A stretch of 64,000 nucleotides of DNA, taken from positions 62,001-126,000 of the forward strand of contig JAKBMB010000026.1 of NCBI GenBank assembly GCA_021831785.1, in the 5' to 3' direction. Numbering within the stretch: position 1 is the first letter of the stretch; each line of letters opens with the position of its first letter. Position numbers and translations under genes: made by a program. This DNA is from Deltaproteobacteria bacterium (GTDB lineage Bacteria; Desulfobacterota; Binatia; Binatales; Binataceae). This document shows positions 1 to 64,000 of this stretch, piece after piece. Below the pieces are notes generated by a model. It did no database searches, had not been told where the DNA came from, and saw only the letters and a program-made list of their open reading frames with translations.

Positions 1-3000
1 TGCCGAGCTCGACCATTTCCATATTACAGCGGCTGGCGAAATCACCCTCCCGGTCCAGCACGTAGGCCACGCCGCCGCTCATTCCCGCCGCGAAGTTACG
101 TCCGGTGCGGCCCAGTACGACCACGGTGCCGCGCGTCATGTATTCGCAGCCGTGGTCGCCCACGCCTTCGACCACCGTCTTGGCGCCGCTGTTGCGAACC
201 GCGAAGCGCTCCCCTGCGACACCGCGGAAGTAAGCCTCGCCCGCGGTAGCTCCGTACAGGGCGACATTGCCGATGAGGATGTTCTCTTCAGCTTTGAAGG
301 TCGCCTGCCGCGGCGGGCGGACGGCGATGAGCCCTCCCGACAAACCCTTGCCGATATAATCGTTGGCGTCGCCCTCCAGATGGAGCGCGACTCCGCGCGC
401 GAGAAAGGCGCCGAAGCTCTGGCCTGCCGAGCCCTCGGCGTAAATCTGAATCGTACCTGCCGGCAGCCCGGCCTCGCCGAAGCGGCGCGAAATCTCGGCC
501 GACAACATCGTGGCAAAGGCGCGGTCAACGTTGCGAATCGCCGTGCGAATCTTGACCGCGCGCTTGTGCTCGAGGGCGCTTTTGCAAAGCTCGAGCAAAC
601 GCCGGTCTGCAACCTTATCGAGCTGGTGGTCTTGCGCCTCGGTGCATCGTATCGAGACTTCGCCGCTTACCCGCGGGCGGTGCAAAATCTGTCCCAAGTC
701 GACGTGCCTGGCCTTCCAATGGTCGGTCGCATAGCTGGGCTCCAAACATTCGACACGCCCCACCATCTCGTGGATCGTGCGGAAGCCAAGCTGCGCCATG
801 TACTCGCGCACCTCCTCGGCGATAAACATCATCAGGGTTTCGACATGCTCGGCCTTGCCCGTAAAGCGCCGGCGCAAAACCGGATCATGCGTGGCTATGC
901 CGACCGGACAGGTGTTCAGATGGCACACGCGCATCATCACGCAGCCCATCGCAACCAACGCCGCGGTGGCGAAGCCGAACTCTTCGGCACCGAGCAGCGC
1001 GGCAACCACGACATCGCGCCCGGTCTTAAGCTGGCCGTCGGTCTCGAGCCGGACCCTGCCGCGCAGATCATTGAGCACCAGCACTTGCTGGGTCTCCGCG
1101 AGGCCCAGCTCCCACGGGATGCCGGCGTGCTTGATCGAGCTCTGGGGCGAGGCGCCGGTTCCGCCGTCGTAGCCGCTGATCAGGATCAAGTCGGCCTTGG
1201 CCTTCGCTACGCCCGCGGCGATCGTCCCCACTCCAACCGTGGCCACCAGTTTGACGCTAACCTGAGCGTGCTCGTTGGCTGCCTTGAGGTCGTGGATAAG
1301 CTGCGCCAGATCTTCGATCGAGTAGATGTCGTGATGAGGCGGGGGCGAGATCAGGCCTACCCCGGGCGTCGAGTAGCGAATGCTCGCGATATATTCGTCC
1401 ACCTTGTGGCCGGGCAATTGGCCGCCCTCGCCGGGCTTGGCGCCCTGGGCAATTTTGATCTGCAGCTCGTCAGCGTTAACCAGGTAGTTGCTGGTAACGC
1501 CGAAGCGCCCGGAGGCGACCTGCTTAATCGCGCTGCGCCGCCAGTCGCCGTTCGGGTCGGGCCTAAAGCGTTCAGGGTCCTCGCCGCCTTCGCCGGTATT
1601 GCTCTTGCCTCCGATGCGGTTCATCGCGATCGCGAGCGCTTCGTGCGCTTCCTTGCTGATCGCGCCGAAAGACATTGCGCCGGTCTTGAACCGTTTGACG
1701 ATCTCGCCGACCGGTTCGACCTCCTTAAGCTGAATCGGCGGCCTGGTCGGCTTGAACTTGAGCAGCCCGCGCAGCGTGGCTCTACGGCTTGATTCCTCGT
1801 CGACGACGCGCGTGTACTGCCTAAAGAGCTTGTAGCTGCGGGCGGCGATCGCGTGCTGCATCTTGGCAATCGTGACCGGGTTGTACATGTGGAGCTCGCC
1901 GCGGCGCCGCCACTGATACTCGCCGCCGGTCTTCAGAGCGTGCTCCTCGCCCGGCTCGGCGCGGAAGGCTTGCTCATGGCGCGCGGCGATTTCGCGTTCG
2001 ATTACTTCAAGCCCCACCCCGCCGATCCGCGAGGCGGTTCCGGTGAAGTAGCGGTCGACGAATTCCTGGTTAAGCCCGATAGCCTCGAAGATCTGCGCGC
2101 CGCGATAGCTCTGGAGCGTCGAAATCCCCATCTTTGAGGCCACCTTCAGCAGCCCCTTGCCAATCGCCTTGACGTAGTTCTTGACCGCGGCCCCGGCGTC
2201 CGTATCCTTGAGCATCCCCTCGCCGACCATCCACACCAGCGTGTTGTAAGCCAGATAAGGATTGACCGCCCCGGCGCCGTACCCAATCAGCAGCGCAAAA
2301 TGCATCGCCTCGCGCGGCTCGCCGGATTCGACGACCAAGCCCGCTTTGGCGCGCAAGCCTTCGCGCACCAGGTGATGATGGACCGCGCCGGTGGCCAAAA
2401 GGCTCGGAATAGGCGCGTGCGCGGCGTCCATCTCGCGGTCGCTGAGCACGATTATGGTGAAGCCGGCCGCGATCGCCTCGGCAGCGCGAAGGCAAAGCTC
2501 GTTGAGCGTCTGTCTCAGGCCGTGCTCGCCGTCGGCCACCGGGTAGACGATGGGCAGCGTGACGCTCTTCAGGCCCGGAAGGGAAAGCGCTCGTACCTTC
2601 TCGAGTTCGCTATTGCTCAGGATAGGATTGGATAAGCGCAACTGGCGGCAATGCTGCGCGGTCTCGTCGAACAAGTTCTGCTCGGCGCCGATCGTGGTCT
2701 GCAGCGACATCACCAGCTCTTCGCGAATCGGGTCGATCGGCGGGTTCGTTACTTGAGCGAAAACCTGCTTGAAGTAATTGAACAACAACGGGTTTTGATC
2801 CGACAGCACCGCAAGCGGCGTGTCGGTGCCCATCGAGCCACGGGTTCCTGGGCGTTTGCCGCCATGGGCGCCAGCAAGATCCTCAATTCTTCGATGGTGT
2901 AGCCGAAGGTTGTCTGGCGTGACAACAGGTCGGCGCGCGTGTAGCTGTCGAGCGCGGGCGGGCTCGATGGGTGGGGCAGATCGTTCAGGCTCACCAGATT

Positions 3001-4344
3001 TTCGCGCAGCCATTGACGATAGGGCTTGCGCGCCGCGATCGACTCTTTGATTTCCTCGTCCTCAATAATGCGGCCCTGCTCCGTGTCGACCAAAAGCATC
3101 CGGCCCGGCTGGAGCCGCCCGTTGACCGCGACCTGCTCCGGCTCGATATCGAGCACGCCGGTCTCTGACGCCATCACCAGAAGGCCATCCTTGGTCAGCA
3201 CGTAGCGGGACGGACGCAGGCCATTGCGGTCGAGTACGGCGCCGATCTGCCGGCCGTCGGTAAAAGCGATCGCCGCCGGGCCGTCCCACGGCTCCATCAG
3301 GCACGAATGGTACTCGTAAAACGCGCGCTTCGAGTCGCTCATCGCCGAGTGGTTCTGCCACGCCTCGGGGATCATCATCATCACCGCGTGCGCCAGCGAA
3401 CGGCCGGTATGAAGCAAAAATTCGAGCACGTTGTCGAAAATTGCCGAGTCGCTACCGGAAGCTTGAACGATCGGGATGAGCTTTTGCAGGCCGTCGGCGA
3501 AAAGCGGCGAGCTCGACATTTTCTCCCGCGCGTGCATCCAGTTAACGTTTCCGCGCAGCGTATTGATTTCGCCGTTATGGCACAAAAAGCGATAAGGATG
3601 CGCGCGGTCCCAGCTCGGGAAGGTGTTGGTGGAGAAGCGCTGATGAATCAGGGCCAGCGCCGAGGTCAGGTCGGGCTCGTTCAGATCGGCATAGAACCTG
3701 ACGAGCTGGTCAGGCATTAGCTGGCCTTTGTAGACCACGGTCGCGGTCGACAAGCTGCACACGTAAAAGGTGCCGCTTTCGCCAGCGAGCAGTGCGGCGG
3801 TCTCTTTCTCCAGCCGCCGGCGAATTACGTAAAGCGCGCGCGCGAAAGCTTTGCTGTCTGGCGCGTTCGGGCCGCGCTTGACGAAGACCTGGCTCACAAA
3901 CGGCATCGCGCGGCGCGCGACCGCGCCCGTCGCGCCCTCGTCGACCGGCACCGCCCGCCATCCGAGCAACTCCTGCCCTTCCTCACGCACCACCCGCTCG
4001 ACTACCCGCGCGCACAGTCGGCGCGGCGCGGGATTGCGCGGCATAAAAAGCATCCCCAGTGCGTAACCCTCGGGCTCCGGAAGCTCAAACCCGAGCGCCG
4101 CGGCTTGCCGCCGCAAGAACTCATGTGGCAACTGAAGCAAGACGCCCGAGCCGTCGCCGGTCAACGGATCGCATCCGCAAGCGCCGCGATGGGTCAGGTT
4201 TTGCAGCGCGGTCAGCGCCTGAAGCACGAGCGAGCGCGAGCGCCGGCCCTTGACGTCGACCACGAAGCCCATCCCACAGGCGTCGCGCTCAAAGAGCGGG
4301 TTATAGAGCCCCTGTCGTTGCGGCATTCCATCCAAGCTATGCAT
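1..4344 (-). CDS. gltB: Glutamate synthase (GOGAT) large subunit, frameshifted and cut by the left window edge
   Basis: Transfers the amide nitrogen of glutamine to 2-oxoglutarate. The N-terminus carries the class II glutaminase nucleophile: ERDACGMGF with Cys23, so about 22 residues would be removed as a propeptide. The frame from 4344 is clean to about 2840, where it reads QEPVARWAP instead of the expected [12 protein letters not shown] and soon stops (2749). One missing C in the CC run at 2838-2839 explains this: in the next frame the protein continues ([12 protein letters not shown] and onward) without a stop to base 1. The FMN/synthase domain and the 3Fe-4S cysteine segment ([15 protein letters not shown], about 890-950) follow, then the start of the GXGXG domain. 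The last part lies outside the window. The start codon overlaps the regulator gene upstream. Identity is certain; whether the frameshift is real or a sequence error is open. Confidence 0.93.
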
Positions 4345-4909
4345 GTTTGGGTCCGTCCCCGCCGTTGACCTCGCTCCTTCCAGGCTCTACACGAAGCCGT
4401 CCTTTGACAGGATACGTGATTTCGGGCGGCTGAAGCGTCGTAAGCGAAAGCGAAGTGCTCTCAACCCTCGTCGAGAGGACGACCATAGTTTCGGTACGGG
4501 CCACGCCCTCGATCGACCGAATTGCGGTGATAAGCTTCTCCAGCGTCGCCGTGGTATCGGTTTTGACTTTAAGCAGCATCGAATGTTGCCCGGTCACGTG
4601 ATGGCATTCCAGGACGTCGTCGAGCAGGACCACGTCACGAGCAAACTTTTCGACCAACGTGGGGTGACTGATTGAGACGCCAATAAAGGCGGTTACATCC
4701 TTGCCGAGAAGGCGCGCAGCCAGATGGGCGTGATAACCGGCGATAACGCCGCCTTCCTCAAGCTTCTTTACGCGCTCTAGAACCGAAGGCGCGGAAAGCC
4801 CCACTTGTTCGCCCAATTTGGCTAAGGAAATGCGGCAGTTTTGCTGAAGCTGAGCCATAATCTGAAGATCGATAGTGTCAAGCTGGCATTGCCGCTCGCC
4901 TAATTTCAT
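4337..4909 (-). CDS. Lrp/AsnC-family transcriptional regulator
   Basis: A 190-residue leucine-responsive-type regulator: an N-terminal winged helix-turn-helix (LDTIDLQIMAQLQQNCRISLAKLGEQ split over the first helices, then GLSAPSVLERVKKLEEGGVI) and a C-terminal RAM/AsnC ligand-binding domain (residues about 75-150). The ATG at 4909 is chosen over an upstream in-frame start at 5095 because GAGGAA lies just upstream at SD distance and the family begins here. Its 3' end overlaps the gltB start by 8 bases, so the two are very probably co-transcribed and translationally coupled. Lrp controls gltBD in enterobacteria, so control of glutamate synthesis in response to an amino acid is a reasonable inference. 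The ligand is unknown. The C-terminus has an extra tail of about 25 residues beyond the usual domain. Confidence 0.9.
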   Translation of the reverse strand: MKLGERQCQLDTIDLQIMAQLQQNCRISLAKLGEQVGLSAPSVLERVKKLEEGGVIAGYHAHLAARLLGKDVTAFIGVSISHPTLVEKFARDVVLLDDVLECHHVTGQHSMLLKVKTDTTATLEKLITAIRSIEGVARTETMVVLSTRVESTSLSLTTLQPPEITYPVKGRLRVEPGRSEVNGGDGPKHA

Positions 4910-4935
4910 AAGCCAATTCCTCAATTTGACTAAGA

Positions 4936-4965
4936 AAAATAGTAAAAACGTGTCGCTAATGTCAA
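4936..4965 (-). promoter_or_regulatory. Sigma70-like promoter for the lrp-gltB operon
   Basis: On the minus strand TTGACA (4960-4965) is followed after 18 bases by TATTTT (4936-4941), 27 bases before the ATG at 4909. The stretch is AT-rich in an otherwise GC-rich neighbourhood. The remaining part of this 320-base gap (4966-5229) shows no gene or clear structure. Confidence 0.6.
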
Positions 4966-5229
4966 GAGCATTAGGCGCAACTGTGGGCGCCAACGCGCTC
5001 TCGTAGACGACCGGGCCAGCAAAAAGCTTCAAAGGCCGCTCGATAACAGCGTCACGACGTACCTTTCCGCGGCCGACCCGCAGCGGTACAGCCAAAACTG
5101 CCGAGGGCTTCGGAGATCGCGCGCTATAGTGCGAAGTGCTGCACGGGGCCGCGGCGGCGGCGAGAGGTCTTTTATATGATGTTGCGCTGCGCGCTCGTTA
5201 TGGTTGAGCGCAAGCCAACGTATCAGAGT

Positions 5230-5943
5230 CTAGCTTCGCCGGCGGGCAACGACCTGACAGGCCACTAGCGAACAGACTGTCTCGCTCCGGTCCAAGACCC
5301 GGCGCACAAATTCGCGCCCGCATTGCGCGCAGCGCGCGATCGCCTCCCCCTCGCGCAGCATTGAACGCATGCTTGCGAGAGCTTCCCTATGCAGGCTGGC
5401 GATCGGCAGCCGCGGCAAATTGGCGCGTCCTTGCGGCCGCGGCAAAGCTTTCGGCGCGGCTTGCGGCTGGGTAAGTAGAGAACCCGGCGCGGATCGCTGG
5501 GCGGTGTCGACCGAGCCTTGCTCTACAGCCAGCTTCGCCGCCTGTGTCGCCAGCTCGTCGGCTCTGGCATTGTGCGGATCAAGGTCGTGGCCTTTAACCC
5601 ATTCGAACACCACGTTACGCGCGATGCGCTCACGGTCCAGCGCATCCCACAGGTCCCCATTTTTATTGCGCTTCCAGCCGGCATTGATCGTTTTGACCAA
5701 CAACTGACTGTCGCTGCGCAGCAAAACCCGCGCCCCGGGCGGCGTTGCACGTAAACCTTCGATCGCCGCGGTGAGTTCCATCCGGTTGTTCGTCGTGGAG
5801 CGGCAGCCGCCGCTTTTCTCGACCGCAGCGCCGTCGCGCCGGATTACGAGCACCCCCCAGCCGCCGGGTCCGGGGTTTCCGATGCATGCACCGTCGGTGT
5901 AAACCAGAAAGTCCCGGTTGCTCCGCTCCCCGGTCATGGGCAT
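5230..5943 (-). CDS. rnhA: Ribonuclease HI with a C-terminal zinc-ribbon-like extension
   Basis: Cleaves RNA in RNA:DNA hybrids. Residues 11-140 are a standard RNase HI fold: YTDGACIGNPG with Asp17, Glu56 (NNRMEL), Asp78 (RSDSQ), the flexible-loop His119 (VKGHD) and Asp129 (ADELA). All catalytic positions are present. The protein is 237 residues against about 150 for E. coli RNase HI. The surplus is a Pro/Gln-rich linker (about 145-180) and a tail with four cysteines, C205-x2-C208-x15-C224-x4-C229, which looks like a small metal-binding ribbon. The role of the tail is unknown; substrate or protein binding is a guess. It lies 190 bases downstream of lon on the same strand, with no structure recognised between them. 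Confidence 0.92.
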   Translation of the reverse strand: MPMTGERSNRDFLVYTDGACIGNPGPGGWGVLVIRRDGAAVEKSGGCRSTTNNRMELTAAIEGLRATPPGARVLLRSDSQLLVKTINAGWKRNKNGDLWDALDRERIARNVVFEWVKGHDLDPHNARADELATQAAKLAVEQGSVDTAQRSAPGSLLTQPQAAPKALPRPQGRANLPRLPIASLHREALASMRSMLREGEAIARCAQCGREFVRRVLDRSETVCSLVACQVVARRRS

Positions 5944-6133
5944 GGTTGCATCGGTCCTGCCGAAGCTGGCGGCTACTCGCCTTCGGGCGCCTTCACCCGT
6001 ACTGTCACCGGCCTACGACCCAGGCTCGGCTGTGCCAAAACGCCGCCGTTTGCAAGCCGGGCGCCTCGTCCTCCGTGAGGTTTCGGCCGCACGAGCCTCG
6101 AGCTTCGCGGCCGAGCCGGCCCTTGCCGCGCAC

Positions 6134-8566
6134 TCAGTTAAGCACGCTGGGCTTGGGCTCTTCTGGAGCGACGCTTGCGCCGCGCTTGCTGCTCGCTTTA
6201 CGCAAAACTACGTTGAGGACCTCGTCGATGGTATCGACAAAGACGAACTCCAGCTCGTTGCGCACTTCGGATGGAATGTCTTCAAGGTCTCTCTCGTTGC
6301 GCCGGGGAAGGATGACGCAGGTGATTCCGGCGCGGCGCGCGGCCAGGATTTTTTCTTTGATCCCGCCCACCGGCAGAACCTTGCCGCGCAGCGTGATCTC
6401 GCCGGTCATCGCAACATCCGGGCGCACCGGGCGTCCGGTAAGAAGGGAGGCCAGCGAGGCCACCAGCGCCACTCCCGCCGACGGTCCGTCCTTCGGTATC
6501 GCCCCGGCCGGGACGTGGATATGCAAGTCGGATTTGTGGAAAAAATCCTCCGCAATCCCTAGCCGACTTGCGCGCGAGCGAAGGTAGGAGAGCGCAGCCT
6601 GAGCCGACTCCTTCATCACGTCGCCCAGGCTGCCGGTAAGCGTGATGCCCTTTTCGCCCGACATTTGGGTGCTCTCGATAAACAGGATGTCGCCGCCGTT
6701 GGGAGTCCAGGCGAGCCCGGTCGCCACGCCCGGGTCGGCCGTACGCTCGGCGGCCTCGGGGAAAAACTTCGGCGGCCCGACGTAGCTCGGGATTAGCGCC
6801 GCGTCAATTTTCTCGGGCGGGGCCTGGCCTTCGGTGACCGCGCGCGCAATCTTGCGGCATACGCGCGCCAACTCGCGCTCGAGGTTGCGCAGGCCCGCCT
6901 CGCGCGTGTAGCTGCGGATAATTTCGGCAATAGCGTCTTGCGTGAACTCGATCTTGTGTTCGGCGAGCCCGTTTTCGACCAACACCTTGGGGATCAGATG
7001 GCGACGGGCAATCTGGAGCTTTTCCTCCTCGGTATAGCCCGGCAGCTCCAGCACCTCCATCCGGTCGCGCAGAGGCGGGGGTATCGGGTCAAGCAGGTTA
7101 GCCGTGGTTAGGAACATCACCTTGGACAGGTCGAAAGGCACGTCGAGGTAGTGATCGACGAAGGTGTTGTTCTGTTCGGGGTCGAGCACTTCGAGCAGCG
7201 CCGAGGCGGGATCGCCACGAAAGTCCATCCCGAGCTTGTCAACTTCGTCAAGGATGAAAAGCGGGTTGGATGAGCCGGCGTTGCGAACACCCTGAATTAT
7301 CCGCCCCGGCAGCGAGCCGATATAGGTGCGGCGATGGCCGCGAATTTCGGCCTCGTCGTGGATTCCGCCCAGCGAAAGCCGCACGAACTTGCGTCCGAGC
7401 GCGCGCGCGATCGAGCGCCCAAGCGAGGTCTTGCCGGTGCCGGGCGGGCCGACAAAGCATAGAATCGGCCCCTTGCTGTCGCGCTTGAGCTTGCGCACCG
7501 CTAAAAACTCGAGAATTCGCTCCTTGATCTTCTCGAGATCGTAGTGATCTTCGTCCAATACCTCGCGCGCGTGCTTGATCTCGAGGTTGTCTTCGGTGGT
7601 CACGCTCCAGGGCAGACCAACCAGCCAGTCGAGGTAGGTGCGCACCACGGTATGCTCGGCCGACTCGGGCGGGATCATGCGCAGGCGATCGAGTTCTTTG
7701 TCGGCCGCCTTGCGCGCATCCTCCGGCATCTTGGCTTCTTCGATCTTGCGCGCTAGGTCTTCGATCTCGACCGTGCGCGAATCGCCTTCGCCGAGCTCCT
7801 TTTGAATCGCCTTGAGCTGTTGGCGCAAGAAGAACTCACGCTGGTTCTTATTCAGCTCGGTCTGGACCTGGGATTGAATCTTGTGACCAATCTCGAGCAT
7901 CTCGATCTCGCGGCTCAAAATCGCGCGCACCTTTTCGAGCCGCTCGCCCACGTCCAGCGTGGCGAGCAAATCCTGCGCTTCCTCGACGGCGATTTTCATG
8001 TAAGAGGCGACCAGGTCCGCCAGCCGACCCGGGCCGCGCACATGGATCGCCATCACTTGCAGCTCGTCCGGCAAGTAAGGCACGAGCGAGACGAACTTGG
8101 AAAATTGACTCACCACGTGAGTCTGTAGCGCCTCAAGCTCCTTGCCCGGCGTGACCTCGTCGGCGAGTTTTTTTGCCCGTGCGACGAAGTAAGGTTCTTC
8201 CTTGACGAACTCTTCAATCTCAATCCTGGCCAGACCCTGAACCAACACGCGCACGCTCTGGTCCGGGTAGCGCAGCATCTTCAGGATGCGCACCGCTGTG
8301 CCGCGCCGATAAAGGCCCGCAGGACCAGGGCTCTCTTCTTCAGCGCTCTTCTGCGTCACCAAGCCGATGATGCGCTCGGGGTTAGCCACCTCTTCGACTA
8401 GTTTCAGAGAGCCTGGCCGCGAGACTAGGAAGGGAAGGATTTGGCTCGGAAACACCACAATCCCCCGCAAAGGCAGGATCCCCAGAAGCTCAGGCAACGG
8501 GAGATTACCGAGATCCTCTTCGAGCTCGAAACGCTTTTCGCCTTTTATTTCAGGTCTGTCACTCAT
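6134..8566 (-). CDS. lon: ATP-dependent endopeptidase Lon
   Basis: Cytosolic AAA+ protease that degrades misfolded and regulatory proteins. The 810 residues contain the N-terminal substrate-binding LON domain (about 25-215), a coiled-coil linker, the AAA+ module with Walker A GPPGTGKT (373-380) and Walker B (LFILDEVDK), and the protease domain with catalytic Ser696 ([10 protein letters not shown]) and Lys739 (GGIKEKIL), spaced 43 residues apart as in E. coli Lon. Length and order are typical. It is transcribed divergently from the DUF2203 gene with a 120-base gap. No CIRCE element is visible upstream. An imperfect TTAGC...GCTAA inverted repeat occurs there, but I do not assign it a function. 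Confidence 0.97.
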
Positions 8567-8686
8567 CTTACTTATAAATCACCCAGCCGAAATCTCGTTA
8601 AGCGGAAATTCTTAGCCTTCGACACGAGAAAACGCTAAAACTAAGTTATTACACGACCTCGTCAGGTACAAGGTGGAACCGTCGGC

Positions 8687-9169
8687 GTGCGGCTCCGCTT
8701 GGCCCCGGGCGGACGCTGTGCCAGAATTACATGGACCTTGAAAAAGCTCGATTTTGAAAGGCTATTTAGCGTTCAAGAGGTAGACGATCTACTCCCGCGG
8801 CTGGAATTTATGATGCGCGGATTGCAGACTGAGGCGCGGCTTTTTCGCGAGCGACTCACCGACCTCGCCCAAAGCCAACCCGGTCAGCGCCTCGACCTGC
8901 ATAACTTTGACGAAATCACCCAGCTTTGCCCAGAGTTGCAGCACATAGCGCAAGCCATGGCCGAGTTTGCCTCTCAGATCGAGGCCCTGGGCGGCACACT
9001 CAAGGACATCGACCTCGGCCTGGTCGATTTTCTCGCCGAGGTGGACGGCAAAATCGTCTATCTGTGTTGGCAATTCGGCGAGCCCAGGGTTCGCTTCTGG
9101 CATCCTTTGGACGCCGGTTTTGCGCAACGACGCCGACTTGAGGGAGCAGCCAAGTCCTACCTCAACTAG
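8687..9169 (+). CDS. DUF2203 family protein
   Basis: A small soluble protein of unknown function. The family signature is clear: RLFSVQEVDDLLPRLE near the N-terminus, and a C-terminal block DIDLGLVDF, YLCWQFGEPRVRFWH and DAGFAQRR. The GTG at 8687 has AAGGTGG upstream (8670-8676) and is taken as start. The family normally begins only a few residues before RLFSV, so the in-frame TTG at 8738 is an alternative and would remove 17 residues that look unlike the family. It is divergent from lon; a link to proteolysis is only positional. Confidence 0.85.
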   Translation: MRLRLAPGGRCARITWTLKKLDFERLFSVQEVDDLLPRLEFMMRGLQTEARLFRERLTDLAQSQPGQRLDLHNFDEITQLCPELQHIAQAMAEFASQIEALGGTLKDIDLGLVDFLAEVDGKIVYLCWQFGEPRVRFWHPLDAGFAQRRRLEGAAKSYLN

Positions 9170-9222
9170 TTGGTCACCGGCAGCGTTACCTAAATTTTCG
9201 TTTCCGGAGCACAATATCGGCG

Positions 9223-9696
9223 ATGGCCTTGGCACTGTGGATTTTTCTTCTGTGTATGACCTGCTGGTTAGGCGGGATGGTCTTTTTCGCGCTCGTAGTT
9301 GCGCCAATTGTCTTTAGCCGCTTGGCACTACCCGAGGCCGGCAAGGTGGTGAGCGGAATTTTCCCGCGCTATTACCTAATGGGTTATGCCGTTGGAGCGC
9401 TAGCACTGCTCTTGGCGCTCTACTTCGTGTTTTATCAGCAAATTGGCCGCGGATGGTGGGGGCTGGTCTCGCTGCTGCTCGCCGGCGCCTTGGGTCTTAC
9501 GCTTTACGCCGGCATCGTCGTCCGCCCCCAGGTTGACGCGATACGCACCGTGGTCGAGCAGCCCGTACCCGACCCGGCGGGCAAGGCGCGCTTCGACCGG
9601 CTGCATCAACTGTCCGTTCGCCTCAACGGCGCGGTGATGGTCTTGAATCTGTTGGCTCTGGCCGCAGCAGCGACGGCGCTAACGCGACATGGCTGA
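9223..9696 (+). CDS. DUF4149 (TMEM205-like) integral membrane protein
   Basis: 157 residues with four predicted transmembrane helices (about 3-28, 50-72, 77-98 and 130-152). The first helix ends in the WLGGMVFFALVVAPIVF pattern typical of DUF4149. The function of the family is not known. The next gene starts 8 bases before its stop, so it heads a short operon with the HAD hydrolase and probably the TIGR00725 protein. Confidence 0.82.
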   Translation: MALALWIFLLCMTCWLGGMVFFALVVAPIVFSRLALPEAGKVVSGIFPRYYLMGYAVGALALLLALYFVFYQQIGRGWWGLVSLLLAGALGLTLYAGIVVRPQVDAIRTVVEQPVPDPAGKARFDRLHQLSVRLNGAVMVLNLLALAAAATALTRHG

Positions 9697-10465
9697 GCGC
9701 AGGTTCCAGGCCGTCATCCTGGACCTGTTCGGCACGCTGGTAGAATGGAACCCGCAATGGCTGCCGACGTTCAGATGGGGCGGCCGCGTTCTTCCGAGCA
9801 CCATCCCGCTGCTCATTCCCAAGCTTCGGGCGGCGTTGGGCGAACAGTTCGACCTGGACAATTTCGTCACCGCGTACAATGCCGTGCTGAGCGAAATAGC
9901 GCATCAGCGCGAGCGCGACGCGACCGAGGTCACCTGCGACGAGCGCTTTTTGCGCACTTTAAGGCGGATTAAGCCTGATGGCGGCCGCGCGCTTGGAGCG
10001 CTCGCCGAAGAGCTGACCCTGACTCACATGGAGGCGGTTCGCGCCGCTACGTTTACGCCGGCGGCCCATGCCGACCTGGTGCGCCAGCTCTCCTCCCGTT
10101 ACCGATTGGGGCTTTTATCGAACTTCGACGAGGCACGAACCGGTCGCCGGATAGTGGCCGATACCGGCGTACTGCCTCTTTTTGAGGTGGTCATCATTTC
10201 GGCCGAAGTCGGCCTTCGCAAGCCAAATCCGCAGATCTTCGCGCTGGCGCTGAACGCGCTCAAGCTTCGCCCGGACGAGGTCCTGTTCGTCGGCGATACG
10301 CCGTACGACGACGTCCTGGGGGCGCGGCGTGCGGGGATACCGGTCGCCTGGCTTACGCGCGGCAAGGAGGCGAGCTTCGAGGACCAGGAGCAGCCCGACT
10401 TCATACTGCGGGAGCTGGCCGAGTTGCCGGCTCTGCTCGCGCGCCTAGACAGCTCGGGGCCTTGA
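9689..10465 (+). CDS. HAD-superfamily hydrolase
   Basis: 258-residue haloacid-dehalogenase-like hydrolase. Motif I is ILDLFGTLV (nucleophile Asp12). The position two residues later is Phe14 rather than Asp, so the usual phosphatase acid/base is missing, as in L-2-haloacid dehalogenases and some HAD-IA enzymes. Motif II is LLSNFD (about 145), motif III lies in the GLRKPNPQIF region, and motif IV is FVGDTPYDDVLGARRAG. A helical cap lies between motifs I and II. The substrate cannot be predicted. It overlaps the DUF4149 gene by 8 bases. Confidence 0.85.
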   Translation: MAERRFQAVILDLFGTLVEWNPQWLPTFRWGGRVLPSTIPLLIPKLRAALGEQFDLDNFVTAYNAVLSEIAHQRERDATEVTCDERFLRTLRRIKPDGGRALGALAEELTLTHMEAVRAATFTPAAHADLVRQLSSRYRLGLLSNFDEARTGRRIVADTGVLPLFEVVIISAEVGLRKPNPQIFALALNALKLRPDEVLFVGDTPYDDVLGARRAGIPVAWLTRGKEASFEDQEQPDFILRELAELPALLARLDSSGP

Positions 10466-10535
10466 CGCGGGATGTTTTCGATGCGAGCATTCGCCGCCGC
10501 GGTGTTGACGCCTTGGGCGCTGCGAGGAACCGGCG

Positions 10536-11006
10536 GTGGCTGAGAGCCCGACAATCGCCGTTGTCGGCGCGAGCAGCGTGGACCCGCGTACGCGCAGGCT
10601 TGCGCGCGAGGTCGGCCGCGAGCTGGGCACGCGCGGCGCCACGCTGATATGCGGCGGGCTGGGCGGCGTGATGGAGGGGGCCGCCCAGGGCGCGTACGAA
10701 GCCGGGGCGCAGACCGTAGGCATCCTGCCCGGCTACGACCGGCGCGCCGCCAACCGCTTTATCCGCGTGCCGATCGCCACCGGCCTAGGCGAGGCGCGCA
10801 ACCTCATCGTCGTGGCCAGCGCGCAGGCGGTGGTCGCCCTTAAGGGCGAAGGCGGGACCCTCTCCGAGATAGGCTTCGCGCTCAAGCTTGGGCGGCCCGT
10901 CGTCGCGTTGGATGCCTGGGGCGAAATCGAAGGGGTCCATCACGCGCACAGCCCGCCTGAGGCAGCCGAGCTGGCGCTGGCCCTGGCCAAAAACCGCAGA
11001 GCTTAG
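10536..11006 (+). CDS. TIGR00725 / LOG-like Rossmann-fold protein
   Basis: 156 residues. The nucleotide-binding-like fold shows IAVVGASSVD at the N-terminus, CGGLGGVMEGAAQGA, and KGEGGTLSEIGFALK, which corresponds to the PGGxGTxxE motif of lysine-decarboxylase-like (LOG) proteins with PGG changed to EGG. This matches TIGR00725. The related LOG enzymes release cytokinin-type bases from nucleotides, but this subfamily has no proven activity. The GTG start is supported by GAGGAA eight bases upstream. It lies 70 bases after the HAD gene, probably in the same transcript. Confidence 0.82.
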   Translation: MAESPTIAVVGASSVDPRTRRLAREVGRELGTRGATLICGGLGGVMEGAAQGAYEAGAQTVGILPGYDRRAANRFIRVPIATGLGEARNLIVVASAQAVVALKGEGGTLSEIGFALKLGRPVVALDAWGEIEGVHHAHSPPEAAELALALAKNRRA

Positions 11007-11054
11007 CCTCGATACGGGCCATTCCCGCCGAGCGAGAGACGAGCGCACCGGTTC

Positions 11055-11315
11055 TCAGTGGGCAGCCGTAAGTTGGCGCTCTTGGTCCCGACAATCCCCA
11101 GGACTCCGCCGGCCAGGCTTGCGCCAAACCGTCAAGACCAGAGCCGCAGCAGATCGTGAACCAAGGTCGCGGGCTTCATCGTACTTCTTGGCGCAAAGCG
11201 ATGGGTGGCGGAGGTCACGCAGCAGATAGGCGAGCTGCTTGCCGAAGGTCTTTTGAATCTCGGCCGGAGCGGCGATAAGCGCCGACGCAAACGTCTCAGT
11301 GAGAATTACGCGCAT
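11055..11315 (-). CDS. RelE/ParE-type toxin with an abnormal, possibly degenerate C-terminus
   Basis: The first ~50 residues match RelE/ParE toxins (MRVILTETFASAL, IQKTFGKQLAYLLRD, RHPSLCAKKYDEARDL). The usual continuation (IWQARV, then DWR-F-F and a final histidine region) is absent, replaced by a low-complexity Ser/Ala/Arg-rich tail. In the neighbouring frame a QA...W pattern with the expected spacing can be seen, which hints at a frameshift but is weak. It overlaps the antitoxin gene by 20 bases, the normal arrangement for such pairs. The toxin may be inactive. Confidence 0.6.
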   Translation of the reverse strand: MRVILTETFASALIAAPAEIQKTFGKQLAYLLRDLRHPSLCAKKYDEARDLGSRSAAALVLTVWRKPGRRSPGDCRDQERQLTAAH

Positions 11316-11595
11316 CAGCCCGGCGCTTCCAGGTTTTGAGCGCCCGGACCGCGTCGCGCGCGGTATCGAATGGCCCGAGCACCCGCCCCGCCTTCACATC
11401 CGCCTGCGCTGCCTTAAGCTGCTTTTCCAATTCCCGGTCATAGTCCACAAGAAGCTGACGCCGTAGCACAATTGCTCCGTCGGCACCCACGCTTGCCTGA
11501 ACCAGGCCGCCAGCTTCTAGGCCCACGGCTGTTCGCACCCCCTGCGGAGTGGTGACCTGGTATTTAGGACCGACCTTTGTGATCGCGCTTCGCAT
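11296..11595 (-). CDS. AbrB/MazE-type antitoxin
   Basis: 99 residues. The N-terminal swapped-hairpin AbrB domain is visible: ITKVGPKYQVTTPQGVRTAV, then GLEAGGLVQASVGADGAIVLRR. The charged C-terminal half (from about residue 50) would bind and neutralise the toxin encoded just downstream with a 20-base overlap. Such antitoxins normally also repress their own promoter, which would lie at 11596-11650. An antitoxin kept next to a damaged toxin would suggest a decaying locus. Confidence 0.78.
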   Translation of the reverse strand: MRSAITKVGPKYQVTTPQGVRTAVGLEAGGLVQASVGADGAIVLRRQLLVDYDRELEKQLKAAQADVKAGRVLGPFDTARDAVRALKTWKRRADARNSH

Positions 11596-11712
11596 AACAG
11601 TTTTAGTCTGCGGAAGTAAGAAACTCTGTCAAACTGCGCAGCGATCGGGCGCTTTGCCTATCTCGGCGTTCGGGCGAGGATGGCGGCACTGCGCGCTGTG
11701 CTCTTTTTGAGC

Positions 11713-11759
11713 GACCGGAGACATAGTTGACACTTTAGACCGGCAACATCGGTGACACT
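11713..11759. repeat. Two imperfect 22-bp direct repeats resembling an IS481-type terminus
   Basis: Two copies of GACCGG-(A/C)-(G/A)-ACAT-(A/C)-(G/T)-(T/G)-TGACACT occupy 11713-11734 and 11738-11759, a 25-base period. Read on the minus strand they are AGTGTCA-N-N-ATGT-...-CCGGTC. From general knowledge, this resembles the repeated transposase-binding ends of IS481-family elements. No transposase gene is next to it, so it would be a solo end. Confidence 0.5.
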
Positions 11760-11873
11760 TTTTGCCGGGAGGAGCGCGAGGAGGGTCGCCCTCCTCGCCC
11801 GCGAAGTGGGAGAGAGTGGAAGTGCTGAGCCGGGCGCGGAGCGCAGCAATTGTTGTTTCTCAGTGGTCCCTCA

Positions 11874-11952
11874 CCCGCGCCTTCGGCGCGGGCTCTCCCG
11901 ACGGGGCGAGGCGTGAAGACCGCCGCTAATCCCCGCCCGCAAGCGGGCGGGG
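11874..11952. repeat. Two strong GC hairpins in a gene-free 414-base stretch
   Basis: The first is an 8-bp stem CCCGCGCC / GGCGCGGG with a 3-base loop (11874-11892). The second is a perfect 10-bp stem CCCCGCCCGC / GCGGGCGGGG with an AA loop (11931-11952). They lie between the antitoxin gene and the end of the molybdenum-hydroxylase operon (11596-12009). They look like REP-type intergenic elements or the RNA 3' end of the operon; there is no T-run. The rest of the gap holds only the IS-like repeats. Confidence 0.5.
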
Positions 11953-12009
11953 GAGCAGGAATTATTCACCCAACTTTGCACTCGCGACACTGGAACGCGT
12001 GGTCGAATT

Positions 12010-12498
12010 TCATTTGCTGATGGCCTCTCGCAGGCGGCGCGCCGCGGTCTTGACCGCCTCGATTATGCCCAGGTAGCCGGTGCATCGGCAGAGCACGGCC
12101 GAGAGCGCGGCGCGAATCTCTTCTTCGTCGGGCGCAGGATTGACGCACAGCAGGTCGTACGCGGTGAGCAGCATCCCCGGCGTGCAGAATCCGCACTGCA
12201 GGCCGTGATGCTCGCGAAAGGCTTCCTGCAGCGGATGCAGCTTGCCGTGTGCAGCAAGGCCCTCGACCGTGGTGAGTTCGGCGCCGTCGGCCTGTACCGC
12301 CAGCATCAGGCACGAGCGCGCCGCCTCGCCGTTGACGAGGATCGTGCACGCGCCGCAGATTCCGTGTTCGCAGCCGACGTGCGTGCCGGTCAGCCCCAAA
12401 TCCTCGCGCAAAAAATCGACCAGCAGCTTACGCGGCGCGGCGCGGCTTTCCCGCCACTCGCAGTTGACCTTGAGGCGGATTCGCCGGCTCTCGCTCAT
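12010..12498 (-). CDS. [2Fe-2S] subunit of a molybdenum hydroxylase (HmfC/CoxS-like)
   Basis: Electron-transfer subunit, 162 residues. It has both clusters of the xanthine-oxidase family: plant-type ferredoxin cysteines C43, C48, C51 and C63 (CEHGICGACTILVNG), and the helical-domain cysteines C102, C105, C137 and C139 (CGFCTPGM, LCRCTGY). The ATG has GGGGAGAA six bases upstream and overlaps the FAD-subunit gene by 4 bases. It is the last gene of the operon. The operon context (CoA ligase plus crotonase) points to an acyl-CoA substrate such as 2-furoyl-CoA rather than CO. Confidence 0.9.
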   Translation of the reverse strand: MSESRRIRLKVNCEWRESRAAPRKLLVDFLREDLGLTGTHVGCEHGICGACTILVNGEAARSCLMLAVQADGAELTTVEGLAAHGKLHPLQEAFREHHGLQCGFCTPGMLLTAYDLLCVNPAPDEEEIRAALSAVLCRCTGYLGIIEAVKTAARRLREAISK

Positions 12499-13370
12499 CG
12501 CCGTTCTCCCCGCGCGCGCGCCAGGGCGCGGCTTATCGCGCGCTGCGTCAGCACGCGGGTCAGGTGGCGCCGATACTGCGCGGTGGCATGCAGGTCACTT
12601 GGCGGTTCCGTTTGTTCGGCCGCGCGCGCCGCCGCCTCGGCGATGCTTCGCTCGCTGAGCCCGTCCTGCTCCAGCGTCTGTTCGGCGCGCTCCAGCCGCA
12701 GCGGCGTCGGTCCGACCCCGGCCGCCGCGAGCCGCGCCGTTTTGCAGCGCTCGCCTACGACGCAGACCTGCGCCGCGACGCCGACGATCGCGAAATCGCC
12801 CTGCCGGCGGGAGAACTCCTCGAACGCCCATCCGCACTGCGCCGTCATGAGCGGCAACCGCACTTCGACCAGCACCTCGTCGGGAGCCAGCGCGGTGGTC
12901 ATCAGGCCCTGAAAAAATTCGCGCGCCCCGAGCACCCGTTCGCCGTTCGGTCCGCGCGCCACCAACTCGCCGTCGAGCGCGCTAAAGACGGCCGGATACT
13001 CGGCTGCCGGGTCCGCATGAGCTAGACTGCCGCCGATCGTGCCGCGCGTGCGCGTCGGCAGATGGCCGACAAGGCGCGTTGCCTCAGCTAAAAGCGGCAG
13101 CTTCTCGCGCACCAGCGGCGAGAACTCGACCGCGCGCTGGCGCGTAACGGCGCCCAGGCAAAGCCGTCCGTCCTGCTCCTTGATATAGGACAACCGGCGG
13201 ATTCGGTTGACATCGATCAGGGCCACAGGTCGGGTCAGGCGAAAGTTAAGCAGCGCGAGCAGGCTCTGGCCGCCGGCGAGAATCTTCGCTTCGCCCTGGT
13301 AGCGCCGAAGCAGTTCAAGGGCCGGCTCAAGCTCGACCGGGTCGTGGTACTCGAAGGCCGGCGGTTTCAC
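12495..13370 (-). CDS. FAD subunit of a molybdenum hydroxylase (HmfB/CoxM-like)
   Basis: 291 residues with the two FAD-binding motifs of the CoxM/KdhA family: AGGQSLL (32-38) and TIGGSLAHADPAAEYP (about 112-127). It lacks the extra ~40-residue 4Fe-4S insertion of 4-hydroxybenzoyl-CoA reductase subunit HcrB, which argues against a reductive (dearomatising) enzyme. The start is GTG at 13370 with AAGG nine bases upstream. It passes electrons from the 2Fe-2S subunit to an unknown acceptor. Confidence 0.9.
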   Translation of the reverse strand: MKPPAFEYHDPVELEPALELLRRYQGEAKILAGGQSLLALLNFRLTRPVALIDVNRIRRLSYIKEQDGRLCLGAVTRQRAVEFSPLVREKLPLLAEATRLVGHLPTRTRGTIGGSLAHADPAAEYPAVFSALDGELVARGPNGERVLGAREFFQGLMTTALAPDEVLVEVRLPLMTAQCGWAFEEFSRRQGDFAIVGVAAQVCVVGERCKTARLAAAGVGPTPLRLERAEQTLEQDGLSERSIAEAAARAAEQTEPPSDLHATAQYRRHLTRVLTQRAISRALARARGERR

Positions 13371-13395
13371 AGTTTGCGCCTTCGCGCCCGTTCCA

Positions 13396-15822
13396 TCATG
13401 GTTTACGCATTCGCGCCTTTTCGATCAGGTGCCAGAGCCTACTGGGTGTGATCGGCAGTTCCGTAATCTCGATGCCAAGCGGCCTTAGCGCGTCGCTGAC
13501 CGCGTTGGCGACCACCGCCGGTGCGGTCATCGAGCTTGCCTCGCCGAGCCCTTTGGCACCCAGCGGGGTAAACGGCGAGGGCGAGGCGAGATGCTCGATC
13601 TGAAGCTGCGGAGCCTCGGCGGCGGTGGGCACCAGGTAATCCATGAAGCTCGCGCAAAGCTGCTGTCCGTCCTCGTCATAGACAAGCTCCTCGTACAGCG
13701 CTCCGCCTAAACCGTGGAGCGCGCCGCCCAGAATCTGGCCGTCGGCGATCAACGGATTGATTATCGTGCCGGCGTCATGGACCGATACGTAGCGCAGAAT
13801 TTTTACCGCCGCCGTCTCCGGATCAACCTCGACCGCCATCACCTCCGCGATGAAGCCGTAGGTGTTGGACGAATTCACCCGGTCTAACGCGTCAGGGCTT
13901 TTCGCCTCGGGGAAGCCGAAAACCGCCGTTGCCTCCAGTCCCGGCTCGATGCCTTCAGGAAGCGCCGCCGCGTTCCAGTGCACCCGACCGGCGAGTTCCT
14001 TGAGCGAGAGCGCCGGCTGCCCGCCGGCACGAGGCCGCACCTGTCCGTCGGCGAATTCGAGCGCCTGCTCCGGGATCTCGGTGAGGTAGGAGGCGTGCTT
14101 GACCAGCTTCGCCTTGAGCTTGCGCGCAGCGACTGCCGCGGCGCTCGCGCCGACCGTCGCGAAGCGGCTGGAGTAACTGCCCGACGACACGCTCCACAGA
14201 CGCGTGAAGGTGTCCATCTCGTCGGTCACCGTCACGTCGTCAAGCTCCACGCCGAACTCGTCGGCGACGACTTGGGCCAAGATGGTACGATGTCCCTGGC
14301 CTTGCGGCGTGGATCCCAGAATAACGCTTATCTTGCCCAGCGGGTCGATGCGGATCGTGATCGCCTCGGTCGCGCCCGACTTGGGCAGATACCCCGGCCG
14401 GCCGCGAATTTCAGGGTCGAGCGCTACGCTGATATAGCCCATGTTGGAGACCGAAGGATCGACCGCGAGCGCAAGCCCCACACCGAAAAGCCGCCCCTGC
14501 GCGCGCGCCTGCACTTGTTCGCGCCTGAGCCCGGCGTAGTCGGCCGTCTTGAGCGCCCGCTCGAAGGCCGCCGGGTAGTCGCCCGAGTCGTAGAGCCCGC
14601 CGGTCGGCGTGCGGTAGGGGAACTGGCTCGGCTGAATCAGGTTTCGCCGGCGCACCTCGGCCGGGTCCATGCCGAGCTTGTCGGCCAGCATGTCCACCAT
14701 CCGCTCGATCTCGAAGTAAAGGTGGCCGCATCCGTATCCTCGATTAGGGCCGGTGGGGCATTTGTTGGTCATCACAACCCCGGCGTCGATGTCAAGACTC
14801 TGCACGCGATACGGGCCCACCCAGTTGCCGATGGGCCGGAAGGCGCATCCCGGCTCAGGGCTGCGGATATAGCCGCCGACGTTGTCAAGCCAGCGCGCCC
14901 GCATCGCCAGAAGCGTCCCGTCCTTGCGTGCGGCAAGCTCGCGGTAGGCAACGCGATCAGTGCCGCTGGAAGCGGCGAGCAGATGCTCTCTGCGGTCCTC
15001 GATCCAGCGCACGGTCACTCCCGTCTCCATCGCGGCCAGCCCCAGCAGCGCCATATACGGAAAAATGCTGGTCTTGATCCCGTAGCTGCCGCCGATGTCC
15101 GGCGGGACGATTAGGCGCAGGCGGTTTTCCGCCAGGTTGAGCGAGCGCGCGAGCAGGGAATGCAGGATGAACGGGCCCATGAAATTCGCCCAAATCGTCA
15201 ACACTCCGCTGCCCGGTTCGTACGATGCGGCCACACCGTAGGTCTCGATCGGCGTAGATGAATACTTGGGAAACTTAAATTGCGCTTTGACCACTACGTC
15301 GGCGTCCTCGAAGCAGCGCTGCGGGTCGCCGTAGGTCATCTTGCGCCGACACGCGACATTGGTGCCGGCTTCCTCATGGAGCACGGGCGCATCCGGGGCC
15401 GCCGCGCGCTCCGGATCGATCACCGCCGGCAGGGGCTCGTATTCGACCTCGATCAGTTCGAGCGCGTCTTCGGCCAGATAGCGGTCGTCCGCCACCACTA
15501 CGGCGACCGGCTCGCCGACGAACCTCACTTTGCCGGTCGCCATACAGTAATACTTAACCGGCGCGCGCACGCCGACCGCGAACGGCCGCGTAAGCCTGGC
15601 GACGTCGTTGCCGGTGATCACGCCGACCACGCCCGGCGCGCCGCGCGCGCGGCTCGCGTTTATACCGAGGATGCGCGCGTGAGCATACGGCGCGCGCAGG
15701 ATCGCGGCATGGCGCAAGTTGGCGAACGGCAGATCGGCGATAAAGACACCGCGGCCGGTGAGCAAGGGCAAGTCCTCGATCCGCTTGACCGGCCGCCCTA
15801 TGAATCGCTGCGCGGCCATCAA
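13396..15822 (-). CDS. Molybdopterin (catalytic) subunit of a molybdenum hydroxylase (HmfA/CoxL-like)
   Basis: 808 residues of the xanthine dehydrogenase/CoxL family. The cofactor-binding segment PDIGGSYGIK (241-250), QGQGH, and the catalytic base Glu761 in GAKGLGEASS are present. The active-site loop is TGPNRGYGCG (357-366). It is neither the AYXCSFR loop of true aerobic CO dehydrogenase (form I) nor the AYRGAGR loop of form II, so the common label carbon monoxide dehydrogenase would be wrong. With the ligase and crotonase upstream, the best match is the 2-furoyl-CoA dehydrogenase large subunit (HmfA). ATG at 15819 is a likely alternative to the TTG at 15822. Confidence 0.88.
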   Translation of the reverse strand: MMAAQRFIGRPVKRIEDLPLLTGRGVFIADLPFANLRHAAILRAPYAHARILGINASRARGAPGVVGVITGNDVARLTRPFAVGVRAPVKYYCMATGKVRFVGEPVAVVVADDRYLAEDALELIEVEYEPLPAVIDPERAAAPDAPVLHEEAGTNVACRRKMTYGDPQRCFEDADVVVKAQFKFPKYSSTPIETYGVAASYEPGSGVLTIWANFMGPFILHSLLARSLNLAENRLRLIVPPDIGGSYGIKTSIFPYMALLGLAAMETGVTVRWIEDRREHLLAASSGTDRVAYRELAARKDGTLLAMRARWLDNVGGYIRSPEPGCAFRPIGNWVGPYRVQSLDIDAGVVMTNKCPTGPNRGYGCGHLYFEIERMVDMLADKLGMDPAEVRRRNLIQPSQFPYRTPTGGLYDSGDYPAAFERALKTADYAGLRREQVQARAQGRLFGVGLALAVDPSVSNMGYISVALDPEIRGRPGYLPKSGATEAITIRIDPLGKISVILGSTPQGQGHRTILAQVVADEFGVELDDVTVTDEMDTFTRLWSVSSGSYSSRFATVGASAAAVAARKLKAKLVKHASYLTEIPEQALEFADGQVRPRAGGQPALSLKELAGRVHWNAAALPEGIEPGLEATAVFGFPEAKSPDALDRVNSSNTYGFIAEVMAVEVDPETAAVKILRYVSVHDAGTIINPLIADGQILGGALHGLGGALYEELVYDEDGQQLCASFMDYLVPTAAEAPQLQIEHLASPSPFTPLGAKGLGEASSMTAPAVVANAVSDALRPLGIEITELPITPSRLWHLIEKARMRKP

Positions 15823-15871
15823 TAGCGGCGCTTAGCGGCGCGTTTTGAGCCGCATTTTCGCTGCGCGGCCA

Positions 15872-16663
15872 TTAGCTACCCTGGAACTTCGGCTTGCGCC
15901 GCGCCTTGAAAGATTCCACGCCCTCGCGGAAGTCGTCCGAAGCACGCAGCCGGCCGTACGCCTCACCCTCCAGCTCGATACCGACATGCAGCGGCGAGTC
16001 CTGAGCGGCGTTGATCACCTTTTTGAGTGTCCGCTGGGCCAGCGGCGAAAAGTATGCTAACTCCTCGGCCAAGCCGGCGACCTCCTTGGCGAGTTCGCTC
16101 TCGGGAACCACTGCGAGCGCGATTCCCCAAGCGTGCGCTTGAGACCCCGAGACCCGCCGCGAGCGCATCGCCATGTCCTTCGCCCGCGAAATGCCGATCA
16201 TCTTCACCAGACGGCTGGTGCCGCCCGAGCCGGGGATCATTCCTATACGCTGTTCGGGAAGGGCAAGCTGGGCCGACTCGGCGACGACGCGGAAGTCGCA
16301 TGCCAGGGCAAGCTCGAGCGCGACGCCGAAGCAGTAGCCGTGGACTGCGGCGATTACCGGCTTAGCGCATCGCTCGGGCGCGGCCACGTTGTGCGCCAGC
16401 GTGGAGAGATGCTCGGGGCTTTGCGCCATGAAGCCCGGGATGTCGCCGCCGCTGGAAAAATGCTCTCCTGCGCCGCGCAGCACGATCACCCGCACCGCCG
16501 GGTCCCTGCCCAGCGCGGCGAAGACCGCCGCCATCTGCTCCCGCTGCTTCATTGTGATCACATTGAGCGGCGGCCGGTCGAGTACCAGATCAGCGCGTTG
16601 TTGGTCGTGATCCAACTCGAGCCGGAAGCCGTCGGCGGACTTAAGAATTTCGGCTATTTCCAC
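15872..16663 (-). CDS. Crotonase-family enzyme, HmfE-like (putative 2-oxoglutaroyl-CoA hydrolase)
   Basis: 263-residue enoyl-CoA hydratase/isomerase. Both crotonase glutamates are kept: Glu117 (GVALELALACD) and Glu137 (LPEQRIGMIPGSGG). Oxyanion-hole segments HFSSGGDI (69-75) and HGYCFGVA (109-115) are present. The pattern SPEHLSTLAHNVAAPERCAKPVIA and the RSRR-SGSQA-WGIA segment resemble what I recall of HmfE-type proteins of furoate degraders. It lies 44 bases after the ligase and about 50 before the Mo subunit. Assignment as HmfE rests on resemblance plus context; a plain enoyl-CoA hydratase is the alternative. The start is a GTG without an obvious SD. Confidence 0.72.
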   Translation of the reverse strand: MEIAEILKSADGFRLELDHDQQRADLVLDRPPLNVITMKQREQMAAVFAALGRDPAVRVIVLRGAGEHFSSGGDIPGFMAQSPEHLSTLAHNVAAPERCAKPVIAAVHGYCFGVALELALACDFRVVAESAQLALPEQRIGMIPGSGGTSRLVKMIGISRAKDMAMRSRRVSGSQAHAWGIALAVVPESELAKEVAGLAEELAYFSPLAQRTLKKVINAAQDSPLHVGIELEGEAYGRLRASDDFREGVESFKARRKPKFQGS

Positions 16664-16707
16664 TGGCGCAACCGTTCGGCAAAGCTCCTCGGGCTCATCG
16701 GCTAAGC

Positions 16708-18231
16708 CTATTTTTCGGGTTTGAACTCGCCCACCACCAGCATGCGGCGCAGGACCTTGCCCGTAGGCGACTTCGGAATCTCGGCGACAAAGACGTACTC
16801 GCGCGGCCGCTTGAAGTCGGCCAAGGACGAGGCGCGGCAGTACGCGTCAAGCGCGGCAGCGTCAATCTCGCCGCGCCGTTTGACGAACGCCGTTATGCGC
16901 TGCCCCAGGCGCTCGTCGGACACGCCCGCCACCACTACCTCGGCCACCCCGTGACAGAGCGACAGCACGTCCTCGATTTCACCCGGATGGACGTTTTCGC
17001 CGCCGCTGATAATCATATCATCGGCGCGCCCGGTCACGAAAAGGTCGCCCTCGGCGTCGAAATGCCCCACGTCGCCGGTGAAATACCATCCCTGATGGAG
17101 CGTTTTGGCGTCGGCATCCGGGCGCTTCCAGTAACCTTCGAACGATTCGTCGCCTTCCAGAATCGCGATGATATGGCCGTCTCTGCCGACCGGCGCGAGG
17201 TCGGCGGAGTCGGTCGAGTTGAGCTTCACCACGCGAATCCGCGTGTTGATTCCGGCCTTCCCCGCCGAGCCGGGTTTAGCGGCCGCGTTTTGGTTGATGG
17301 TGAAGGTGTAGACCTCGGAAGAACCGTAATGGTTGACGAACAAATCGGGACGGAACGCTTGCGCGACTCGGCGCAAAAGCCCCTCGCTCATCGGCGCCCC
17401 GGCGAAGCCCAGCTTGCGCACCGAGGTAAGGTTCGCGCGATGGAACGCGGGATGCGCCAAGAGGTCGTGGTAGAGCGTCGGGACCAGATACAAATTGGTT
17501 GTCTTCTCGCGTTCGATCAGTTCCAGCGCCCGTCCGGCTTCGAACCGCCCAAGGCATACGAAGCACCCGTTGATCAGCGCCATCGACAAGAGCGACCGCA
17601 CACCCATCGTGTGGTAAAGCGGCATCACGCCCAGCGTGCGCTCGCCGTATGCGTAGCAGTTCTGGGCGACGTGCGCGAAGGCGGCCGCGCGCTCCGCGCG
17701 ATGGCGGCGCGGGACGCCCTTGGGACGGCCGGTCGTGCCCGAGGTGTAGAACATCAGCGACACATCTTCGGCACTCGCCCGCGGCGCGCCTTCGGCCGGC
17801 GCGGCTTTAAGCAACTCATCGAAGCGGCAGGTCGCGTGCGAGGCGTCGTCAACCGCGATCCGCGCGATCGCCCGCGCGCGTGCGGATTTCGCGACCGCCG
17901 CCGCGGATGCGTCCTGGAAGACCACCGCTTGCGCCTCGGCGTCGTCCAGATAATAGTCCAACTCCTCGGCTTTAACCCTCCAGTTGACCGGCGTGCTGAC
18001 GACCCCGAGCATCTGGCACGCCCAGTGCAAAATCACCATCTCGACGCGGTTCTGGAGCAGCATGACAAGATGCTCGCCGGGGCGCAGCCCCAGCTTTTCC
18101 AGGGCGCCCATCACGCGGCGCACGCTTTGGAGCAGCTCCGCGTAAGAAAGCCTGCGCTCGCCGTCCACGACCGCCTCAGCCATGGGATCGCGCTCGGCCG
18201 CGGCCAGCAGCGTGCGGCCTAGATCAAACAT
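16708..18231 (-). CDS. AMP-forming acyl-CoA ligase, HmfD-like (putative 2-furoyl-CoA synthetase)
   Basis: 507-residue ANL-superfamily ligase activating a carboxylic acid through an acyl-adenylate. It has the P-loop MFYTSGTTGRPKGVP (about 160-175), NHYGSSEVYT (A5), WYFTGDVG (A7) and the catalytic lysine region PKSPTGKVLRRM (A10) near the C-terminus. The N-terminal pattern LGRTLLAA, LQNRVEMVILHWACQ, TPVNWRVKAEELDY is reminiscent of the synthetases in hmf clusters. The ATG has GAGCGGAA directly upstream. First gene of the five-gene operon; the 274 bases upstream (18232-18505) presumably hold its promoter, which I could not resolve. Confidence 0.85.
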   Translation of the reverse strand: MFDLGRTLLAAAERDPMAEAVVDGERRLSYAELLQSVRRVMGALEKLGLRPGEHLVMLLQNRVEMVILHWACQMLGVVSTPVNWRVKAEELDYYLDDAEAQAVVFQDASAAAVAKSARARAIARIAVDDASHATCRFDELLKAAPAEGAPRASAEDVSLMFYTSGTTGRPKGVPRRHRAERAAAFAHVAQNCYAYGERTLGVMPLYHTMGVRSLLSMALINGCFVCLGRFEAGRALELIEREKTTNLYLVPTLYHDLLAHPAFHRANLTSVRKLGFAGAPMSEGLLRRVAQAFRPDLFVNHYGSSEVYTFTINQNAAAKPGSAGKAGINTRIRVVKLNSTDSADLAPVGRDGHIIAILEGDESFEGYWKRPDADAKTLHQGWYFTGDVGHFDAEGDLFVTGRADDMIISGGENVHPGEIEDVLSLCHGVAEVVVAGVSDERLGQRITAFVKRRGEIDAAALDAYCRASSLADFKRPREYVFVAEIPKSPTGKVLRRMLVVGEFKPEK

Positions 18232-18505
18232 TTCCGCTCAATCCCCCCTTTTCGCCGGGTTCGATTAACCAAGGCAAAATTCCTACCCACCTTCACCGTT
18301 CGTCGTGCGCGCCCCATTTGTGCGCCGCCCGCGAGCAAGCAATAGATTACCTCGCCCGCAAACCTCAAGCCACGCACCCCCTCAAAAGCGCGCAAGGCGC
18401 GCGAGTATGCGGAACGACCCGGCAAACTGCAAACGCCGCGAGCGCCGACGCGCAAGCATGGCTCTCTACCCTGCGCGCGCTGAAAACCGCCGGCGACCGC
18501 CTTTC

Positions 18506-20131
18506 TCAAGGCCGGCGCGGCAAAGCGAGGACCCTGAACAGATCGTAGTAGCCACGGCCGTAGCGCGGATAGCGCCTGACGAGGGCAAGGCACCGAGCTC
18601 GCGCGAGGTTAGCTGCGCGCTCTTCTTCCCGGCTGGTAAGCATCACGTAGCCGGCCTGCGGATGCGCTTCGAGCCACTCGCACAGGTCAGGCTTTGGCGA
18701 GAGCGGCAGCTCCAAGTGCTCCGCGCCGGCATAAAAAGCGACTCGCGAATCGGTCGAAACCACCGCCCATCCTGGCGCGGCCGCGCGCGCAATCTCCGCA
18801 CCCGCCTCGCGATACCCGCGCATGTCGTAACCCAGCGGCCACAGCGTGCGCGGCAGGGTCGCCAGCGCCAACCCCACCAGAAGCGCGCCCGCCGGCAGCC
18901 GGCGCTCGCCGGGCAGGTCGCGGCGACCCAACCAGACCGCCATCGCGGCGACCCCGAGCGCCACCCATCCGAAGGTCAGCACGATGTAATGCGCCAAAAA
19001 GCGCCGGCCAGTGTACAACAAAGCCAGGCCGCAAAAGTAAAAGGAGACGATCGCGGCCGGCAGGGCTTCGCTCCACTCAGTGAGCACCGCACGCCCGCGC
19101 CTGCATAGCCCCACCAGCAGCGCGACTGCGAACAGCGGCCCGATCACCTGCACGAAATCATAAAACGAGTGCGCGAAATCCAGCGCGGCTTTTTTCAAAT
19201 AAAGCGCCGGCTCCTGGCGCAGCGCCGCCAGCAGAGGCACGTATCGCGAGAAGGCGAGCGCGCGCCAATGCGCCCCGTCGCGGCTCGCCTCGCCTATTTT
19301 GTAGGTGATCGCGGCGCCCAGCTCTCGGCCGATTATCCAATGGCCTGTGGCCAGCCGCAGGTATATCAGGTACGGCGAAGCGACCAGCACAAATGCCGCG
19401 ACGCAAGCGACCGTCGCGCGCGCCGCGAAGCCTAAACGCCATTCGCCCCACGCCAAAGGCCCCAATGCCAGGAAAGCCGCGAGCACGACGGGCAGGCCAA
19501 TCCCTTCCGTGCGGTACAGATAGGCTATCCCGCTCACCAGCCCGGCAACGAAGATCGAAGGCGCGCGGCGCGCCTTGACCCCCCGCACGACAAGGTAAAC
19601 TGCCGCGACGACCAGAAAGATAAAGCCCGCTTCGGTCAAAACCGATGCGGAGTAGCCCGCAAGGTCGGGATGGATCGCGGTAAGTGCAGCCGCGCCGGCG
19701 GCTAAGTCGCGCCCGCCGTGGACCTCGCGCGCCAAAAGATAGACCGCGGGTACAGTGGCGACGCCGAAGGTCATCGACACTAGGCTGCCCGCAAGCTCCC
19801 AGTCCGGCACGGCGTGATGCGCCAGCGCGATAAGCATCGGGTACAGCGGCGAAAAAACCGACGACAGCCCTCCCGCCCAATCGCCCGCGGCGAACAGGCG
19901 CGCCATCCGAACGTACGCGACGCCGTCGGCCGAGATGCAGTAGTTGGTCAACACTAGGTAGAGGCGGACCGCCAGTGCAAGCCCCGTCAGCGTCAAAACG
20001 ATTCGGCGCTCGGACGATTCGGTGAGTAGCCCGGCGACCCAACCTTGCGCCGGCCAGGCGCAAAGAGAACCAGTTTTGGGCCGCCCTGAAGCCGGGCTCG
20101 ACTCTTTCATCATTTCGCTTGCGCGCGCCAC
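18506..20131 (-). CDS. GT39/ArnT-like integral membrane glycosyltransferase
   Basis: 541 residues with about eleven hydrophobic helices across residues 40-440 and a soluble C-terminal segment. The first periplasmic loop carries SADGVAYVRMARLFAAGDW, which corresponds to the acidic D-(E/G)-x-x-Y motif of the dolichol-mannosyltransferase/ArnT (PMT_2) fold. These enzymes move a sugar from a polyprenyl-phosphate donor to lipid or protein in the periplasm. Donor and acceptor are unknown. The GTG at 20131 has AAGG upstream; the ATG at 20113 is the alternative. Confidence 0.75.
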   Translation of the reverse strand: MARASEMMKESSPASGRPKTGSLCAWPAQGWVAGLLTESSERRIVLTLTGLALAVRLYLVLTNYCISADGVAYVRMARLFAAGDWAGGLSSVFSPLYPMLIALAHHAVPDWELAGSLVSMTFGVATVPAVYLLAREVHGGRDLAAGAAALTAIHPDLAGYSASVLTEAGFIFLVVAAVYLVVRGVKARRAPSIFVAGLVSGIAYLYRTEGIGLPVVLAAFLALGPLAWGEWRLGFAARATVACVAAFVLVASPYLIYLRLATGHWIIGRELGAAITYKIGEASRDGAHWRALAFSRYVPLLAALRQEPALYLKKAALDFAHSFYDFVQVIGPLFAVALLVGLCRRGRAVLTEWSEALPAAIVSFYFCGLALLYTGRRFLAHYIVLTFGWVALGVAAMAVWLGRRDLPGERRLPAGALLVGLALATLPRTLWPLGYDMRGYREAGAEIARAAAPGWAVVSTDSRVAFYAGAEHLELPLSPKPDLCEWLEAHPQAGYVMLTSREEERAANLARARCLALVRRYPRYGRGYYDLFRVLALPRRP

Positions 20132-20296
20132 GCGCGGTTGCCTTTCGCGCGACGCCGCTCTCGCCGCTTTCGTCCGTTCGAATCGGCCCCCGCAGACGGC
20201 GCGAGCCTTTGCGCGACGGCTGCGTGCGGTTTGTCGGGCGAACGCCGTCCGGTAAGCTATGATATCCGAGCTACAACCGGCAGGGGGAGTTCCAGG

Positions 20297-20713
20297 ATGT
20301 TCATATCAACTCGGGGCAGGCTCTTGATGCTTCTGGTCGCCGTCTGCCTTTGGGCGAGCATCGCCAAGAGCGCCGACTCAACGCCGCCGACGAAGGTCTA
20401 TGTGGAGTGTACCAGCAACGATGCGATCGGCGGCAGCTTGTGCTATTCGATCAGGCAGAAAATACGGAGCTTGGACGGCTACGAGCTGTCCGCCGATGGT
20501 GGCGAGGCGAAATATTTTATACATCTAGTGTCGCTCGACGTCTTGCCGACCGGGCAGAAGGACATCTCATCGGCGGTTGCGGTTGCCTATTGCGAGATGT
20601 CTTCAGGTCTGGAACTTTACAAGACCATCGAGGTCCATCTGGTCGGCGTTAACGTTATAAAAAGGGTTGCGGGCCAAGTCGCGAACAAACTCGATTCAAT
20701 CGCGCGGCGCTAA
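20297..20713 (+). CDS. Small exported protein of unknown function
   Basis: 138 residues. The start at 20297 has GGGGGAG just upstream and gives a classical signal peptide: positive RGR, a hydrophobic stretch (LLMLLVAVCLWAS), and a likely cleavage site around SIAKSA-DS. The mature part has about 110 residues with two cysteines near the start (VECTSNDAIGGSLCYS), which could form a disulfide, and a predicted alpha/beta mix. I do not recognise the family. Confidence 0.65.
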   Translation: MFISTRGRLLMLLVAVCLWASIAKSADSTPPTKVYVECTSNDAIGGSLCYSIRQKIRSLDGYELSADGGEAKYFIHLVSLDVLPTGQKDISSAVAVAYCEMSSGLELYKTIEVHLVGVNVIKRVAGQVANKLDSIARR

Positions 20714-20907
20714 CCAAGCCGTCGCGCTCCCCAGGCCCTGACGCCGAGGCCGACGGCGCCGCGCCGGCTCGTCACGCCTCGCTCTGTACGGCTTGGCGCC
20801 CACGCCGTATCGCAAAGGTGGAGTGGCAAGCTTAGCGCCCGCGGCACCGCCTTCGGGTCGTGAGCGAAGGAACGGCGCTTTTCAGAGGGGGGAGCGTTGT
20901 CAACGGC

Positions 20908-21741
20908 ATGATGAACATGATGCGGCGTATTTCAGGGGGAATCGGCGTTCGCGCGCTCAAAAACGCCCGCCACGCGGCGGCCTGGCTCTGCGGCTTTGGG
21001 ACTCTTGTAGTGCTCGTGATTCCCGCCGGGGGCGGCGGACCGATGAGCGTTGCGCAGGTCCGGGCAATGCTGGCCGCTGCCAGTTCCGACAGGCCGGCAA
21101 ATTTCGCGCGAGCAAATCTTGCTAACCTCGACCTAAAAGGGCTCGACTTCAAGGGCGCCGACCTCTCTCGCGCCAACCTTTTCGGCACCGAACTGGACGG
21201 CGCGAACCTGGCGCACAGCAACCTCGAGAAAGCTAACCTCGACCGCGCCCACATGGCCGGCGCACGGCTCAATGGGGCGCGTCTTCGCGGCGCGAGCTTG
21301 TTTTTGACCGTGATGGCCGACGCTGATATGAGCAAGGCCGACCTGCGCAGCGTCGTTGCTATCCTGATCGCGCCCAGAGTGATCCTCACCGGGGCCGATC
21401 TCGCCGGGGCCAAGCTCGCTAACGACCAGAGCAATCAGATGATGGTCGAGTTGCGCACGGAATTTGACGGCGGCGACTTGACCGGCGCCAACCTCGAGGG
21501 CGTTAACCTTTCGGAGGCGAAGCTCGATTCGGCCAAGCTGATAGACGCCAGCTTACGCAACGCACAAATGAGCTGGGCAGAGCTGGGTGCGGCCGACCTC
21601 ACGCGTGCTGACGTCACCGGCCTTGACCTCTCCAACGCCGATATCTGGGGCGCAAAATTCATCTGCGTTAAGGGTGCCGACGCTATCAGGGGACTTAAAT
21701 CGGCGCGCAATTCGAGCAGCGCAATTTTCCGCTGCCCCTAG
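20908..21741 (+). CDS. Pentapeptide-repeat protein with an N-terminal membrane anchor
   Basis: About 277 residues from the ATG at 20908, which has a purine-rich GGGGGGAG block 13 bases upstream; a GTG at 20860 is an alternative. A single hydrophobic segment (WLCGFGTLVVLVIPAG) near residue 30 is an anchor or signal. From about residue 80 to 265 the A(D/N)Lxx five-residue repeat runs almost continuously (for example ANLANLDLKGLDFKGADL), predicting a right-handed quadrilateral beta-helix. One irregular insertion (about 160-195) breaks the helix. The role is unknown; topology suggests it acts outside the cytoplasm. Its stop overlaps the convergent crotonase stop by 4 bases. Confidence 0.85.
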   Translation: MMNMMRRISGGIGVRALKNARHAAAWLCGFGTLVVLVIPAGGGGPMSVAQVRAMLAAASSDRPANFARANLANLDLKGLDFKGADLSRANLFGTELDGANLAHSNLEKANLDRAHMAGARLNGARLRGASLFLTVMADADMSKADLRSVVAILIAPRVILTGADLAGAKLANDQSNQMMVELRTEFDGGDLTGANLEGVNLSEAKLDSAKLIDASLRNAQMSWAELGAADLTRADVTGLDLSNADIWGAKFICVKGADAIRGLKSARNSSSAIFRCP

Positions 21742-22511
21742 CGCCCAAGGAACTGGGGCGCGCGCTTGTGCTGAAATGCGCTTATCCCTTCTTTGTAGTC
21801 CGCGGTGCGCCCGGCTACGCCCTGCGCTGTGGCCTCGAGGTCGAGGATTGCGCTGAGGCCCAGGCGCTCCTCGTCGATCCGGCGAACGATGCGTTTGGAT
21901 TCCATGAACGCGCGCGGCGGCCCCTTGGCCACCGCCGCTGCCAGCACCCGCAACTCCTCGAGCAGCGCCACCCGCTCCACGCTGCGGTTGACCAAGCCCC
22001 AGGCCTGCGCCTCTTTGCCGCTCAGCAAGCGGCCCGTGTAAATAAGCTCGAGCGCGCGATGGGCGCCGGCCCGAGCGACCAAAAACGCATGCCCGCCCGA
22101 GTCAAGCACCGCTCCGATACGCGCGAACGGGGAGCCGATTTTCGCGTTCTCGGCCGCATAGACCACGTCGCACGCGAGCGCCAATCCCAGCCCCACGCCC
22201 AGGCAAGCGCCCTGCACCGCGGCAAAGGTCGGCGCGGGAAAATCGGCGATCCGCAGGATAACGGGATTGAAGACCTCGCGCAGAATCGCCTGCGCGTCCT
22301 CCCGGCCAGGGTCAGCTTCTGCCAGGTCGCGGCCGGCGCAGAACGCCGGTCCTTCTCCGCGAAGGACCAGCGCTCGGGGATTGGCGCTTTGGGCTTGGTC
22401 CAGGCACTGGTGCAGCTCCTTTACCATGGCGGCGCCGATCGCGTTCATCTTGTTCGGCCGGTTAAGCACGATCTCGGCTACGGAGCCGTCCATGTTCAGC
22501 TCGACGTTCAC
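21738..22511 (-). CDS. Crotonase-family enzyme, PaaG-like isomerase/hydratase
   Basis: 257 residues from the GTG at 22511, chosen because AGGGGAG lies at SD distance; an in-frame GTG at 22565 lacks support. Motifs are AFCAGRDLAEAD (57-67), GACLGVGLGLALACD (101-115) and IGAVLDSGGHAF (132-143). The Asp137 in LDSGG corresponds to the catalytic aspartate of PaaG-type 1,2-epoxyphenylacetyl-CoA isomerases and related enoyl-CoA isomerases. It sits 68 bases downstream of the diiron-protein gene on the same strand, suggesting the two act in one pathway on a CoA thioester. A delta3-enoyl-CoA isomerase is an equal possibility. Confidence 0.78.
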   Translation of the reverse strand: MNVELNMDGSVAEIVLNRPNKMNAIGAAMVKELHQCLDQAQSANPRALVLRGEGPAFCAGRDLAEADPGREDAQAILREVFNPVILRIADFPAPTFAAVQGACLGVGLGLALACDVVYAAENAKIGSPFARIGAVLDSGGHAFLVARAGAHRALELIYTGRLLSGKEAQAWGLVNRSVERVALLEELRVLAAAVAKGPPRAFMESKRIVRRIDEERLGLSAILDLEATAQGVAGRTADYKEGISAFQHKRAPQFLGR

Positions 22512-22579
22512 GGCGATTACTCCCCTAGCGCAACTCGGTGCGCGAACATCAGGCAGGCTGCGCACGGCCGCGCGAGACC

Positions 22580-23602
22580 CTAAAACACCGGAATTATGTC
22601 CTCGGCCTCGATGTCGCCGACGTCAACGCCCCGGATGTCGAGCTCCGGGATCGCCGGAAACTCGATTCCCCATCTGCTAAGAAGACGCGCGACGCGCGCG
22701 ATCGCAAGCTTCCAGTTCTCGGCCTGCTCTTCGTAGGTAAGGCAGCCGAGCCCCGCATCGCGCGCGATATCGAGCAGCGCGCGATGGTTGGGCATAAAAT
22801 AGTCGGGAAGTCGCCAAAACTGCCCCGGCGGCTCCCACAACACCATCGAGAGAAAGACGAACCCCGCGCGCAGTTGCTTGGTCACGAACTGGCGATGCTC
22901 CTCGGTCAGCCGCGGCGACTCTTTTTCCAACAGCGCGATGCAGATTTGCAAGTGGCGCGCCTCATCGCGCCCCACCTTGGTAAAAATCTCCTGGAACACC
23001 GGACGGCGGGTCTTGCGCGCCATCCCATGGAACAAGCTAGACGAGGCGACTTCGCCCATCATGAAAGAGGTAAAAAGGATCGCCAAAGGGTATTTCTCAA
23101 CCGCGCGGCAAAAGCCGGTCCAGTAGCGCGCGCCGTTGTGGTAGAGCCAGCCCACGTTGTTGTGAGCCGCCCTTTCCAGATCGGTTGCGGGGATGAAATC
23201 GAGCGGACCGCCCGGGACCAGGCGCTGGATCACCCGTTGACAGCATTCCTCGTGATGGGCTTCGTCGCGAGTAATGGAAAAAAAGCACTTGCGCACCGGG
23301 TCTTCTTCGTGGGTCTCGAAGGCGCGAATCATCGCTCGCGCGAAAACCGGCGGGCCCGAGGAATCGAAGTTGGCAAGCAACGCCCACCAGTACATCAGCG
23401 CGACGCGCTGCTCGGCGCTCCACTCCTCGGGATCGAGCTTGTCCCAGCTTATCAGCGCCGGGTTAAAACCTTCGCGCTTGGCGCGCTCATAGATTTCGGC
23501 GAGCTTTGGCGTGTCTACGCGCCACTCGATTGGAAAAATATTCGGCCGCGGTATCGCCGGCGGCTGCTCGAAGCCGTGCTCCGGAATAACTATTTTGCGC
23601 AT
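22580..23602 (-). CDS. Ferritin-like diiron protein (probable oxygenase or desaturase)
   Basis: 340 residues. Two ExxH motifs fit a carboxylate-bridged diiron site in a four-helix bundle: Glu114/His117 (TRDEAHHEEC) and Glu214/His217 (GRDEARHLQI), with Glu184 (MMGEVASS) thirty residues before the second. The first-helix ligand is not obvious; Asp80 and Glu96 are candidates. It does not look like BoxB and lacks the extra histidine of AurF-type N-oxygenases. Strong SD AGGAGAG eight bases before the ATG. Followed by the PaaG-like gene, so epoxidation or desaturation of an acyl-CoA or acyl group is a reasonable but unproven guess. Confidence 0.75.
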   Translation of the reverse strand: MRKIVIPEHGFEQPPAIPRPNIFPIEWRVDTPKLAEIYERAKREGFNPALISWDKLDPEEWSAEQRVALMYWWALLANFDSSGPPVFARAMIRAFETHEEDPVRKCFFSITRDEAHHEECCQRVIQRLVPGGPLDFIPATDLERAAHNNVGWLYHNGARYWTGFCRAVEKYPLAILFTSFMMGEVASSSLFHGMARKTRRPVFQEIFTKVGRDEARHLQICIALLEKESPRLTEEHRQFVTKQLRAGFVFLSMVLWEPPGQFWRLPDYFMPNHRALLDIARDAGLGCLTYEEQAENWKLAIARVARLLSRWGIEFPAIPELDIRGVDVGDIEAEDIIPVF

Positions 23603-23973
23603 CGTGGCATCTCTCCTGGCCGCTAAAGACCCCCGGCTTCTAATGTTAGGTCCGCCGCCGCCTTTGATTCAACGGCGCGCTGTCCGGTTGGCTGGTTCAA
23701 AGCGACAAGGCGCTCCCGCGAGCAGCTTGCGCGTCCGGCAGGAATCTGGGCGCGCCGAGATGCGGGAGGGAACGCTCCACGGCGTAGGCGGATGCTTGCG
23801 GTACCAACGCCGCCCGCAAGGCGAACGGACACACGATGCCGACAAATCCCTCGCCCGATCGTGCTCTTGCCCTCAATGGCAAACAACGCCGACACTCATC
23901 TCAAGATTGCCGCCCATGAGCGCCGCCACGCCGTTAACTCTCGCCCGTTCGACAGTCGGCGCAAGACACCGGG
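23603..23973. other. Gene-free stretch between two minus-strand genes
   Basis: 371 bases. Short open frames are present on both strands, but none shows a recognisable family, an SD or protein-like composition. It includes the leader of the diiron gene next to 23603. Nothing else seen. Confidence 0.4.
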
Positions 23974-24483
23974 TCAGCCGTCATCGATTCGCGTCAGATG
24001 CACGACCAGACCCCAAAACTGAACCGCAGCCGGCACTAAAAGCCATATCGCGCCCGTTAGATAAGCCGCAAACGAGCCGAAAAACACGTTTAAAAACTGG
24101 ACCGCACAGATCGCCGGCGTCGGTAGACAGAGGAGGTACAGCACCAACTTACTGGAGTGCGTCGGAACGTCAACGGACGGGCCAAGGGTCCTGATGCGCA
24201 GGAGTTGGGCTATAGTTTCGAAGGCCAAGAACATTCCCAGCAACAGACTTGCCAAGCGCCATACCCAGAGCTCCCTTCGGCCAAGCAGCCAATAAAACAG
24301 CAGATACGGAAACATCGCCGAGAACAGGAGGGCGAACTGATGGTCGAGTATCAGCTTAATTCCGACCAATTGATGGCGCGCCAGCGAACGACGGCCCCGT
24401 GTAATAAGCGGCAGCACGGCGGTGAAGACGGCGAACTGAAGTCCGATTTGGGCGAGCTTGATGAGGAAATGCTCACCGGTCAT
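23974..24483 (-). CDS. Small integral membrane protein of unknown family
   Basis: 169 residues with about five hydrophobic helices (roughly 7-30, 48-68, 74-95, 108-130 and 134-160) and short loops; positive residues cluster between helices 1 and 2 (RGRRSLARH). No catalytic motif or signal peptide is visible, and I do not recognise the family. It is monocistronic, flanked by gene-free stretches of 371 and 842 bases, and its composition is less GC-rich than its neighbours. Confidence 0.6.
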   Translation of the reverse strand: MTGEHFLIKLAQIGLQFAVFTAVLPLITRGRRSLARHQLVGIKLILDHQFALLFSAMFPYLLFYWLLGRRELWVWRLASLLLGMFLAFETIAQLLRIRTLGPSVDVPTHSSKLVLYLLCLPTPAICAVQFLNVFFGSFAAYLTGAIWLLVPAAVQFWGLVVHLTRIDDG

Positions 24484-25325
24484 AGGGGTGCACCTCCAAG
24501 CGCAAGCGAATTTCTATTCGAGACCCAGCAAGAACCGTCCGTCCCATTGAACGGCGATCTTCTCCAAACCGCGCTCGATTCACGCCAATCAATGACAAGA
24601 GCCTCATTCGTAAAAGACGCGCTCCTGAGCGGAACCTTCACCAAAGCGCCCTGTCCTCTTTGCCAAGACAGCCCAGCATCACGCAGGGTCCACGATATCA
24701 ATCGAGGGGCGGCCGTTTGTTCAGCGTCTTCAGCCCTCGCCATCACCGCGCTACCGGCGCGCTAATGGGCTTGGATGAGCGATGAGTTAAACGCGAGCGG
24801 ATGCAGGGGCTATAATGGGGAGTGTCGCGGCTGCGATGACGCGACGACGAGAAATACATGGCGCGTGCTTTCCGGGCGCAACAGCCGAGTATCTATTTAT
24901 GGTTCATGGTCGGTAGCCGGTAAAAGATCGTGTCGAAGGCATCGCTTGAAGAGATTCGCACGGGAGCAACGCGCGCCCGGAGAACACTTAGCCAGCAAAA
25001 AAATTGGCGGGCGCTGAATAAACGCCTTTTTCGATTCGTCACAAGGTCGTATTCAAGCCATCCGAAGTCGCCGAGCCGGAAGGCCGAGCCCCGTCCGACG
25101 GGTATCTCGCCCCTTTACGGCAGGGGATTGTCGAGCTCGAGATGGCAATCGTCGAACGTCGGTGAGCGAGGTTGCGTTTGAACCACGAAGCGATAGGGCC
25201 GGCGTTCGCCAGTTGGTAAGAGCCAAATCGTTGCGGATTGAATCGAGCGATGGCGCTTCGTAAACCGGTCCAAGGCTCCCTCAACAGGAAAAATTCGGAA
25301 CCTCAGCTCAGGTTCCATCTGTGCC
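24484..25325. other. 842-base gene-free stretch upstream of the RND permease gene
   Basis: Several short open frames occur on both strands. None carries a recognisable domain or a convincing SD, and they overlap one another in different frames. The 3' part must hold the promoter of the permease gene. I see no insertion sequence, tRNA or clear repeat here; it may contain a decayed gene. Confidence 0.4.
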
Positions 25326-28300
25326 ATGCCCGACGATAAACCGACCAGCCCAATCGCGCCCGACGATCCAGCCAAGCACGAGGCTGACCAAACGCCAGGA
25401 CACCTGCAGGCTGGCGCGGACAAGGCCGAGTCAACCAAGCAGGGTCATGAACTGAGCGACAAATCCGCTCCTGATGCGGCTCGTGGAGCGGATGAAGTTG
25501 ACCTGTCGGGCGGCACGGTCCCAGCCTTCTCTTTACGCAACCCGCACTTAACGGTCGTCATTGCCATAATCATCGCCATCCTGGGCACCGTGGCCTTTAT
25601 GCAAATGCCGATCGACGTCTTTCCGCGGCTGCATATCAAGGCGGCGGTGGTCGGAACCTTCTATCCGGGCTTCGCCCCGCTGGCGATCGAAGCCAACATC
25701 ACCAGCCGCTATGAGCGCTTTTTCACTCTCGGCGCCGGCATCGAGCACATCGAGTCGCGTTCGGTGTACGGATGCAGCATCATTTTCGTTTACTTCCACG
25801 AGGACGTGAACATCTACGCCGGCGCTGCCAGTCTCGCAACGCTGGCGATGGGCGATCTTGGCTTGATGCCGCCGGGCACGTTGCCGCCAATCGTGCTGCC
25901 GTACAATACGTCCTCCTCGCTGCCGGTAATCCTGGTGACGATAACCGGCCCTTACAGCCAGATAAGGCTTCAGAACAACGCCCGCTACAACGTGCGCAAC
26001 TTTATGGCCACCGTGCACGGCGCTTCCGTGCCTTACCCCTTCGGCGGCAAGATTCGCCAGATCATGGCCTACGTCGAACGCGAGAAGCTTCAGGCGCGCG
26101 GGCTCAGCGTGATGGACGCGGTCAACGCGGTCAACGAGACCAACCAGATAGTGCCGGCGGGCGACGCCAAGATCGGCAACTTCGACTGGTACGTATACGC
26201 CAACGCCGAAATTCCGCATGCGCGAAGCTTAGACCATGTGCCGATCTTCACCGGACGCGACGAAGCCCCAATTTACTTCGGCGACGTCGGCAAAGGCATG
26301 GACGACGCCCAGTTGCAGTACAACCTGGTGCTCATCGACGGCCGGCCCTCGGTCTACATCCCGATCTTCAAGCAGACCGGCGCCAACACGTTGCAGGTTA
26401 TCGAGGGAGTGAAACGAGCGCTTCCCGGTGTTACCGGTCTGCGGCCAGGGATGAAGCTCGGCACGCTCTTCAGTCAGGAAGGCACCATCATGGATGCGGT
26501 GGAGGCCTTGGAGCACGAGGCGATTGGCGGAGCGATTCTGGCGTCTCTGATGATCCTGTTGTTCCTGGGCGATCTGCGGACCACTTTTGCCATTTTTCTG
26601 TCAATACCGCTGTCGATTCTTACCGGCGTGCTGTGCCTGTGGCTGACGCATAACACCATTAACGTGATGACCCTGGGCGGGTTTACCTTGGCGATTGGCC
26701 GTTTGGTCGACGACTCGACGGTGGTGCTGGAGAACATCAACCGCCATCTGGCGCTGGGCAAGTCTCCTTTGCGGGCCGCCCTGGAGGGCGCGGACGAAGT
26801 CACCTTCGCGATCCTGGCCTCGACAACGACCACCGTGGTGGTCTTCCTTCCGGTGATTTTTCTTTGGGGCGTCTCGAAGTACCTTTTCACTGCGCTCGCA
26901 CTAGCGGTGGCCTTTTCGATGTTCGCTTCTTATCGCGAATCGATGATGATCGTTCCGCTTTACTGCGCCCGCTTTCTCTCCGTCGAGTCGGCCCGCAAGG
27001 CGGCTGCCCGCGAGGAGGGCACTTCGACCGAACGCGGTATTATCGCGTCGTTCAACCGCTGGTATGGCCGCTTCAACGTGCGCTTCTCTCAATGGCTCGA
27101 GTTCGCGCTGGACCACAAACCTGCGCTTATCACTATCGTTACGGTCATCTTCCTGGCATCGATGACGCTTTTCACGAGGTTGGGGAGCCGGATGTTTCCG
27201 CGGGTAGACGCGGGTAAGTTCGTGATTACCATCCGCACGCCCCCCGGGACACGGCTCGAGATTACCACGGCGGTCGGCCAGAAGATCGACCGGATTATTC
27301 GCCGTATTATTCCACCGAGCGACCTCAATACGATCGTACAAAACTTGGGCGTAGTGCCTCTGATCTCGGCGATCTATACCACCAACTCGGGCGAGGATGA
27401 CGGCCAGGTGTACGTAGATTTAAAGGAAGGGCACAAGCGGTCGAGCTTTTACTACGAAGAGCGCATCAGGAAGGCCTTCGCGGAGGAGCTGCCGGAGGTC
27501 CAAAGCTTTTTCTCTTCCGGCAGCATCATCGACGCGGTGTTAAACTTCGGCGCCTTGTCGGCGATCGACGTTCAGCTCAGCGCGGCGATGATCGAGCCAT
27601 ATTCCGATATGTTCACGTTTGCGCGACGCATAAGAAGACACCTCGATAAACTGCCCGCGATTCGCCAGACCTTCATCAAGCAAATCGACGATTATCCCTC
27701 GCTCAAGGTCGATGTCGATCGCGAGAAGGCCGCGCGCCTGGGCGTTACCGAGCGCGATGTGGTCACGACGCTGATCACCGCGCTCGACAACAACGAGATG
27801 GTCAAGCCCTCAATCTGGATTGATCCCGAATCAGGCGATGACTATTATCTGAGCGCACAGTACTTCGAGCACAAGATAAATTCGTTCGAAACGATTTTGG
27901 ACCTTCCCGTGGGTTCACGCTTCAGCAGCATCACCACCTACATGGGACATCCGCCGAGCCGCTTCACCGAGGCATCGGGCCACAAGGAGCCGGTCTTACT
28001 GCGCGAAGTGGCCAAGCTCAGGCGCGAGACCGCTCCCGCCGAGGCCGACCATTACAACATCCAACGCGTGGTGGACATCCTAGTCGCTCCGCGAACCACA
28101 GACTGGGGTGGAACCCTTTTGGCGGTGCAAAACACGGTAAGCCAATTGCCAACGCCCAAGGGGATCCATATTTACTACCGCGGCTCGGTCGAATTGATGA
28201 GGAAGTCGTTCCAGAGCTTCTACGGCGGGTTCGTGCTGACCGTAATCATCGTCTACCTGATTGGCGTGGCCCAGGGGCGTTCATGGCTGGACCCCTTCAT

Positions 28301-28730
28301 CTTCCTCTTCTCGATCCCGATGGGTTTGATCGGCGTGGCCTGGATGCTCTACTTGACCCACACGACGCTTAACATCGAGTCGATGATGGGCGTCATCGTG
28401 ATGATCGGAATCGTGCACTCCAACGTGATTCTGCTCATCGAGTTTGCCAACGAACGACGTAAGGAGGGCATGCCGCTGCGCGAGGCAATCGTTCACGCAG
28501 CGCGAATCCGGATGCGGCCGATTCTGATGACGACGCTGGCCACGCTCGCGGCCCTCACGCCCGTGGCGCTCAATCTCGAGTCGGGTTCCGAGGCTTCGGT
28601 GCCGCTTGCACGCACGGTTATCGGCGGCCTTACGGTCTCGACCTTTATGACGCTGTTCCTGGCGCCGGCGCTGTGGGAGACGTTCTACGGTTGGAAGCAG
28701 CGGTTGGCAGAAAAACAGCGGACTCGATAA
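25326..28730 (+). CDS. RND-superfamily efflux permease (HAE1/AcrB-like), orphan
   Basis: 1134 residues, the length of an AcrB-type inner-membrane pump subunit. After a hydrophilic N-terminal extension (residues 1-65, Asp/Pro/Ala-rich), TM1 begins at about 72. The proton-relay aspartate pair is present in TM4 (GRLVDDSTVVLENI), and the two-fold repeat is clear, with porter domains after TM1 and around residue 620 and a C-terminal TM8-12 block (QGRSWLDPFIFLFSIPMG onward). The second TM6-like segment (SMFASYRESMMIVPLYCARF) departs from the usual pattern. No membrane-fusion or outer-membrane partner genes are adjacent, so it must use partners encoded elsewhere. The substrate is unknown. Confidence 0.88.
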   Translation: MPDDKPTSPIAPDDPAKHEADQTPGHLQAGADKAESTKQGHELSDKSAPDAARGADEVDLSGGTVPAFSLRNPHLTVVIAIIIAILGTVAFMQMPIDVFPRLHIKAAVVGTFYPGFAPLAIEANITSRYERFFTLGAGIEHIESRSVYGCSIIFVYFHEDVNIYAGAASLATLAMGDLGLMPPGTLPPIVLPYNTSSSLPVILVTITGPYSQIRLQNNARYNVRNFMATVHGASVPYPFGGKIRQIMAYVEREKLQARGLSVMDAVNAVNETNQIVPAGDAKIGNFDWYVYANAEIPHARSLDHVPIFTGRDEAPIYFGDVGKGMDDAQLQYNLVLIDGRPSVYIPIFKQTGANTLQVIEGVKRALPGVTGLRPGMKLGTLFSQEGTIMDAVEALEHEAIGGAILASLMILLFLGDLRTTFAIFLSIPLSILTGVLCLWLTHNTINVMTLGGFTLAIGRLVDDSTVVLENINRHLALGKSPLRAALEGADEVTFAILASTTTTVVVFLPVIFLWGVSKYLFTALALAVAFSMFASYRESMMIVPLYCARFLSVESARKAAAREEGTSTERGIIASFNRWYGRFNVRFSQWLEFALDHKPALITIVTVIFLASMTLFTRLGSRMFPRVDAGKFVITIRTPPGTRLEITTAVGQKIDRIIRRIIPPSDLNTIVQNLGVVPLISAIYTTNSGEDDGQVYVDLKEGHKRSSFYYEERIRKAFAEELPEVQSFFSSGSIIDAVLNFGALSAIDVQLSAAMIEPYSDMFTFARRIRRHLDKLPAIRQTFIKQIDDYPSLKVDVDREKAARLGVTERDVVTTLITALDNNEMVKPSIWIDPESGDDYYLSAQYFEHKINSFETILDLPVGSRFSSITTYMGHPPSRFTEASGHKEPVLLREVAKLRRETAPAEADHYNIQRVVDILVAPRTTDWGGTLLAVQNTVSQLPTPKGIHIYYRGSVELMRKSFQSFYGGFVLTVIIVYLIGVAQGRSWLDPFIFLFSIPMGLIGVAWMLYLTHTTLNIESMMGVIVMIGIVHSNVILLIEFANERRKEGMPLREAIVHAARIRMRPILMTTLATLAALTPVALNLESGSEASVPLARTVIGGLTVSTFMTLFLAPALWETFYGWKQRLAEKQRTR

Positions 28731-28788
28731 GCAGCCTCGGTCGAATTTCTCATCACGTCGGCTGCGCCGAGTCGCGAGAGATTCCGGC

Positions 28789-30441
28789 CTAAGCGCGCGC
28801 CTTGCGCTGCTGCTCGAGTTCGCGTAGTTCCCGTCGCCGAATCTTCCCCGTGATCGTCATCGGCAGGGATTCGACGAACTCTACTTCGCGCGGGTAAGCA
28901 TGGGCAGCAAGCCTGGTTTTCACATGCTGTTGGATTTCGGTCACGATTTGCGCGCCCGGCTCGAACCCCGGCAGCAGTTTGACGAAGGCTTTGATCATCT
29001 GCCCCCGCGCGGGGTCAGGCACACCGATAACCGCGCATGACGCCACTGCCTCATGTTCCATGATTTTGGCTTCCACTTCAGCGGGGCCGACCCTTAGACC
29101 CGAAGTCTTGATGATATCGTCGGTGCGGCCTTCAAAGTAAATGTAGCCGCGTTCGTCTGCATAGCCCAAATCTCCGGTGCGGCACCATTGCCCGACGAAT
29201 TTTTCCTTCATCGCCTCAGGGCTGTTCCAGTACTCCTTCATCACGATGGGGCTGTCGCGGCCGATCGCAATTTCCCCCCTCTGACCGAGAGGCAGCGGCA
29301 CGCCGTCGGGGTCGAGGATGGCGACCTGATGCCCGGGAAAAGGCTTCCCTAGAGGTTCGAGATCGGCCTTTTCGAGCGCCGAGCAATTGCCGATGAAGAT
29401 CATCGCTTCGGTCTGTCCGTAAAGCTGGTTGAAGTCACATCTGAGTTCGCCCTCAATCCATCGCGCAAGCTCCGGACTGACCGGCTCGGAACCGCATGAC
29501 ACGCAGCGCAGCTTGAGCCGGCTATGGGTCTGGCGCGGCTGCTTGACTTCGCGCAACGATTTGAGCGCTGTCGGCGCCAGAAAGCTCATCGTAACACCGT
29601 AGCGCTCCATCAGATCAAGCGTCCGCTCCGGATCAAAGCGCCGATCGCTGCGCCACACGACCGCCGGCACACCGTGGGGCCACAGCGCCAGAAGACTCAG
29701 CGCCAAGCCGCCGATCCAGGCCCAATCCGAAGGGCTGTAGAACACGTCGCCCGCACGGAAAAAGTTGGCCGAGTAATCCGCGCCATTGTGCCCGGCCACG
29801 AAGCGCGCTGCGTGCAAAACACCCTTGGAGCCGCCTGTGGTGCCCGACGTGTACATCAATAGAATCGGGTCCTCGGCCGAACTGGGCCCCATCGTGAAGT
29901 CGGGCGCGCCCTTGCGCAAAAGCTCATCGAAGTTCAGACCGCCTTTATCGCCTCCTACTACGATCACCTGAGGGGCGTCGGAACCCAGCTTGCGCACTTC
30001 TTCGAGTTTGTCGACCTGCGCCGCTTCGACGGCAATCGCGCGGGCCGAACCGTTCTCGGCGCGGTACCTGATTCCATCAGGCCCGAACAAGCGTGAGATG
30101 GGCAGAGCAATGGCGCCGAGTCGATACAGCGCCATGTGCAAAATTGCGGTCTCCGGACGCTGCGGAAGATTGACTGCGACCACGTCGCCGCGCCCGATCC
30201 CGATTCCGCGCAAAGCGTTGGCGGCGCGGTTGCTAGCCTCGATAAGCTGGCCAAAGGTGTAGGCGCCCTTAGGCCCGTCATCGTCCTCGTAGTAAAGCGC
30301 AATTTTATCGGGGTTTGCGCGATGGCGGTCCAGACAGTCGGCCGCGACGTTGTAATCTTGGGGAATTTGCCAGCGATGGCGGGCGCACGCGTCCGCGCAA
30401 CTTTTCGCGCCGACAACGGTCTGTTCCTTGAGCCCGATCAT
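28789..30441 (-). CDS. AMP-forming acyl-CoA synthetase (medium-chain ACSM/acetate-like)
   Basis: 550 residues from the ATG at 30441; an in-frame TTG at 30516 is less likely. ANL-superfamily motifs are LLMYTSGTTGGSKGVLH (P-loop), SPSDWAWIGG, NQLYGQTEAM (A5), WCRTGDLGYADERGY (A7), GRTDDIIKTSGLRVGPAEVE (A8) and MTITGKIRRREL with the catalytic lysine. The PSDWAW and GLRVGPAEVE patterns are those of acetyl-/medium-chain acyl-CoA synthetases. It is monocistronic and divergent from the trehalose operon. Chain-length preference cannot be read from the sequence. Confidence 0.87.
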   Translation of the reverse strand: MIGLKEQTVVGAKSCADACARHRWQIPQDYNVAADCLDRHRANPDKIALYYEDDDGPKGAYTFGQLIEASNRAANALRGIGIGRGDVVAVNLPQRPETAILHMALYRLGAIALPISRLFGPDGIRYRAENGSARAIAVEAAQVDKLEEVRKLGSDAPQVIVVGGDKGGLNFDELLRKGAPDFTMGPSSAEDPILLMYTSGTTGGSKGVLHAARFVAGHNGADYSANFFRAGDVFYSPSDWAWIGGLALSLLALWPHGVPAVVWRSDRRFDPERTLDLMERYGVTMSFLAPTALKSLREVKQPRQTHSRLKLRCVSCGSEPVSPELARWIEGELRCDFNQLYGQTEAMIFIGNCSALEKADLEPLGKPFPGHQVAILDPDGVPLPLGQRGEIAIGRDSPIVMKEYWNSPEAMKEKFVGQWCRTGDLGYADERGYIYFEGRTDDIIKTSGLRVGPAEVEAKIMEHEAVASCAVIGVPDPARGQMIKAFVKLLPGFEPGAQIVTEIQQHVKTRLAAHAYPREVEFVESLPMTITGKIRRRELRELEQQRKARA

Positions 30442-30811
30442 GGCCTGACGTGGAAGCTGACTAAGTTTGTACACCGTCGCGCTGTTTGACGCTTTCGCAG
30501 CCGCGCACGTGGTCAACCCAGGCGGCCAGCGTTATTTCGACCGTCTTCCCCCCACGCTTAATCATTGTCGCACCATGCGGCGCGATGTCAATGGCAGAAC
30601 AACCGGCAACTTGCCCTGCCGGGTTTAAGTGCGCCATTATTGTTATGGTGTTCGTGCGACGCCACGACAACCCCGCGCCACTAGATAGCACGGCGCAAAG
30701 TCGCTTCTCTCGGACGTTCCCGCCGTGCGGCGTTGGCTGCAAAAGCTCGTTCGCCGGTCGCCACCCCCGGGCTCTCATGAACGCGCATCCTTGGATTCAC
30801 CGAATCGAGCT
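30442..30811. other. Divergent control region between the acyl-CoA synthetase and glgX
   Basis: 370 bases. It must carry both promoters, but I could not settle on a clear -35/-10 pair. An AT-richer patch lies around 30630-30660. Part of this stretch (30725-30811) is open in the glgX frame but unlike the family, so I left it outside the gene. Confidence 0.4.
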
Positions 30812-32932
30812 GTGAAGACGCGCCCGGGGGTTCCTTACCCGTTAGGCGCAGTGTGGAACAGCGAAGGCGTCAATTTCGCGCTCGCCTGCGAGCACGCGAC
30901 CCGTGTGGAGCTTTGCCTGTTCGGTGGTCCAGACGGCAATGAGCAGATAGCGAGAATTCCCGTGACCGAGGTCACCGACCGGGTTTGGCACATCTACGTG
31001 CCTGGTATCGGGCCCGGCCAGCGCTACGGCTACCGAGTACACGGTCCTTACGAACCCGCTAAGGGCCTGCGATTCAACAAGTACAAGTCCTTGCTCGACC
31101 CGTATGCCAAAGCAATCGACCGAACAATTACGTGGGACGACACTCTGTTCGGCTACCGGATTGGCCACCGCAGAGCCGACCTGAGCCGAGACAACCGCGA
31201 CAATGCGGCCACGATGCCGAAGAGCGTGGTGATTGACCCGAGCTTTGAATGGGACGCAGATCGGAGGCCAAATATCGCTTGGCATGAAACGATTATCTAT
31301 GAGCTTCATGTCAAGGGTTTTACCAAGCGCCACCCAGGAGTTCCCGAGAAGCTTCGCGGCACCTACGCTGGTCTCGCCTGCCCGTCAGTGATCGACTATT
31401 TGCGCTCACTCGGCGTCACCGCGGTTGAGCTGATGCCGATCCATCAGTTTGTCGCCGACCGCCATCTCGTGGAGCGCGGGCTTACGAATTACTGGGGCTA
31501 TAACTCGATTGGCTATTTCGCTCCCGACGTGCGTTACGCAGCAAGCGGCGGCCTCGGCGAGCAGGTGCGCGAGTTCAAAACAATGGTGAAAACGCTTCAT
31601 GCGGCTGGGCTGGAAGTGATACTGGACGTGGTTTACAACCACACTGGCGAAGGCAACCAACTCGGGCCTACGCTCTGCTTCCGCGGCATCGACAATGCCG
31701 CGTATTACCGGCTGGTTGCGGACAAACCGCGCTACTATATGGACTACACGGGCTGCGGCAATACCCTGAACATGACCGATCCCAATACGTTGCAACTAAT
31801 CATGGATAGTCTGCGTTACTGGGTCCTGGAGATGCACGTGGACGGCTTTCGCTTCGATCTCGCCTCTGCGCTCGCGCGCGAGCTTCACGAGGTGGACCGC
31901 CTCGGCGCGTTCTTCGACATCATCCACCAAGACCCGGTCCTCTCGCAGGTCAAGTTAATCGCCGAGCCCTGGGACCTGGGCGAAGGCGGATATCAAGTCG
32001 GCAACTTTCCGCCGCAGTGGTCCGAGTGGAACGGGAAGTATCGTGACACGGCGCGCGATTATTGGCGCGGAATCGACCAGCGGCTGGCCGAGTTTGCCAC
32101 CCGTCTGACCGGCAGTTCCGATCTCTACAAGCCGGGCCGCCGCTCGCCGATCGCGAGTATCAACTTTATCACCGCGCACGACGGATTTACTCTGCATGAC
32201 CTCGTCTCATACAACGACAAGCACAACGAAGCGAATGGCGAGGACAACGGGGACGGAACCAATGACAATCGCTCCTGGAACTGCGGCGTTGAAGGCCCGA
32301 GCGACGACCCGGCGATCGATGCCCTGCGCTCGCGTCAAAAGCGCAATTTTCTCTCCACCCTTTTTCTCTCGCAGGGAATCCCCATGCTATTGGCTGGTGA
32401 CGAATTCGGTCGGACTCAAGGCGGCAACAATAACGCTTACTGCCAGGACAATGCAATCTCCTGGCTCGACTGGAACAAGGCTGACCACAGTCTTTTGGAG
32501 TTCACACGCCAACTCATCGCTTTTCGCCGCAGCCATCCAGTCTTTCGCCGCCGCCGCTGGTTTCAAGGCCGGCCGCTTTACGGCGCAGGCGTGGGCGATA
32601 TCGGCTGGTTCAAGCCCGACGGAGAAGAGATGTCCGACGAAGACTGGAATAATGGCTTCGCTAAATCCCTCGGCGTCTACCTCAACGGCGAGGCGATCCC
32701 GAGTCCCGACGCGATGGGCAATCGAATCGTGGACCAAAGTTTTTATCTGCTATTCAATGCGCATCACGAGCCGATCGCCTTTACTTTACCGGCGCGCAAC
32801 TGGGGCAAAAGCTGGTCCCTGGTACTGGACACCAACGCCGAATCTAGTTGGCAGAATGGCCAGACCTATCGGACGGGCCGGCAGTTTGAAGTCGCCGCGC
32901 GCTCAGTGGTCGTGCTTTGCCGTGTCGATTGA
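30812..32932 (+). CDS. glgX: Glycogen debranching enzyme (TreX/GlgX type)
   Basis: Hydrolyses alpha-1,6 branches of glycogen to give linear maltodextrin. N-terminal CBM48 domain ([36 protein letters not shown]) followed by the GH13 barrel: [11 protein letters not shown], nucleophile DGFRFDLAS, acid/base [16 protein letters not shown], and [17 protein letters not shown] with the transition-state Asp. The GTG at 30812 gives 706 residues and begins just before the family signature; GTG at 30725 would add 29 unmatched residues, and neither has a good SD. Its stop overlaps the treY start (GTGTCGATTGA), so the three genes are coupled. In this context it supplies the linear chains used by TreY. Confidence 0.93.
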
Positions 32933-35576
32933 ACCGCGCGCCACCTATCGAGTTCAGCTCCGGCCGGGCTTCGGCTTCGAGCAAGCCGCGGAGATCGCTT
33001 CCTATCTCGTCGAACTCGGCATAAGTCATCTCTATCTTTCGCCTTGTCTTCAGGCGGCGGCAGGAAGCACACACGGTTACGACGTTGTCAATCCACACCA
33101 GGTGAGCCAGGAACTGGGCGGCGCCCAAGGACATTCGCGCCTCTGCGCGGTCCTCAATAAACTCGGCCTCAAACAACTCCTCGATATCGTGCCAAACCAT
33201 ATGGCGATCGCAGGCGCGGAGAACCCTTGGTGGTGGGACGTGCTCGAAAACGGGCGCTTCAGCCCTTACGCTGACTATTTCGACATCGACTGGAACCCGC
33301 CGGAAGCCAAGCTCAGGAACCGCGTCTTAATGCCCGTGCTCGACGACCATTACGGGCGCGTGCTGGAAAACGGCGACCTTAAGCTTAAGCGCGACGGAAC
33401 GTCGTTCAGTATCGCCTACGGCCCAGCATGTTGGCCGTTAGCCGCGCATACGCTCCACGATATTTTGGGTCGAGCGGCCGCGCGTTCGGACTGCGCCGAA
33501 CTCGAGTTTATTGCTGAGGCCCTCAAGGGATTGGGCCCTCCGGCTGCTGCCGCCGATAACCGAGAGGCGCAACGCCGCCGGCGCAGCGCGTGGACATTGC
33601 GCAGCTTATTGCGCCGCCTGCTGGAGGAGCAACCTGAGATCGTGGCTGTGGTTGACACCGTGGTCGCCGAAATCAATGCCGATCCTGATGTGCTAGACGC
33701 TCTGCTCGAAGCCCAGCATTACCGCCTGGCCTTCTATCGCGCAGCGCAGCGTGACCTAAGCTACCGGCGGTTTTTCGCGATCAATTCGCTTGTCGCGTTG
33801 CGGACCGAGAACCAAAGCGTCTTTGCCGACCTGCACGCGCTACCGCTGCACTGGCTCGAAGAAAAAATAATTGACGGCGTCAGGGTTGACCACATTGACG
33901 GTCTGCGCGATCCCCAAGAGTACCTGAGCCGTTTAAGGCAGCGTGCGCCACAAGCCTGGATAGTGATCGAGAAGATTCTCGAACGCGACGAGCGACTGCC
34001 ACCATCATGGCCGGTGGCGGGCACCACCGGCTACGACTTTCTCAACCTTGTCGGCGGCTTGCTGGTCGATCCTGCGGGCGAACAAGCGCTGACGCGATTC
34101 TATCGCGATTTCACCGGCGAGGTTGTTGATTACGCGGCTCTCGCCATCGACAAAAAACGCTTGGCGCTCAGCGACCTGCTGGGAAGCGATCTCAATCGCT
34201 TGACCGCGCTGTTCCTTGATATCTGCGAACATCGTCGGCGCCATCGTGACTACACTCGCCACGAGTTGCACGAAGCGTTGCGCGCCGTGACTGCGCGCTT
34301 CCCGGTCTATCGCACTTACGTTCGAGCCGCGGCTGACCGCGCTGCCCCGAACGATATCGCATACATCGAGCGAGCGATCGCCGCAGCAAAAGAGGCACGA
34401 GGGGACCTCGACGGCGAAATCTTTGATCTTCTAAAGCGCATCCTAACGCTCGAGATCGGAGGCAACCTCGAGACGGAACTGGCGATGCGTTTCCAGCAGC
34501 TCACGCCAGCAGTGATGGCCAAAGGCGTCGAGGATACCGCGCTTTATTGCTACAACCGCTTCGTCGCGCTAAACGAGGTGGGGTCCGCTCCGCGCCAGTT
34601 TGGCGTCAGCCTCGAGGAATTCCATCGCCGAATGATCGAAAGGCAAGCGCGCCATCCGCTTGCGCTGCTTGCTACCTCGACGCACGACACTAAGCGCAGC
34701 GAAGACGTTCGCGCGCGTCTTTACGTGCTATCGGAAATCCCGCACCGCTGGACCGAGACCGTCGCGCGCTGGGCTTTTGCCAACCAGCGCCATTGGCAGT
34801 CAGACCCGGATCGCAACGCGGAGTTTCTACTGTACCAGACACTTGTCGGTGCCTGGCCGATCGCAACGGATCGCGTGCTCGCTTACATGGAGAAAGCGAC
34901 ACGCGAGGCGAGCCTTCACACCTCATGGAGCCGGCCGAATCCGCGTTATGAGGCAGGCCTTCGGGGGTTTGTCCACGCCATCCTCGACGATCGCGAATTC
35001 ATCGCGCGACTCGAGAGCTTCGTGAGCGAGATAGTCGCGCCCGGGAGAGTTAATTCGCTCACCCAGACTTTACTCAAGCTCACCGCACCTGGGATACCCG
35101 ATATCTACCAAGGCGCGGAACTGTGGGACCTTTCGCTGGTCGATCCGGACAACCGCCGCCCGGTGGACTTCGCGTACCGCCAGCGGCTGTTGAGCGAACT
35201 TGAGGGAATCACCCCAGAGGAAGCGATGCGCCGCAGCGATGAGGGTCTGCCCAAACTGTGGCTGATCCGCCGCGCTCTGGCGCTGCGCGGTAAGCGGCCG
35301 GAATTGTTCGGCTCGGCCAGCAGCTATCAGCCGCTTTATGCCGAAGGCACGCAGGCGAAGCGTTTGATCGCCTTCTCGCGCGCCAGCGCTGTGGTCGTAG
35401 CTGCGCCGCGCTTTAACCTTAAGATCGGAGGTAGATGCGATGATACCACGCTCGAATTACCCGGTTCGCGCTGGCGAAATGAACTGACCGGAGAGTCGAT
35501 CGACGACGCCAGGCTCCCCGTGGGCCGTCTGTTTGACCGCTTTCCGGTATGCCTGCTTGCGCGCAGGGAGGGCTGA
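32922..35576 (+). CDS. treY: Malto-oligosyltrehalose synthase
   Basis: Converts the reducing-end alpha-1,4 bond of a maltodextrin into an alpha,alpha-1,1 bond, giving maltooligosyl-trehalose. 884 residues, as usual for TreY. Characteristic blocks: ATYRVQL near the start, [31 protein letters not shown] (nucleophile region), [14 protein letters not shown] (acid/base region), GTTGYDFLN, and [15 protein letters not shown] late in the protein. The open frame extends upstream inside glgX, but the GTG at 32922 is chosen because homology starts there. It overlaps glgX by 11 bases and ends 3 bases before treZ. Confidence 0.95.
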
Positions 35577-35579
35577 GGC

Positions 35580-37319
35580 GTGACGAAGTTCGAGGTCTGG
35601 GCGCCCCTTGCAGGACAAGTGGAGCTAGAGGTCTCGGGAATGCGCATCCCCATGTCGGCCGGCCAGCGCGGATGGTGGCGGGTTGACACCCCGATCGTCA
35701 ACCCCGCGGACGACTACGCGTTCTTTCTGGACGGCCAAGGGCCGTTTCCCGATCCTCGCTCGCCGTATCAGCCTTACGGTGTGCACGGTCACTCGCGTCC
35801 GGTCGACCATCAGGCGTTTCGATGGAGCGATCAGCGATGGCAGGCGCCGCCGCTGAGCGCGGCGGTGATCTACGAACTTCACGTGGGAACCTTCACTCCG
35901 GAAGGCACATTCGACGCCGCCATCTCGCGCCTCGACCACCTCGTCGAGCTGGGCGTGACACATGTCGAGCTGATGCCCGTGGCAGAGTTTCCTGGCCGGC
36001 GTGGATGGGGTTATGACGGCGTCGATCTGTACGCGCCTCATCATGCTTACGGCGGACCGGACGGACTCAAGCGGCTGGTCGACGCCTGCCACGCGCGGGG
36101 CTTAGCGGTTTTGCTTGACGTGGTCTACAACCATCTAGGCCCCGACGGCAATTACCTAGGCCGTTTCGGGCCCTACTTCAGCCGCGGCCACTCGATAGCC
36201 TGGGGCGAAGCGATTAACTTCGACGGACCAAACAGCGAACCCGTGCGCCGCTTCTTTATCGATAATGCCCTCATGTGGTTTCGCGACTACCATTTCGACG
36301 GCTTAAGGCTCGACGCCGTGCATGCCATATTCGATGCTTCAGCGACGCATTTTCTGGAACAGCTAGCGATGGAGGCCGAACTGTTGGGCGCGCAACTCGG
36401 GCGCCACTTGGTCTTGATCGCCGAGAGCGATTTGAACGATCCGCGAATCGTGCGCCCGCGCGAAGCGAGCGGCTACGGAATCCACGCGCAGTGGAACGAC
36501 GATTTTCACCATGCGCTCCACTCTGCGTTCACCGGCGAGCGCTCAGGTTACTACCAGGACTTCGGCCCTATCGCGCATATCGCCAAAGCGCTCCGGCACG
36601 GATTCGTTTACGACGGCTGCTACTCCGAGCATCGCGCGCGCCCGCACGGCCGCCCGGCCACCGGCCTCTCGGGCCATCGCTTCCTGGGGTATTTCCAGAA
36701 CCATGATCAGGTGGGAAACCGCGCTAGGGGCGACCGCGCGAGCGCGCTCCTAACCCCGGGGCGGCTCAAGGCCGCCGCCGCGCTGGTCATGACCGCGCCG
36801 TTTGGCCCCATGCTCTTCCAGGGCGAGGAATGGGGTGCCTCATCGTCGTTTGTCTTCTTCACCGACCACGGCAATCCCGTTCTCGCCAAGGGCGTGCGCG
36901 AGGGACGCCGGCGCGAGTTCGAGGCTTTCGGCTGGAAGGCCGAAGAAATCCCCGACCCGCAGGCCGAGGATAGCTTCTTGCGCTCCAAGCTCGATTGGAA
37001 TGAAGTCCGCGCCGGCTGGCACGCCGAACTTTTCGAGTGGTGGAAAAGCCTTATACGTCTGCGCCGCAACACTGCGGCCTTGGCCGACGGGCGCATGGAC
37101 CAGGTCAACGTCGCGTTCGACGAAGACGCAAAGTGGCTGCGCGTCAAGCGCGGACCGATAGCCGTGGCGGTGAACCTGGGCCCCCAACGCGCGCGCGTTG
37201 CGCTCGGCTATACGGTCGCGCCCAAGCTTTTGCTTGCTTCCGACCGATCGATCACCGCGGGCGCGGGCGCCGTCGAAATGCCGCCCGACTCGGTGGCAAT
37301 CGTTGCGCGACCCGCGTAA
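35580..37319 (+). CDS. treZ: Malto-oligosyltrehalose trehalohydrolase
   Basis: Releases trehalose from maltooligosyl-trehalose. 579 residues: an N-terminal beta-sandwich (1-90), then a GH13 barrel with YELHVGTFTPEGTFDAA (98-114), GWGYDGVDLYAPHHAYGG (142-159), DVVYNHLGP, nucleophile Asp245 (DGLRLDAVHAI), acid/base Glu282 (VLIAESDLN) and FQNHDQVGN for the third carboxylate. The GTG start lies 3 bases after the treY stop. Last gene of glgX-treY-treZ, which makes trehalose from stored glucan without UDP-glucose. Trehalose here probably serves as an osmotic or desiccation protectant. Confidence 0.95.
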   Translation: MTKFEVWAPLAGQVELEVSGMRIPMSAGQRGWWRVDTPIVNPADDYAFFLDGQGPFPDPRSPYQPYGVHGHSRPVDHQAFRWSDQRWQAPPLSAAVIYELHVGTFTPEGTFDAAISRLDHLVELGVTHVELMPVAEFPGRRGWGYDGVDLYAPHHAYGGPDGLKRLVDACHARGLAVLLDVVYNHLGPDGNYLGRFGPYFSRGHSIAWGEAINFDGPNSEPVRRFFIDNALMWFRDYHFDGLRLDAVHAIFDASATHFLEQLAMEAELLGAQLGRHLVLIAESDLNDPRIVRPREASGYGIHAQWNDDFHHALHSAFTGERSGYYQDFGPIAHIAKALRHGFVYDGCYSEHRARPHGRPATGLSGHRFLGYFQNHDQVGNRARGDRASALLTPGRLKAAAALVMTAPFGPMLFQGEEWGASSSFVFFTDHGNPVLAKGVREGRRREFEAFGWKAEEIPDPQAEDSFLRSKLDWNEVRAGWHAELFEWWKSLIRLRRNTAALADGRMDQVNVAFDEDAKWLRVKRGPIAVAVNLGPQRARVALGYTVAPKLLLASDRSITAGAGAVEMPPDSVAIVARPA

Positions 37320-37320
37320 C

Positions 37321-37336
37321 CGTTCGCCGGCGAACG
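37321..37336. repeat. Perfect 16-bp palindrome after treZ
   Basis: CGTTCGCCGGCGAACG lies one base after the treZ stop. It could form a short hairpin at the RNA 3' end of the trehalose operon, but there is no T-run, so a rho-independent terminator is not supported. Confidence 0.45.
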
Positions 37337-37610
37337 AGCGCTCACAAGCCAAGGCGGCAGTATCAAACCCGAAAAGCCTCGCCGCTCGTGTCCTGTTCCG
37401 TAAATTCATGTCATTGATTTGAGCGAAAAGTCGTGAGTTTTCAAGCGTTTTTTATTTATCGAATCTGTAGGACAGTACACTAGTTAGGCCAATAATATAC
37501 CTGACTGACCACGCTTCTTGTGTTACGTTTAAATCAAGGATACGCCAAAGACACTGCGAGAAGCTATCATGTTCTTCTCGGATCTCGACAACTGCCGGCG
37601 CTTCAAGGAA

Positions 37611-37640
37611 AAGGTCGCGGGTTCGAATCCCGCCGGGCAC
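37611..37640 (+). other. tRNA 3'-end fragment (possible attachment site)
   Basis: AGGTC, then a perfect T-arm (GCGGG-TTCGAAT-CCCGC), followed by CGGGCAC-A, which would be the 3' acceptor strand and discriminator base. The matching 5' acceptor strand GTGCCCG and a D-arm or anticodon arm are not found upstream, so this is not a complete tRNA. Such fragments are left or carried by elements that integrate into tRNA 3' ends. It starts an AT-richer patch that contains the orphan membrane gene. There is no integrase gene in the window. The remaining gap (37337-37814) is AT-rich with no gene recognised. Confidence 0.5.
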
Positions 37641-37737
37641 ATTGATGAAACACGTATTCATAGCGTAAAGTCAAAAGCCCGACGGGAACATCTGTCCTTG
37701 AGCGAGAAGCGAAAGCCGCGACCAAGGCTGAGTTCTG

Positions 37738-37773
37738 AAAGGCCGGACTCGAAAAGGTTCGGCCTTTCCTTTT
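37738..37773 (+). terminator. Rho-independent terminator-like hairpin
   Basis: AAAGGCCG (37738-37745) pairs with CGGCCTTT (37760-37767) and is followed by CCTTTTTC. It would end transcription coming from the left, about 100 bases after the tRNA fragment, where no gene is recognised. It may belong to an unrecognised small RNA in 37640-37770. Confidence 0.5.
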
Positions 37774-37814
37774 TCAGAGAACCTTTCGAGTTATCGTACG
37801 CGAGTATGAGAGGG

Positions 37815-38414
37815 CTAGGCAGCCATCTGATGGGGATGAAGGCCGGTAGTATGCTCTGCCGCGTCCCGATACTCTTTGTAGAACTTGTACGCGATAAAAG
37901 GAGGGAACAGCTTAAAGGCCGCGGAAAGGCAACCCTTTACCACGAGCGCAGTCTGTGGCAGCCAGGGATGGCGTGCAAGAGCCCGCATAATAAGACTGTT
38001 CTCCAGCAAAATTTGTAAGACGGTTTGGTAGAACTCGGCGACCACCTCCGCCAAGTCTTTTGGCTTTTTTTGAAGCTCACAGTTTAGGCTTTCCAGCATG
38101 TCCACATCGGCCGGATTGAGGCCGTTAGCACGAAGATCGCTCAGCGCTTTAACCAAAGACCGGAGGTTGAGTACTTCGGTATTTTTGATAACAAACGTTA
38201 TTGAATTGTAAAAGTAAGCCAACACGGGATCGTCCTCACGGATTTGACGAGAAGCGACCAAGTAGATTAACCGGTCCCGTATTGCGTACAGCTTGTATTT
38301 CTGGACGATGGCCCGTTGTTTGCGGAACATTCTTCGTGCCTGCCAATGCACAACGAGAACGCCAATAATGCCAATTAGAAATACGACCTTATTGAGGCTT
38401 AGGTTCATGGTCAT
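37815..38414 (-). CDS. Orphan membrane-anchored protein in an AT-richer patch
   Basis: About 199 residues from the ATG at 38414; an in-frame TTG at 38492 is possible. A single strong transmembrane helix (VVFLIGIIGVLVVHW, about residues 9-24) is followed by a basic stretch (RRMFRKQR) and a cytoplasmic, largely helical domain of about 150 residues rich in Leu/Lys/Glu. A less hydrophobic segment near the C-terminus (LFPPFIAYKFYKEY) could re-associate with the membrane. No family is recognised. A TTGACA box at about 38475-38480 could be its -35. The base composition is clearly lower in GC than the flanking genes, consistent with transfer. Confidence 0.6.
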   Translation of the reverse strand: MTMNLSLNKVVFLIGIIGVLVVHWQARRMFRKQRAIVQKYKLYAIRDRLIYLVASRQIREDDPVLAYFYNSITFVIKNTEVLNLRSLVKALSDLRANGLNPADVDMLESLNCELQKKPKDLAEVVAEFYQTVLQILLENSLIMRALARHPWLPQTALVVKGCLSAAFKLFPPFIAYKFYKEYRDAAEHTTGLHPHQMAA

Positions 38415-38537
38415 CCATCGAGGTTTTTCGTTCTGAAGGGTTTCCTCTAGAACTCTTGCGCACGTGCTAACGAGTGTCAACGACTGGTGCAAGCTCTGCG
38501 CAGCAGGCGCAGTCAGTCAAGCATATTATTGCCCTAG

Positions 38538-39350
38538 TTAGGACGCCGAGTCCTCGGCGCTAACACTCGCGGCCTGCTTGACGCCGAAGGCGACTCCGCG
38601 CTTCGAGGCGCGGATGAATTCGACCAGCTCTTGCACCTCGGGCGACAGATCGCCGCCGGCGCAGAGCTCCTCCAGCGCCGGGCTTAAGTTGCGCCGCGAG
38701 CCGAACAGCGCGGCAAACGCGCGGCGCAGCGCGCCGATCGCCGCCGCGCTGAAGCCCGCCCGCTTAAGCCCGACCGTGTTTATCGCGCGCACGACATGGG
38801 TTTCGTCGGCGATGCAGAACGGCGGGATATCGCGGCTCGTGCGGCTTAACCCCCGCATCAGGGCCAGTCTGCCGATGCGCACGAACTGATGCACCACGCA
38901 GTTGCCGGAGATAACCGCGCCGTCACCGACCTCGGCCCATCCTGCGATCAGCGCCCCGCCGGCGATTATGACGCGATCTCCGATCCGGCAGTCGTGGCCG
39001 ACATGCGCGTTCTGCATCAGGTAGTTCTCGTCGCCGAGGATTGTCACCTCGCCGCGCTGGCTGCCGCGATGGACCGTAGCGCCTTCGCGAAAGACGTTGC
39101 GCCGTCCGATGCGAACCCGCCGCTCGTCGCCGCGGTAAGCGATATCCTGGGGCTCATCGCCGATCACCACGTGGGGGTGCAGCACGTTTTCTTCCCCAAG
39201 CTCGGTGTCGCCGAAAATCACCACGTGGCTCAAAAGGCGCGTCCTGCCGCCGACCCTGACCCGACCGTCGAGCACGCAAAACGGCCCGACCTCGACCCCC
39301 GCGCCGAGCTCAACCTGCGGCCCTACGATCGCGCTTTGATGCACGCGCAC
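38538..39350 (-). CDS. lpxA: UDP-N-acetylglucosamine acyltransferase
   Basis: First enzyme of lipid A synthesis: adds a 3-hydroxyacyl chain from ACP to UDP-GlcNAc. About 270 residues with the hexapeptide-repeat left-handed beta-helix (AIVG, GAGVEVGPFCVL and onward to about residue 190) and a helical C-terminal domain. The catalytic histidine segment QNAHVGHDCRIGD is present. The start is uncertain among TTG 39353, GTG 39350 and GTG 39344; 39350 has the best spacing to AGAGGGG. It lies downstream of yacG. Other lpx genes are not in the window, an unusual isolation from the lpxD-fabZ-lpxA-lpxB block. Confidence 0.92.
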   Translation of the reverse strand: MRVHQSAIVGPQVELGAGVEVGPFCVLDGRVRVGGRTRLLSHVVIFGDTELGEENVLHPHVVIGDEPQDIAYRGDERRVRIGRRNVFREGATVHRGSQRGEVTILGDENYLMQNAHVGHDCRIGDRVIIAGGALIAGWAEVGDGAVISGNCVVHQFVRIGRLALMRGLSRTSRDIPPFCIADETHVVRAINTVGLKRAGFSAAAIGALRRAFAALFGSRRNLSPALEELCAGGDLSPEVQELVEFIRASKRGVAFGVKQAASVSAEDSAS

Positions 39351-39509
39351 CAACGCCCCTCTGTTCTCCCGCTGCCCGTCGGTCAGGGAAACCGCTCTCT
39401 ACGCTGCCGACCGTCGTGCGGCCTGGCCCCTTTGCGCTGGGCAGCCGCTTCGCAAGCGTGTAGCAGATTACTCGATCTTGGGCTCTAACACCGCGGCTGC
39501 GGGCCGCTT

Positions 39510-39737
39510 TCAGCGGCCCGAGCCGTTGTTGCCGCCGCTACGATGGCCGTTCGCGCCGCTTTCGTCTCCGCTCGCCGGATTGCTCTCCGAATTACTTTGA
39601 GGCTCGCCGGCAACCCGGTAGCCTTCCTGCGCCCAGCGGCCGAGGTCCGTCAGCCGGCATCGCTCGGAGCAAAACGGGCGGAATCGGTTGGCCCGCGAAA
39701 GGTCAACTTGACGCTTGCACACCGGACAGCGCATCAT
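39510..39737 (-). CDS. yacG: YacG-type zinc protein, DNA gyrase inhibitor family
   Basis: 75 residues. Zinc-binding cysteines are CPVC near the start and FCSERC about 17 residues later, followed by the conserved RLTDLGRWAQEGYRVAGE block. In E. coli YacG binds GyrB and blocks DNA binding by gyrase. The C-terminal 30 residues are a low-complexity Ser/Asn/Gly tail. It is followed after about 160 bases by lpxA on the same strand. Confidence 0.88.
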   Translation of the reverse strand: MMRCPVCKRQVDLSRANRFRPFCSERCRLTDLGRWAQEGYRVAGEPQSNSESNPASGDESGANGHRSGGNNGSGR

Positions 39738-40067
39738 GGCGACCCGTTTGTGTTGTTTCGCTGCCGTTCGACCGCCTTCGCCAATGTATGCCGGCCCACG
39801 CCGTGCGATTGCTCAAAGATCGCCGCCTCGCGCCGGTGTACGCGCCAACCTCACTCGCCCTCTCGACCGCCAGCACGGCCCAATCACCGGCCGGGCGCAA
39901 AGCGGTTTTGTCGCCTTGCGGCCTGCTCATCGAGCGGACCACCATCTATGCGAAATCTGGCAGATCGCGCCGCTTGCTTCAATGATACCTATTTCACGGC
40001 CTCGAGCCCCCGCCGGGCCGCGCAGCGATGACGCGCCCGGGACGCGCGTGTTAAAATGCCTGTCCGT
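39738..40067. other. Divergent region between yacG and gatC
   Basis: 330 bases with no gene I can support; overlapping short frames on both strands lack family motifs. It should contain the two divergent promoters. A TTAAAAT box at 40049-40055 lies directly before the gatC starts and might be a -10 of a nearly leaderless transcript, but no -35 is clear. Confidence 0.4.
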
Positions 40068-40364
40068 ATGGCAGAAACAAAGATCGGTTTGGATGGCGTC
40101 CGTCACGTCGCCCGTCTGGCGCGGCTCGAACTTGATGCCGAGCAAGAGGCCAGACTCCAACACGACTTGAGCGCGATTCTGGAATATATCGAAAAGCTCA
40201 ACGAATTAGACCTCGGCGGTGTCGAGCCCACCGCGCAGGTCGGCGAAGCGGGCACACCGATGCGCGACGACGTCGTAACCAACCAACCGGCTGCCGAGGC
40301 AGCTCTGGCCAACGCGCCCGCACGCGAGGGGTTCTGGTTCAAGGTGCCTAAGATTATCGAATAG
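40068..40364 (+). CDS. gatC: Asp/Glu-tRNA amidotransferase subunit C
   Basis: Small subunit that wraps around GatA and stabilises GatCAB. 98 residues from the ATG at 40068, with ATG 40056 as an alternative adding four residues. Typical features are VRHVARLARLELDAEQ near the N-terminus, the helix LSAILEYIEKLNELDL, VEPTAQ, and the C-terminal GFWFKVPKIIE. It is followed by gatA after 96 bases. Confidence 0.93.
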   Translation: MAETKIGLDGVRHVARLARLELDAEQEARLQHDLSAILEYIEKLNELDLGGVEPTAQVGEAGTPMRDDVVTNQPAAEAALANAPAREGFWFKVPKIIE

Positions 40365-40460
40365 CGGCGCTCCGGCAGTCGGGGCAAACGAGTTGAGCGT
40401 CGAAAGGCCCGCGCGGGGCGCGTCCGGCTATCGGCGCGCGGGCATAACTTGTGAGATTTC

Positions 40461-41921
40461 ATGAACAATGAGCTTTTTCGCCTGACCATTAGCCAGGCAC
40501 AAGCCGCTTTGCGCAGGCGCGAGTTTTCAGCCGTTGAGCTGACGCGCGCCTGCCTTGAGCGCATTTCAGCGGTCGAACCGAAGCTCAACGCCTTTTTGAC
40601 CGTGGCTGAGAGCGAGGCACTCATTCAGGCCGCAGCGGCCGATCGGCGGCTCGCCAACGGAGCGCCGGCGCTCTGCGGTATTCCGATCGGCATAAAGGAC
40701 ATCTTCGCCACGCGCGGGATGCGCACCACGTGCGCCTCGCGCATCTTGGAGAACTTCGTGCCGCCATTCGACGCCACGGTGGTCGCGCGATTGCGCGAGG
40801 CAGGGGCGGTTTTTCCGGGCAAGCTAAACATGGACGAGTTCGCGATGGGCTCGTCCACCGAGAATTCGGCCTTCGGACCGACGCGCAACCCCTACGACCT
40901 AGCGCGGGTGCCCGGGGGTTCATCGGGCGGATCGGCGGCCGCGGTGGCGGCGGACGAATGCCTGGCCGCTCTGGGCACCGATACCGGCGGCTCGATCCGT
41001 CAGCCGGCCGCGCTTTGCGGGGTGGTCGGAATCAAGCCGACCTATAGCCGGGTCAGCCGCTACGGCGTGGTCGCCTTTGCTTCCTCGCTGGACCAGGTCG
41101 GGCCGCTGACCAAAACCGTGCGCGACAGCGCGATTATGATGCGCGCGCTCGCTGGGGTCGATCCGCGCGACTCGACTTGCTCGGCGCGGCCCGTGCCGGA
41201 TTACGAGGCGGCATTGAACGGCGAGATAAAGAATTTGCGCATCGGAGTGCCTAAGGAATTTTTCGTCGAAGGGATGCAGCCGGTGGTCGACAGCGCGGTG
41301 CGCGCGGCGCTCAAGCGGCTTGAGGCGGACGGTGCCGCGGTGGGCGAAATTTCCCTGCCCCATTCGCAATACGCGGTCGCGACCTATTACCTGATCGCGA
41401 CCGCCGAAGCCAGCGCCAACCTCGCCCGCTACGACGGCGTGCGCTACGGGCTTCGCGCCGAGGCCGACGATCTGAGCGAGCTGTACGGTCGCACGCGCGC
41501 GCAGGGCTTCGGCCCGGAAGTCAAGCGGCGCATCATGCTCGGCACCTTTGCGCTTTCTTCCGGCTACTACGACGCCTATTATCTCAAGGCGCAGAGGGTG
41601 CGCACGCTTATCCGCAGAGATTTCGAGGCCGCCTTCGGCGCCTGCGACGTTATCGTCACCCCGACTTCGCCGACCACCGCGTTTCGTCTGGGCGAAAAAA
41701 CCCAAGACCCGCTTCAGATGTATCTTTCCGATATCTTTACTATTTCGGTCAACCTCGCGGGATTGCCGGCGCTCTCGATGCCGTGCGGCTATGACGGCAA
41801 CGGTTTGCCGATAGGGCTGCAAATTATCGGGCCGGCGTTCGGCGAGGGAGTGATCCTGCGGGTCGCCGACGCGCTGGAGCGCTCGGCGCCCGTCCCGCGC
41901 CGCCGTCCGGCCGCGGTTTGA
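40461..41921 (+). CDS. gatA: Asp/Glu-tRNA amidotransferase subunit A
   Basis: Amidase subunit that frees ammonia from glutamine for conversion of misacylated Glu-tRNA(Gln) or Asp-tRNA(Asn). 486 residues; the amidase-signature triad is complete: Lys79 (IPIGIKDIF), Ser154 ([10 protein letters not shown]) and nucleophile Ser178 ([11 protein letters not shown]). These are the same numbers as in the structurally known S. aureus enzyme. The presence of gatCAB implies that this organism lacks GlnRS, AsnRS or both, or uses the route alongside them. Confidence 0.97.
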
Positions 41922-41933
41922 GGAGTCAACGCG

Positions 41934-43373
<1,440 letters not shown>

Positions 43374-43462
43374 CCCTTCGCTGCCTCCTCGGACCTAGTG
43401 CTTCGACCCATGATTTCATTTTCTCCGCGCCCTGCGCCCGTATCGGTTTCGCGGGTTCGCGG

Positions 43463-45676
43463 TCAAGCAATCGACCGCAGGCGGGCGTACTTTAAGGCCA
43501 GAAGCTTGATCCCGCCGCGCTCGAAGTCAACCCAAGCCTTCGCCGATTCGCCACGCCCTTCCAGGCGGCGAATACGGCCCGCGCCAAAACTCGGATGAGC
43601 CACGCGCGCGCCCACGCGAAGCAATCCGTTTCCCGCCTCATCCTCGGCCTCATCGAAAACCGGGTCGCCCTCGCTATAGTCCACGTAGGTCGAGCGCGAC
43701 AGGGCGGGCGGCGGCGCGCCTGGGCCCGGCTCTCCGAGCCGGCGAATCAGGGCGGGGTCGATTTCGGCTAGAAAGCGCGACGGCCTGGCCTCCTGACGCA
43801 AGCCATAGATCTCGCGCGAACGCGCGTTAGTGAGATACAGCAGCTTGCGCGCGCGCGTCATGCCGACGTAGAGCAAGCGGCGCTCTTCCTCAAGTTCGGC
43901 CTCGGTGTCTTGCGAACGGCTGTGCGGGAAAAGCCCCTCCTCCATGCCGGCGATGAAAGCCACCGCGTATTCTAGCCCCTTGGAAGTGTGGAGCGTCATC
44001 AGCGAGACGCCGCCTGGTTCCCGAGCTTCGTCCGCTTCGCTCAAAAGCGCGACCGACTCGAGGAACTGCACCAGAGCTCCCGCGCCGTGCGCGGTGTCGA
44101 AAGCAGCCGCCGCCGAGAGCAGCTCGCCCACGTTCTCGCGTCGGGCGCCGGCGTCCGGCAGACCGTCAAGGTAAGCCAGGAAGTCGGTCTTGGACAGTAT
44201 CTCTGCTAAGGTTTCGCGCACCGCCATCACGCCCATCCGCTCCATCAACTCGCGCAGCCACAGATAAAAGGCGCTTGCCTTTTTGCCGATCCTCAGCGCG
44301 ATCTCGCTCACACTTTCCGCGTCGCCCAGCGCTTCAAACAGACTGATCGACCGGCGGCGGGCGTGCGCCTTAAGTGCTTCAACAGTTCGTGCGCCGATGC
44401 CGCGCGGCGGGACGCCCAGCGCGCGTTCGAGGCTGAGCTCGTCCGCCGGATTGGCGATGATCCGCAGATAAGCGATCAGGTCTTTGATCTCGCGCCGTTC
44501 GTAAAAGCGCACGCCGCCGACTAAACGATACGGCACCCGGCGGCGCACCAGCACTTCCTCAAGCGGGCGCGACTGCGCATTGACGCGATAAAAGATGACG
44601 ACCTCGTTGAGCGCGGCGCGCCCGCTTGCGGCCAAGCGCTGAACTTCACTGACAATAAACTCGGCTTCATCGCGCTCGCTGAATCCCGTGCAACAAATTA
44701 TCGGCTCGCCGGCTTCGTTGGCGGTCCAGAGCTCCTTGGGCTTGCGGTTGCGGTTGTTGCAGATCAGGGTTTGCGCGGCAGCGAGGATGGTTTTCGTAGA
44801 GCGATAGTTTTGTTCGAGCTTTAAGATTTTGGCGTTGGGAAAGTCGTGTTCGAAGTCCAGAATGTTGCGAATATCGGCGCCGCGCCAACGGTAGATCGAC
44901 TGGTCTTCGTCGCCCACGACGCAAAGGTTCGAACTCGCGCGGGCCAGCGCCCGAATGAGATAATACTGGGCGCGGTTGGTGTCCTGGTACTCGTCGACCA
45001 GGATATACGCGAAGCGCTGCTGCCAGCGCTCGAGCGCTTCGGGGTGGTCGGCGAAAAGCTTGAACGCCAGCAAGAGCAAATCGCCGAAATCGAGCGCGTT
45101 CATTGACTGCATCCGCTCTTGGTAGAGGCGGTATATTTCAGCCAGCGCCGATTGCTTGGGGCTACTCGCCGCCCGCGCCAAATCGGCGGGCCATAGCGCT
45201 TCATTCTTCGCCTGCTCGATTTGCGCGTAAGCCAGTTCGGGGGTGGGCGCATGGTTGAGGTTGGCTGCGGTGATGACCTCGCGCGCCACCGACAACGCGT
45301 CGCCCTCGTCGAAGACCGCGAAGTTTCCGCGGTAGCTCAAAAGGCGCGCCTCCCGGCGCAGGATCCTCGCGCACACCGAATGGAACGTGCCGATCCAACG
45401 CGGGGCTAGGCCTTGCCCGACGAGCCTGGCCACGCGTTCGCGCATCTCATTGGCCGCCTTGTTGGTGAAAGTCACCGCGAGAATCTGCTCGGAGGCAACC
45501 TTGCGCTCGGCGAGCAAGTAAGCGATACGATAAGTAAGTACCCGGGTCTTGCCGGAGCCGGCGCCGGCAACGATTAAGAGCGGGCCGTCGAGCGCCAGGG
45601 CCGCCTCGCGCTGCGCCGGGTTGAGGCCGTTAAGCGTTATCGCGGCTATCGAGTTTAATCCGGCGTCGGCGACCAT
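43463..45676 (-). CDS. pcrA: UvrD/PcrA-type superfamily 1A DNA helicase
   Basis: 3'-5' DNA helicase for repair and removal of proteins from DNA. 737 residues: Q-motif LNPAQREAAL (18-27), Walker A AGAGSGKT (37-44), motif Ia VTFTNKAANEM, motif II ILVDEYQDTN, motif III GDEDQSIYRWRGA, motif IV EQNYRSTKTIL, motif V LMTLHTSKGLEY and motif VI ERRLLYVGMTRARK. The C-terminus has the PcrA-type Tudor-like module (VAHPSFGAGRIRRLEG ... LKYARL), which binds RNA polymerase in Gram-positive PcrA. Choice between pcrA and uvrD as name is by resemblance. Confidence 0.95.
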   Translation of the reverse strand: MVADAGLNSIAAITLNGLNPAQREAALALDGPLLIVAGAGSGKTRVLTYRIAYLLAERKVASEQILAVTFTNKAANEMRERVARLVGQGLAPRWIGTFHSVCARILRREARLLSYRGNFAVFDEGDALSVAREVITAANLNHAPTPELAYAQIEQAKNEALWPADLARAASSPKQSALAEIYRLYQERMQSMNALDFGDLLLLAFKLFADHPEALERWQQRFAYILVDEYQDTNRAQYYLIRALARASSNLCVVGDEDQSIYRWRGADIRNILDFEHDFPNAKILKLEQNYRSTKTILAAAQTLICNNRNRKPKELWTANEAGEPIICCTGFSERDEAEFIVSEVQRLAASGRAALNEVVIFYRVNAQSRPLEEVLVRRRVPYRLVGGVRFYERREIKDLIAYLRIIANPADELSLERALGVPPRGIGARTVEALKAHARRRSISLFEALGDAESVSEIALRIGKKASAFYLWLRELMERMGVMAVRETLAEILSKTDFLAYLDGLPDAGARRENVGELLSAAAAFDTAHGAGALVQFLESVALLSEADEAREPGGVSLMTLHTSKGLEYAVAFIAGMEEGLFPHSRSQDTEAELEEERRLLYVGMTRARKLLYLTNARSREIYGLRQEARPSRFLAEIDPALIRRLGEPGPGAPPPALSRSTYVDYSEGDPVFDEAEDEAGNGLLRVGARVAHPSFGAGRIRRLEGRGESAKAWVDFERGGIKLLALKYARLRSIA

Positions 45677-45769
45677 ACTGCCCTAGTCATGTAAGACCAT
45701 AACCTTAGCGGTCTTGGCGCGGCCGGCAAAGCGCATCTCGAATTCGGGACGCCGCGGCGAGAGTTTGAG

Positions 45770-46384
45770 ATGCCTCGCTACCAACCACGCGATAAATTCT
45801 ACCGGATGGCGCGCCAAAAGGGTCTGCCCTCGCGCGCGGCCTTCAAGCTGGAGGAACTCCTGGCGCGCTACCGCCTGGTTCACCCGGGAGATCGTGTCTT
45901 GGACCTCGGATGCGCGCCGGGCGGATGGCTCGCCGTACTGGCTAAGGCGGTGGGGCCCAAGGGGCGCGTAGTCGGAATTGACCTGGTGGCGTGTCGGTCC
46001 CCTGCTCCGGTCGTCATCACGCTGGCGGGCGATCTCAACGATGAAGCTCTAAGGCAAGCGGCCTACCAGGCGCTCGGAGACCGCGCCGACTTAGTAACCT
46101 GCGACATGGCGCCCAAGCTCAGCGGGGTTCGCGACCGCGACCAAAAGGCAATGAGCGAGCTTCTGGAGCTTGCACTCAAAACCGCGACGGAGACCCTCAA
46201 GCCGGGGGGCGCACTTGTGGGCAAGGTCTTCATGAACGCCGGTCTCAAGCCGACCGTCGAACGCCTCGGGGCCTTCTTTTCAGCGACCGACCTGGTACGT
46301 CCGCAGGCCACGCGCCGCGGGTCAGCCGAATTGTATCTCGTCGCGGCCGGCTTTTCGCGCGCTATCAGGCAGTGTGCTAAATAA
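45770..46384 (+). CDS. rlmE: 23S rRNA 2'-O-ribose methyltransferase RlmE (FtsJ)
   Basis: Methylates the 2'-OH of U2552 in the A-loop of 23S rRNA using S-adenosylmethionine. 204 residues with the catalytic tetrad Lys26 (SRAAFKLEEL), Asp112 (CDMAPKLSG), Lys152 (LVGKVF) and Glu187 (GSAELYLVA), and the SAM motif VLDLGCAPGGW (44-53). It is divergent from the helicase gene with a 93-base gap. It is followed after 22 bases by the nuclease-family gene. Confidence 0.94.
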   Translation: MPRYQPRDKFYRMARQKGLPSRAAFKLEELLARYRLVHPGDRVLDLGCAPGGWLAVLAKAVGPKGRVVGIDLVACRSPAPVVITLAGDLNDEALRQAAYQALGDRADLVTCDMAPKLSGVRDRDQKAMSELLELALKTATETLKPGGALVGKVFMNAGLKPTVERLGAFFSATDLVRPQATRRGSAELYLVAAGFSRAIRQCAK

Positions 46385-46406
46385 TTACCAATAGGACCAT
46401 GTTGCC

Positions 46407-47051
46407 ATGAGGAAGCTCGACTGTTATCCGTTTTGCCGGATAAAAGCCGTTTCGTCCGGGCTGGCGGTGTTGATGCTCGCGGCACTGGTTGTTTCCGCGT
46501 TGGGATGCCATCGGCGCGTCGCGGCCAGCGCGGAAAAGGGCGTCGAAGTCGAGGTCTTGCGCTTGGGCTTCGACCCGGCAGCCGGCACGCCGGTGGTCAT
46601 CCTGCGCGAGAAGACGGGTGAGCGCATGCTGCCGATCTGGATCGGCGAACCAGAGGCGCAAGCTATCTTGCTCAAGCTTCACGGCATCGAACCGCTGCGT
46701 CCTTTGACCAGTGACCTGCTTAAGGCGGTCCTCGATACCACGGGCAATCGGGTCGACCGGATCGTAATCAACGACCTGCGCGACCAGACCTTTTATGCGA
46801 CCATCTATCTCGACCATGCCCGCTATCGGATCGACAGCCGGCCTAGCGACGCGATAGCGTTGGCACTGGCCTGCAAAGCGCCGATTTTCGTGCTGCCGCG
46901 GCTCTTCATGACCCAAGTGCCTGAGCAGCGGCAACGGCAAAAGCCGGGCATAGTGCTGCCGCAAACCCGCGTCCGCTTGGGCGACAAGATCGCCGCGCTC
47001 TTGAACGCCGGCGCCCCTTGCCGCGCCGGCGCAACCGGTGCCGCCTCGTGA
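46407..47051 (+). CDS. Bifunctional nuclease (DUF151) family protein with an export or lipoprotein signal
   Basis: 214 residues. The core (about 48-185) is DUF151: VEVEVLRLGFDP, VVILREKTGERMLPIWIGEPEAQAI, RPLTSDLLKAVLD, and the block RIDSRPSDAIALAL. Unusually, the N-terminus is a signal sequence (hydrophobic SGLAVLMLAALVVSALG followed by Cys34), with an imperfect lipobox ALG-C. Family members in plants have DNase/RNase activity; bacterial roles are unclear and most are cytoplasmic. If the signal is used, this protein works in the periplasm or at the membrane. Confidence 0.8.
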   Translation: MRKLDCYPFCRIKAVSSGLAVLMLAALVVSALGCHRRVAASAEKGVEVEVLRLGFDPAAGTPVVILREKTGERMLPIWIGEPEAQAILLKLHGIEPLRPLTSDLLKAVLDTTGNRVDRIVINDLRDQTFYATIYLDHARYRIDSRPSDAIALALACKAPIFVLPRLFMTQVPEQRQRQKPGIVLPQTRVRLGDKIAALLNAGAPCRAGATGAAS

Positions 47052-47285
47052 TAACGGACGTTCGCTCGGACTGCGCGCCGTGCGGGCAATGCGTGCGCAC
47101 CGGCCGGCGCGCACGCCCCAGGTTGAGGCCGACGGTTAGCGCTGCGTCAAACTTGAGCGGCCGCTATGTACCGAGGATTACGCTGACCGGTCAGAATCGT
47201 CGCTGGGCCTGGCACCCAGGCGCAAAGCGGTCAAGTGGTTATACTTCGGCTATGAAGACCTGAGCCGTCGAGCAATTTCAAATCT

Positions 47286-49058
47286 ATGTTTTCCGCACGT
47301 AGACGAGCGCTTGAGCGCCTCTCCAAAGAACGGATGCTGTATCCGAGGCGCCAGGGAGGGGAGTTCCAGGCCTGCCTCATATACCCGAACGTTTATCGGC
47401 TCGGGATGGCTAACTTAGGATTTCAGGCGATCTACAAAATCTTCGGTGATGCCTCGCGCATAGCGGTTGACCGCGCCTTTTTGCCCGACCATGACGAGCG
47501 GCCGGCTATCCGCGCCGGGCGCGAGCCGCTGCTCTCCTTGGAGCGCGGCCTTTCGCTGACCGCGTTCGATCTTCTGGCCTTCTCGGTCGCCTTCGAGACC
47601 GATTACCTAAACGTGCTCGCGATGCTGGAGCTGGCGGGCATCCCGGCACGGCGCGAGCAGCGCGCAGGCGGCAACTATCCGCTGATTATCGCGGGCGGTT
47701 CGGCGATCTTCCTCAACCCGGAGCCGATCGCCGATTTTATCGACCTTTTCCTCATCGGCGAAGGTGAGGAGATGGTTCCCGAATTTCTCACTCGCTACTT
47801 CGAAGCGCGCGGCCGTAATTTGGAGCCGCGCACGCTCCTGCGCGAGCTTGCCCGCGTCGAGGGCGCCTACCTGCCTAATGATTTTGCGCCGCTTTACGAC
47901 GAAAGCGGTGGCTTGCGGGGGCTCAATTACAGCGGGCCGGGTTCGCCCCGCGTCAGGCGTAGGCTGGTGTCCGAGCTCGATCGGTTCATGACCAGTTCGC
48001 TTATTCTTACCGACGAGTCGGTGTTCGGCGACATGTACCTAGTCGAGGCAAGCCGCGGCTGCCAGTGGGGCTGCAGGTTTTGCGCGGCAGGCTTCATGTA
48101 CCGTCCGATTCGCTACCGGAGCCCCGATAAGTTGCTCGAGCAGGCCAGGCAGGGGCTTACCGAACGGGCGATCGTGGGGCTGGTCGGCGCCGAGATGGCA
48201 AGCGTGCCCGGGGTGGCGAAAATCGCCGGCGCGGTTGCGGATTACGGTGCAAGGCTCTCGCCGTCCTCGCTTAAGGCGGACTGTATTTCAACCGAGCTTG
48301 CCCAAGCGCTCGTGCGGGGTGGAACGCAAAGCGTAACCGTGGCGCCGGAAGCCGGCAGCGAGCGGATGCGCAAGGTAATCAACAAAAATCTCAACGAGGC
48401 CGAGATCTTGCGCGCGGCGCAGATGCTTACGGCCAACGGAGTCGAAAGCCTCAAATTGTATTTTATGGTCGGCTTGCCGGAAGAGCGCGACGAAGACGTG
48501 CTGGAAATCGCTCGCCTGACCGGCAAGATATTTGACTGCGTGAGCAGCCCGCCGCACAAGCTAGGGCGCCTCACGGTCTCGCTCAATCCGTTCGTGCCCA
48601 AGCCCTGGACGCCGTTTCAGTGGGACGCGATGGAGGACAGCCGCAGCCTCAAGCGCAAAATTACGCGCCTGCGAAGCGAGCTCGCGGCGATGAAGCGCGT
48701 CGAGATGGACGCCGAATCGCCGCGCGAAGCTTACTTCCAGACGTTACTCTCCAGGGGCGATCGGCGCGTCGGCGGGATTCTCGAGCGGCTCGCTGTAAGC
48801 CACTGCGAAGAACCGGGAGAAATCTGGCAGGAGTTGCGCGCGATTAAGTATGAGGCGCTCGCTGACGGCGCGCGAGAACTGCCCGACCCGGACTTATACG
48901 TGCGGCGGCGCTACGGCTATGAAGAAATACTGCCGTGGGATTTTATCGATCATCAGGTCCACAAATGGTTTCTGCTCTCGGAGCGCAAGAAGGCCCATCA
49001 CGAACACCAGACCAAGCCGTGCAACGTGCTGCGCTGCACGGTGTGCGGCGCTTGTTGA
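47286..49058 (+). CDS. Radical SAM protein, TIGR03960 type
   Basis: 590 residues. The N-terminal ~200 residues resemble the degenerate B12-binding-like domain of TIGR03960 (ACLIYPNVYRLGMANLGFQAIY, LLAFSVAFETDYLNV, LIGEGEEM). The radical SAM core holds the 4Fe-4S cysteines C259, C263 and C266 (RGCQWGCRFCAAG), and the C-terminal region ends with CTVCGAC, which could bind another metal. In other bacteria this domain precedes a TIGR03936 (DUF2344) protein; none is adjacent here. The reaction is not known. A 234-base gap before it shows no structure. Confidence 0.82.
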   Translation: MFSARRRALERLSKERMLYPRRQGGEFQACLIYPNVYRLGMANLGFQAIYKIFGDASRIAVDRAFLPDHDERPAIRAGREPLLSLERGLSLTAFDLLAFSVAFETDYLNVLAMLELAGIPARREQRAGGNYPLIIAGGSAIFLNPEPIADFIDLFLIGEGEEMVPEFLTRYFEARGRNLEPRTLLRELARVEGAYLPNDFAPLYDESGGLRGLNYSGPGSPRVRRRLVSELDRFMTSSLILTDESVFGDMYLVEASRGCQWGCRFCAAGFMYRPIRYRSPDKLLEQARQGLTERAIVGLVGAEMASVPGVAKIAGAVADYGARLSPSSLKADCISTELAQALVRGGTQSVTVAPEAGSERMRKVINKNLNEAEILRAAQMLTANGVESLKLYFMVGLPEERDEDVLEIARLTGKIFDCVSSPPHKLGRLTVSLNPFVPKPWTPFQWDAMEDSRSLKRKITRLRSELAAMKRVEMDAESPREAYFQTLLSRGDRRVGGILERLAVSHCEEPGEIWQELRAIKYEALADGARELPDPDLYVRRRYGYEEILPWDFIDHQVHKWFLLSERKKAHHEHQTKPCNVLRCTVCGAC

Positions 49059-49332
49059 GCGCCCGGCGCGTTCGGTCTGCCGTCGCGCGAGCCGAAGCCG
49101 GCGTTCGCGGACTACGCGGCGGAGTGCGCCGCCGGCGGCGCGCGGGCTGCGACTTATGCAATTGCTTGCGATAAAATAACTCTGCCAATAAATTCCGGCG
49201 CCAACCGCGCCGGCAAACCGCCGTGCAGTGGGATTGGCAAACGAGATGCCCGCCGGTTCGTTATAGCGCTTTGTTACTGCTCGAAAAGCGGGCCTGGGAA
49301 ATGATATTCTCTGCCGGACGACGCTTTGGATT

Positions 49333-50049
49333 ATGCGGCAACTAATCTGCGCGACGGCCCTGGCATGCTGGCTCGTTTCTCCTGCAAGGAGTATCGCAGG
49401 CGGCCTACCGGACAAGACCCCGACGGCCGTGGTCGAAGACGCAGGCCCAGGCGGCCCTCCCGCACAGCCGTCCGCTCCGAGCGAAGGCGCGCCGGCCGCA
49501 CAGCCCCCCGGCGCTGAAGCCTCGCCTGCAGCATCGCTTCCCTCGCCTACCCATGCGGTTAAGCGAAAAGCGAGCCTTGCTCGGCGCCGCAAGGTTGGCG
49601 CCGCTAAAAAAATCCCCACCGAACCGATTGACGTGCGTCTGGAAATAACGCGAAACTCATGGGCCTTCGAGGGGCCCAGCGCGCGCAGCAAGCGGATCAA
49701 GCGAATCCATGCCGGCAAGTACGTTCACGTTACCGCGCTGACGCCTTACTACTTGCGCGTCGAGCTTCGGGACGGCAGGACCGCTTATGTTGATCCCGAG
49801 GCGGTGAAGATGGTCTGGCCGGCGGACAAGATTCTGACCCTGTCCGATGATGCGCCGGTGCGCGAGCGCCCCAATAAATGGGCTAAAGAACTGGCCGAGG
49901 TCAACAAAGGCCATCACGTCCAGGTCGTTGGCGTGGCGCCCGGCTATGTGCAGATCCGCATGCGCAGCGGGCTTGAGGGATTCATTCCTTACTCCGCTTT
50001 GGAGGGTGGCGCGGCGAGCGTTCCCCAGACCGACCTGCTGCTCAACTGA
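49333..50049 (+). CDS. Secreted protein with two SH3-like domains
   Basis: 238 residues. Signal peptide MRQLICATALACWLVSPARS, then a disordered Pro/Ala/Gly linker (about 28-75) and a basic stretch (KRKASLARRRK). Two bacterial SH3 domains follow: residues about 95-165 (WAFEGPSARSKRIKRIHAGKYV, YYLRVEL, GRTAYVD) and 172-235 (APVRERPNKWAKELAEVNKG, GYVQIRM, GLEGFIPYSAL). Such domains often bind the cell wall. No enzymatic domain is attached, so it is likely a periplasmic wall-binding or scaffold protein. The 274-base upstream gap (49059-49332) has no gene. Confidence 0.75.
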   Translation: MRQLICATALACWLVSPARSIAGGLPDKTPTAVVEDAGPGGPPAQPSAPSEGAPAAQPPGAEASPAASLPSPTHAVKRKASLARRRKVGAAKKIPTEPIDVRLEITRNSWAFEGPSARSKRIKRIHAGKYVHVTALTPYYLRVELRDGRTAYVDPEAVKMVWPADKILTLSDDAPVRERPNKWAKELAEVNKGHHVQVVGVAPGYVQIRMRSGLEGFIPYSALEGGAASVPQTDLLLN

Positions 50050-50061
50050 TGACGCCGCGAC

Positions 50062-50700
50062 TCACGGGTCCCATTCCGGCACTCCGCTGGCGGCGGCGAT
50101 AATCGCGCGGACTTTGGACGGGATGTCCTGGACATGAATTACGTCGCTGATTATTGCGACGGCGTCGGCGCCCGCGTTCAGCACCTCGCGCACATTGGCC
50201 TCGCGGATACCGCCGATAGCGACAATCGGCAGCTTGACGGCCGCGCGCAGCGCGCGCAATTTCTCCAGCCCTTGGGCCGTGATCGTCTGCTTGAGGCCGC
50301 CGGGGTACATCGGGCCAAACCCGATGTAGTCGGCGCCCCCACGCTCGGCCTTCACGGCCTGCTCGAGGCTGTGGGTGGAAATTCCGATTATCGCCCGGCT
50401 ACCCAAAAGACGCCGCGCCGCTCTCAAGGGCAAGTCGTCTTGCCCGAGGTGAACACCGTCAGCTCCGGCCAAAAGCGCTATATCCGGCCGGTCGTTCACG
50501 ATCAGCATCGCGCCGGCTCGGTGGCACAGTTCAGCGATCGCGAGCGCGGCCTCGAACTGCGCGCGGGCCGGCGCTTGTTTGAGCCGCAGTTGCATCGCCC
50601 GCGCGCCGCCTTCGAGTAGCAGGCGGGCAAGGTCGGCCGATGGTTGGCGCGCGGCTGAGTCGACTATTCCATAGAACGGCGCAAGCGGCGCGGGGTTCAT
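50062..50700 (-). CDS. thiE: Thiamine-phosphate synthase
   Basis: Joins the thiazole and pyrimidine halves to give thiamine phosphate. 212 residues, TIM barrel with ARAMQLRLKQ (34-43), LIVNDRPDIALLAGADGVHLGQDDLP, IGISTHS, ADYIGFGPMYPGGLK and VAIGGI followed by GADAVAIISDV. The catalytic loop and diphosphate-binding glycines are present. It overlaps the upstream NtrC-type gene by 4 bases, an uncommon pairing. No other thiamine gene and no recognisable TPP riboswitch are seen in the window. Confidence 0.93.
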   Translation of the reverse strand: MNPAPLAPFYGIVDSAARQPSADLARLLLEGGARAMQLRLKQAPARAQFEAALAIAELCHRAGAMLIVNDRPDIALLAGADGVHLGQDDLPLRAARRLLGSRAIIGISTHSLEQAVKAERGGADYIGFGPMYPGGLKQTITAQGLEKLRALRAAVKLPIVAIGGIREANVREVLNAGADAVAIISDVIHVQDIPSKVRAIIAAASGVPEWDP

Positions 50701-52196
50701 GCGGGACTTGCTTTACGCGGCACAATTTTATGTTCGATTATCTTCTTGCGCAGCGTGTTACGGTTTAAGCCGAGGATGCGCGCGGTCTTTACCTGGTTTC
50801 CTCCGGCGTACTCCAGGACGAGCTCGATCAGCGCGTGTTCGAAGTCGGCGAGCATTCGCGGATATAGATCGCGCATCTCGTCGTCGCCCAGCTCCTCGAA
50901 CTGATCACGGATGCGCCGCGTAATCAACTCGCGCAATGACGGAGCGCTCTGCGGCGGCGCCGGCGCGCGAACTGATAGCATCTCTTTGGAAAGTACGATG
51001 TCTTCGACGCGAATCGTGTCGCCTGGCGCAAGCAACGCGGCGCGCAGCACGCAGTTCTCAAGCTCGCGCACATTGCCCGGCCATCGGTACGACGCCAGAA
51101 GCGCACGGGCCTGCGGGCTGACGGCCAGCGCTTTCGTCCCCATTTCGCGGGCCGCCTGCGCAAGAAAATAGTCGGTGAGCTCGGGGATGTCCTCGCGCCT
51201 TTCGCGCAGCGGCGGTAGCCAAATCGGGATCACGCGCAGGCGGTAGTAAAGGTCTTCGCGAAAGCGGCGCGCCGCGACCGCGCCCTCCAGCGGCTGGTTG
51301 GACGCCGCAATAATTCTGGCGCGCAGATGCAGCGGCTCGGCGCCCCCGACGCGCGAAAACTCCCGCTCCTGCAAAACCCGCAGCAGCTTCGGCTGCAACT
51401 CAAGCGGCAGGTCGGCGATTTCGTCCAAAAACAGCGCGCCCCCGCCGGCCAGCTCGAACTTTCCCAGCCGGCGCTCCGAGGCGCCGGTGAACGATCCCCG
51501 CTCATGCCCAAACAGCTCGCTTTCCAACAAGCCCTGGGGTATCGCCGCGCAATTAACGGCGACGAACGGCTCGCTACGCCGATGGGAGCGGAAATGGATC
51601 GCCCGCGCCACGAGCTCCTTGCCGGTGCCGGTCTCGCCCTCGATAAACACGTTGGCGTCGTTGTTGACCAGGCGGCCAATGAGCTTGTACACCTCCTGCA
51701 TCGCCGGACTGCGCCCGACCAGCTCGCCCGTCGGAAGCTGAGGCGGCGGGATTGGCGGGGCGGCGCCGGCGCGCCCAACTCGAGTGTGCGCGCCCACCGC
51801 GCGCTTGACCACGCTTACGACGTGCTCCAGATTGGCAAACGGCTTGGTCAGGTAATCGTACGCGCCGCGCCTCATGGCCTCGACCGCGTTGTTCATCGTG
51901 CTGGCCGCGGTAACGATCACGATCGGCGTGCGAATCCCTTCGCTAAGCGCGCTTGAAAGAACTTCCAAGCCCCCGTCGCCAGGCATGATGATGTCGACCA
52001 GCGCGGCGTCGAACTTGCCGGTGCGCAGTGCGCGCAGCGTGCTCTGACTGTCGGCCGCTTCCTCAACGTCGTAACCGGCGGATTCCAGGCTGTGACGCAA
52101 GACGAGCCGAATGCCAAGATCGTCGTCGGCAACCAACAGCCGCTCGCGAACGCCGGCGTTCGGCTCCTGTTCCATTGCTGAGCTCGCAGCGTTCAT
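50697..52196 (-). CDS. NtrC-family sigma54-dependent response regulator
   Basis: About 499 residues. Receiver domain (20-135) with acidic pocket D25-D27, phosphoacceptor Asp69 (ALVDIIMPG) and Lys119 (residues numbered from the GTG at 52199). AAA+ domain (160-395) with Walker A GETGTGKE (188-195), the sigma54-contact loop as GSFTGA (235-240) instead of the usual GAFTGA, Walker B LFLDEI, and YRWPGNVRELENC. The C-terminal Fis-type helix-turn-helix (GNQVKTARILGLNRNTLRKKI) is NtrC-like. No histidine kinase gene is adjacent, so its signal is unknown. It is followed with a 4-base overlap by thiE. Confidence 0.93.
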   Translation of the reverse strand: MNAASSAMEQEPNAGVRERLLVADDDLGIRLVLRHSLESAGYDVEEAADSQSTLRALRTGKFDAALVDIIMPGDGGLEVLSSALSEGIRTPIVIVTAASTMNNAVEAMRRGAYDYLTKPFANLEHVVSVVKRAVGAHTRVGRAGAAPPIPPPQLPTGELVGRSPAMQEVYKLIGRLVNNDANVFIEGETGTGKELVARAIHFRSHRRSEPFVAVNCAAIPQGLLESELFGHERGSFTGASERRLGKFELAGGGALFLDEIADLPLELQPKLLRVLQEREFSRVGGAEPLHLRARIIAASNQPLEGAVAARRFREDLYYRLRVIPIWLPPLRERREDIPELTDYFLAQAAREMGTKALAVSPQARALLASYRWPGNVRELENCVLRAALLAPGDTIRVEDIVLSKEMLSVRAPAPPQSAPSLRELITRRIRDQFEELGDDEMRDLYPRMLADFEHALIELVLEYAGGNQVKTARILGLNRNTLRKKIIEHKIVPRKASPA

Positions 52197-52362
52197 CACA
52201 CTGAAAGTTTAAAGCCCTCGCCGCCTCCGCGCCAGGGGCGGACTAGACTTAAGCGAATCGCGAAAGGACACGTGCCGCGACTTTTTCACCCGGCCAACCC
52301 GCGCGAGCACGCCGCCTTCAACTGCGCCTCGCCAATGGCCTGCCGGCGAAAACAAGCCGCGG

Positions 52363-52872
52363 TTAGCCGTCATGCCCGGCACTGGCTTGCGAACATTGCT
52401 TCGCCGCTGGGCGAGAGACGGCGAAAAGCGCTATCAGCACCGCCGGCAGCATCAAGTCGGAATAGAGCGCGGCGCCCGCGTTGTTGGGCGCGTAATTGTG
52501 TGCGACGACGATCTCCCTGATATGCCCGATGGCATCGCCCCACAACCACACCGTCACGCCAATCACGACGGCGGTCCAAAAGCTGCCTTCTTTCCATAAA
52601 CAGAGAATGCCCAGCGTGCCGAAGGCCAGATTGGCGATCGCAACCTCAAACTCGAAGGGACTTGGCTGCCATCCGATCGAGCGCGCGATAGACTCCGACA
52701 TGAAAGCGTGGGCGTAGAACGCAGTCCAGCCTGCCAAACCGACATTTAGCACCAGAACATAGCGCAGTAAAACCCACGCCGCTACCCGCCATCCCTGCTG
52801 CCGTCGCGAAGAACGAGACAGGTCGATTGCCGCCGCCAACAACGCCAAGATCGGAAATATAACGAAGAACAT
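52363..52872 (-). CDS. DUF6790-like integral membrane protein
   Basis: 169 residues from the ATG at 52872, which has an excellent SD (AGAGGAGGA); the in-frame codon at 52899 is rejected. Four to five membrane helices. The segment ESIARSIGWQPSPFEFEVA followed by NLAFGTLGILC and a GHI motif resembles the DUF6790 family, which has no known function. The assignment is from recall of the pattern only. Confidence 0.7.
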   Translation of the reverse strand: MFFVIFPILALLAAAIDLSRSSRRQQGWRVAAWVLLRYVLVLNVGLAGWTAFYAHAFMSESIARSIGWQPSPFEFEVAIANLAFGTLGILCLWKEGSFWTAVVIGVTVWLWGDAIGHIREIVVAHNYAPNNAGAALYSDLMLPAVLIALFAVSRPAAKQCSQASAGHDG

Positions 52873-53279
52873 ATCAGTCCTCCTCTGCCGAACGCCCAAC
52901 CAACTTGGTGTATAGCCGCGCGTCGACCCTCCCGCCCGGCCGCCGGCGAGTTCGGTTTAGGCCCTTGCCTCGCCTATTCACGGCAGGAACCACGCTAGTT
53001 GCAGCGCCAATGAACGTCGAGACCTTTCCGCAACTGTCAGTTCAACTCCCGCGTTCCGAGTCCGGCTGAGTCCGGGCGTGATTGCCGATGCAGGAGCGCG
53101 CGCGCACCGTCTGGAGTCTATCTCATAAACACTTTCGCTTTGTCCGTCATGCTGAGCGCTTGCGATCTTTTCTGGCATTAGGTGAGGAAACCTGCGCCAA
53201 TGCGCGGGGTCGAGCAGAGGTCGAGCTGTGGATCCACGCGCACGGCTAGAGGGCATGGCCAGCGCGAGAGAGAGCAACC

Positions 53280-53420
53280 GGCGGTGTGCGGCGCACGCAT
53301 CGTAGCGCCAGCTCTGCCGCGCAGTGATGCTCTCAACTACCACCTGATCAGCGACTTGCGCAGCGCCCATCAGGCGGCGCTCGATGAGCTGTTCAGCCAG
53401 ATGCTGGCGGTGGCGCTGTG
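53280..53420 (+). pseudogene. Remnant of an IS1182-type transposase
   Basis: The plus-strand frame reads NYHLISDLRSAHQAALDELF and then SQMLAVAL (from about 53334). This matches a conserved segment of IS1182-family transposases, typically NYHTLSDFRVAH-EALD-LL-Q-LA. The conservation stops abruptly at about 53420 and the DDE catalytic regions are absent, so this is a short fragment of a once complete element. Terminal inverted repeats were not found. Confidence 0.6.
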
Positions 53421-53799
53421 GCCGGCGCTCGCCTACAACCTGACCCGAGCGCTCACCATGGGCTGGCTGTGGGCCCAGTGCGCCACCCACGGCGCCGGGT
53501 GCCCCCCAGCCGCGGGTCAAAACGCCGCCCCGCCGGACCCCCAAACCCACTCCTTGTCGCGCTCGGAGCGCGCAAAGCTAATTCACTCACAAGCTGCGAG
53601 CGCAGCGAAGCATGACCGAGAAAACCAAAGCGTTTACGCGATAGGCGCTAGTGCCGTAGCGCCTCGAAATATCTCGCGCCCGAGGGCGCTCGACACCGGC
53701 GAATGGCGATGGCCGCGAAAGAGTCAACGCGCCCGCAGACGAACGACCGAATTATGGCTATTTGAGTCGCGCGAGGCGCAAAGGACTCCCGTAAACTGC

Positions 53800-53833
53800 T
53801 AGAATGACTGCTGTGGTAGAATGACTGCTGTGG
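53800..53833. repeat. 17-bp tandem duplication
   Basis: TAGAATGACTGCTGTGG occurs twice without a spacer (53800-53816 and 53817-53833). It lies just after the transposase debris, and is probably a replication slippage product or a trace of an excised insertion. Confidence 0.8.
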
Positions 53834-54196
53834 GCATACCCCGCGCTAGAAGCCGTGTCGCAATTCTCGGCCGCAGCCAACCATGTTGGATTGGGGCAAG
53901 GTCGAAGGATCATTTGCGGCCCGGGCAAGGTAGCCGGCGAGCGAGGCGAGGGTATTAATTGATGAGACCGGCCGATTGTGGTCCGCGGGCAGGTACCACG
54001 CCGCGTTCGCGCCGGATAACCACATGCGGCTTAACGAACACGCGGCGCACTGAAATGATGGGCCAAAATTCTTGACTTAACCGACCTAGAAAGGCTATCG
54101 GATATGTCTGACCGCTCGGTTAAGGCCCGCGTTTTCGCGTGGCGGGAAGGTTGGAGGTCGCTGTTGGCTCGATAAGAGCGAGCAAAGGACGAAGGT

Positions 54197-56068
54197 ATGA
54201 TCCATCAAATCCTAGAGGCATTCGCGGCATTTTCAGGACTGGGCGCCACCGGCTATTACGTTCTGGGACGCAACCGATACGGCAAAGATCGCCGCAAGGT
54301 AGCGTTGTTAGAGGCGCCGCAAGGCGGCAAGGAGTCGCCTGCGCTCAAAGCTGAGCCGTACCGCACGGTGCGGGTCTACTTTATCAAGCCGTCGCGGTAT
54401 GACGAGCATGGTTACCTGCAGCACTTTCGCTGGGGTGTGCAGCCCAACAACACGCTCACCGTGCTTGCCGCGCTCAATGCGGAATTCAACCGGCGCTATG
54501 GCGCGGCTGGCAACGTGCACCTTGAGACTATAATCTGGGACGAAATTTGCGACGGCCCGATCGCGCCGGCGACGGTCAAGGCAATCAAAGAGAAGGCCAT
54601 CGAGGATGGGGTTGAGTTGCTGATCGGACTGGCTGGCGTGCAATCAAACCAGTATCCGCGAGGCCGCGACCTGGCGCTGCAGTTCCTGCGCGAGGGGATT
54701 CCCACCTTGATGGGCGGCTTTCACGTTAGCGGGTATCCGGAGTCGTGCGAATTTCTCAATAGTTGCGGCGTTACGACCGTGAAGGGTGAGGCCGAAAATT
54801 TGTGGCCCGAGATAATCGGCGACTATCTTGCCGGCAAACTTCAGCTGCATTACTCGGTTACCGACGGCGTTCGCGCCAAGACCGGTACCGGGGACATAAT
54901 TGTGCCGCTCATTACCGACGCACAGTTGCCGCGCGTGGACGATCGCTACCTGGGACGCTTTTTCAACAAGGGGATGACGACGGTTGACACCTCGCGCGGC
55001 TGCCCTTTCACCTGTTCGTATTGCAGCGTGAAAAACGTGATGGGGCGCACGATGCGTGCGCGCGACCCGCGGGCGGTTGTCGACTGGGTGCGCGACGCGA
55101 TCGAGCATCACGGCATCGAATCGCTATTCGTTGTCGACGACAACTTCTACCGCAACCCGCGCTGGGAAGACGTGCTGTCGGGCATGGCCAAAATCAAGGA
55201 GGAGCACCCCAACTTTAGCTTCATGATGCAGGTTGACGTTGACGCCTCATGCTACGCCAATCTGGAGGAAGGCGAGAAGGATTCGAGCAAACATCAGCGC
55301 AGCCGGCGTTTTGTCGAGCTCGCGGCGCAAGCGGGCTGCTATCAAGCGTTTGTCGGCATCGAGTCGCTTAACCCGATCAATTTGGCTGGGGCGACCAAGT
55401 TCCAAAACACCAACGACCGCCATCAGTTGCTCTCCTTTGACGAAGCTTACACCCGCGTTCTTAGCAAATACCGGCGCACGGTTGACAATTGGCATCGCGC
55501 CGGCGTCTCGGTCCACGCCGGCTATATCCTGGGCTTTCCGTCTGACGGGCCGGATTGCGGGCGAGTCGCCGCGCGCACGCTGCGCGAGCTCGGGTTCGAC
55601 ATCGTGTCGTTCTTCATAATGACTCCGCTGCCTGGCACCGAAGACCAGGTGCGTTACGCCAAGGAAGGCCTTATTTCCGACTGGGATTTTAATAATCTTG
55701 ATTCCCAGCACGTGACGCTTAAGCACGACCTGATGGACAAGGAGAGTTGGTTCAATGCCTACCGCGAGGCCTTCACCGGCTTTTATTCCGTGGGGCGTCT
55801 GCTGCATACGATCTTTACCGTAGCAGCCGGCCGTGGGCTTGCGGCTGAGTCGCGCCGCTCGGTAGTGCGCCAGTTCGTCTATTATTTCTTCAGCTACCGG
55901 CAGGGGCGCCATCCGATGGTCGGAGGCATCTGGCAGATCCGGCGGCGTGACGTGCGACGCCTGGCGTTCACCGACGAAGATGCCCGCGAGCGCTACCTTG
56001 GCGGACGACCCCTTGGCGCCATTCTTTCCGGCACCGCCGAGGGCAACTTTGGCATGGCGCCCGCTTAA
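54197..56068 (+). CDS. B12-binding-domain radical SAM protein
   Basis: 623 residues. After a short hydrophobic N-terminus, residues about 58-215 form a Rossmann-like cobalamin-binding-type domain (TVRVYFIKPSRYDE, LLIGLAGVQSNQYPRGRDL, MGGFHVSGYPE), though the classic DxHxxG motif is not seen. The radical SAM core has C269, C273 and C276 (SRGCPFTCSYCSVKN) and FVVDDNFYRNPRWED. The C-terminal part (about 480-620) holds DFNNLDSQHVTLKHDLM and a basic segment. It resembles class B radical SAM methylases and HpnJ/HpnP-like lipid enzymes only in layout. The substrate is unknown. The gene stands alone. Confidence 0.8.
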   Translation: MIHQILEAFAAFSGLGATGYYVLGRNRYGKDRRKVALLEAPQGGKESPALKAEPYRTVRVYFIKPSRYDEHGYLQHFRWGVQPNNTLTVLAALNAEFNRRYGAAGNVHLETIIWDEICDGPIAPATVKAIKEKAIEDGVELLIGLAGVQSNQYPRGRDLALQFLREGIPTLMGGFHVSGYPESCEFLNSCGVTTVKGEAENLWPEIIGDYLAGKLQLHYSVTDGVRAKTGTGDIIVPLITDAQLPRVDDRYLGRFFNKGMTTVDTSRGCPFTCSYCSVKNVMGRTMRARDPRAVVDWVRDAIEHHGIESLFVVDDNFYRNPRWEDVLSGMAKIKEEHPNFSFMMQVDVDASCYANLEEGEKDSSKHQRSRRFVELAAQAGCYQAFVGIESLNPINLAGATKFQNTNDRHQLLSFDEAYTRVLSKYRRTVDNWHRAGVSVHAGYILGFPSDGPDCGRVAARTLRELGFDIVSFFIMTPLPGTEDQVRYAKEGLISDWDFNNLDSQHVTLKHDLMDKESWFNAYREAFTGFYSVGRLLHTIFTVAAGRGLAAESRRSVVRQFVYYFFSYRQGRHPMVGGIWQIRRRDVRRLAFTDEDARERYLGGRPLGAILSGTAEGNFGMAPA

Positions 56069-56456
56069 GCGCGCCTGGTGCCCGGCCGGCCTAACAGCCG
56101 AAGCTTGAAGTGGGCTAGCGAATCGTGCCAAACCTTCGGACACTGGGACAGCGCAAGCTGCAACGGGTTCGGCGCTGAGCGCGCTTTGAGTTTAGCGGCC
56201 GGGAACGCTTCGACCTTGGGGCCAAGTCGCGAATGTGTCGGTACGCGGCGTCCCGCGCCGCCTGCTCATCAAGCCGAGTCGGCGGCGGTTGTGGCGCCTT
56301 GAGCCCCACGCATTTCTCGCTCGATAGCGCGGTTATTGGCTGGGCGCACCGAGCTTGAGTCCGCTCGACAAGGGCGGGCGCCGCGCGACGCTTTTACGAG
56401 AAGGCGCACCAAAAGATAACGGCGTGGGCAAGGCCCGGTTTGCCCGGTTGCACGGC
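56069..56456. other. 388-base gene-free stretch
   Basis: No gene is supported. An open frame in phase with the DUF507 gene extends upstream to 56355, but it does not resemble the family and has no SD. The segment should contain the promoter for the DUF507 pair. Confidence 0.4.
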
Positions 56457-56732
56457 ATGAAAATGCGAGAGAGCGAAATCGACACGCTTGCGCGCCATCT
56501 AATCGAAGGGCTGATCAGCCGCGGCGTCATCAAACCTAGGAGCGAGCCGGACGCTCTGGTCTCATGCGTCGTGGAGATGATGTCGGCCCACTTCGAGGAG
56601 GACAGCCGCCTGGAGGACGAAGCTGAACGGCTGGCCGAGCAAGAGGCGCGAAAAGATCCCAGCCTGGATATCGGCCGGCTTCGAACGCTGATAAAGCAGA
56701 AACTCGCGCAGAAGAAAAACTTCCCGGTCTAG
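56457..56732 (+). CDS. DUF507 family protein (first of a tandem pair)
   Basis: About 91 residues from ATG 56457 (ATG 56463 is also possible). Pattern typical of DUF507: MRESEIDTLARHLIEGLISRG at the N-terminus (split over two helices), a highly acidic middle (EEDSRLEDEAERLAEQEA), and RLRTLIKQKLAQKK at the end. It is predicted to be all-helical. Function unknown. The next DUF507 gene begins 7 bases after its stop. Confidence 0.82.
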   Translation: MKMRESEIDTLARHLIEGLISRGVIKPRSEPDALVSCVVEMMSAHFEEDSRLEDEAERLAEQEARKDPSLDIGRLRTLIKQKLAQKKNFPV

Positions 56733-56739
56733 GTCCACG

Positions 56740-57018
56740 ATGAAGCTAAGCGAGGAGCGGATACTATACCTCGCCCGAGAATCGTTGAATCGGCTGCGAG
56801 CTGAGCAACTCGCCGAAATTCCCAATTTTTCCACAGCTTTGCGGCAAGCCCGCGAGCTTATCGCCGAATGGGCGGAAAAGGGTGGCGCGCTGGACGCCGC
56901 GGTCAGGCGCAAGATCGCGACGCTCAAGCGAAAGGTGGTCGAGGGAAGCGCAGAGTGGGAGGTGCTCTACCGCCGGTATCGCGAAGAAGAACTGGCCAAG
57001 CGTCGCCCTCTGAAGTAG
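56740..57018 (+). CDS. DUF507 family protein (second of a tandem pair)
   Basis: 92 residues, helical and highly charged: MKLSEERILYLARESLNRL, then a middle helix and VRRKIATLKRKVVEGSAEWEVLYRRYREEE. Similar in length to its upstream neighbour but clearly diverged, which suggests a heteromeric pair rather than a recent duplication. It lies directly before the heat-shock operon but is separated from it by the CIRCE control region. Confidence 0.84.
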   Translation: MKLSEERILYLARESLNRLRAEQLAEIPNFSTALRQARELIAEWAEKGGALDAAVRRKIATLKRKVVEGSAEWEVLYRRYREEELAKRRPLK

Positions 57019-57175
57019 CCGCTGGCGACCAAAAGCGCTCCTTTGGACCCTCCGCGCGCAAGGGATTTTCGCCTTCTTTTTGAGCGATAGCTCCATCGGG
57101 TGCTGCGGCCGTTAGATTCGAATATACGGCCGCGCATCGCTAATTGAAGCGCGACCACTCAGGGTTCGAGATCAA

Positions 57176-57202
57176 TTAGCACTCTGAATACCAGAGTGCT
57201 AA
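57176..57202. promoter_or_regulatory. CIRCE operator (HrcA-binding site)
   Basis: Perfect match to the consensus TTAGCACTC-N9-GAGTGCTAA (9-bp arms at 57176-57184 and 57194-57202). HrcA binds CIRCE and represses chaperone genes until heat shock. It lies immediately before the groES -35 box. hrcA itself is not in the window. Confidence 0.95.
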
Positions 57203-57231
57203 TTGACAACTGGACCCAGGCTGATTACCTT
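57203..57231 (+). promoter_or_regulatory. Probable groESL promoter
   Basis: TTGACA (57203-57208) adjoins the CIRCE element on its 3' side. The -10 is less clear: TTACCT at 57226-57231 has 17-base spacing, and GATTAC at 57224 is an alternative. Bound HrcA would cover the -35 flank. Confidence 0.55.
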
Positions 57232-57291
57232 TTCGACAGAGCGTTTTGTCTAACGCTCCAATCTTCTACAAAGCGGAGGTGCCTTTGGACT

Positions 57292-57585
57292 ATGAAGGGT
57301 TCTATTAGGCCTTTAGGTGACAGGATTTTGGTAAAGCGGCTCGAGGACGACGAAAAAACCAAGGGCGGAATCATTATCCCGGATACTGCAAAGGAAAAAC
57401 CACAAGAGGGTCGGGTAATCGCGGTCGGCAGAGGCAAGATGACCGAGGAGGGCAAAGTGATTCCGCTTGACCTCAAAGCCGGCGACAAAATTCTGTTCGG
57501 CAAATACGCCGGCAGTGAAGTCAAGATCGGCGGCGAGGAGCATCTTATTCTGCGCGAAGACGACGTGCTTGGCGTCATCGAGTAA
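57292..57585 (+). CDS. groES: Co-chaperonin GroES
   Basis: 97 residues, start at ATG 57292 with GGAGGT 11 bases upstream; the longer open frame from 57196 is not translated protein. It has the full family layout: [36 protein letters not shown] with the mobile loop that caps GroEL, then [16 protein letters not shown] and DVLGVIE. It forms the heptameric lid. Controlled by the CIRCE element 90 bases upstream; groEL follows after 99 bases. Confidence 0.97.
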
Positions 57586-57669
57586 ACGATAAGTCGCCTG
57601 GCATCCGGCTTTCGATTCCGGTCCGGGCTTTTCGGTTTTTCGGTTTTTCGGTTTACGTAAAGAAGATAA

Positions 57670-59304
<1,635 letters not shown>

Positions 59305-59343
59305 ATCGATTACATCCGTCGCAGGATTGCGCGAGGTCAGATT

Positions 59344-59384
59344 GGCGGCGGCTTTGAGCAAAGCCGCCGCCGCTTTTTTCTTTT
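59344..59384 (+). terminator. Rho-independent terminator of groESL
   Basis: Perfect 12-bp stem GGCGGCGGCTTT / AAAGCCGCCGCC (59344-59355 and 59360-59371) with a GAGC loop, followed by GCTTTTTTCTTTT. It lies 40 bases after the groEL stop. The rest of the gap to 59789 shows no gene. Confidence 0.92.
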
Positions 59385-59789
59385 CGGCGCAGCGCACCGT
59401 ATGGTGGGCTATATTGCCTAGAGAGGCGCGGCGGGTTCGAGCTCGGCACCGCGCGCAGCGACCGTTCGCGATCATCAATCGGCGTGAGGCGGAGGGCTAA
59501 CTTGTCGCGGTTCAAAGCCCCCGTCCGCGCAGTGTGTCGCAACTAGCCGCGTTTTCGCCTTTACGCCAACCGCTCGCGGTTCCGCGCTGAAGGCGCATTC
59601 CCGTTGATGTCCGATTCCGACCTATAGGTGTCCCATCTTGGTTCGCAAGCAGCTTGTACGGCCGAACATCGATCGCCTCGATCGCCTCAAAGATGGTCAA
59701 TTGGGCTGCCTTTGATGGCGCGAGATTTGCTGGCCGAAGTGTGAATCGGCCTTGTTTGCTGAAACCCAAGCCGGGGAGAGCGGCCTTCA

Positions 59790-60191
59790 ATGGGCGTACG
59801 AACATTAATTGTGGACGACTCGGCCTTCATGCGAGAGATCATCCGCCAGCACTTAGAGCTCTTGGGCTGTCAGATCGTAGGCGAGGCAGAGAATGCGGCG
59901 CAGGCGCTTCAACTGTTTATGGCACTTCAACCGGACTTGGTGACGATCGACGTGGTCATGCCGCAGGTTGGCGGCCTGGATGCGATCGGCGCCTTTCGCA
60001 AGATGCGGGCGAAAAATCCTCGCCTTCCGGTCCTGGTGATGACCGCGATGCCGTTCAACCAGACCCGCGATGCTTTCTTGGCTGAGGGCGCGGTCGACTA
60101 CCTGGTCAAGCCGCTAACCGCGCAAGTCTTCAGGCAAACGGCCCGCAAGCTCAAGCGGCTCTTCCCCGACCTACGTGATGTCGAAGCATGA
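59790..60191 (+). CDS. CheY-like single-domain response regulator
   Basis: 133 residues, receiver domain only: acidic pair D9/D10 (LIVDDS), phosphoacceptor Asp54 (VTIDVVMPQ), the conserved Thr in VLVMTAMP and Lys in DYLVKPL. It has no output domain, so it acts by protein contact. The next gene overlaps it by a few bases and encodes a CheC-like protein. No kinase gene is near. Confidence 0.9.
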   Translation: MGVRTLIVDDSAFMREIIRQHLELLGCQIVGEAENAAQALQLFMALQPDLVTIDVVMPQVGGLDAIGAFRKMRAKNPRLPVLVMTAMPFNQTRDAFLAEGAVDYLVKPLTAQVFRQTARKLKRLFPDLRDVEA

Positions 60192-60828
60192 TAAGCGCCG
60201 TCCGGTGGGCTTCGCCACAGACGTAGCTCGGTGGCGACCTGTGGGGACCGCTGCCCTTGAGCGCGCGGCGGCCAACGTTGCCGACGTTGGAATCACGGCG
60301 CTCGGGGCGATGATTCGCGATACCGTTGTGCTTAAAAGCCAGCGCATCTACGACGCGGAGCATTACGAGCCGTCGCTTGCGCACGCGCCATTACCCGACC
60401 AACTGGTCATTGTCAGCCAGGGCCTTAAAGCACATGGTCAGCATGCAGGCCGGATGTCGATGGTAATGAGCTTAGACCGCGCGTTAGCGCTGGCTGGGTT
60501 GATTGCCGGATGGAACGGTCAGCCCGCTGCGGCTCTGAACCGTATCGACGTCGACGCCATCAAGGAACTGGCCAATATTCTTCTAGGGCGCTGTTTGGAC
60601 GCCGTAAGCGAAGCTATAGCGCTTGAGCCGAAGCCAAGCTTGCCGGCGCTGGTTCAGGGAACGTTGGGGATGATTGCGGCGAGCCTGCGGCCTTCGCCGA
60701 ACGCGATTTGCGTCGAAACAACCTTGAGCGCGTCCGCCCGAGGACTGGAGCTTACACTACTGGCGGCGCTTGACTCTTCCATCTTGCGCCAAGAGCCGGC
60801 GCGCACCGGCAGCGACATCTCACTCTGA
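60178..60828 (+). CDS. CheC/CheX-like protein (possible CheY phosphatase)
   Basis: 216 residues from ATG 60178 (GTG 60175 in frame). Residues about 125-165 read DVDAIKELANILLGRCLDAVSEA, resembling the CheC/CheX phosphatase helix (E-x-x-N-I-L-G), with the key Glu and Asn present once. CheC proteins have two such motifs and CheX one. The N-terminal ~110 residues are not clearly assigned. The overlap with the CheY-like gene supports a regulator-phosphatase pair. It is not part of a chemotaxis operon here; other roles such as control of a sensory pathway are possible. Confidence 0.6.
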   Translation: MSKHDKRRPVGFATDVARWRPVGTAALERAAANVADVGITALGAMIRDTVVLKSQRIYDAEHYEPSLAHAPLPDQLVIVSQGLKAHGQHAGRMSMVMSLDRALALAGLIAGWNGQPAAALNRIDVDAIKELANILLGRCLDAVSEAIALEPKPSLPALVQGTLGMIAASLRPSPNAICVETTLSASARGLELTLLAALDSSILRQEPARTGSDISL

Positions 60829-61617
60829 TTGGACTTCCGCTCGGCCGGGCAGCCGCACGACGTCGATCGTAACGCCCGTCTCGGGCGCGCATGTGACGTG
60901 GACTGCGGAGCCGCTGTCGACCGCTGAATGCGCCGCGGCGGGCGTGCCACTGTAAGCCGCCACGGTTGCACCCTGCGACAAGTCGCGAAAGACATGCACG
61001 TGCCCGAGCGCGACGTAGTCGTAGCCGCTGCCCGCGATTTCCGCGGCCGTGATTCGTGAGCTGCGCAGGCCGTCTTCGTCCTCGGTAAAGAGCCCGTGCG
61101 CCAGAGCGATATTCCACCAGCCGCTCACCGGCGGCGCCAGCCCCTCCAGCGGCCGGTACTGCGTGCTGTGTTCGCGCATCGCGCGGCCCCAGACCCGCGC
61201 GCGCAGTTGCGGGAATTCAAGCGTTTGCCCCTGCGGGTCCAAGATTAAACAAAGGTTTTTAGGAACACCCAAGCGCGCGAATGACGGATAGACGGAACTC
61301 TCATCGTGGGCGTCATGGTTGCCCGGTATTAGCACGACCGGCATCAGGGCGTTTGCAATCTCGTTGCAAGCAAAGGCCATCGCCTCATCGGTTACCCGAT
61401 TTGAGTCGAACAGGTCTCCTGCTATAAGTAGTAGGTCCGCCTGCCTGCGGTTAGCGAGTTGGATCACCGCGGCAAACGCTTGACGTAAGTCTTGGCGAGT
61501 CCGCTCGGCTTGCGCACCCGCCGCGAAGATGTCGCTCTCGAGATGAACATCCGCGGTGTGCAGAATGCGCAGTGGGCGTGACGGCCGCCGCGCGGAAGAG
61601 CGCCCCGGATTCGGCAT
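60820..61617 (-). CDS. SbcD/YhaO-like metallophosphoesterase
   Basis: About 265 residues. The five metallophosphoesterase motifs are visible: HTADVHLES, LIAGDLFDS, IPGNHDAHDE, ALAHGLF and ALGHVHV, so the two-metal site is complete. It resembles the nuclease subunit of SbcCD/Mre11 or YhaO (DNA repair exonuclease), but it is shorter and no SbcC-type ATPase gene is adjacent. The start is uncertain: ATG 61617 is used because the fold begins soon after; in-frame ATG 61680 and GTG 61758 would add unmatched residues. Its stop region overlaps the end of the CheC-like gene, convergently. Confidence 0.8.
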   Translation of the reverse strand: MPNPGRSSARRPSRPLRILHTADVHLESDIFAAGAQAERTRQDLRQAFAAVIQLANRRQADLLLIAGDLFDSNRVTDEAMAFACNEIANALMPVVLIPGNHDAHDESSVYPSFARLGVPKNLCLILDPQGQTLEFPQLRARVWGRAMREHSTQYRPLEGLAPPVSGWWNIALAHGLFTEDEDGLRSSRITAAEIAGSGYDYVALGHVHVFRDLSQGATVAAYSGTPAAAHSAVDSGSAVHVTCAPETGVTIDVVRLPGRAEVQSE

Positions 61618-61885
61618 CTGTTGCCCGTCGAGCGTCGCGCCTGCAAAAGTTTCTTGATCGGCGTAGCTTAATCGGTTCATCGTTAAACACAATAGCTCGG
61701 TGTGCTCCCCATTTCTATGTTCTTTGCGCCCACCGCCGACCCGTTTGGCTTGCGGCACGCGACCGATTGATGATCTATGTAGGGAACAAACTGCATCGGA
61801 TCGGGGCGCAGGAGAGCGTGAGAGCGATGTGCGGCATTAGGCTCCGATCACCATCCGGATGGGTCAGGTTGCGCAAAAGAGCGAC

Positions 61886-62809
61886 ATGAGCGTCGCGCCG
61901 GCAAGACCCGCGGCGCTCAAGCCGGGCGACAAGGTGGCCGTAGTGGCCCCGTGCGCGGCGGTTAAGCCGGAGGGTCTTGAACGAGGCGTGGAAGTTTTGG
62001 CGACCATGGGCTACCGCGTCGAGGTTTCGCCCAAGGCCTTGGACCGCGACGACATTTTGGCCGGTACCGACGCGGTCCGGGCGGCGGAGTTGCAGCGTTT
62101 TTTTGCCGACCCGCAGATAAAGGCGATTTTCGCCGCACGCGGCGGTTACGGGAGCGGCCGACTCTTGCCACTGCTGGACTTCGCAGCGATCGCGCGTCGG
62201 CCCAAGATTTTTGTCGGCTTCTCGGACGTGACTTATCTGCTTAACGCGCTCGTCGGGCAAAGCCAACTGGTCTGTTTTCACGGGCCGACGGTCGCGATGG
62301 ACCTGGCGCGCAGTCTCAGCGCGGTGTCCCTGGCGCATCTGAAGGGCGTGCTGGGGGGCGAGGCCTTCCCGCTGGTCCTGCCGGCACAGGAGGTATTGCA
62401 CGAGGGTTTGGCGCGGGGCGAGCTGATTGGCGGATGCATGTCGGTCGTAGTCGCAATGTTAGGGACGCGCTACGCGCCGTCCTTCGAGGGGCGCATTTTG
62501 CTGCTCGAAGACATCGGTGAGAAGCCCTATCGCGTGGACCGGATGTTGACGCAGTTAGCTCAGTCGGGGGTGCTGAGCAAAGTGGCGGGCGTGGTTTTTG
62601 GCGGCATGCGCGGCTGCGAAGACACTCCCCAGGAGCGGCGGCTCATCCGCCGCTTCGTGCGCGAGCAAACCTGCGCGCTCGGCGTGCCGGTTTTGGCCGG
62701 CCTAGACGTGGGTCACGGCACCGAAAACCTGGTCATCCCGTTCGGCGTGCAGGTGACTCTGGACGGACACAACGGGCGGCTGTGCTTCGCCGATAAGTGG
62801 GTAAGCTGA
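61886..62809 (+). CDS. ldcA: LD-carboxypeptidase (S66 family)
   Basis: Removes the terminal D-Ala from murein tetrapeptides during peptidoglycan recycling. About 307 residues from ATG 61886 (an in-frame ATG at 61859 is possible). Catalytic triad segments: nucleophile Ser in VGFSDVTYLLNA, Glu in LLLEDIGEKPYRVDRML, and His in GLDVGHGTENLVIPFG. ARGGYGSGRLLPLLDF is the S66 signature. The next gene starts within 2 bases, so they form an operon. Confidence 0.93.
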   Translation: MSVAPARPAALKPGDKVAVVAPCAAVKPEGLERGVEVLATMGYRVEVSPKALDRDDILAGTDAVRAAELQRFFADPQIKAIFAARGGYGSGRLLPLLDFAAIARRPKIFVGFSDVTYLLNALVGQSQLVCFHGPTVAMDLARSLSAVSLAHLKGVLGGEAFPLVLPAQEVLHEGLARGELIGGCMSVVVAMLGTRYAPSFEGRILLLEDIGEKPYRVDRMLTQLAQSGVLSKVAGVVFGGMRGCEDTPQERRLIRRFVREQTCALGVPVLAGLDVGHGTENLVIPFGVQVTLDGHNGRLCFADKWVS

Positions 62810-62810
62810 C

Positions 62811-63950
62811 ATGGCGCGTTCGGACTGGACCCAGGTTGCTCGCGCCTTCGAACAGGCTGTAGAAGCCGGCGTGATGCCCGGAGCGGCGGTGCAGGTGCGC
62901 GTTGGCGCTGACATCGCGTTCGAGGCCTGCTTCGGCTCGCGCTGCCTTATGCCGCAGCCCGAACCGATGCGCATCGACACGGTGTTCGACCTCTCGTCTC
63001 TGACCAAGCCGCTGGCTACCACGATAGCCGTGATGTGCCTGGTGAGCCAAGGAAAGCTCAAGCTCGACGACCGCGTGACCCGTTTCTTTCATAACTTCGG
63101 CGTCTACGGCAAAAATTTCATCAGCTTTCGCCACCTACTGGCGCATTGCTCGGGACTTCCGGCCTACCGCCCGTACTATACCGAGATCGCCGCAATGGAG
63201 CGCAAGGGCAAAGTGAACTTCATTGCCAGCCGCGGTGCCCGCGAATACGTTTACTATCAAATCCATCGCGAAAAACCCGAACGGCCGGCCGGCACGGGAG
63301 CGGTCTACTCTGACCTAGGCTTTATCGCACTCGGGGAGATGGTCGAGGAAACCGGCGGCATGGGGCTTGACCGCTTCGTCAGAGACAAGGTCTATCGGCC
63401 GCTGGGACTGCGCGCTACGGACTTTATTGACCTTTCGCTGATGCGCTCGCGCAGGCTCGAGCCCGTGCGCGAGATGTTCGCCGCCACCGAGTTGTGCCCG
63501 TTTCGCAAACGCCTTTTGCTGGGCGAGGTCCACGACAACAACGCCTACGCGATGGGGGGCGTGGCGGGCCACGCTGGGCTTTTCGCCCCGGTGCGAGAGG
63601 TGGGCAAGCTCGCGGCCGAACTGGTGGCCTGTTGGCGCGGCCGGTCGAGCTTTCTGCCCAAAAAGCTCGTCGCCGAATTCTGGCAGCGGGACCAATCGGT
63701 CAAGGGCTCCACGTGGGCGCTGGGATGGGACACGCCGTCGCCCGGGCGTTCGAGCGCCGGCCGCTACTTTTCATCCGCCGCGGTCGGACACCTCGGCTTT
63801 ACCGGCACCTCGCTCTGGATCGAGCCGCAGCGCGAAATAATCGTGGCGCTGTTGACCAACCGCGTGCATCCTCACTCCACTAACGAGGCCATAAGAGAAT
63901 TTCGCCCGAGGATTCACGACTTGGTTATGGAGACTATAAATGGAGCCTAA
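62811..63950 (+). CDS. Serine hydrolase of the beta-lactamase/penicillin-binding class C type
   Basis: 379 residues. SxxK motif Ser63-Leu-Thr-Lys66 (FDLSSLTKPLATT) at the expected place, the second motif as VYSDLGF (Tyr-Ser-Asp in place of Tyr-x-Asn), and HLGFTGTSLWIE near the C-terminus for the KTG/HxG position. No signal peptide is evident, so it is probably cytoplasmic, unlike secreted beta-lactamases. With ldcA before it and a probable mpl after it, a role in cutting murein peptides during recycling is likely, but activity as esterase or amidase cannot be excluded. Confidence 0.85.
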   Translation: MARSDWTQVARAFEQAVEAGVMPGAAVQVRVGADIAFEACFGSRCLMPQPEPMRIDTVFDLSSLTKPLATTIAVMCLVSQGKLKLDDRVTRFFHNFGVYGKNFISFRHLLAHCSGLPAYRPYYTEIAAMERKGKVNFIASRGAREYVYYQIHREKPERPAGTGAVYSDLGFIALGEMVEETGGMGLDRFVRDKVYRPLGLRATDFIDLSLMRSRRLEPVREMFAATELCPFRKRLLLGEVHDNNAYAMGGVAGHAGLFAPVREVGKLAAELVACWRGRSSFLPKKLVAEFWQRDQSVKGSTWALGWDTPSPGRSSAGRYFSSAAVGHLGFTGTSLWIEPQREIIVALLTNRVHPHSTNEAIREFRPRIHDLVMETINGA

Positions 63951-64000
63951 CGCCGCTGCTCACGACCTCGCCGCGCAGATTCGGCTCGCCGCGATGCCCG
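63940..64000 (+). CDS. Start of a gene cut by the right edge, possibly mpl
   Basis: An ATG at 63940 overlaps the serine hydrolase stop by 11 bases and opens a frame to the edge (MEPNAAAHDLAAQIRLAAMP). Twenty residues do not identify a family. Because ldcA, a serine hydrolase and the murein peptide ligase gene (mpl) sit together in several delta-proteobacteria, mpl is the best guess. Confidence 0.4.
   Translation, partial: MEPNAAAHDLAAQIRLAAMP

Follow-up and report, generated by a model that had tools for sequence, protein, structure and literature searches.

Mobile insertion cassettes consist of the ends of an insertion sequence around a passenger gene, with no transposase, MITEs are short, non-coding and multicopy, and phages and ICEs carry tRNA genes or tRNA arrays. 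Cassettes of the first kind, for example MIC231 of Bacillus cereus, are named in passages of PMC3129680 and PMC6542083. For IS1595-type elements 8-bp repeats have been described in a part of PMC5704250, and passages of PMC3129680 and PMC5704250 deal with "transporter IS" forms of IS1595 that have passenger genes. No description of IS1595 elements with tRNA genes was found in a literature search that took in parts of PMC5704250, PMC10045372 and PMC3129680; an earlier description, for instance in the founding paper (Siguier 2009) that two of these cite, is possible.

Here a patch of DNA within a window of 64,000 nucleotides, which is the whole stretch analysed, is compared with these systems. 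The window is part of a 3.68-Mb genome assembly (G000), and G001 is the only congener with which it was compared. We consider it very probable that the patch derives from an IS1595-family transposon and is itself non-autonomous, in other words a mobile insertion cassette.

An inserted element between treZ and lpxA

In the window 1,218 bp separate the end of treZ (37319) from the stop of lpxA (38538, minus strand), and within this interval lies an element of 1,046 bp (37488-38533) that has inverted repeats at its ends and an exact copy of the 8-bp target duplication CTAGTTAG on each outer side (Table 1). In the congener, treZ and lpxA (78.5% and 81.2% DNA identity to the window genes) are 91 bp apart with no insert. 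The inverted repeats, the exact duplication and the empty congener site show that an element has been inserted here, which bears out the first-pass annotation's description of a minimal integrated segment or the remains of one, and the treZ-lpxA synteny comparison that it proposed finds the patch missing in the congener. As treZ adjoins lpxA in G001 only, among 10 lpxA loci compared, the empty site is drawn from one genome.

Table 1. Features of the inserted element and its borders (window coordinates)
Feature	Position	Strand	Evidence
Left target-site duplication copy CTAGTTAG	37480..37487		identical to 38534-38541
Left terminal inverted repeat	37488..37514	+	22/27 positions match right repeat
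IS1595-type transposase N-terminus remnant KDTPKTLREAIMFFSDLDNCRRF, ~23 codons, start codon changed	37536..37604	+	frame compared with G001 transposase start
tRNA gene 3' half (anticodon arm end, variable loop, T-arm, acceptor 3' strand)	37607..37640	+	34/34 bases identical to G001 tRNA
Downstream RNA region, terminator-like hairpin 37737-37768 at its end	37641..37768	+	86/90 bases at 37679-37768 identical to G001
Cargo gene, orphan membrane protein	37815..38492	-	relatives in G012, G010
Right terminal inverted repeat	38507..38533	-	repeat finder and comparison with left repeat
Right target-site duplication copy CTAGTTAG, contains lpxA stop codon 38538-38540	38534..38541		identical to left copy

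The base composition of the element is unlike that of its flanks, as had been noticed at first pass, with a GC content of 0.499 compared with 0.651 in the 1 kb on either side. The AT-rich patch previously drawn at 37337-38520 is therefore real, although its start lies about 150 bp too far to the left; the 160-bp spacer outside the left end is AT-rich as well (GC 0.487) and is not part of the element. The inverted repeats, the target duplication and the transposase remnant were absent from that annotation.

A general repeat finder returns the same inverted repeats as a pair (I1) with 35-nt arms and 80% identity. A 31-base pattern taken from the right end of the G001 element is matched with 4 mismatches at each window end, 0-1 in G001, 5 in G016 and 4-5 in G044. 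A terminal-repeat pattern drawn from the window right end and G001, to which the window right repeat matches without mismatch by construction, has matches in 8 of 38 genomes, and the window's genome contains a single pair of these ends when up to 3 mismatches are allowed. The window element has both terminal inverted repeats like those of related IS1595 elements and the 8-bp target duplication, whilst of the IS1595 DDE transposase, intact in the G001 relative, it has the first ~23 codons only, and it is therefore a derivative rather than an autonomous member of IS1595. The outer octamers could belong to a longer repeat, as in G044, where the agreement between them is better in inverted than in direct orientation.

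The complete relative is on contig C14 of G001, where two ends enclose an element of 2.17 kb (L058 536-2706). It has an intact IS1595-family transposase (PF12762, 4.3e-40; NF033547, 1.7e-55), a divergent coiled-coil/HARE-HTH (winged-helix) gene (8.7e-7) and a complete tRNA with a CGG anticodon (tRNA-Pro(cgg) according to ARAGORN, 59.9 bits with Rfam), followed by the same tail and terminator as in the window. Of the 112 bases at 37488-37599 of the window, 96 match its left end, and from the tRNA through the tail 170 of 191 aligned bases match, with lower agreement between the tRNA and the best block. That block (86/90) is better conserved than the left end (p 0.03) when it is cut as it was, after the alignment had been seen, and not when a longer block is taken (p 0.85); as the outcome depends on where the block is cut, the higher conservation of the tail is not relied upon.

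In block alignment with G001 the window copy jumps from about codon 23 of the transposase to a point in the tRNA just past the anticodon. The aligned sequences show that the two elements have in common their ends, the start of the transposase, the 3' half of the tRNA, the downstream RNA and the terminator, and that, judged against G001, the window copy has neither the winged-helix gene nor the 5' half of the tRNA and lacks most of the transposase, two distant points having been joined. In the window copy the membrane gene occupies the place before the right repeat.

The history of the insertion would be as follows. An IS1595-type DDE transposase would have acted on the repeats, in cis if the element moved before it was shortened and in trans if it moved afterwards; the shortening would be a deletion that took out the winged-helix gene, the tRNA 5' half and all but the start of the transposase. 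The parts shared with the G001 element are more alike than treZ and lpxA of the same two genomes, as is expected for a later acquisition, and since the target duplication keeps the lpxA stop codon the insertion was probably near-neutral. Mobilisation in trans today is doubtful, as a search of the window's genome at E 1e-20 found a single IS1595 transposase, with an identity of 35%.

The tRNA gene and its antisense tail

The lone T-arm and acceptor 3' strand, to which the first-pass annotation drew attention, are real: ARAGORN finds no tRNA anywhere in the window, and the remnant lacks its 5' half and an encoded CCA. An intact tRNA with the same 3' end had been anticipated elsewhere in the genome, and here the prediction fails, since the T-arm/acceptor fragment GGTCGCGGGTTCGAATCCCGCCGGGCAC (contig 99613-99640, window 37613-37640) is unique in the assembly at up to 3 mismatches, with neither an intact tRNA nor a second copy of the fragment. 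The terminator-like hairpin reported nearby is present, with 13 pairs and a T-run; across the whole region such matches occur near chance (3 found, 2.0 expected).

The region 37640-37770 had been put forward as a possible small RNA, and in part this holds. The conservation of the block in G001 speaks for it, and the strand folds better than all of 200 shuffles (z -2.5 in the window, -3.9 in G001), although the terminator hairpin accounts for much of the fold. The tail is matched along its length in G000 and G001 only, of 148 class genomes, with two more matching 24-30 bases; a scan of genome contigs returned the G001 record only and an exact pattern search did not find it in viral contigs. Against plasmids and phages the tRNA plus tail gives partial matches, over about one third of the query or less among the records listed (20 of 64 and 20 of 53), the phage matches listed being mostly annotated as tRNA-Arg. 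With the 3' half, tail and terminator alone left in the window copy no tRNA can form, and what is left would be an RNA relic or at most a short sRNA.

How a tRNA came to be in such an element can be considered across the class. Transposase relatives (E 1e-20) are present in 57 of 145 class genomes, and 80 of the listed matches were taken as loci for an element search. Repeats together with an exact 8-bp duplication place an element at 56 of the 80 loci, although 5-6 differences in 22 leave a few of these doubtful; at the remaining 24 no element was found automatically, in some cases due to contig ends or inexact duplications, and the ends of L145 and L147 were read off separately. Of the 20 loci whose transposases are most similar, 15 have repeats (at most 4 differences in 22) that are flanked by an exact 8-bp duplication. 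ARAGORN places a tRNA within elements at three of the 80 loci (L145, L179, L223), besides G001. At L145 (G063, 1043-4592) a 3.55-kb IS1595 element carries a tRNA-Ala(cgc)-like gene (Rfam 44.1 bits) beside a coiled-coil ORF.

It is somewhat probable that the tRNA is accidental baggage, picked up by imprecise transposition and now decaying. The tRNA-likes of L179 and L223 are degenerate and weak ARAGORN calls, that of L179 falling below the Rfam threshold in tests that covered loci other than L223, L198-L217 and L219-L238, and contig C1 of the window's own genome (L218) has two degenerate tRNA-likes (33.7 and 36.2 bits) beside an IS1595 transposase around which a search found no convincing element ends. 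The window copy itself is broken. Nor are tRNA-likes enriched in the elements over the genome-wide tRNA density: the 56 elements total about 141 kb, for which about 1.8 tRNAs are expected from the density in the window's genome (46 Rfam matches in 3.68 Mb) and 2, both weak, are seen. Against decay stand the scores of the copies in G001 (59.9 bits) and G091 (54.6 bits), and in the broken window copy the 3' half is still unchanged over all its 34 bases and the tail block agrees at 86 of 90.

A further feature of the G001 element is that the tail pairs with most of the tRNA 5' half, with 12 bp of unbroken pairing at the core, over the region of the anticodon stem. The pairing energy is -52.1 kcal/mol compared with -29.0 +/- 3.8 for shuffles, none of 2000 being as good, and the same 5' half against the window tail gives z -5.0 (0/2000). 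When 12 ordinary tRNAs from the window's genome were each set against their own flanking sequence (48 tests), the most extreme value was z -3.8, compared with -5.3 for G001 in the same test. The whole G001 tRNA against the tail reaches z -2.6 only (21/2000), and the 3' half pairs with the tail as well (z -2.8 in G001, 16/2000; z -4.5 in the window, 0/2000), a pairing that dominates the predicted fold of the window copy. Part of the pairing appears to be generic to such tRNAs, as the 5' halves of four tRNA-Arg genes of the window's genome reach z -1.6 to -3.2 with this tail. The anticodon stem of the G001 tRNA has a C.A mismatch, and in the predicted fold the whole transcript prefers the long hairpin. 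A transcript of the complete element could thus form either a tRNA cloverleaf or a long hairpin, with the tail paired to the tRNA 5' half, and the long hairpin would limit tRNA maturation. The antisense case is one sequence, the window copy having lost its tRNA 5' half.

Homologues of the G001 winged-helix protein occur in 6 of 148 genomes (G001, G091, G042, G071, G031, G046), with a tRNA close by at two of the six loci (G001 and G091), and that of G071 is within an IS1595 element; the protein was not found in plasmids (two queries), phages (one query) or viral contigs. On contig C28 of G091 (L248 3684-6866) an exact 8-bp duplication bounds a winged-helix homologue, a tRNA with a long variable arm and a protein without a Pfam match, and the transposase there is IS1-type, above the cut-off in Pfam and below it in NCBIfam. 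On contig C1 of G042 (L249 2410-5071) lies an IS1-type element whose 18-bp ends match perfectly and whose 8-bp duplication is exact, and it carries a winged-helix homologue and no tRNA. In the window's genome, at 2935-6097 of L218 (G000:C1 377500-386000), a winged-HTH-like gene adjoins the IS1595 transposase and the two degenerate tRNA-likes. The idea of one winged-helix family beside all of these tRNAs was discarded, as the proteins of G063, G000:C1 and G112 are without sequence match to the G001 family, that of G063 having only weak coiled-coil matches in Pfam.

It would seem rather unlikely that the G001 tRNA with its antisense tail works as a genuine RNA device, be it a regulator or a decoy, and that selection has kept it as transposon cargo along with the winged-helix protein. 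The outlying antisense energy argues for it, as does the homologous winged-helix gene beside another tRNA in the IS1-type element of G091. A CCA is encoded in none of five element tRNA-likes compared with 23 of 30 tRNAs of the window's genome (by a simple rule, for 30 of the 46 matches), which makes the element tRNA-likes look foreign when set against the tRNAs of this one genome. A tRNA is near only two of the six winged-helix loci, however, element tRNA-likes are no denser than tRNAs genome-wide, the tail pairs with both tRNA halves, and beside the other element tRNAs tested nothing comparable was found, the strongest being L145 at z -2.1.

Wider still is the proposal, speculative and in our view improbable, that small transposons of the IS1/IS1595 group in the class carry a mobile RNA module of a tRNA-like gene and a coiled-coil/winged-helix gene, whose transcript could alternate between the cloverleaf and a hairpin antisense to itself (one tailed case) and of which the window would hold a deletion derivative. 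If true, such a switch could make the expression of the transposon or its cargo depend on tRNA maturation, or could provide a decoy tRNA where defences cut tRNAs. The G001 tRNA with its antisense tail is one RNA on which this can be tested.

It is very improbable that the patch is instead an island remnant, left by a tyrosine recombinase that integrated into the 3' end of a tRNA-Arg-like gene, with the fragment as its att site. A T-arm and acceptor 3' strand alone are what such integration leaves at one end, and outside G001 the tRNA resembles tRNA-Arg genes; the fragment nevertheless is internal to the element, between its repeats and at 119 bp from the left end, and not at a boundary, the assembly has no intact donor tRNA, the element has no integrase-sized ORF, and the same sequence is an intact tRNA within the complete G001 transposon. 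A tRNA-site integrative element was accordingly rejected, there being no tRNA 3' end at the boundary, no intact tRNA in the assembly and no integrase-sized ORF in the element, and the integration at a tRNA 3' end implied by the first-pass annotation gives way to a tRNA that is transposon cargo in G001. Because codon ~23 of the transposase is joined to the middle of the tRNA, apparently by deletion, the fragment is read as a leftover of cargo and not as an att site. Isolated tRNA fragments can therefore arise without tRNA-directed integration, which calls for caution when islands are sought by lonely tRNA 3' ends.

Least credible of all is that 37600-37770 is a permuted tmRNA or other known RNA, since although the best Rfam match at the fragment is the T-arm stem alone with the tmRNA model (17.7 bits, threshold 47) and a T-arm followed by the motif CGACGGGAAC resembles a tmRNA start, the match spans 18 of 374 positions, an ordinary one-piece tmRNA is present on contig C4 of the genome (200.6 bits, with a tag by ARAGORN) and the G001 counterpart is a full tRNA cloverleaf.

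The membrane protein and other cargo

The reading as an IS1595-derived cassette leaves the membrane gene as what may be the remaining functional cargo. Hydropathy gives its product an N-terminal hydrophobic helix, with a probable start near 38414 and a length of 198-199 aa. The ORF has no match in Pfam, NCBIfam or PDB and two weak matches in PHROGs (E 0.05-0.07). Relatives are present in 2 of 56 other genomes searched, both from the taxonomic family of the window's genome, G012 (48% over 179 aa) and G010 (broken), and the 48%-identical relative in G012 indicates that the ORF is a real gene. The view at first pass that the protein is of no named family is upheld, and it can now be placed in a small family. 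Searches of plasmids, phages, viral contigs, PDB and 395 genomes of the phylum returned none beyond itself. In G012 the gene has rplS and a cupin-like gene as its neighbours in one row, as read from the ORFs, and around it terminal inverted repeats were not found at 9 mismatches.

A search among defence and mobile-element proteins had been suggested, and of this the defence part has some return, a weak match to the PADLOC 1TM-TIR profile (E 1.2e-4, profile 31-135 of 186; the G012 relative 2.7e-4, 30-90), with nothing from plasmids and phages. From its name, we take this profile to describe a TM helix with a TIR domain. A single-sequence structure model is all-helical with a pLDDT of 55.8 only, too poor for a fold search. 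We regard the protein as cargo with a possible defence role, perhaps of the type seen in other cargo of these elements.

Other cargo was observed in the elements of the class. The IS1595 element at L140 4630-6363 (G007) carries a GmrSD-type restriction gene, and an ORF at L147 is similar by eye. At L131 1999-4570 (G024) IS1595-type ends surround a PIN-like and DUF433 pair that is toxin-antitoxin-like, and the cargo of the G016 element is DUF3800. In the window's genome, L218 also has an Eco29kI-type endonuclease beside the IS1595 transposase, together with a gene that is methylase-like by a weak match. In G044 IS1595-type ends frame a 1.6-kb stretch (L059 566-2181) with a DUF433 gene, likewise toxin-antitoxin-like; its duplication is inexact and none of the transposase matches listed falls within it, and cassettes like that of the window may therefore recur. 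Defence-like cargo of this sort (GmrSD, PIN with DUF433, DUF3800, and Eco29kI alongside) fits the "transporter IS" notion as it is put in a passage of PMC3129680. The membrane protein would add a small unnamed family to an element class among whose cargo are restriction genes and others that are toxin-antitoxin-like.

Comparison with known systems

With IS1595 and its "transporter IS" forms, as far as the passages cited above describe them, the locus has in common inverted repeats, an 8-bp duplication and passenger genes, and an IS1595 transposase is found in its G001 relative. It differs in that the window copy has no working transposase and in a cargo that includes a tRNA gene with an antisense tail, whole in G001; if not already described, this extends the cargo known for IS1595-type elements from protein genes to RNA genes. 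The tRNA genes of phages and ICEs are likewise on mobile DNA, whereas here one or two tRNAs are in or beside DDE transposons of 2-4 kb. A MITE was considered and set aside, as the window element is 1,046 bp long, carries a gene and has one pair of ends in the genome. The window element is like mobile insertion cassettes in that it has IS ends, a cargo ORF with relatives and no transposase gene; whilst MIC231 has IS231-type ends, those of the window are IS1595-type, with remnants of transposase and RNA kept between them in a single copy.
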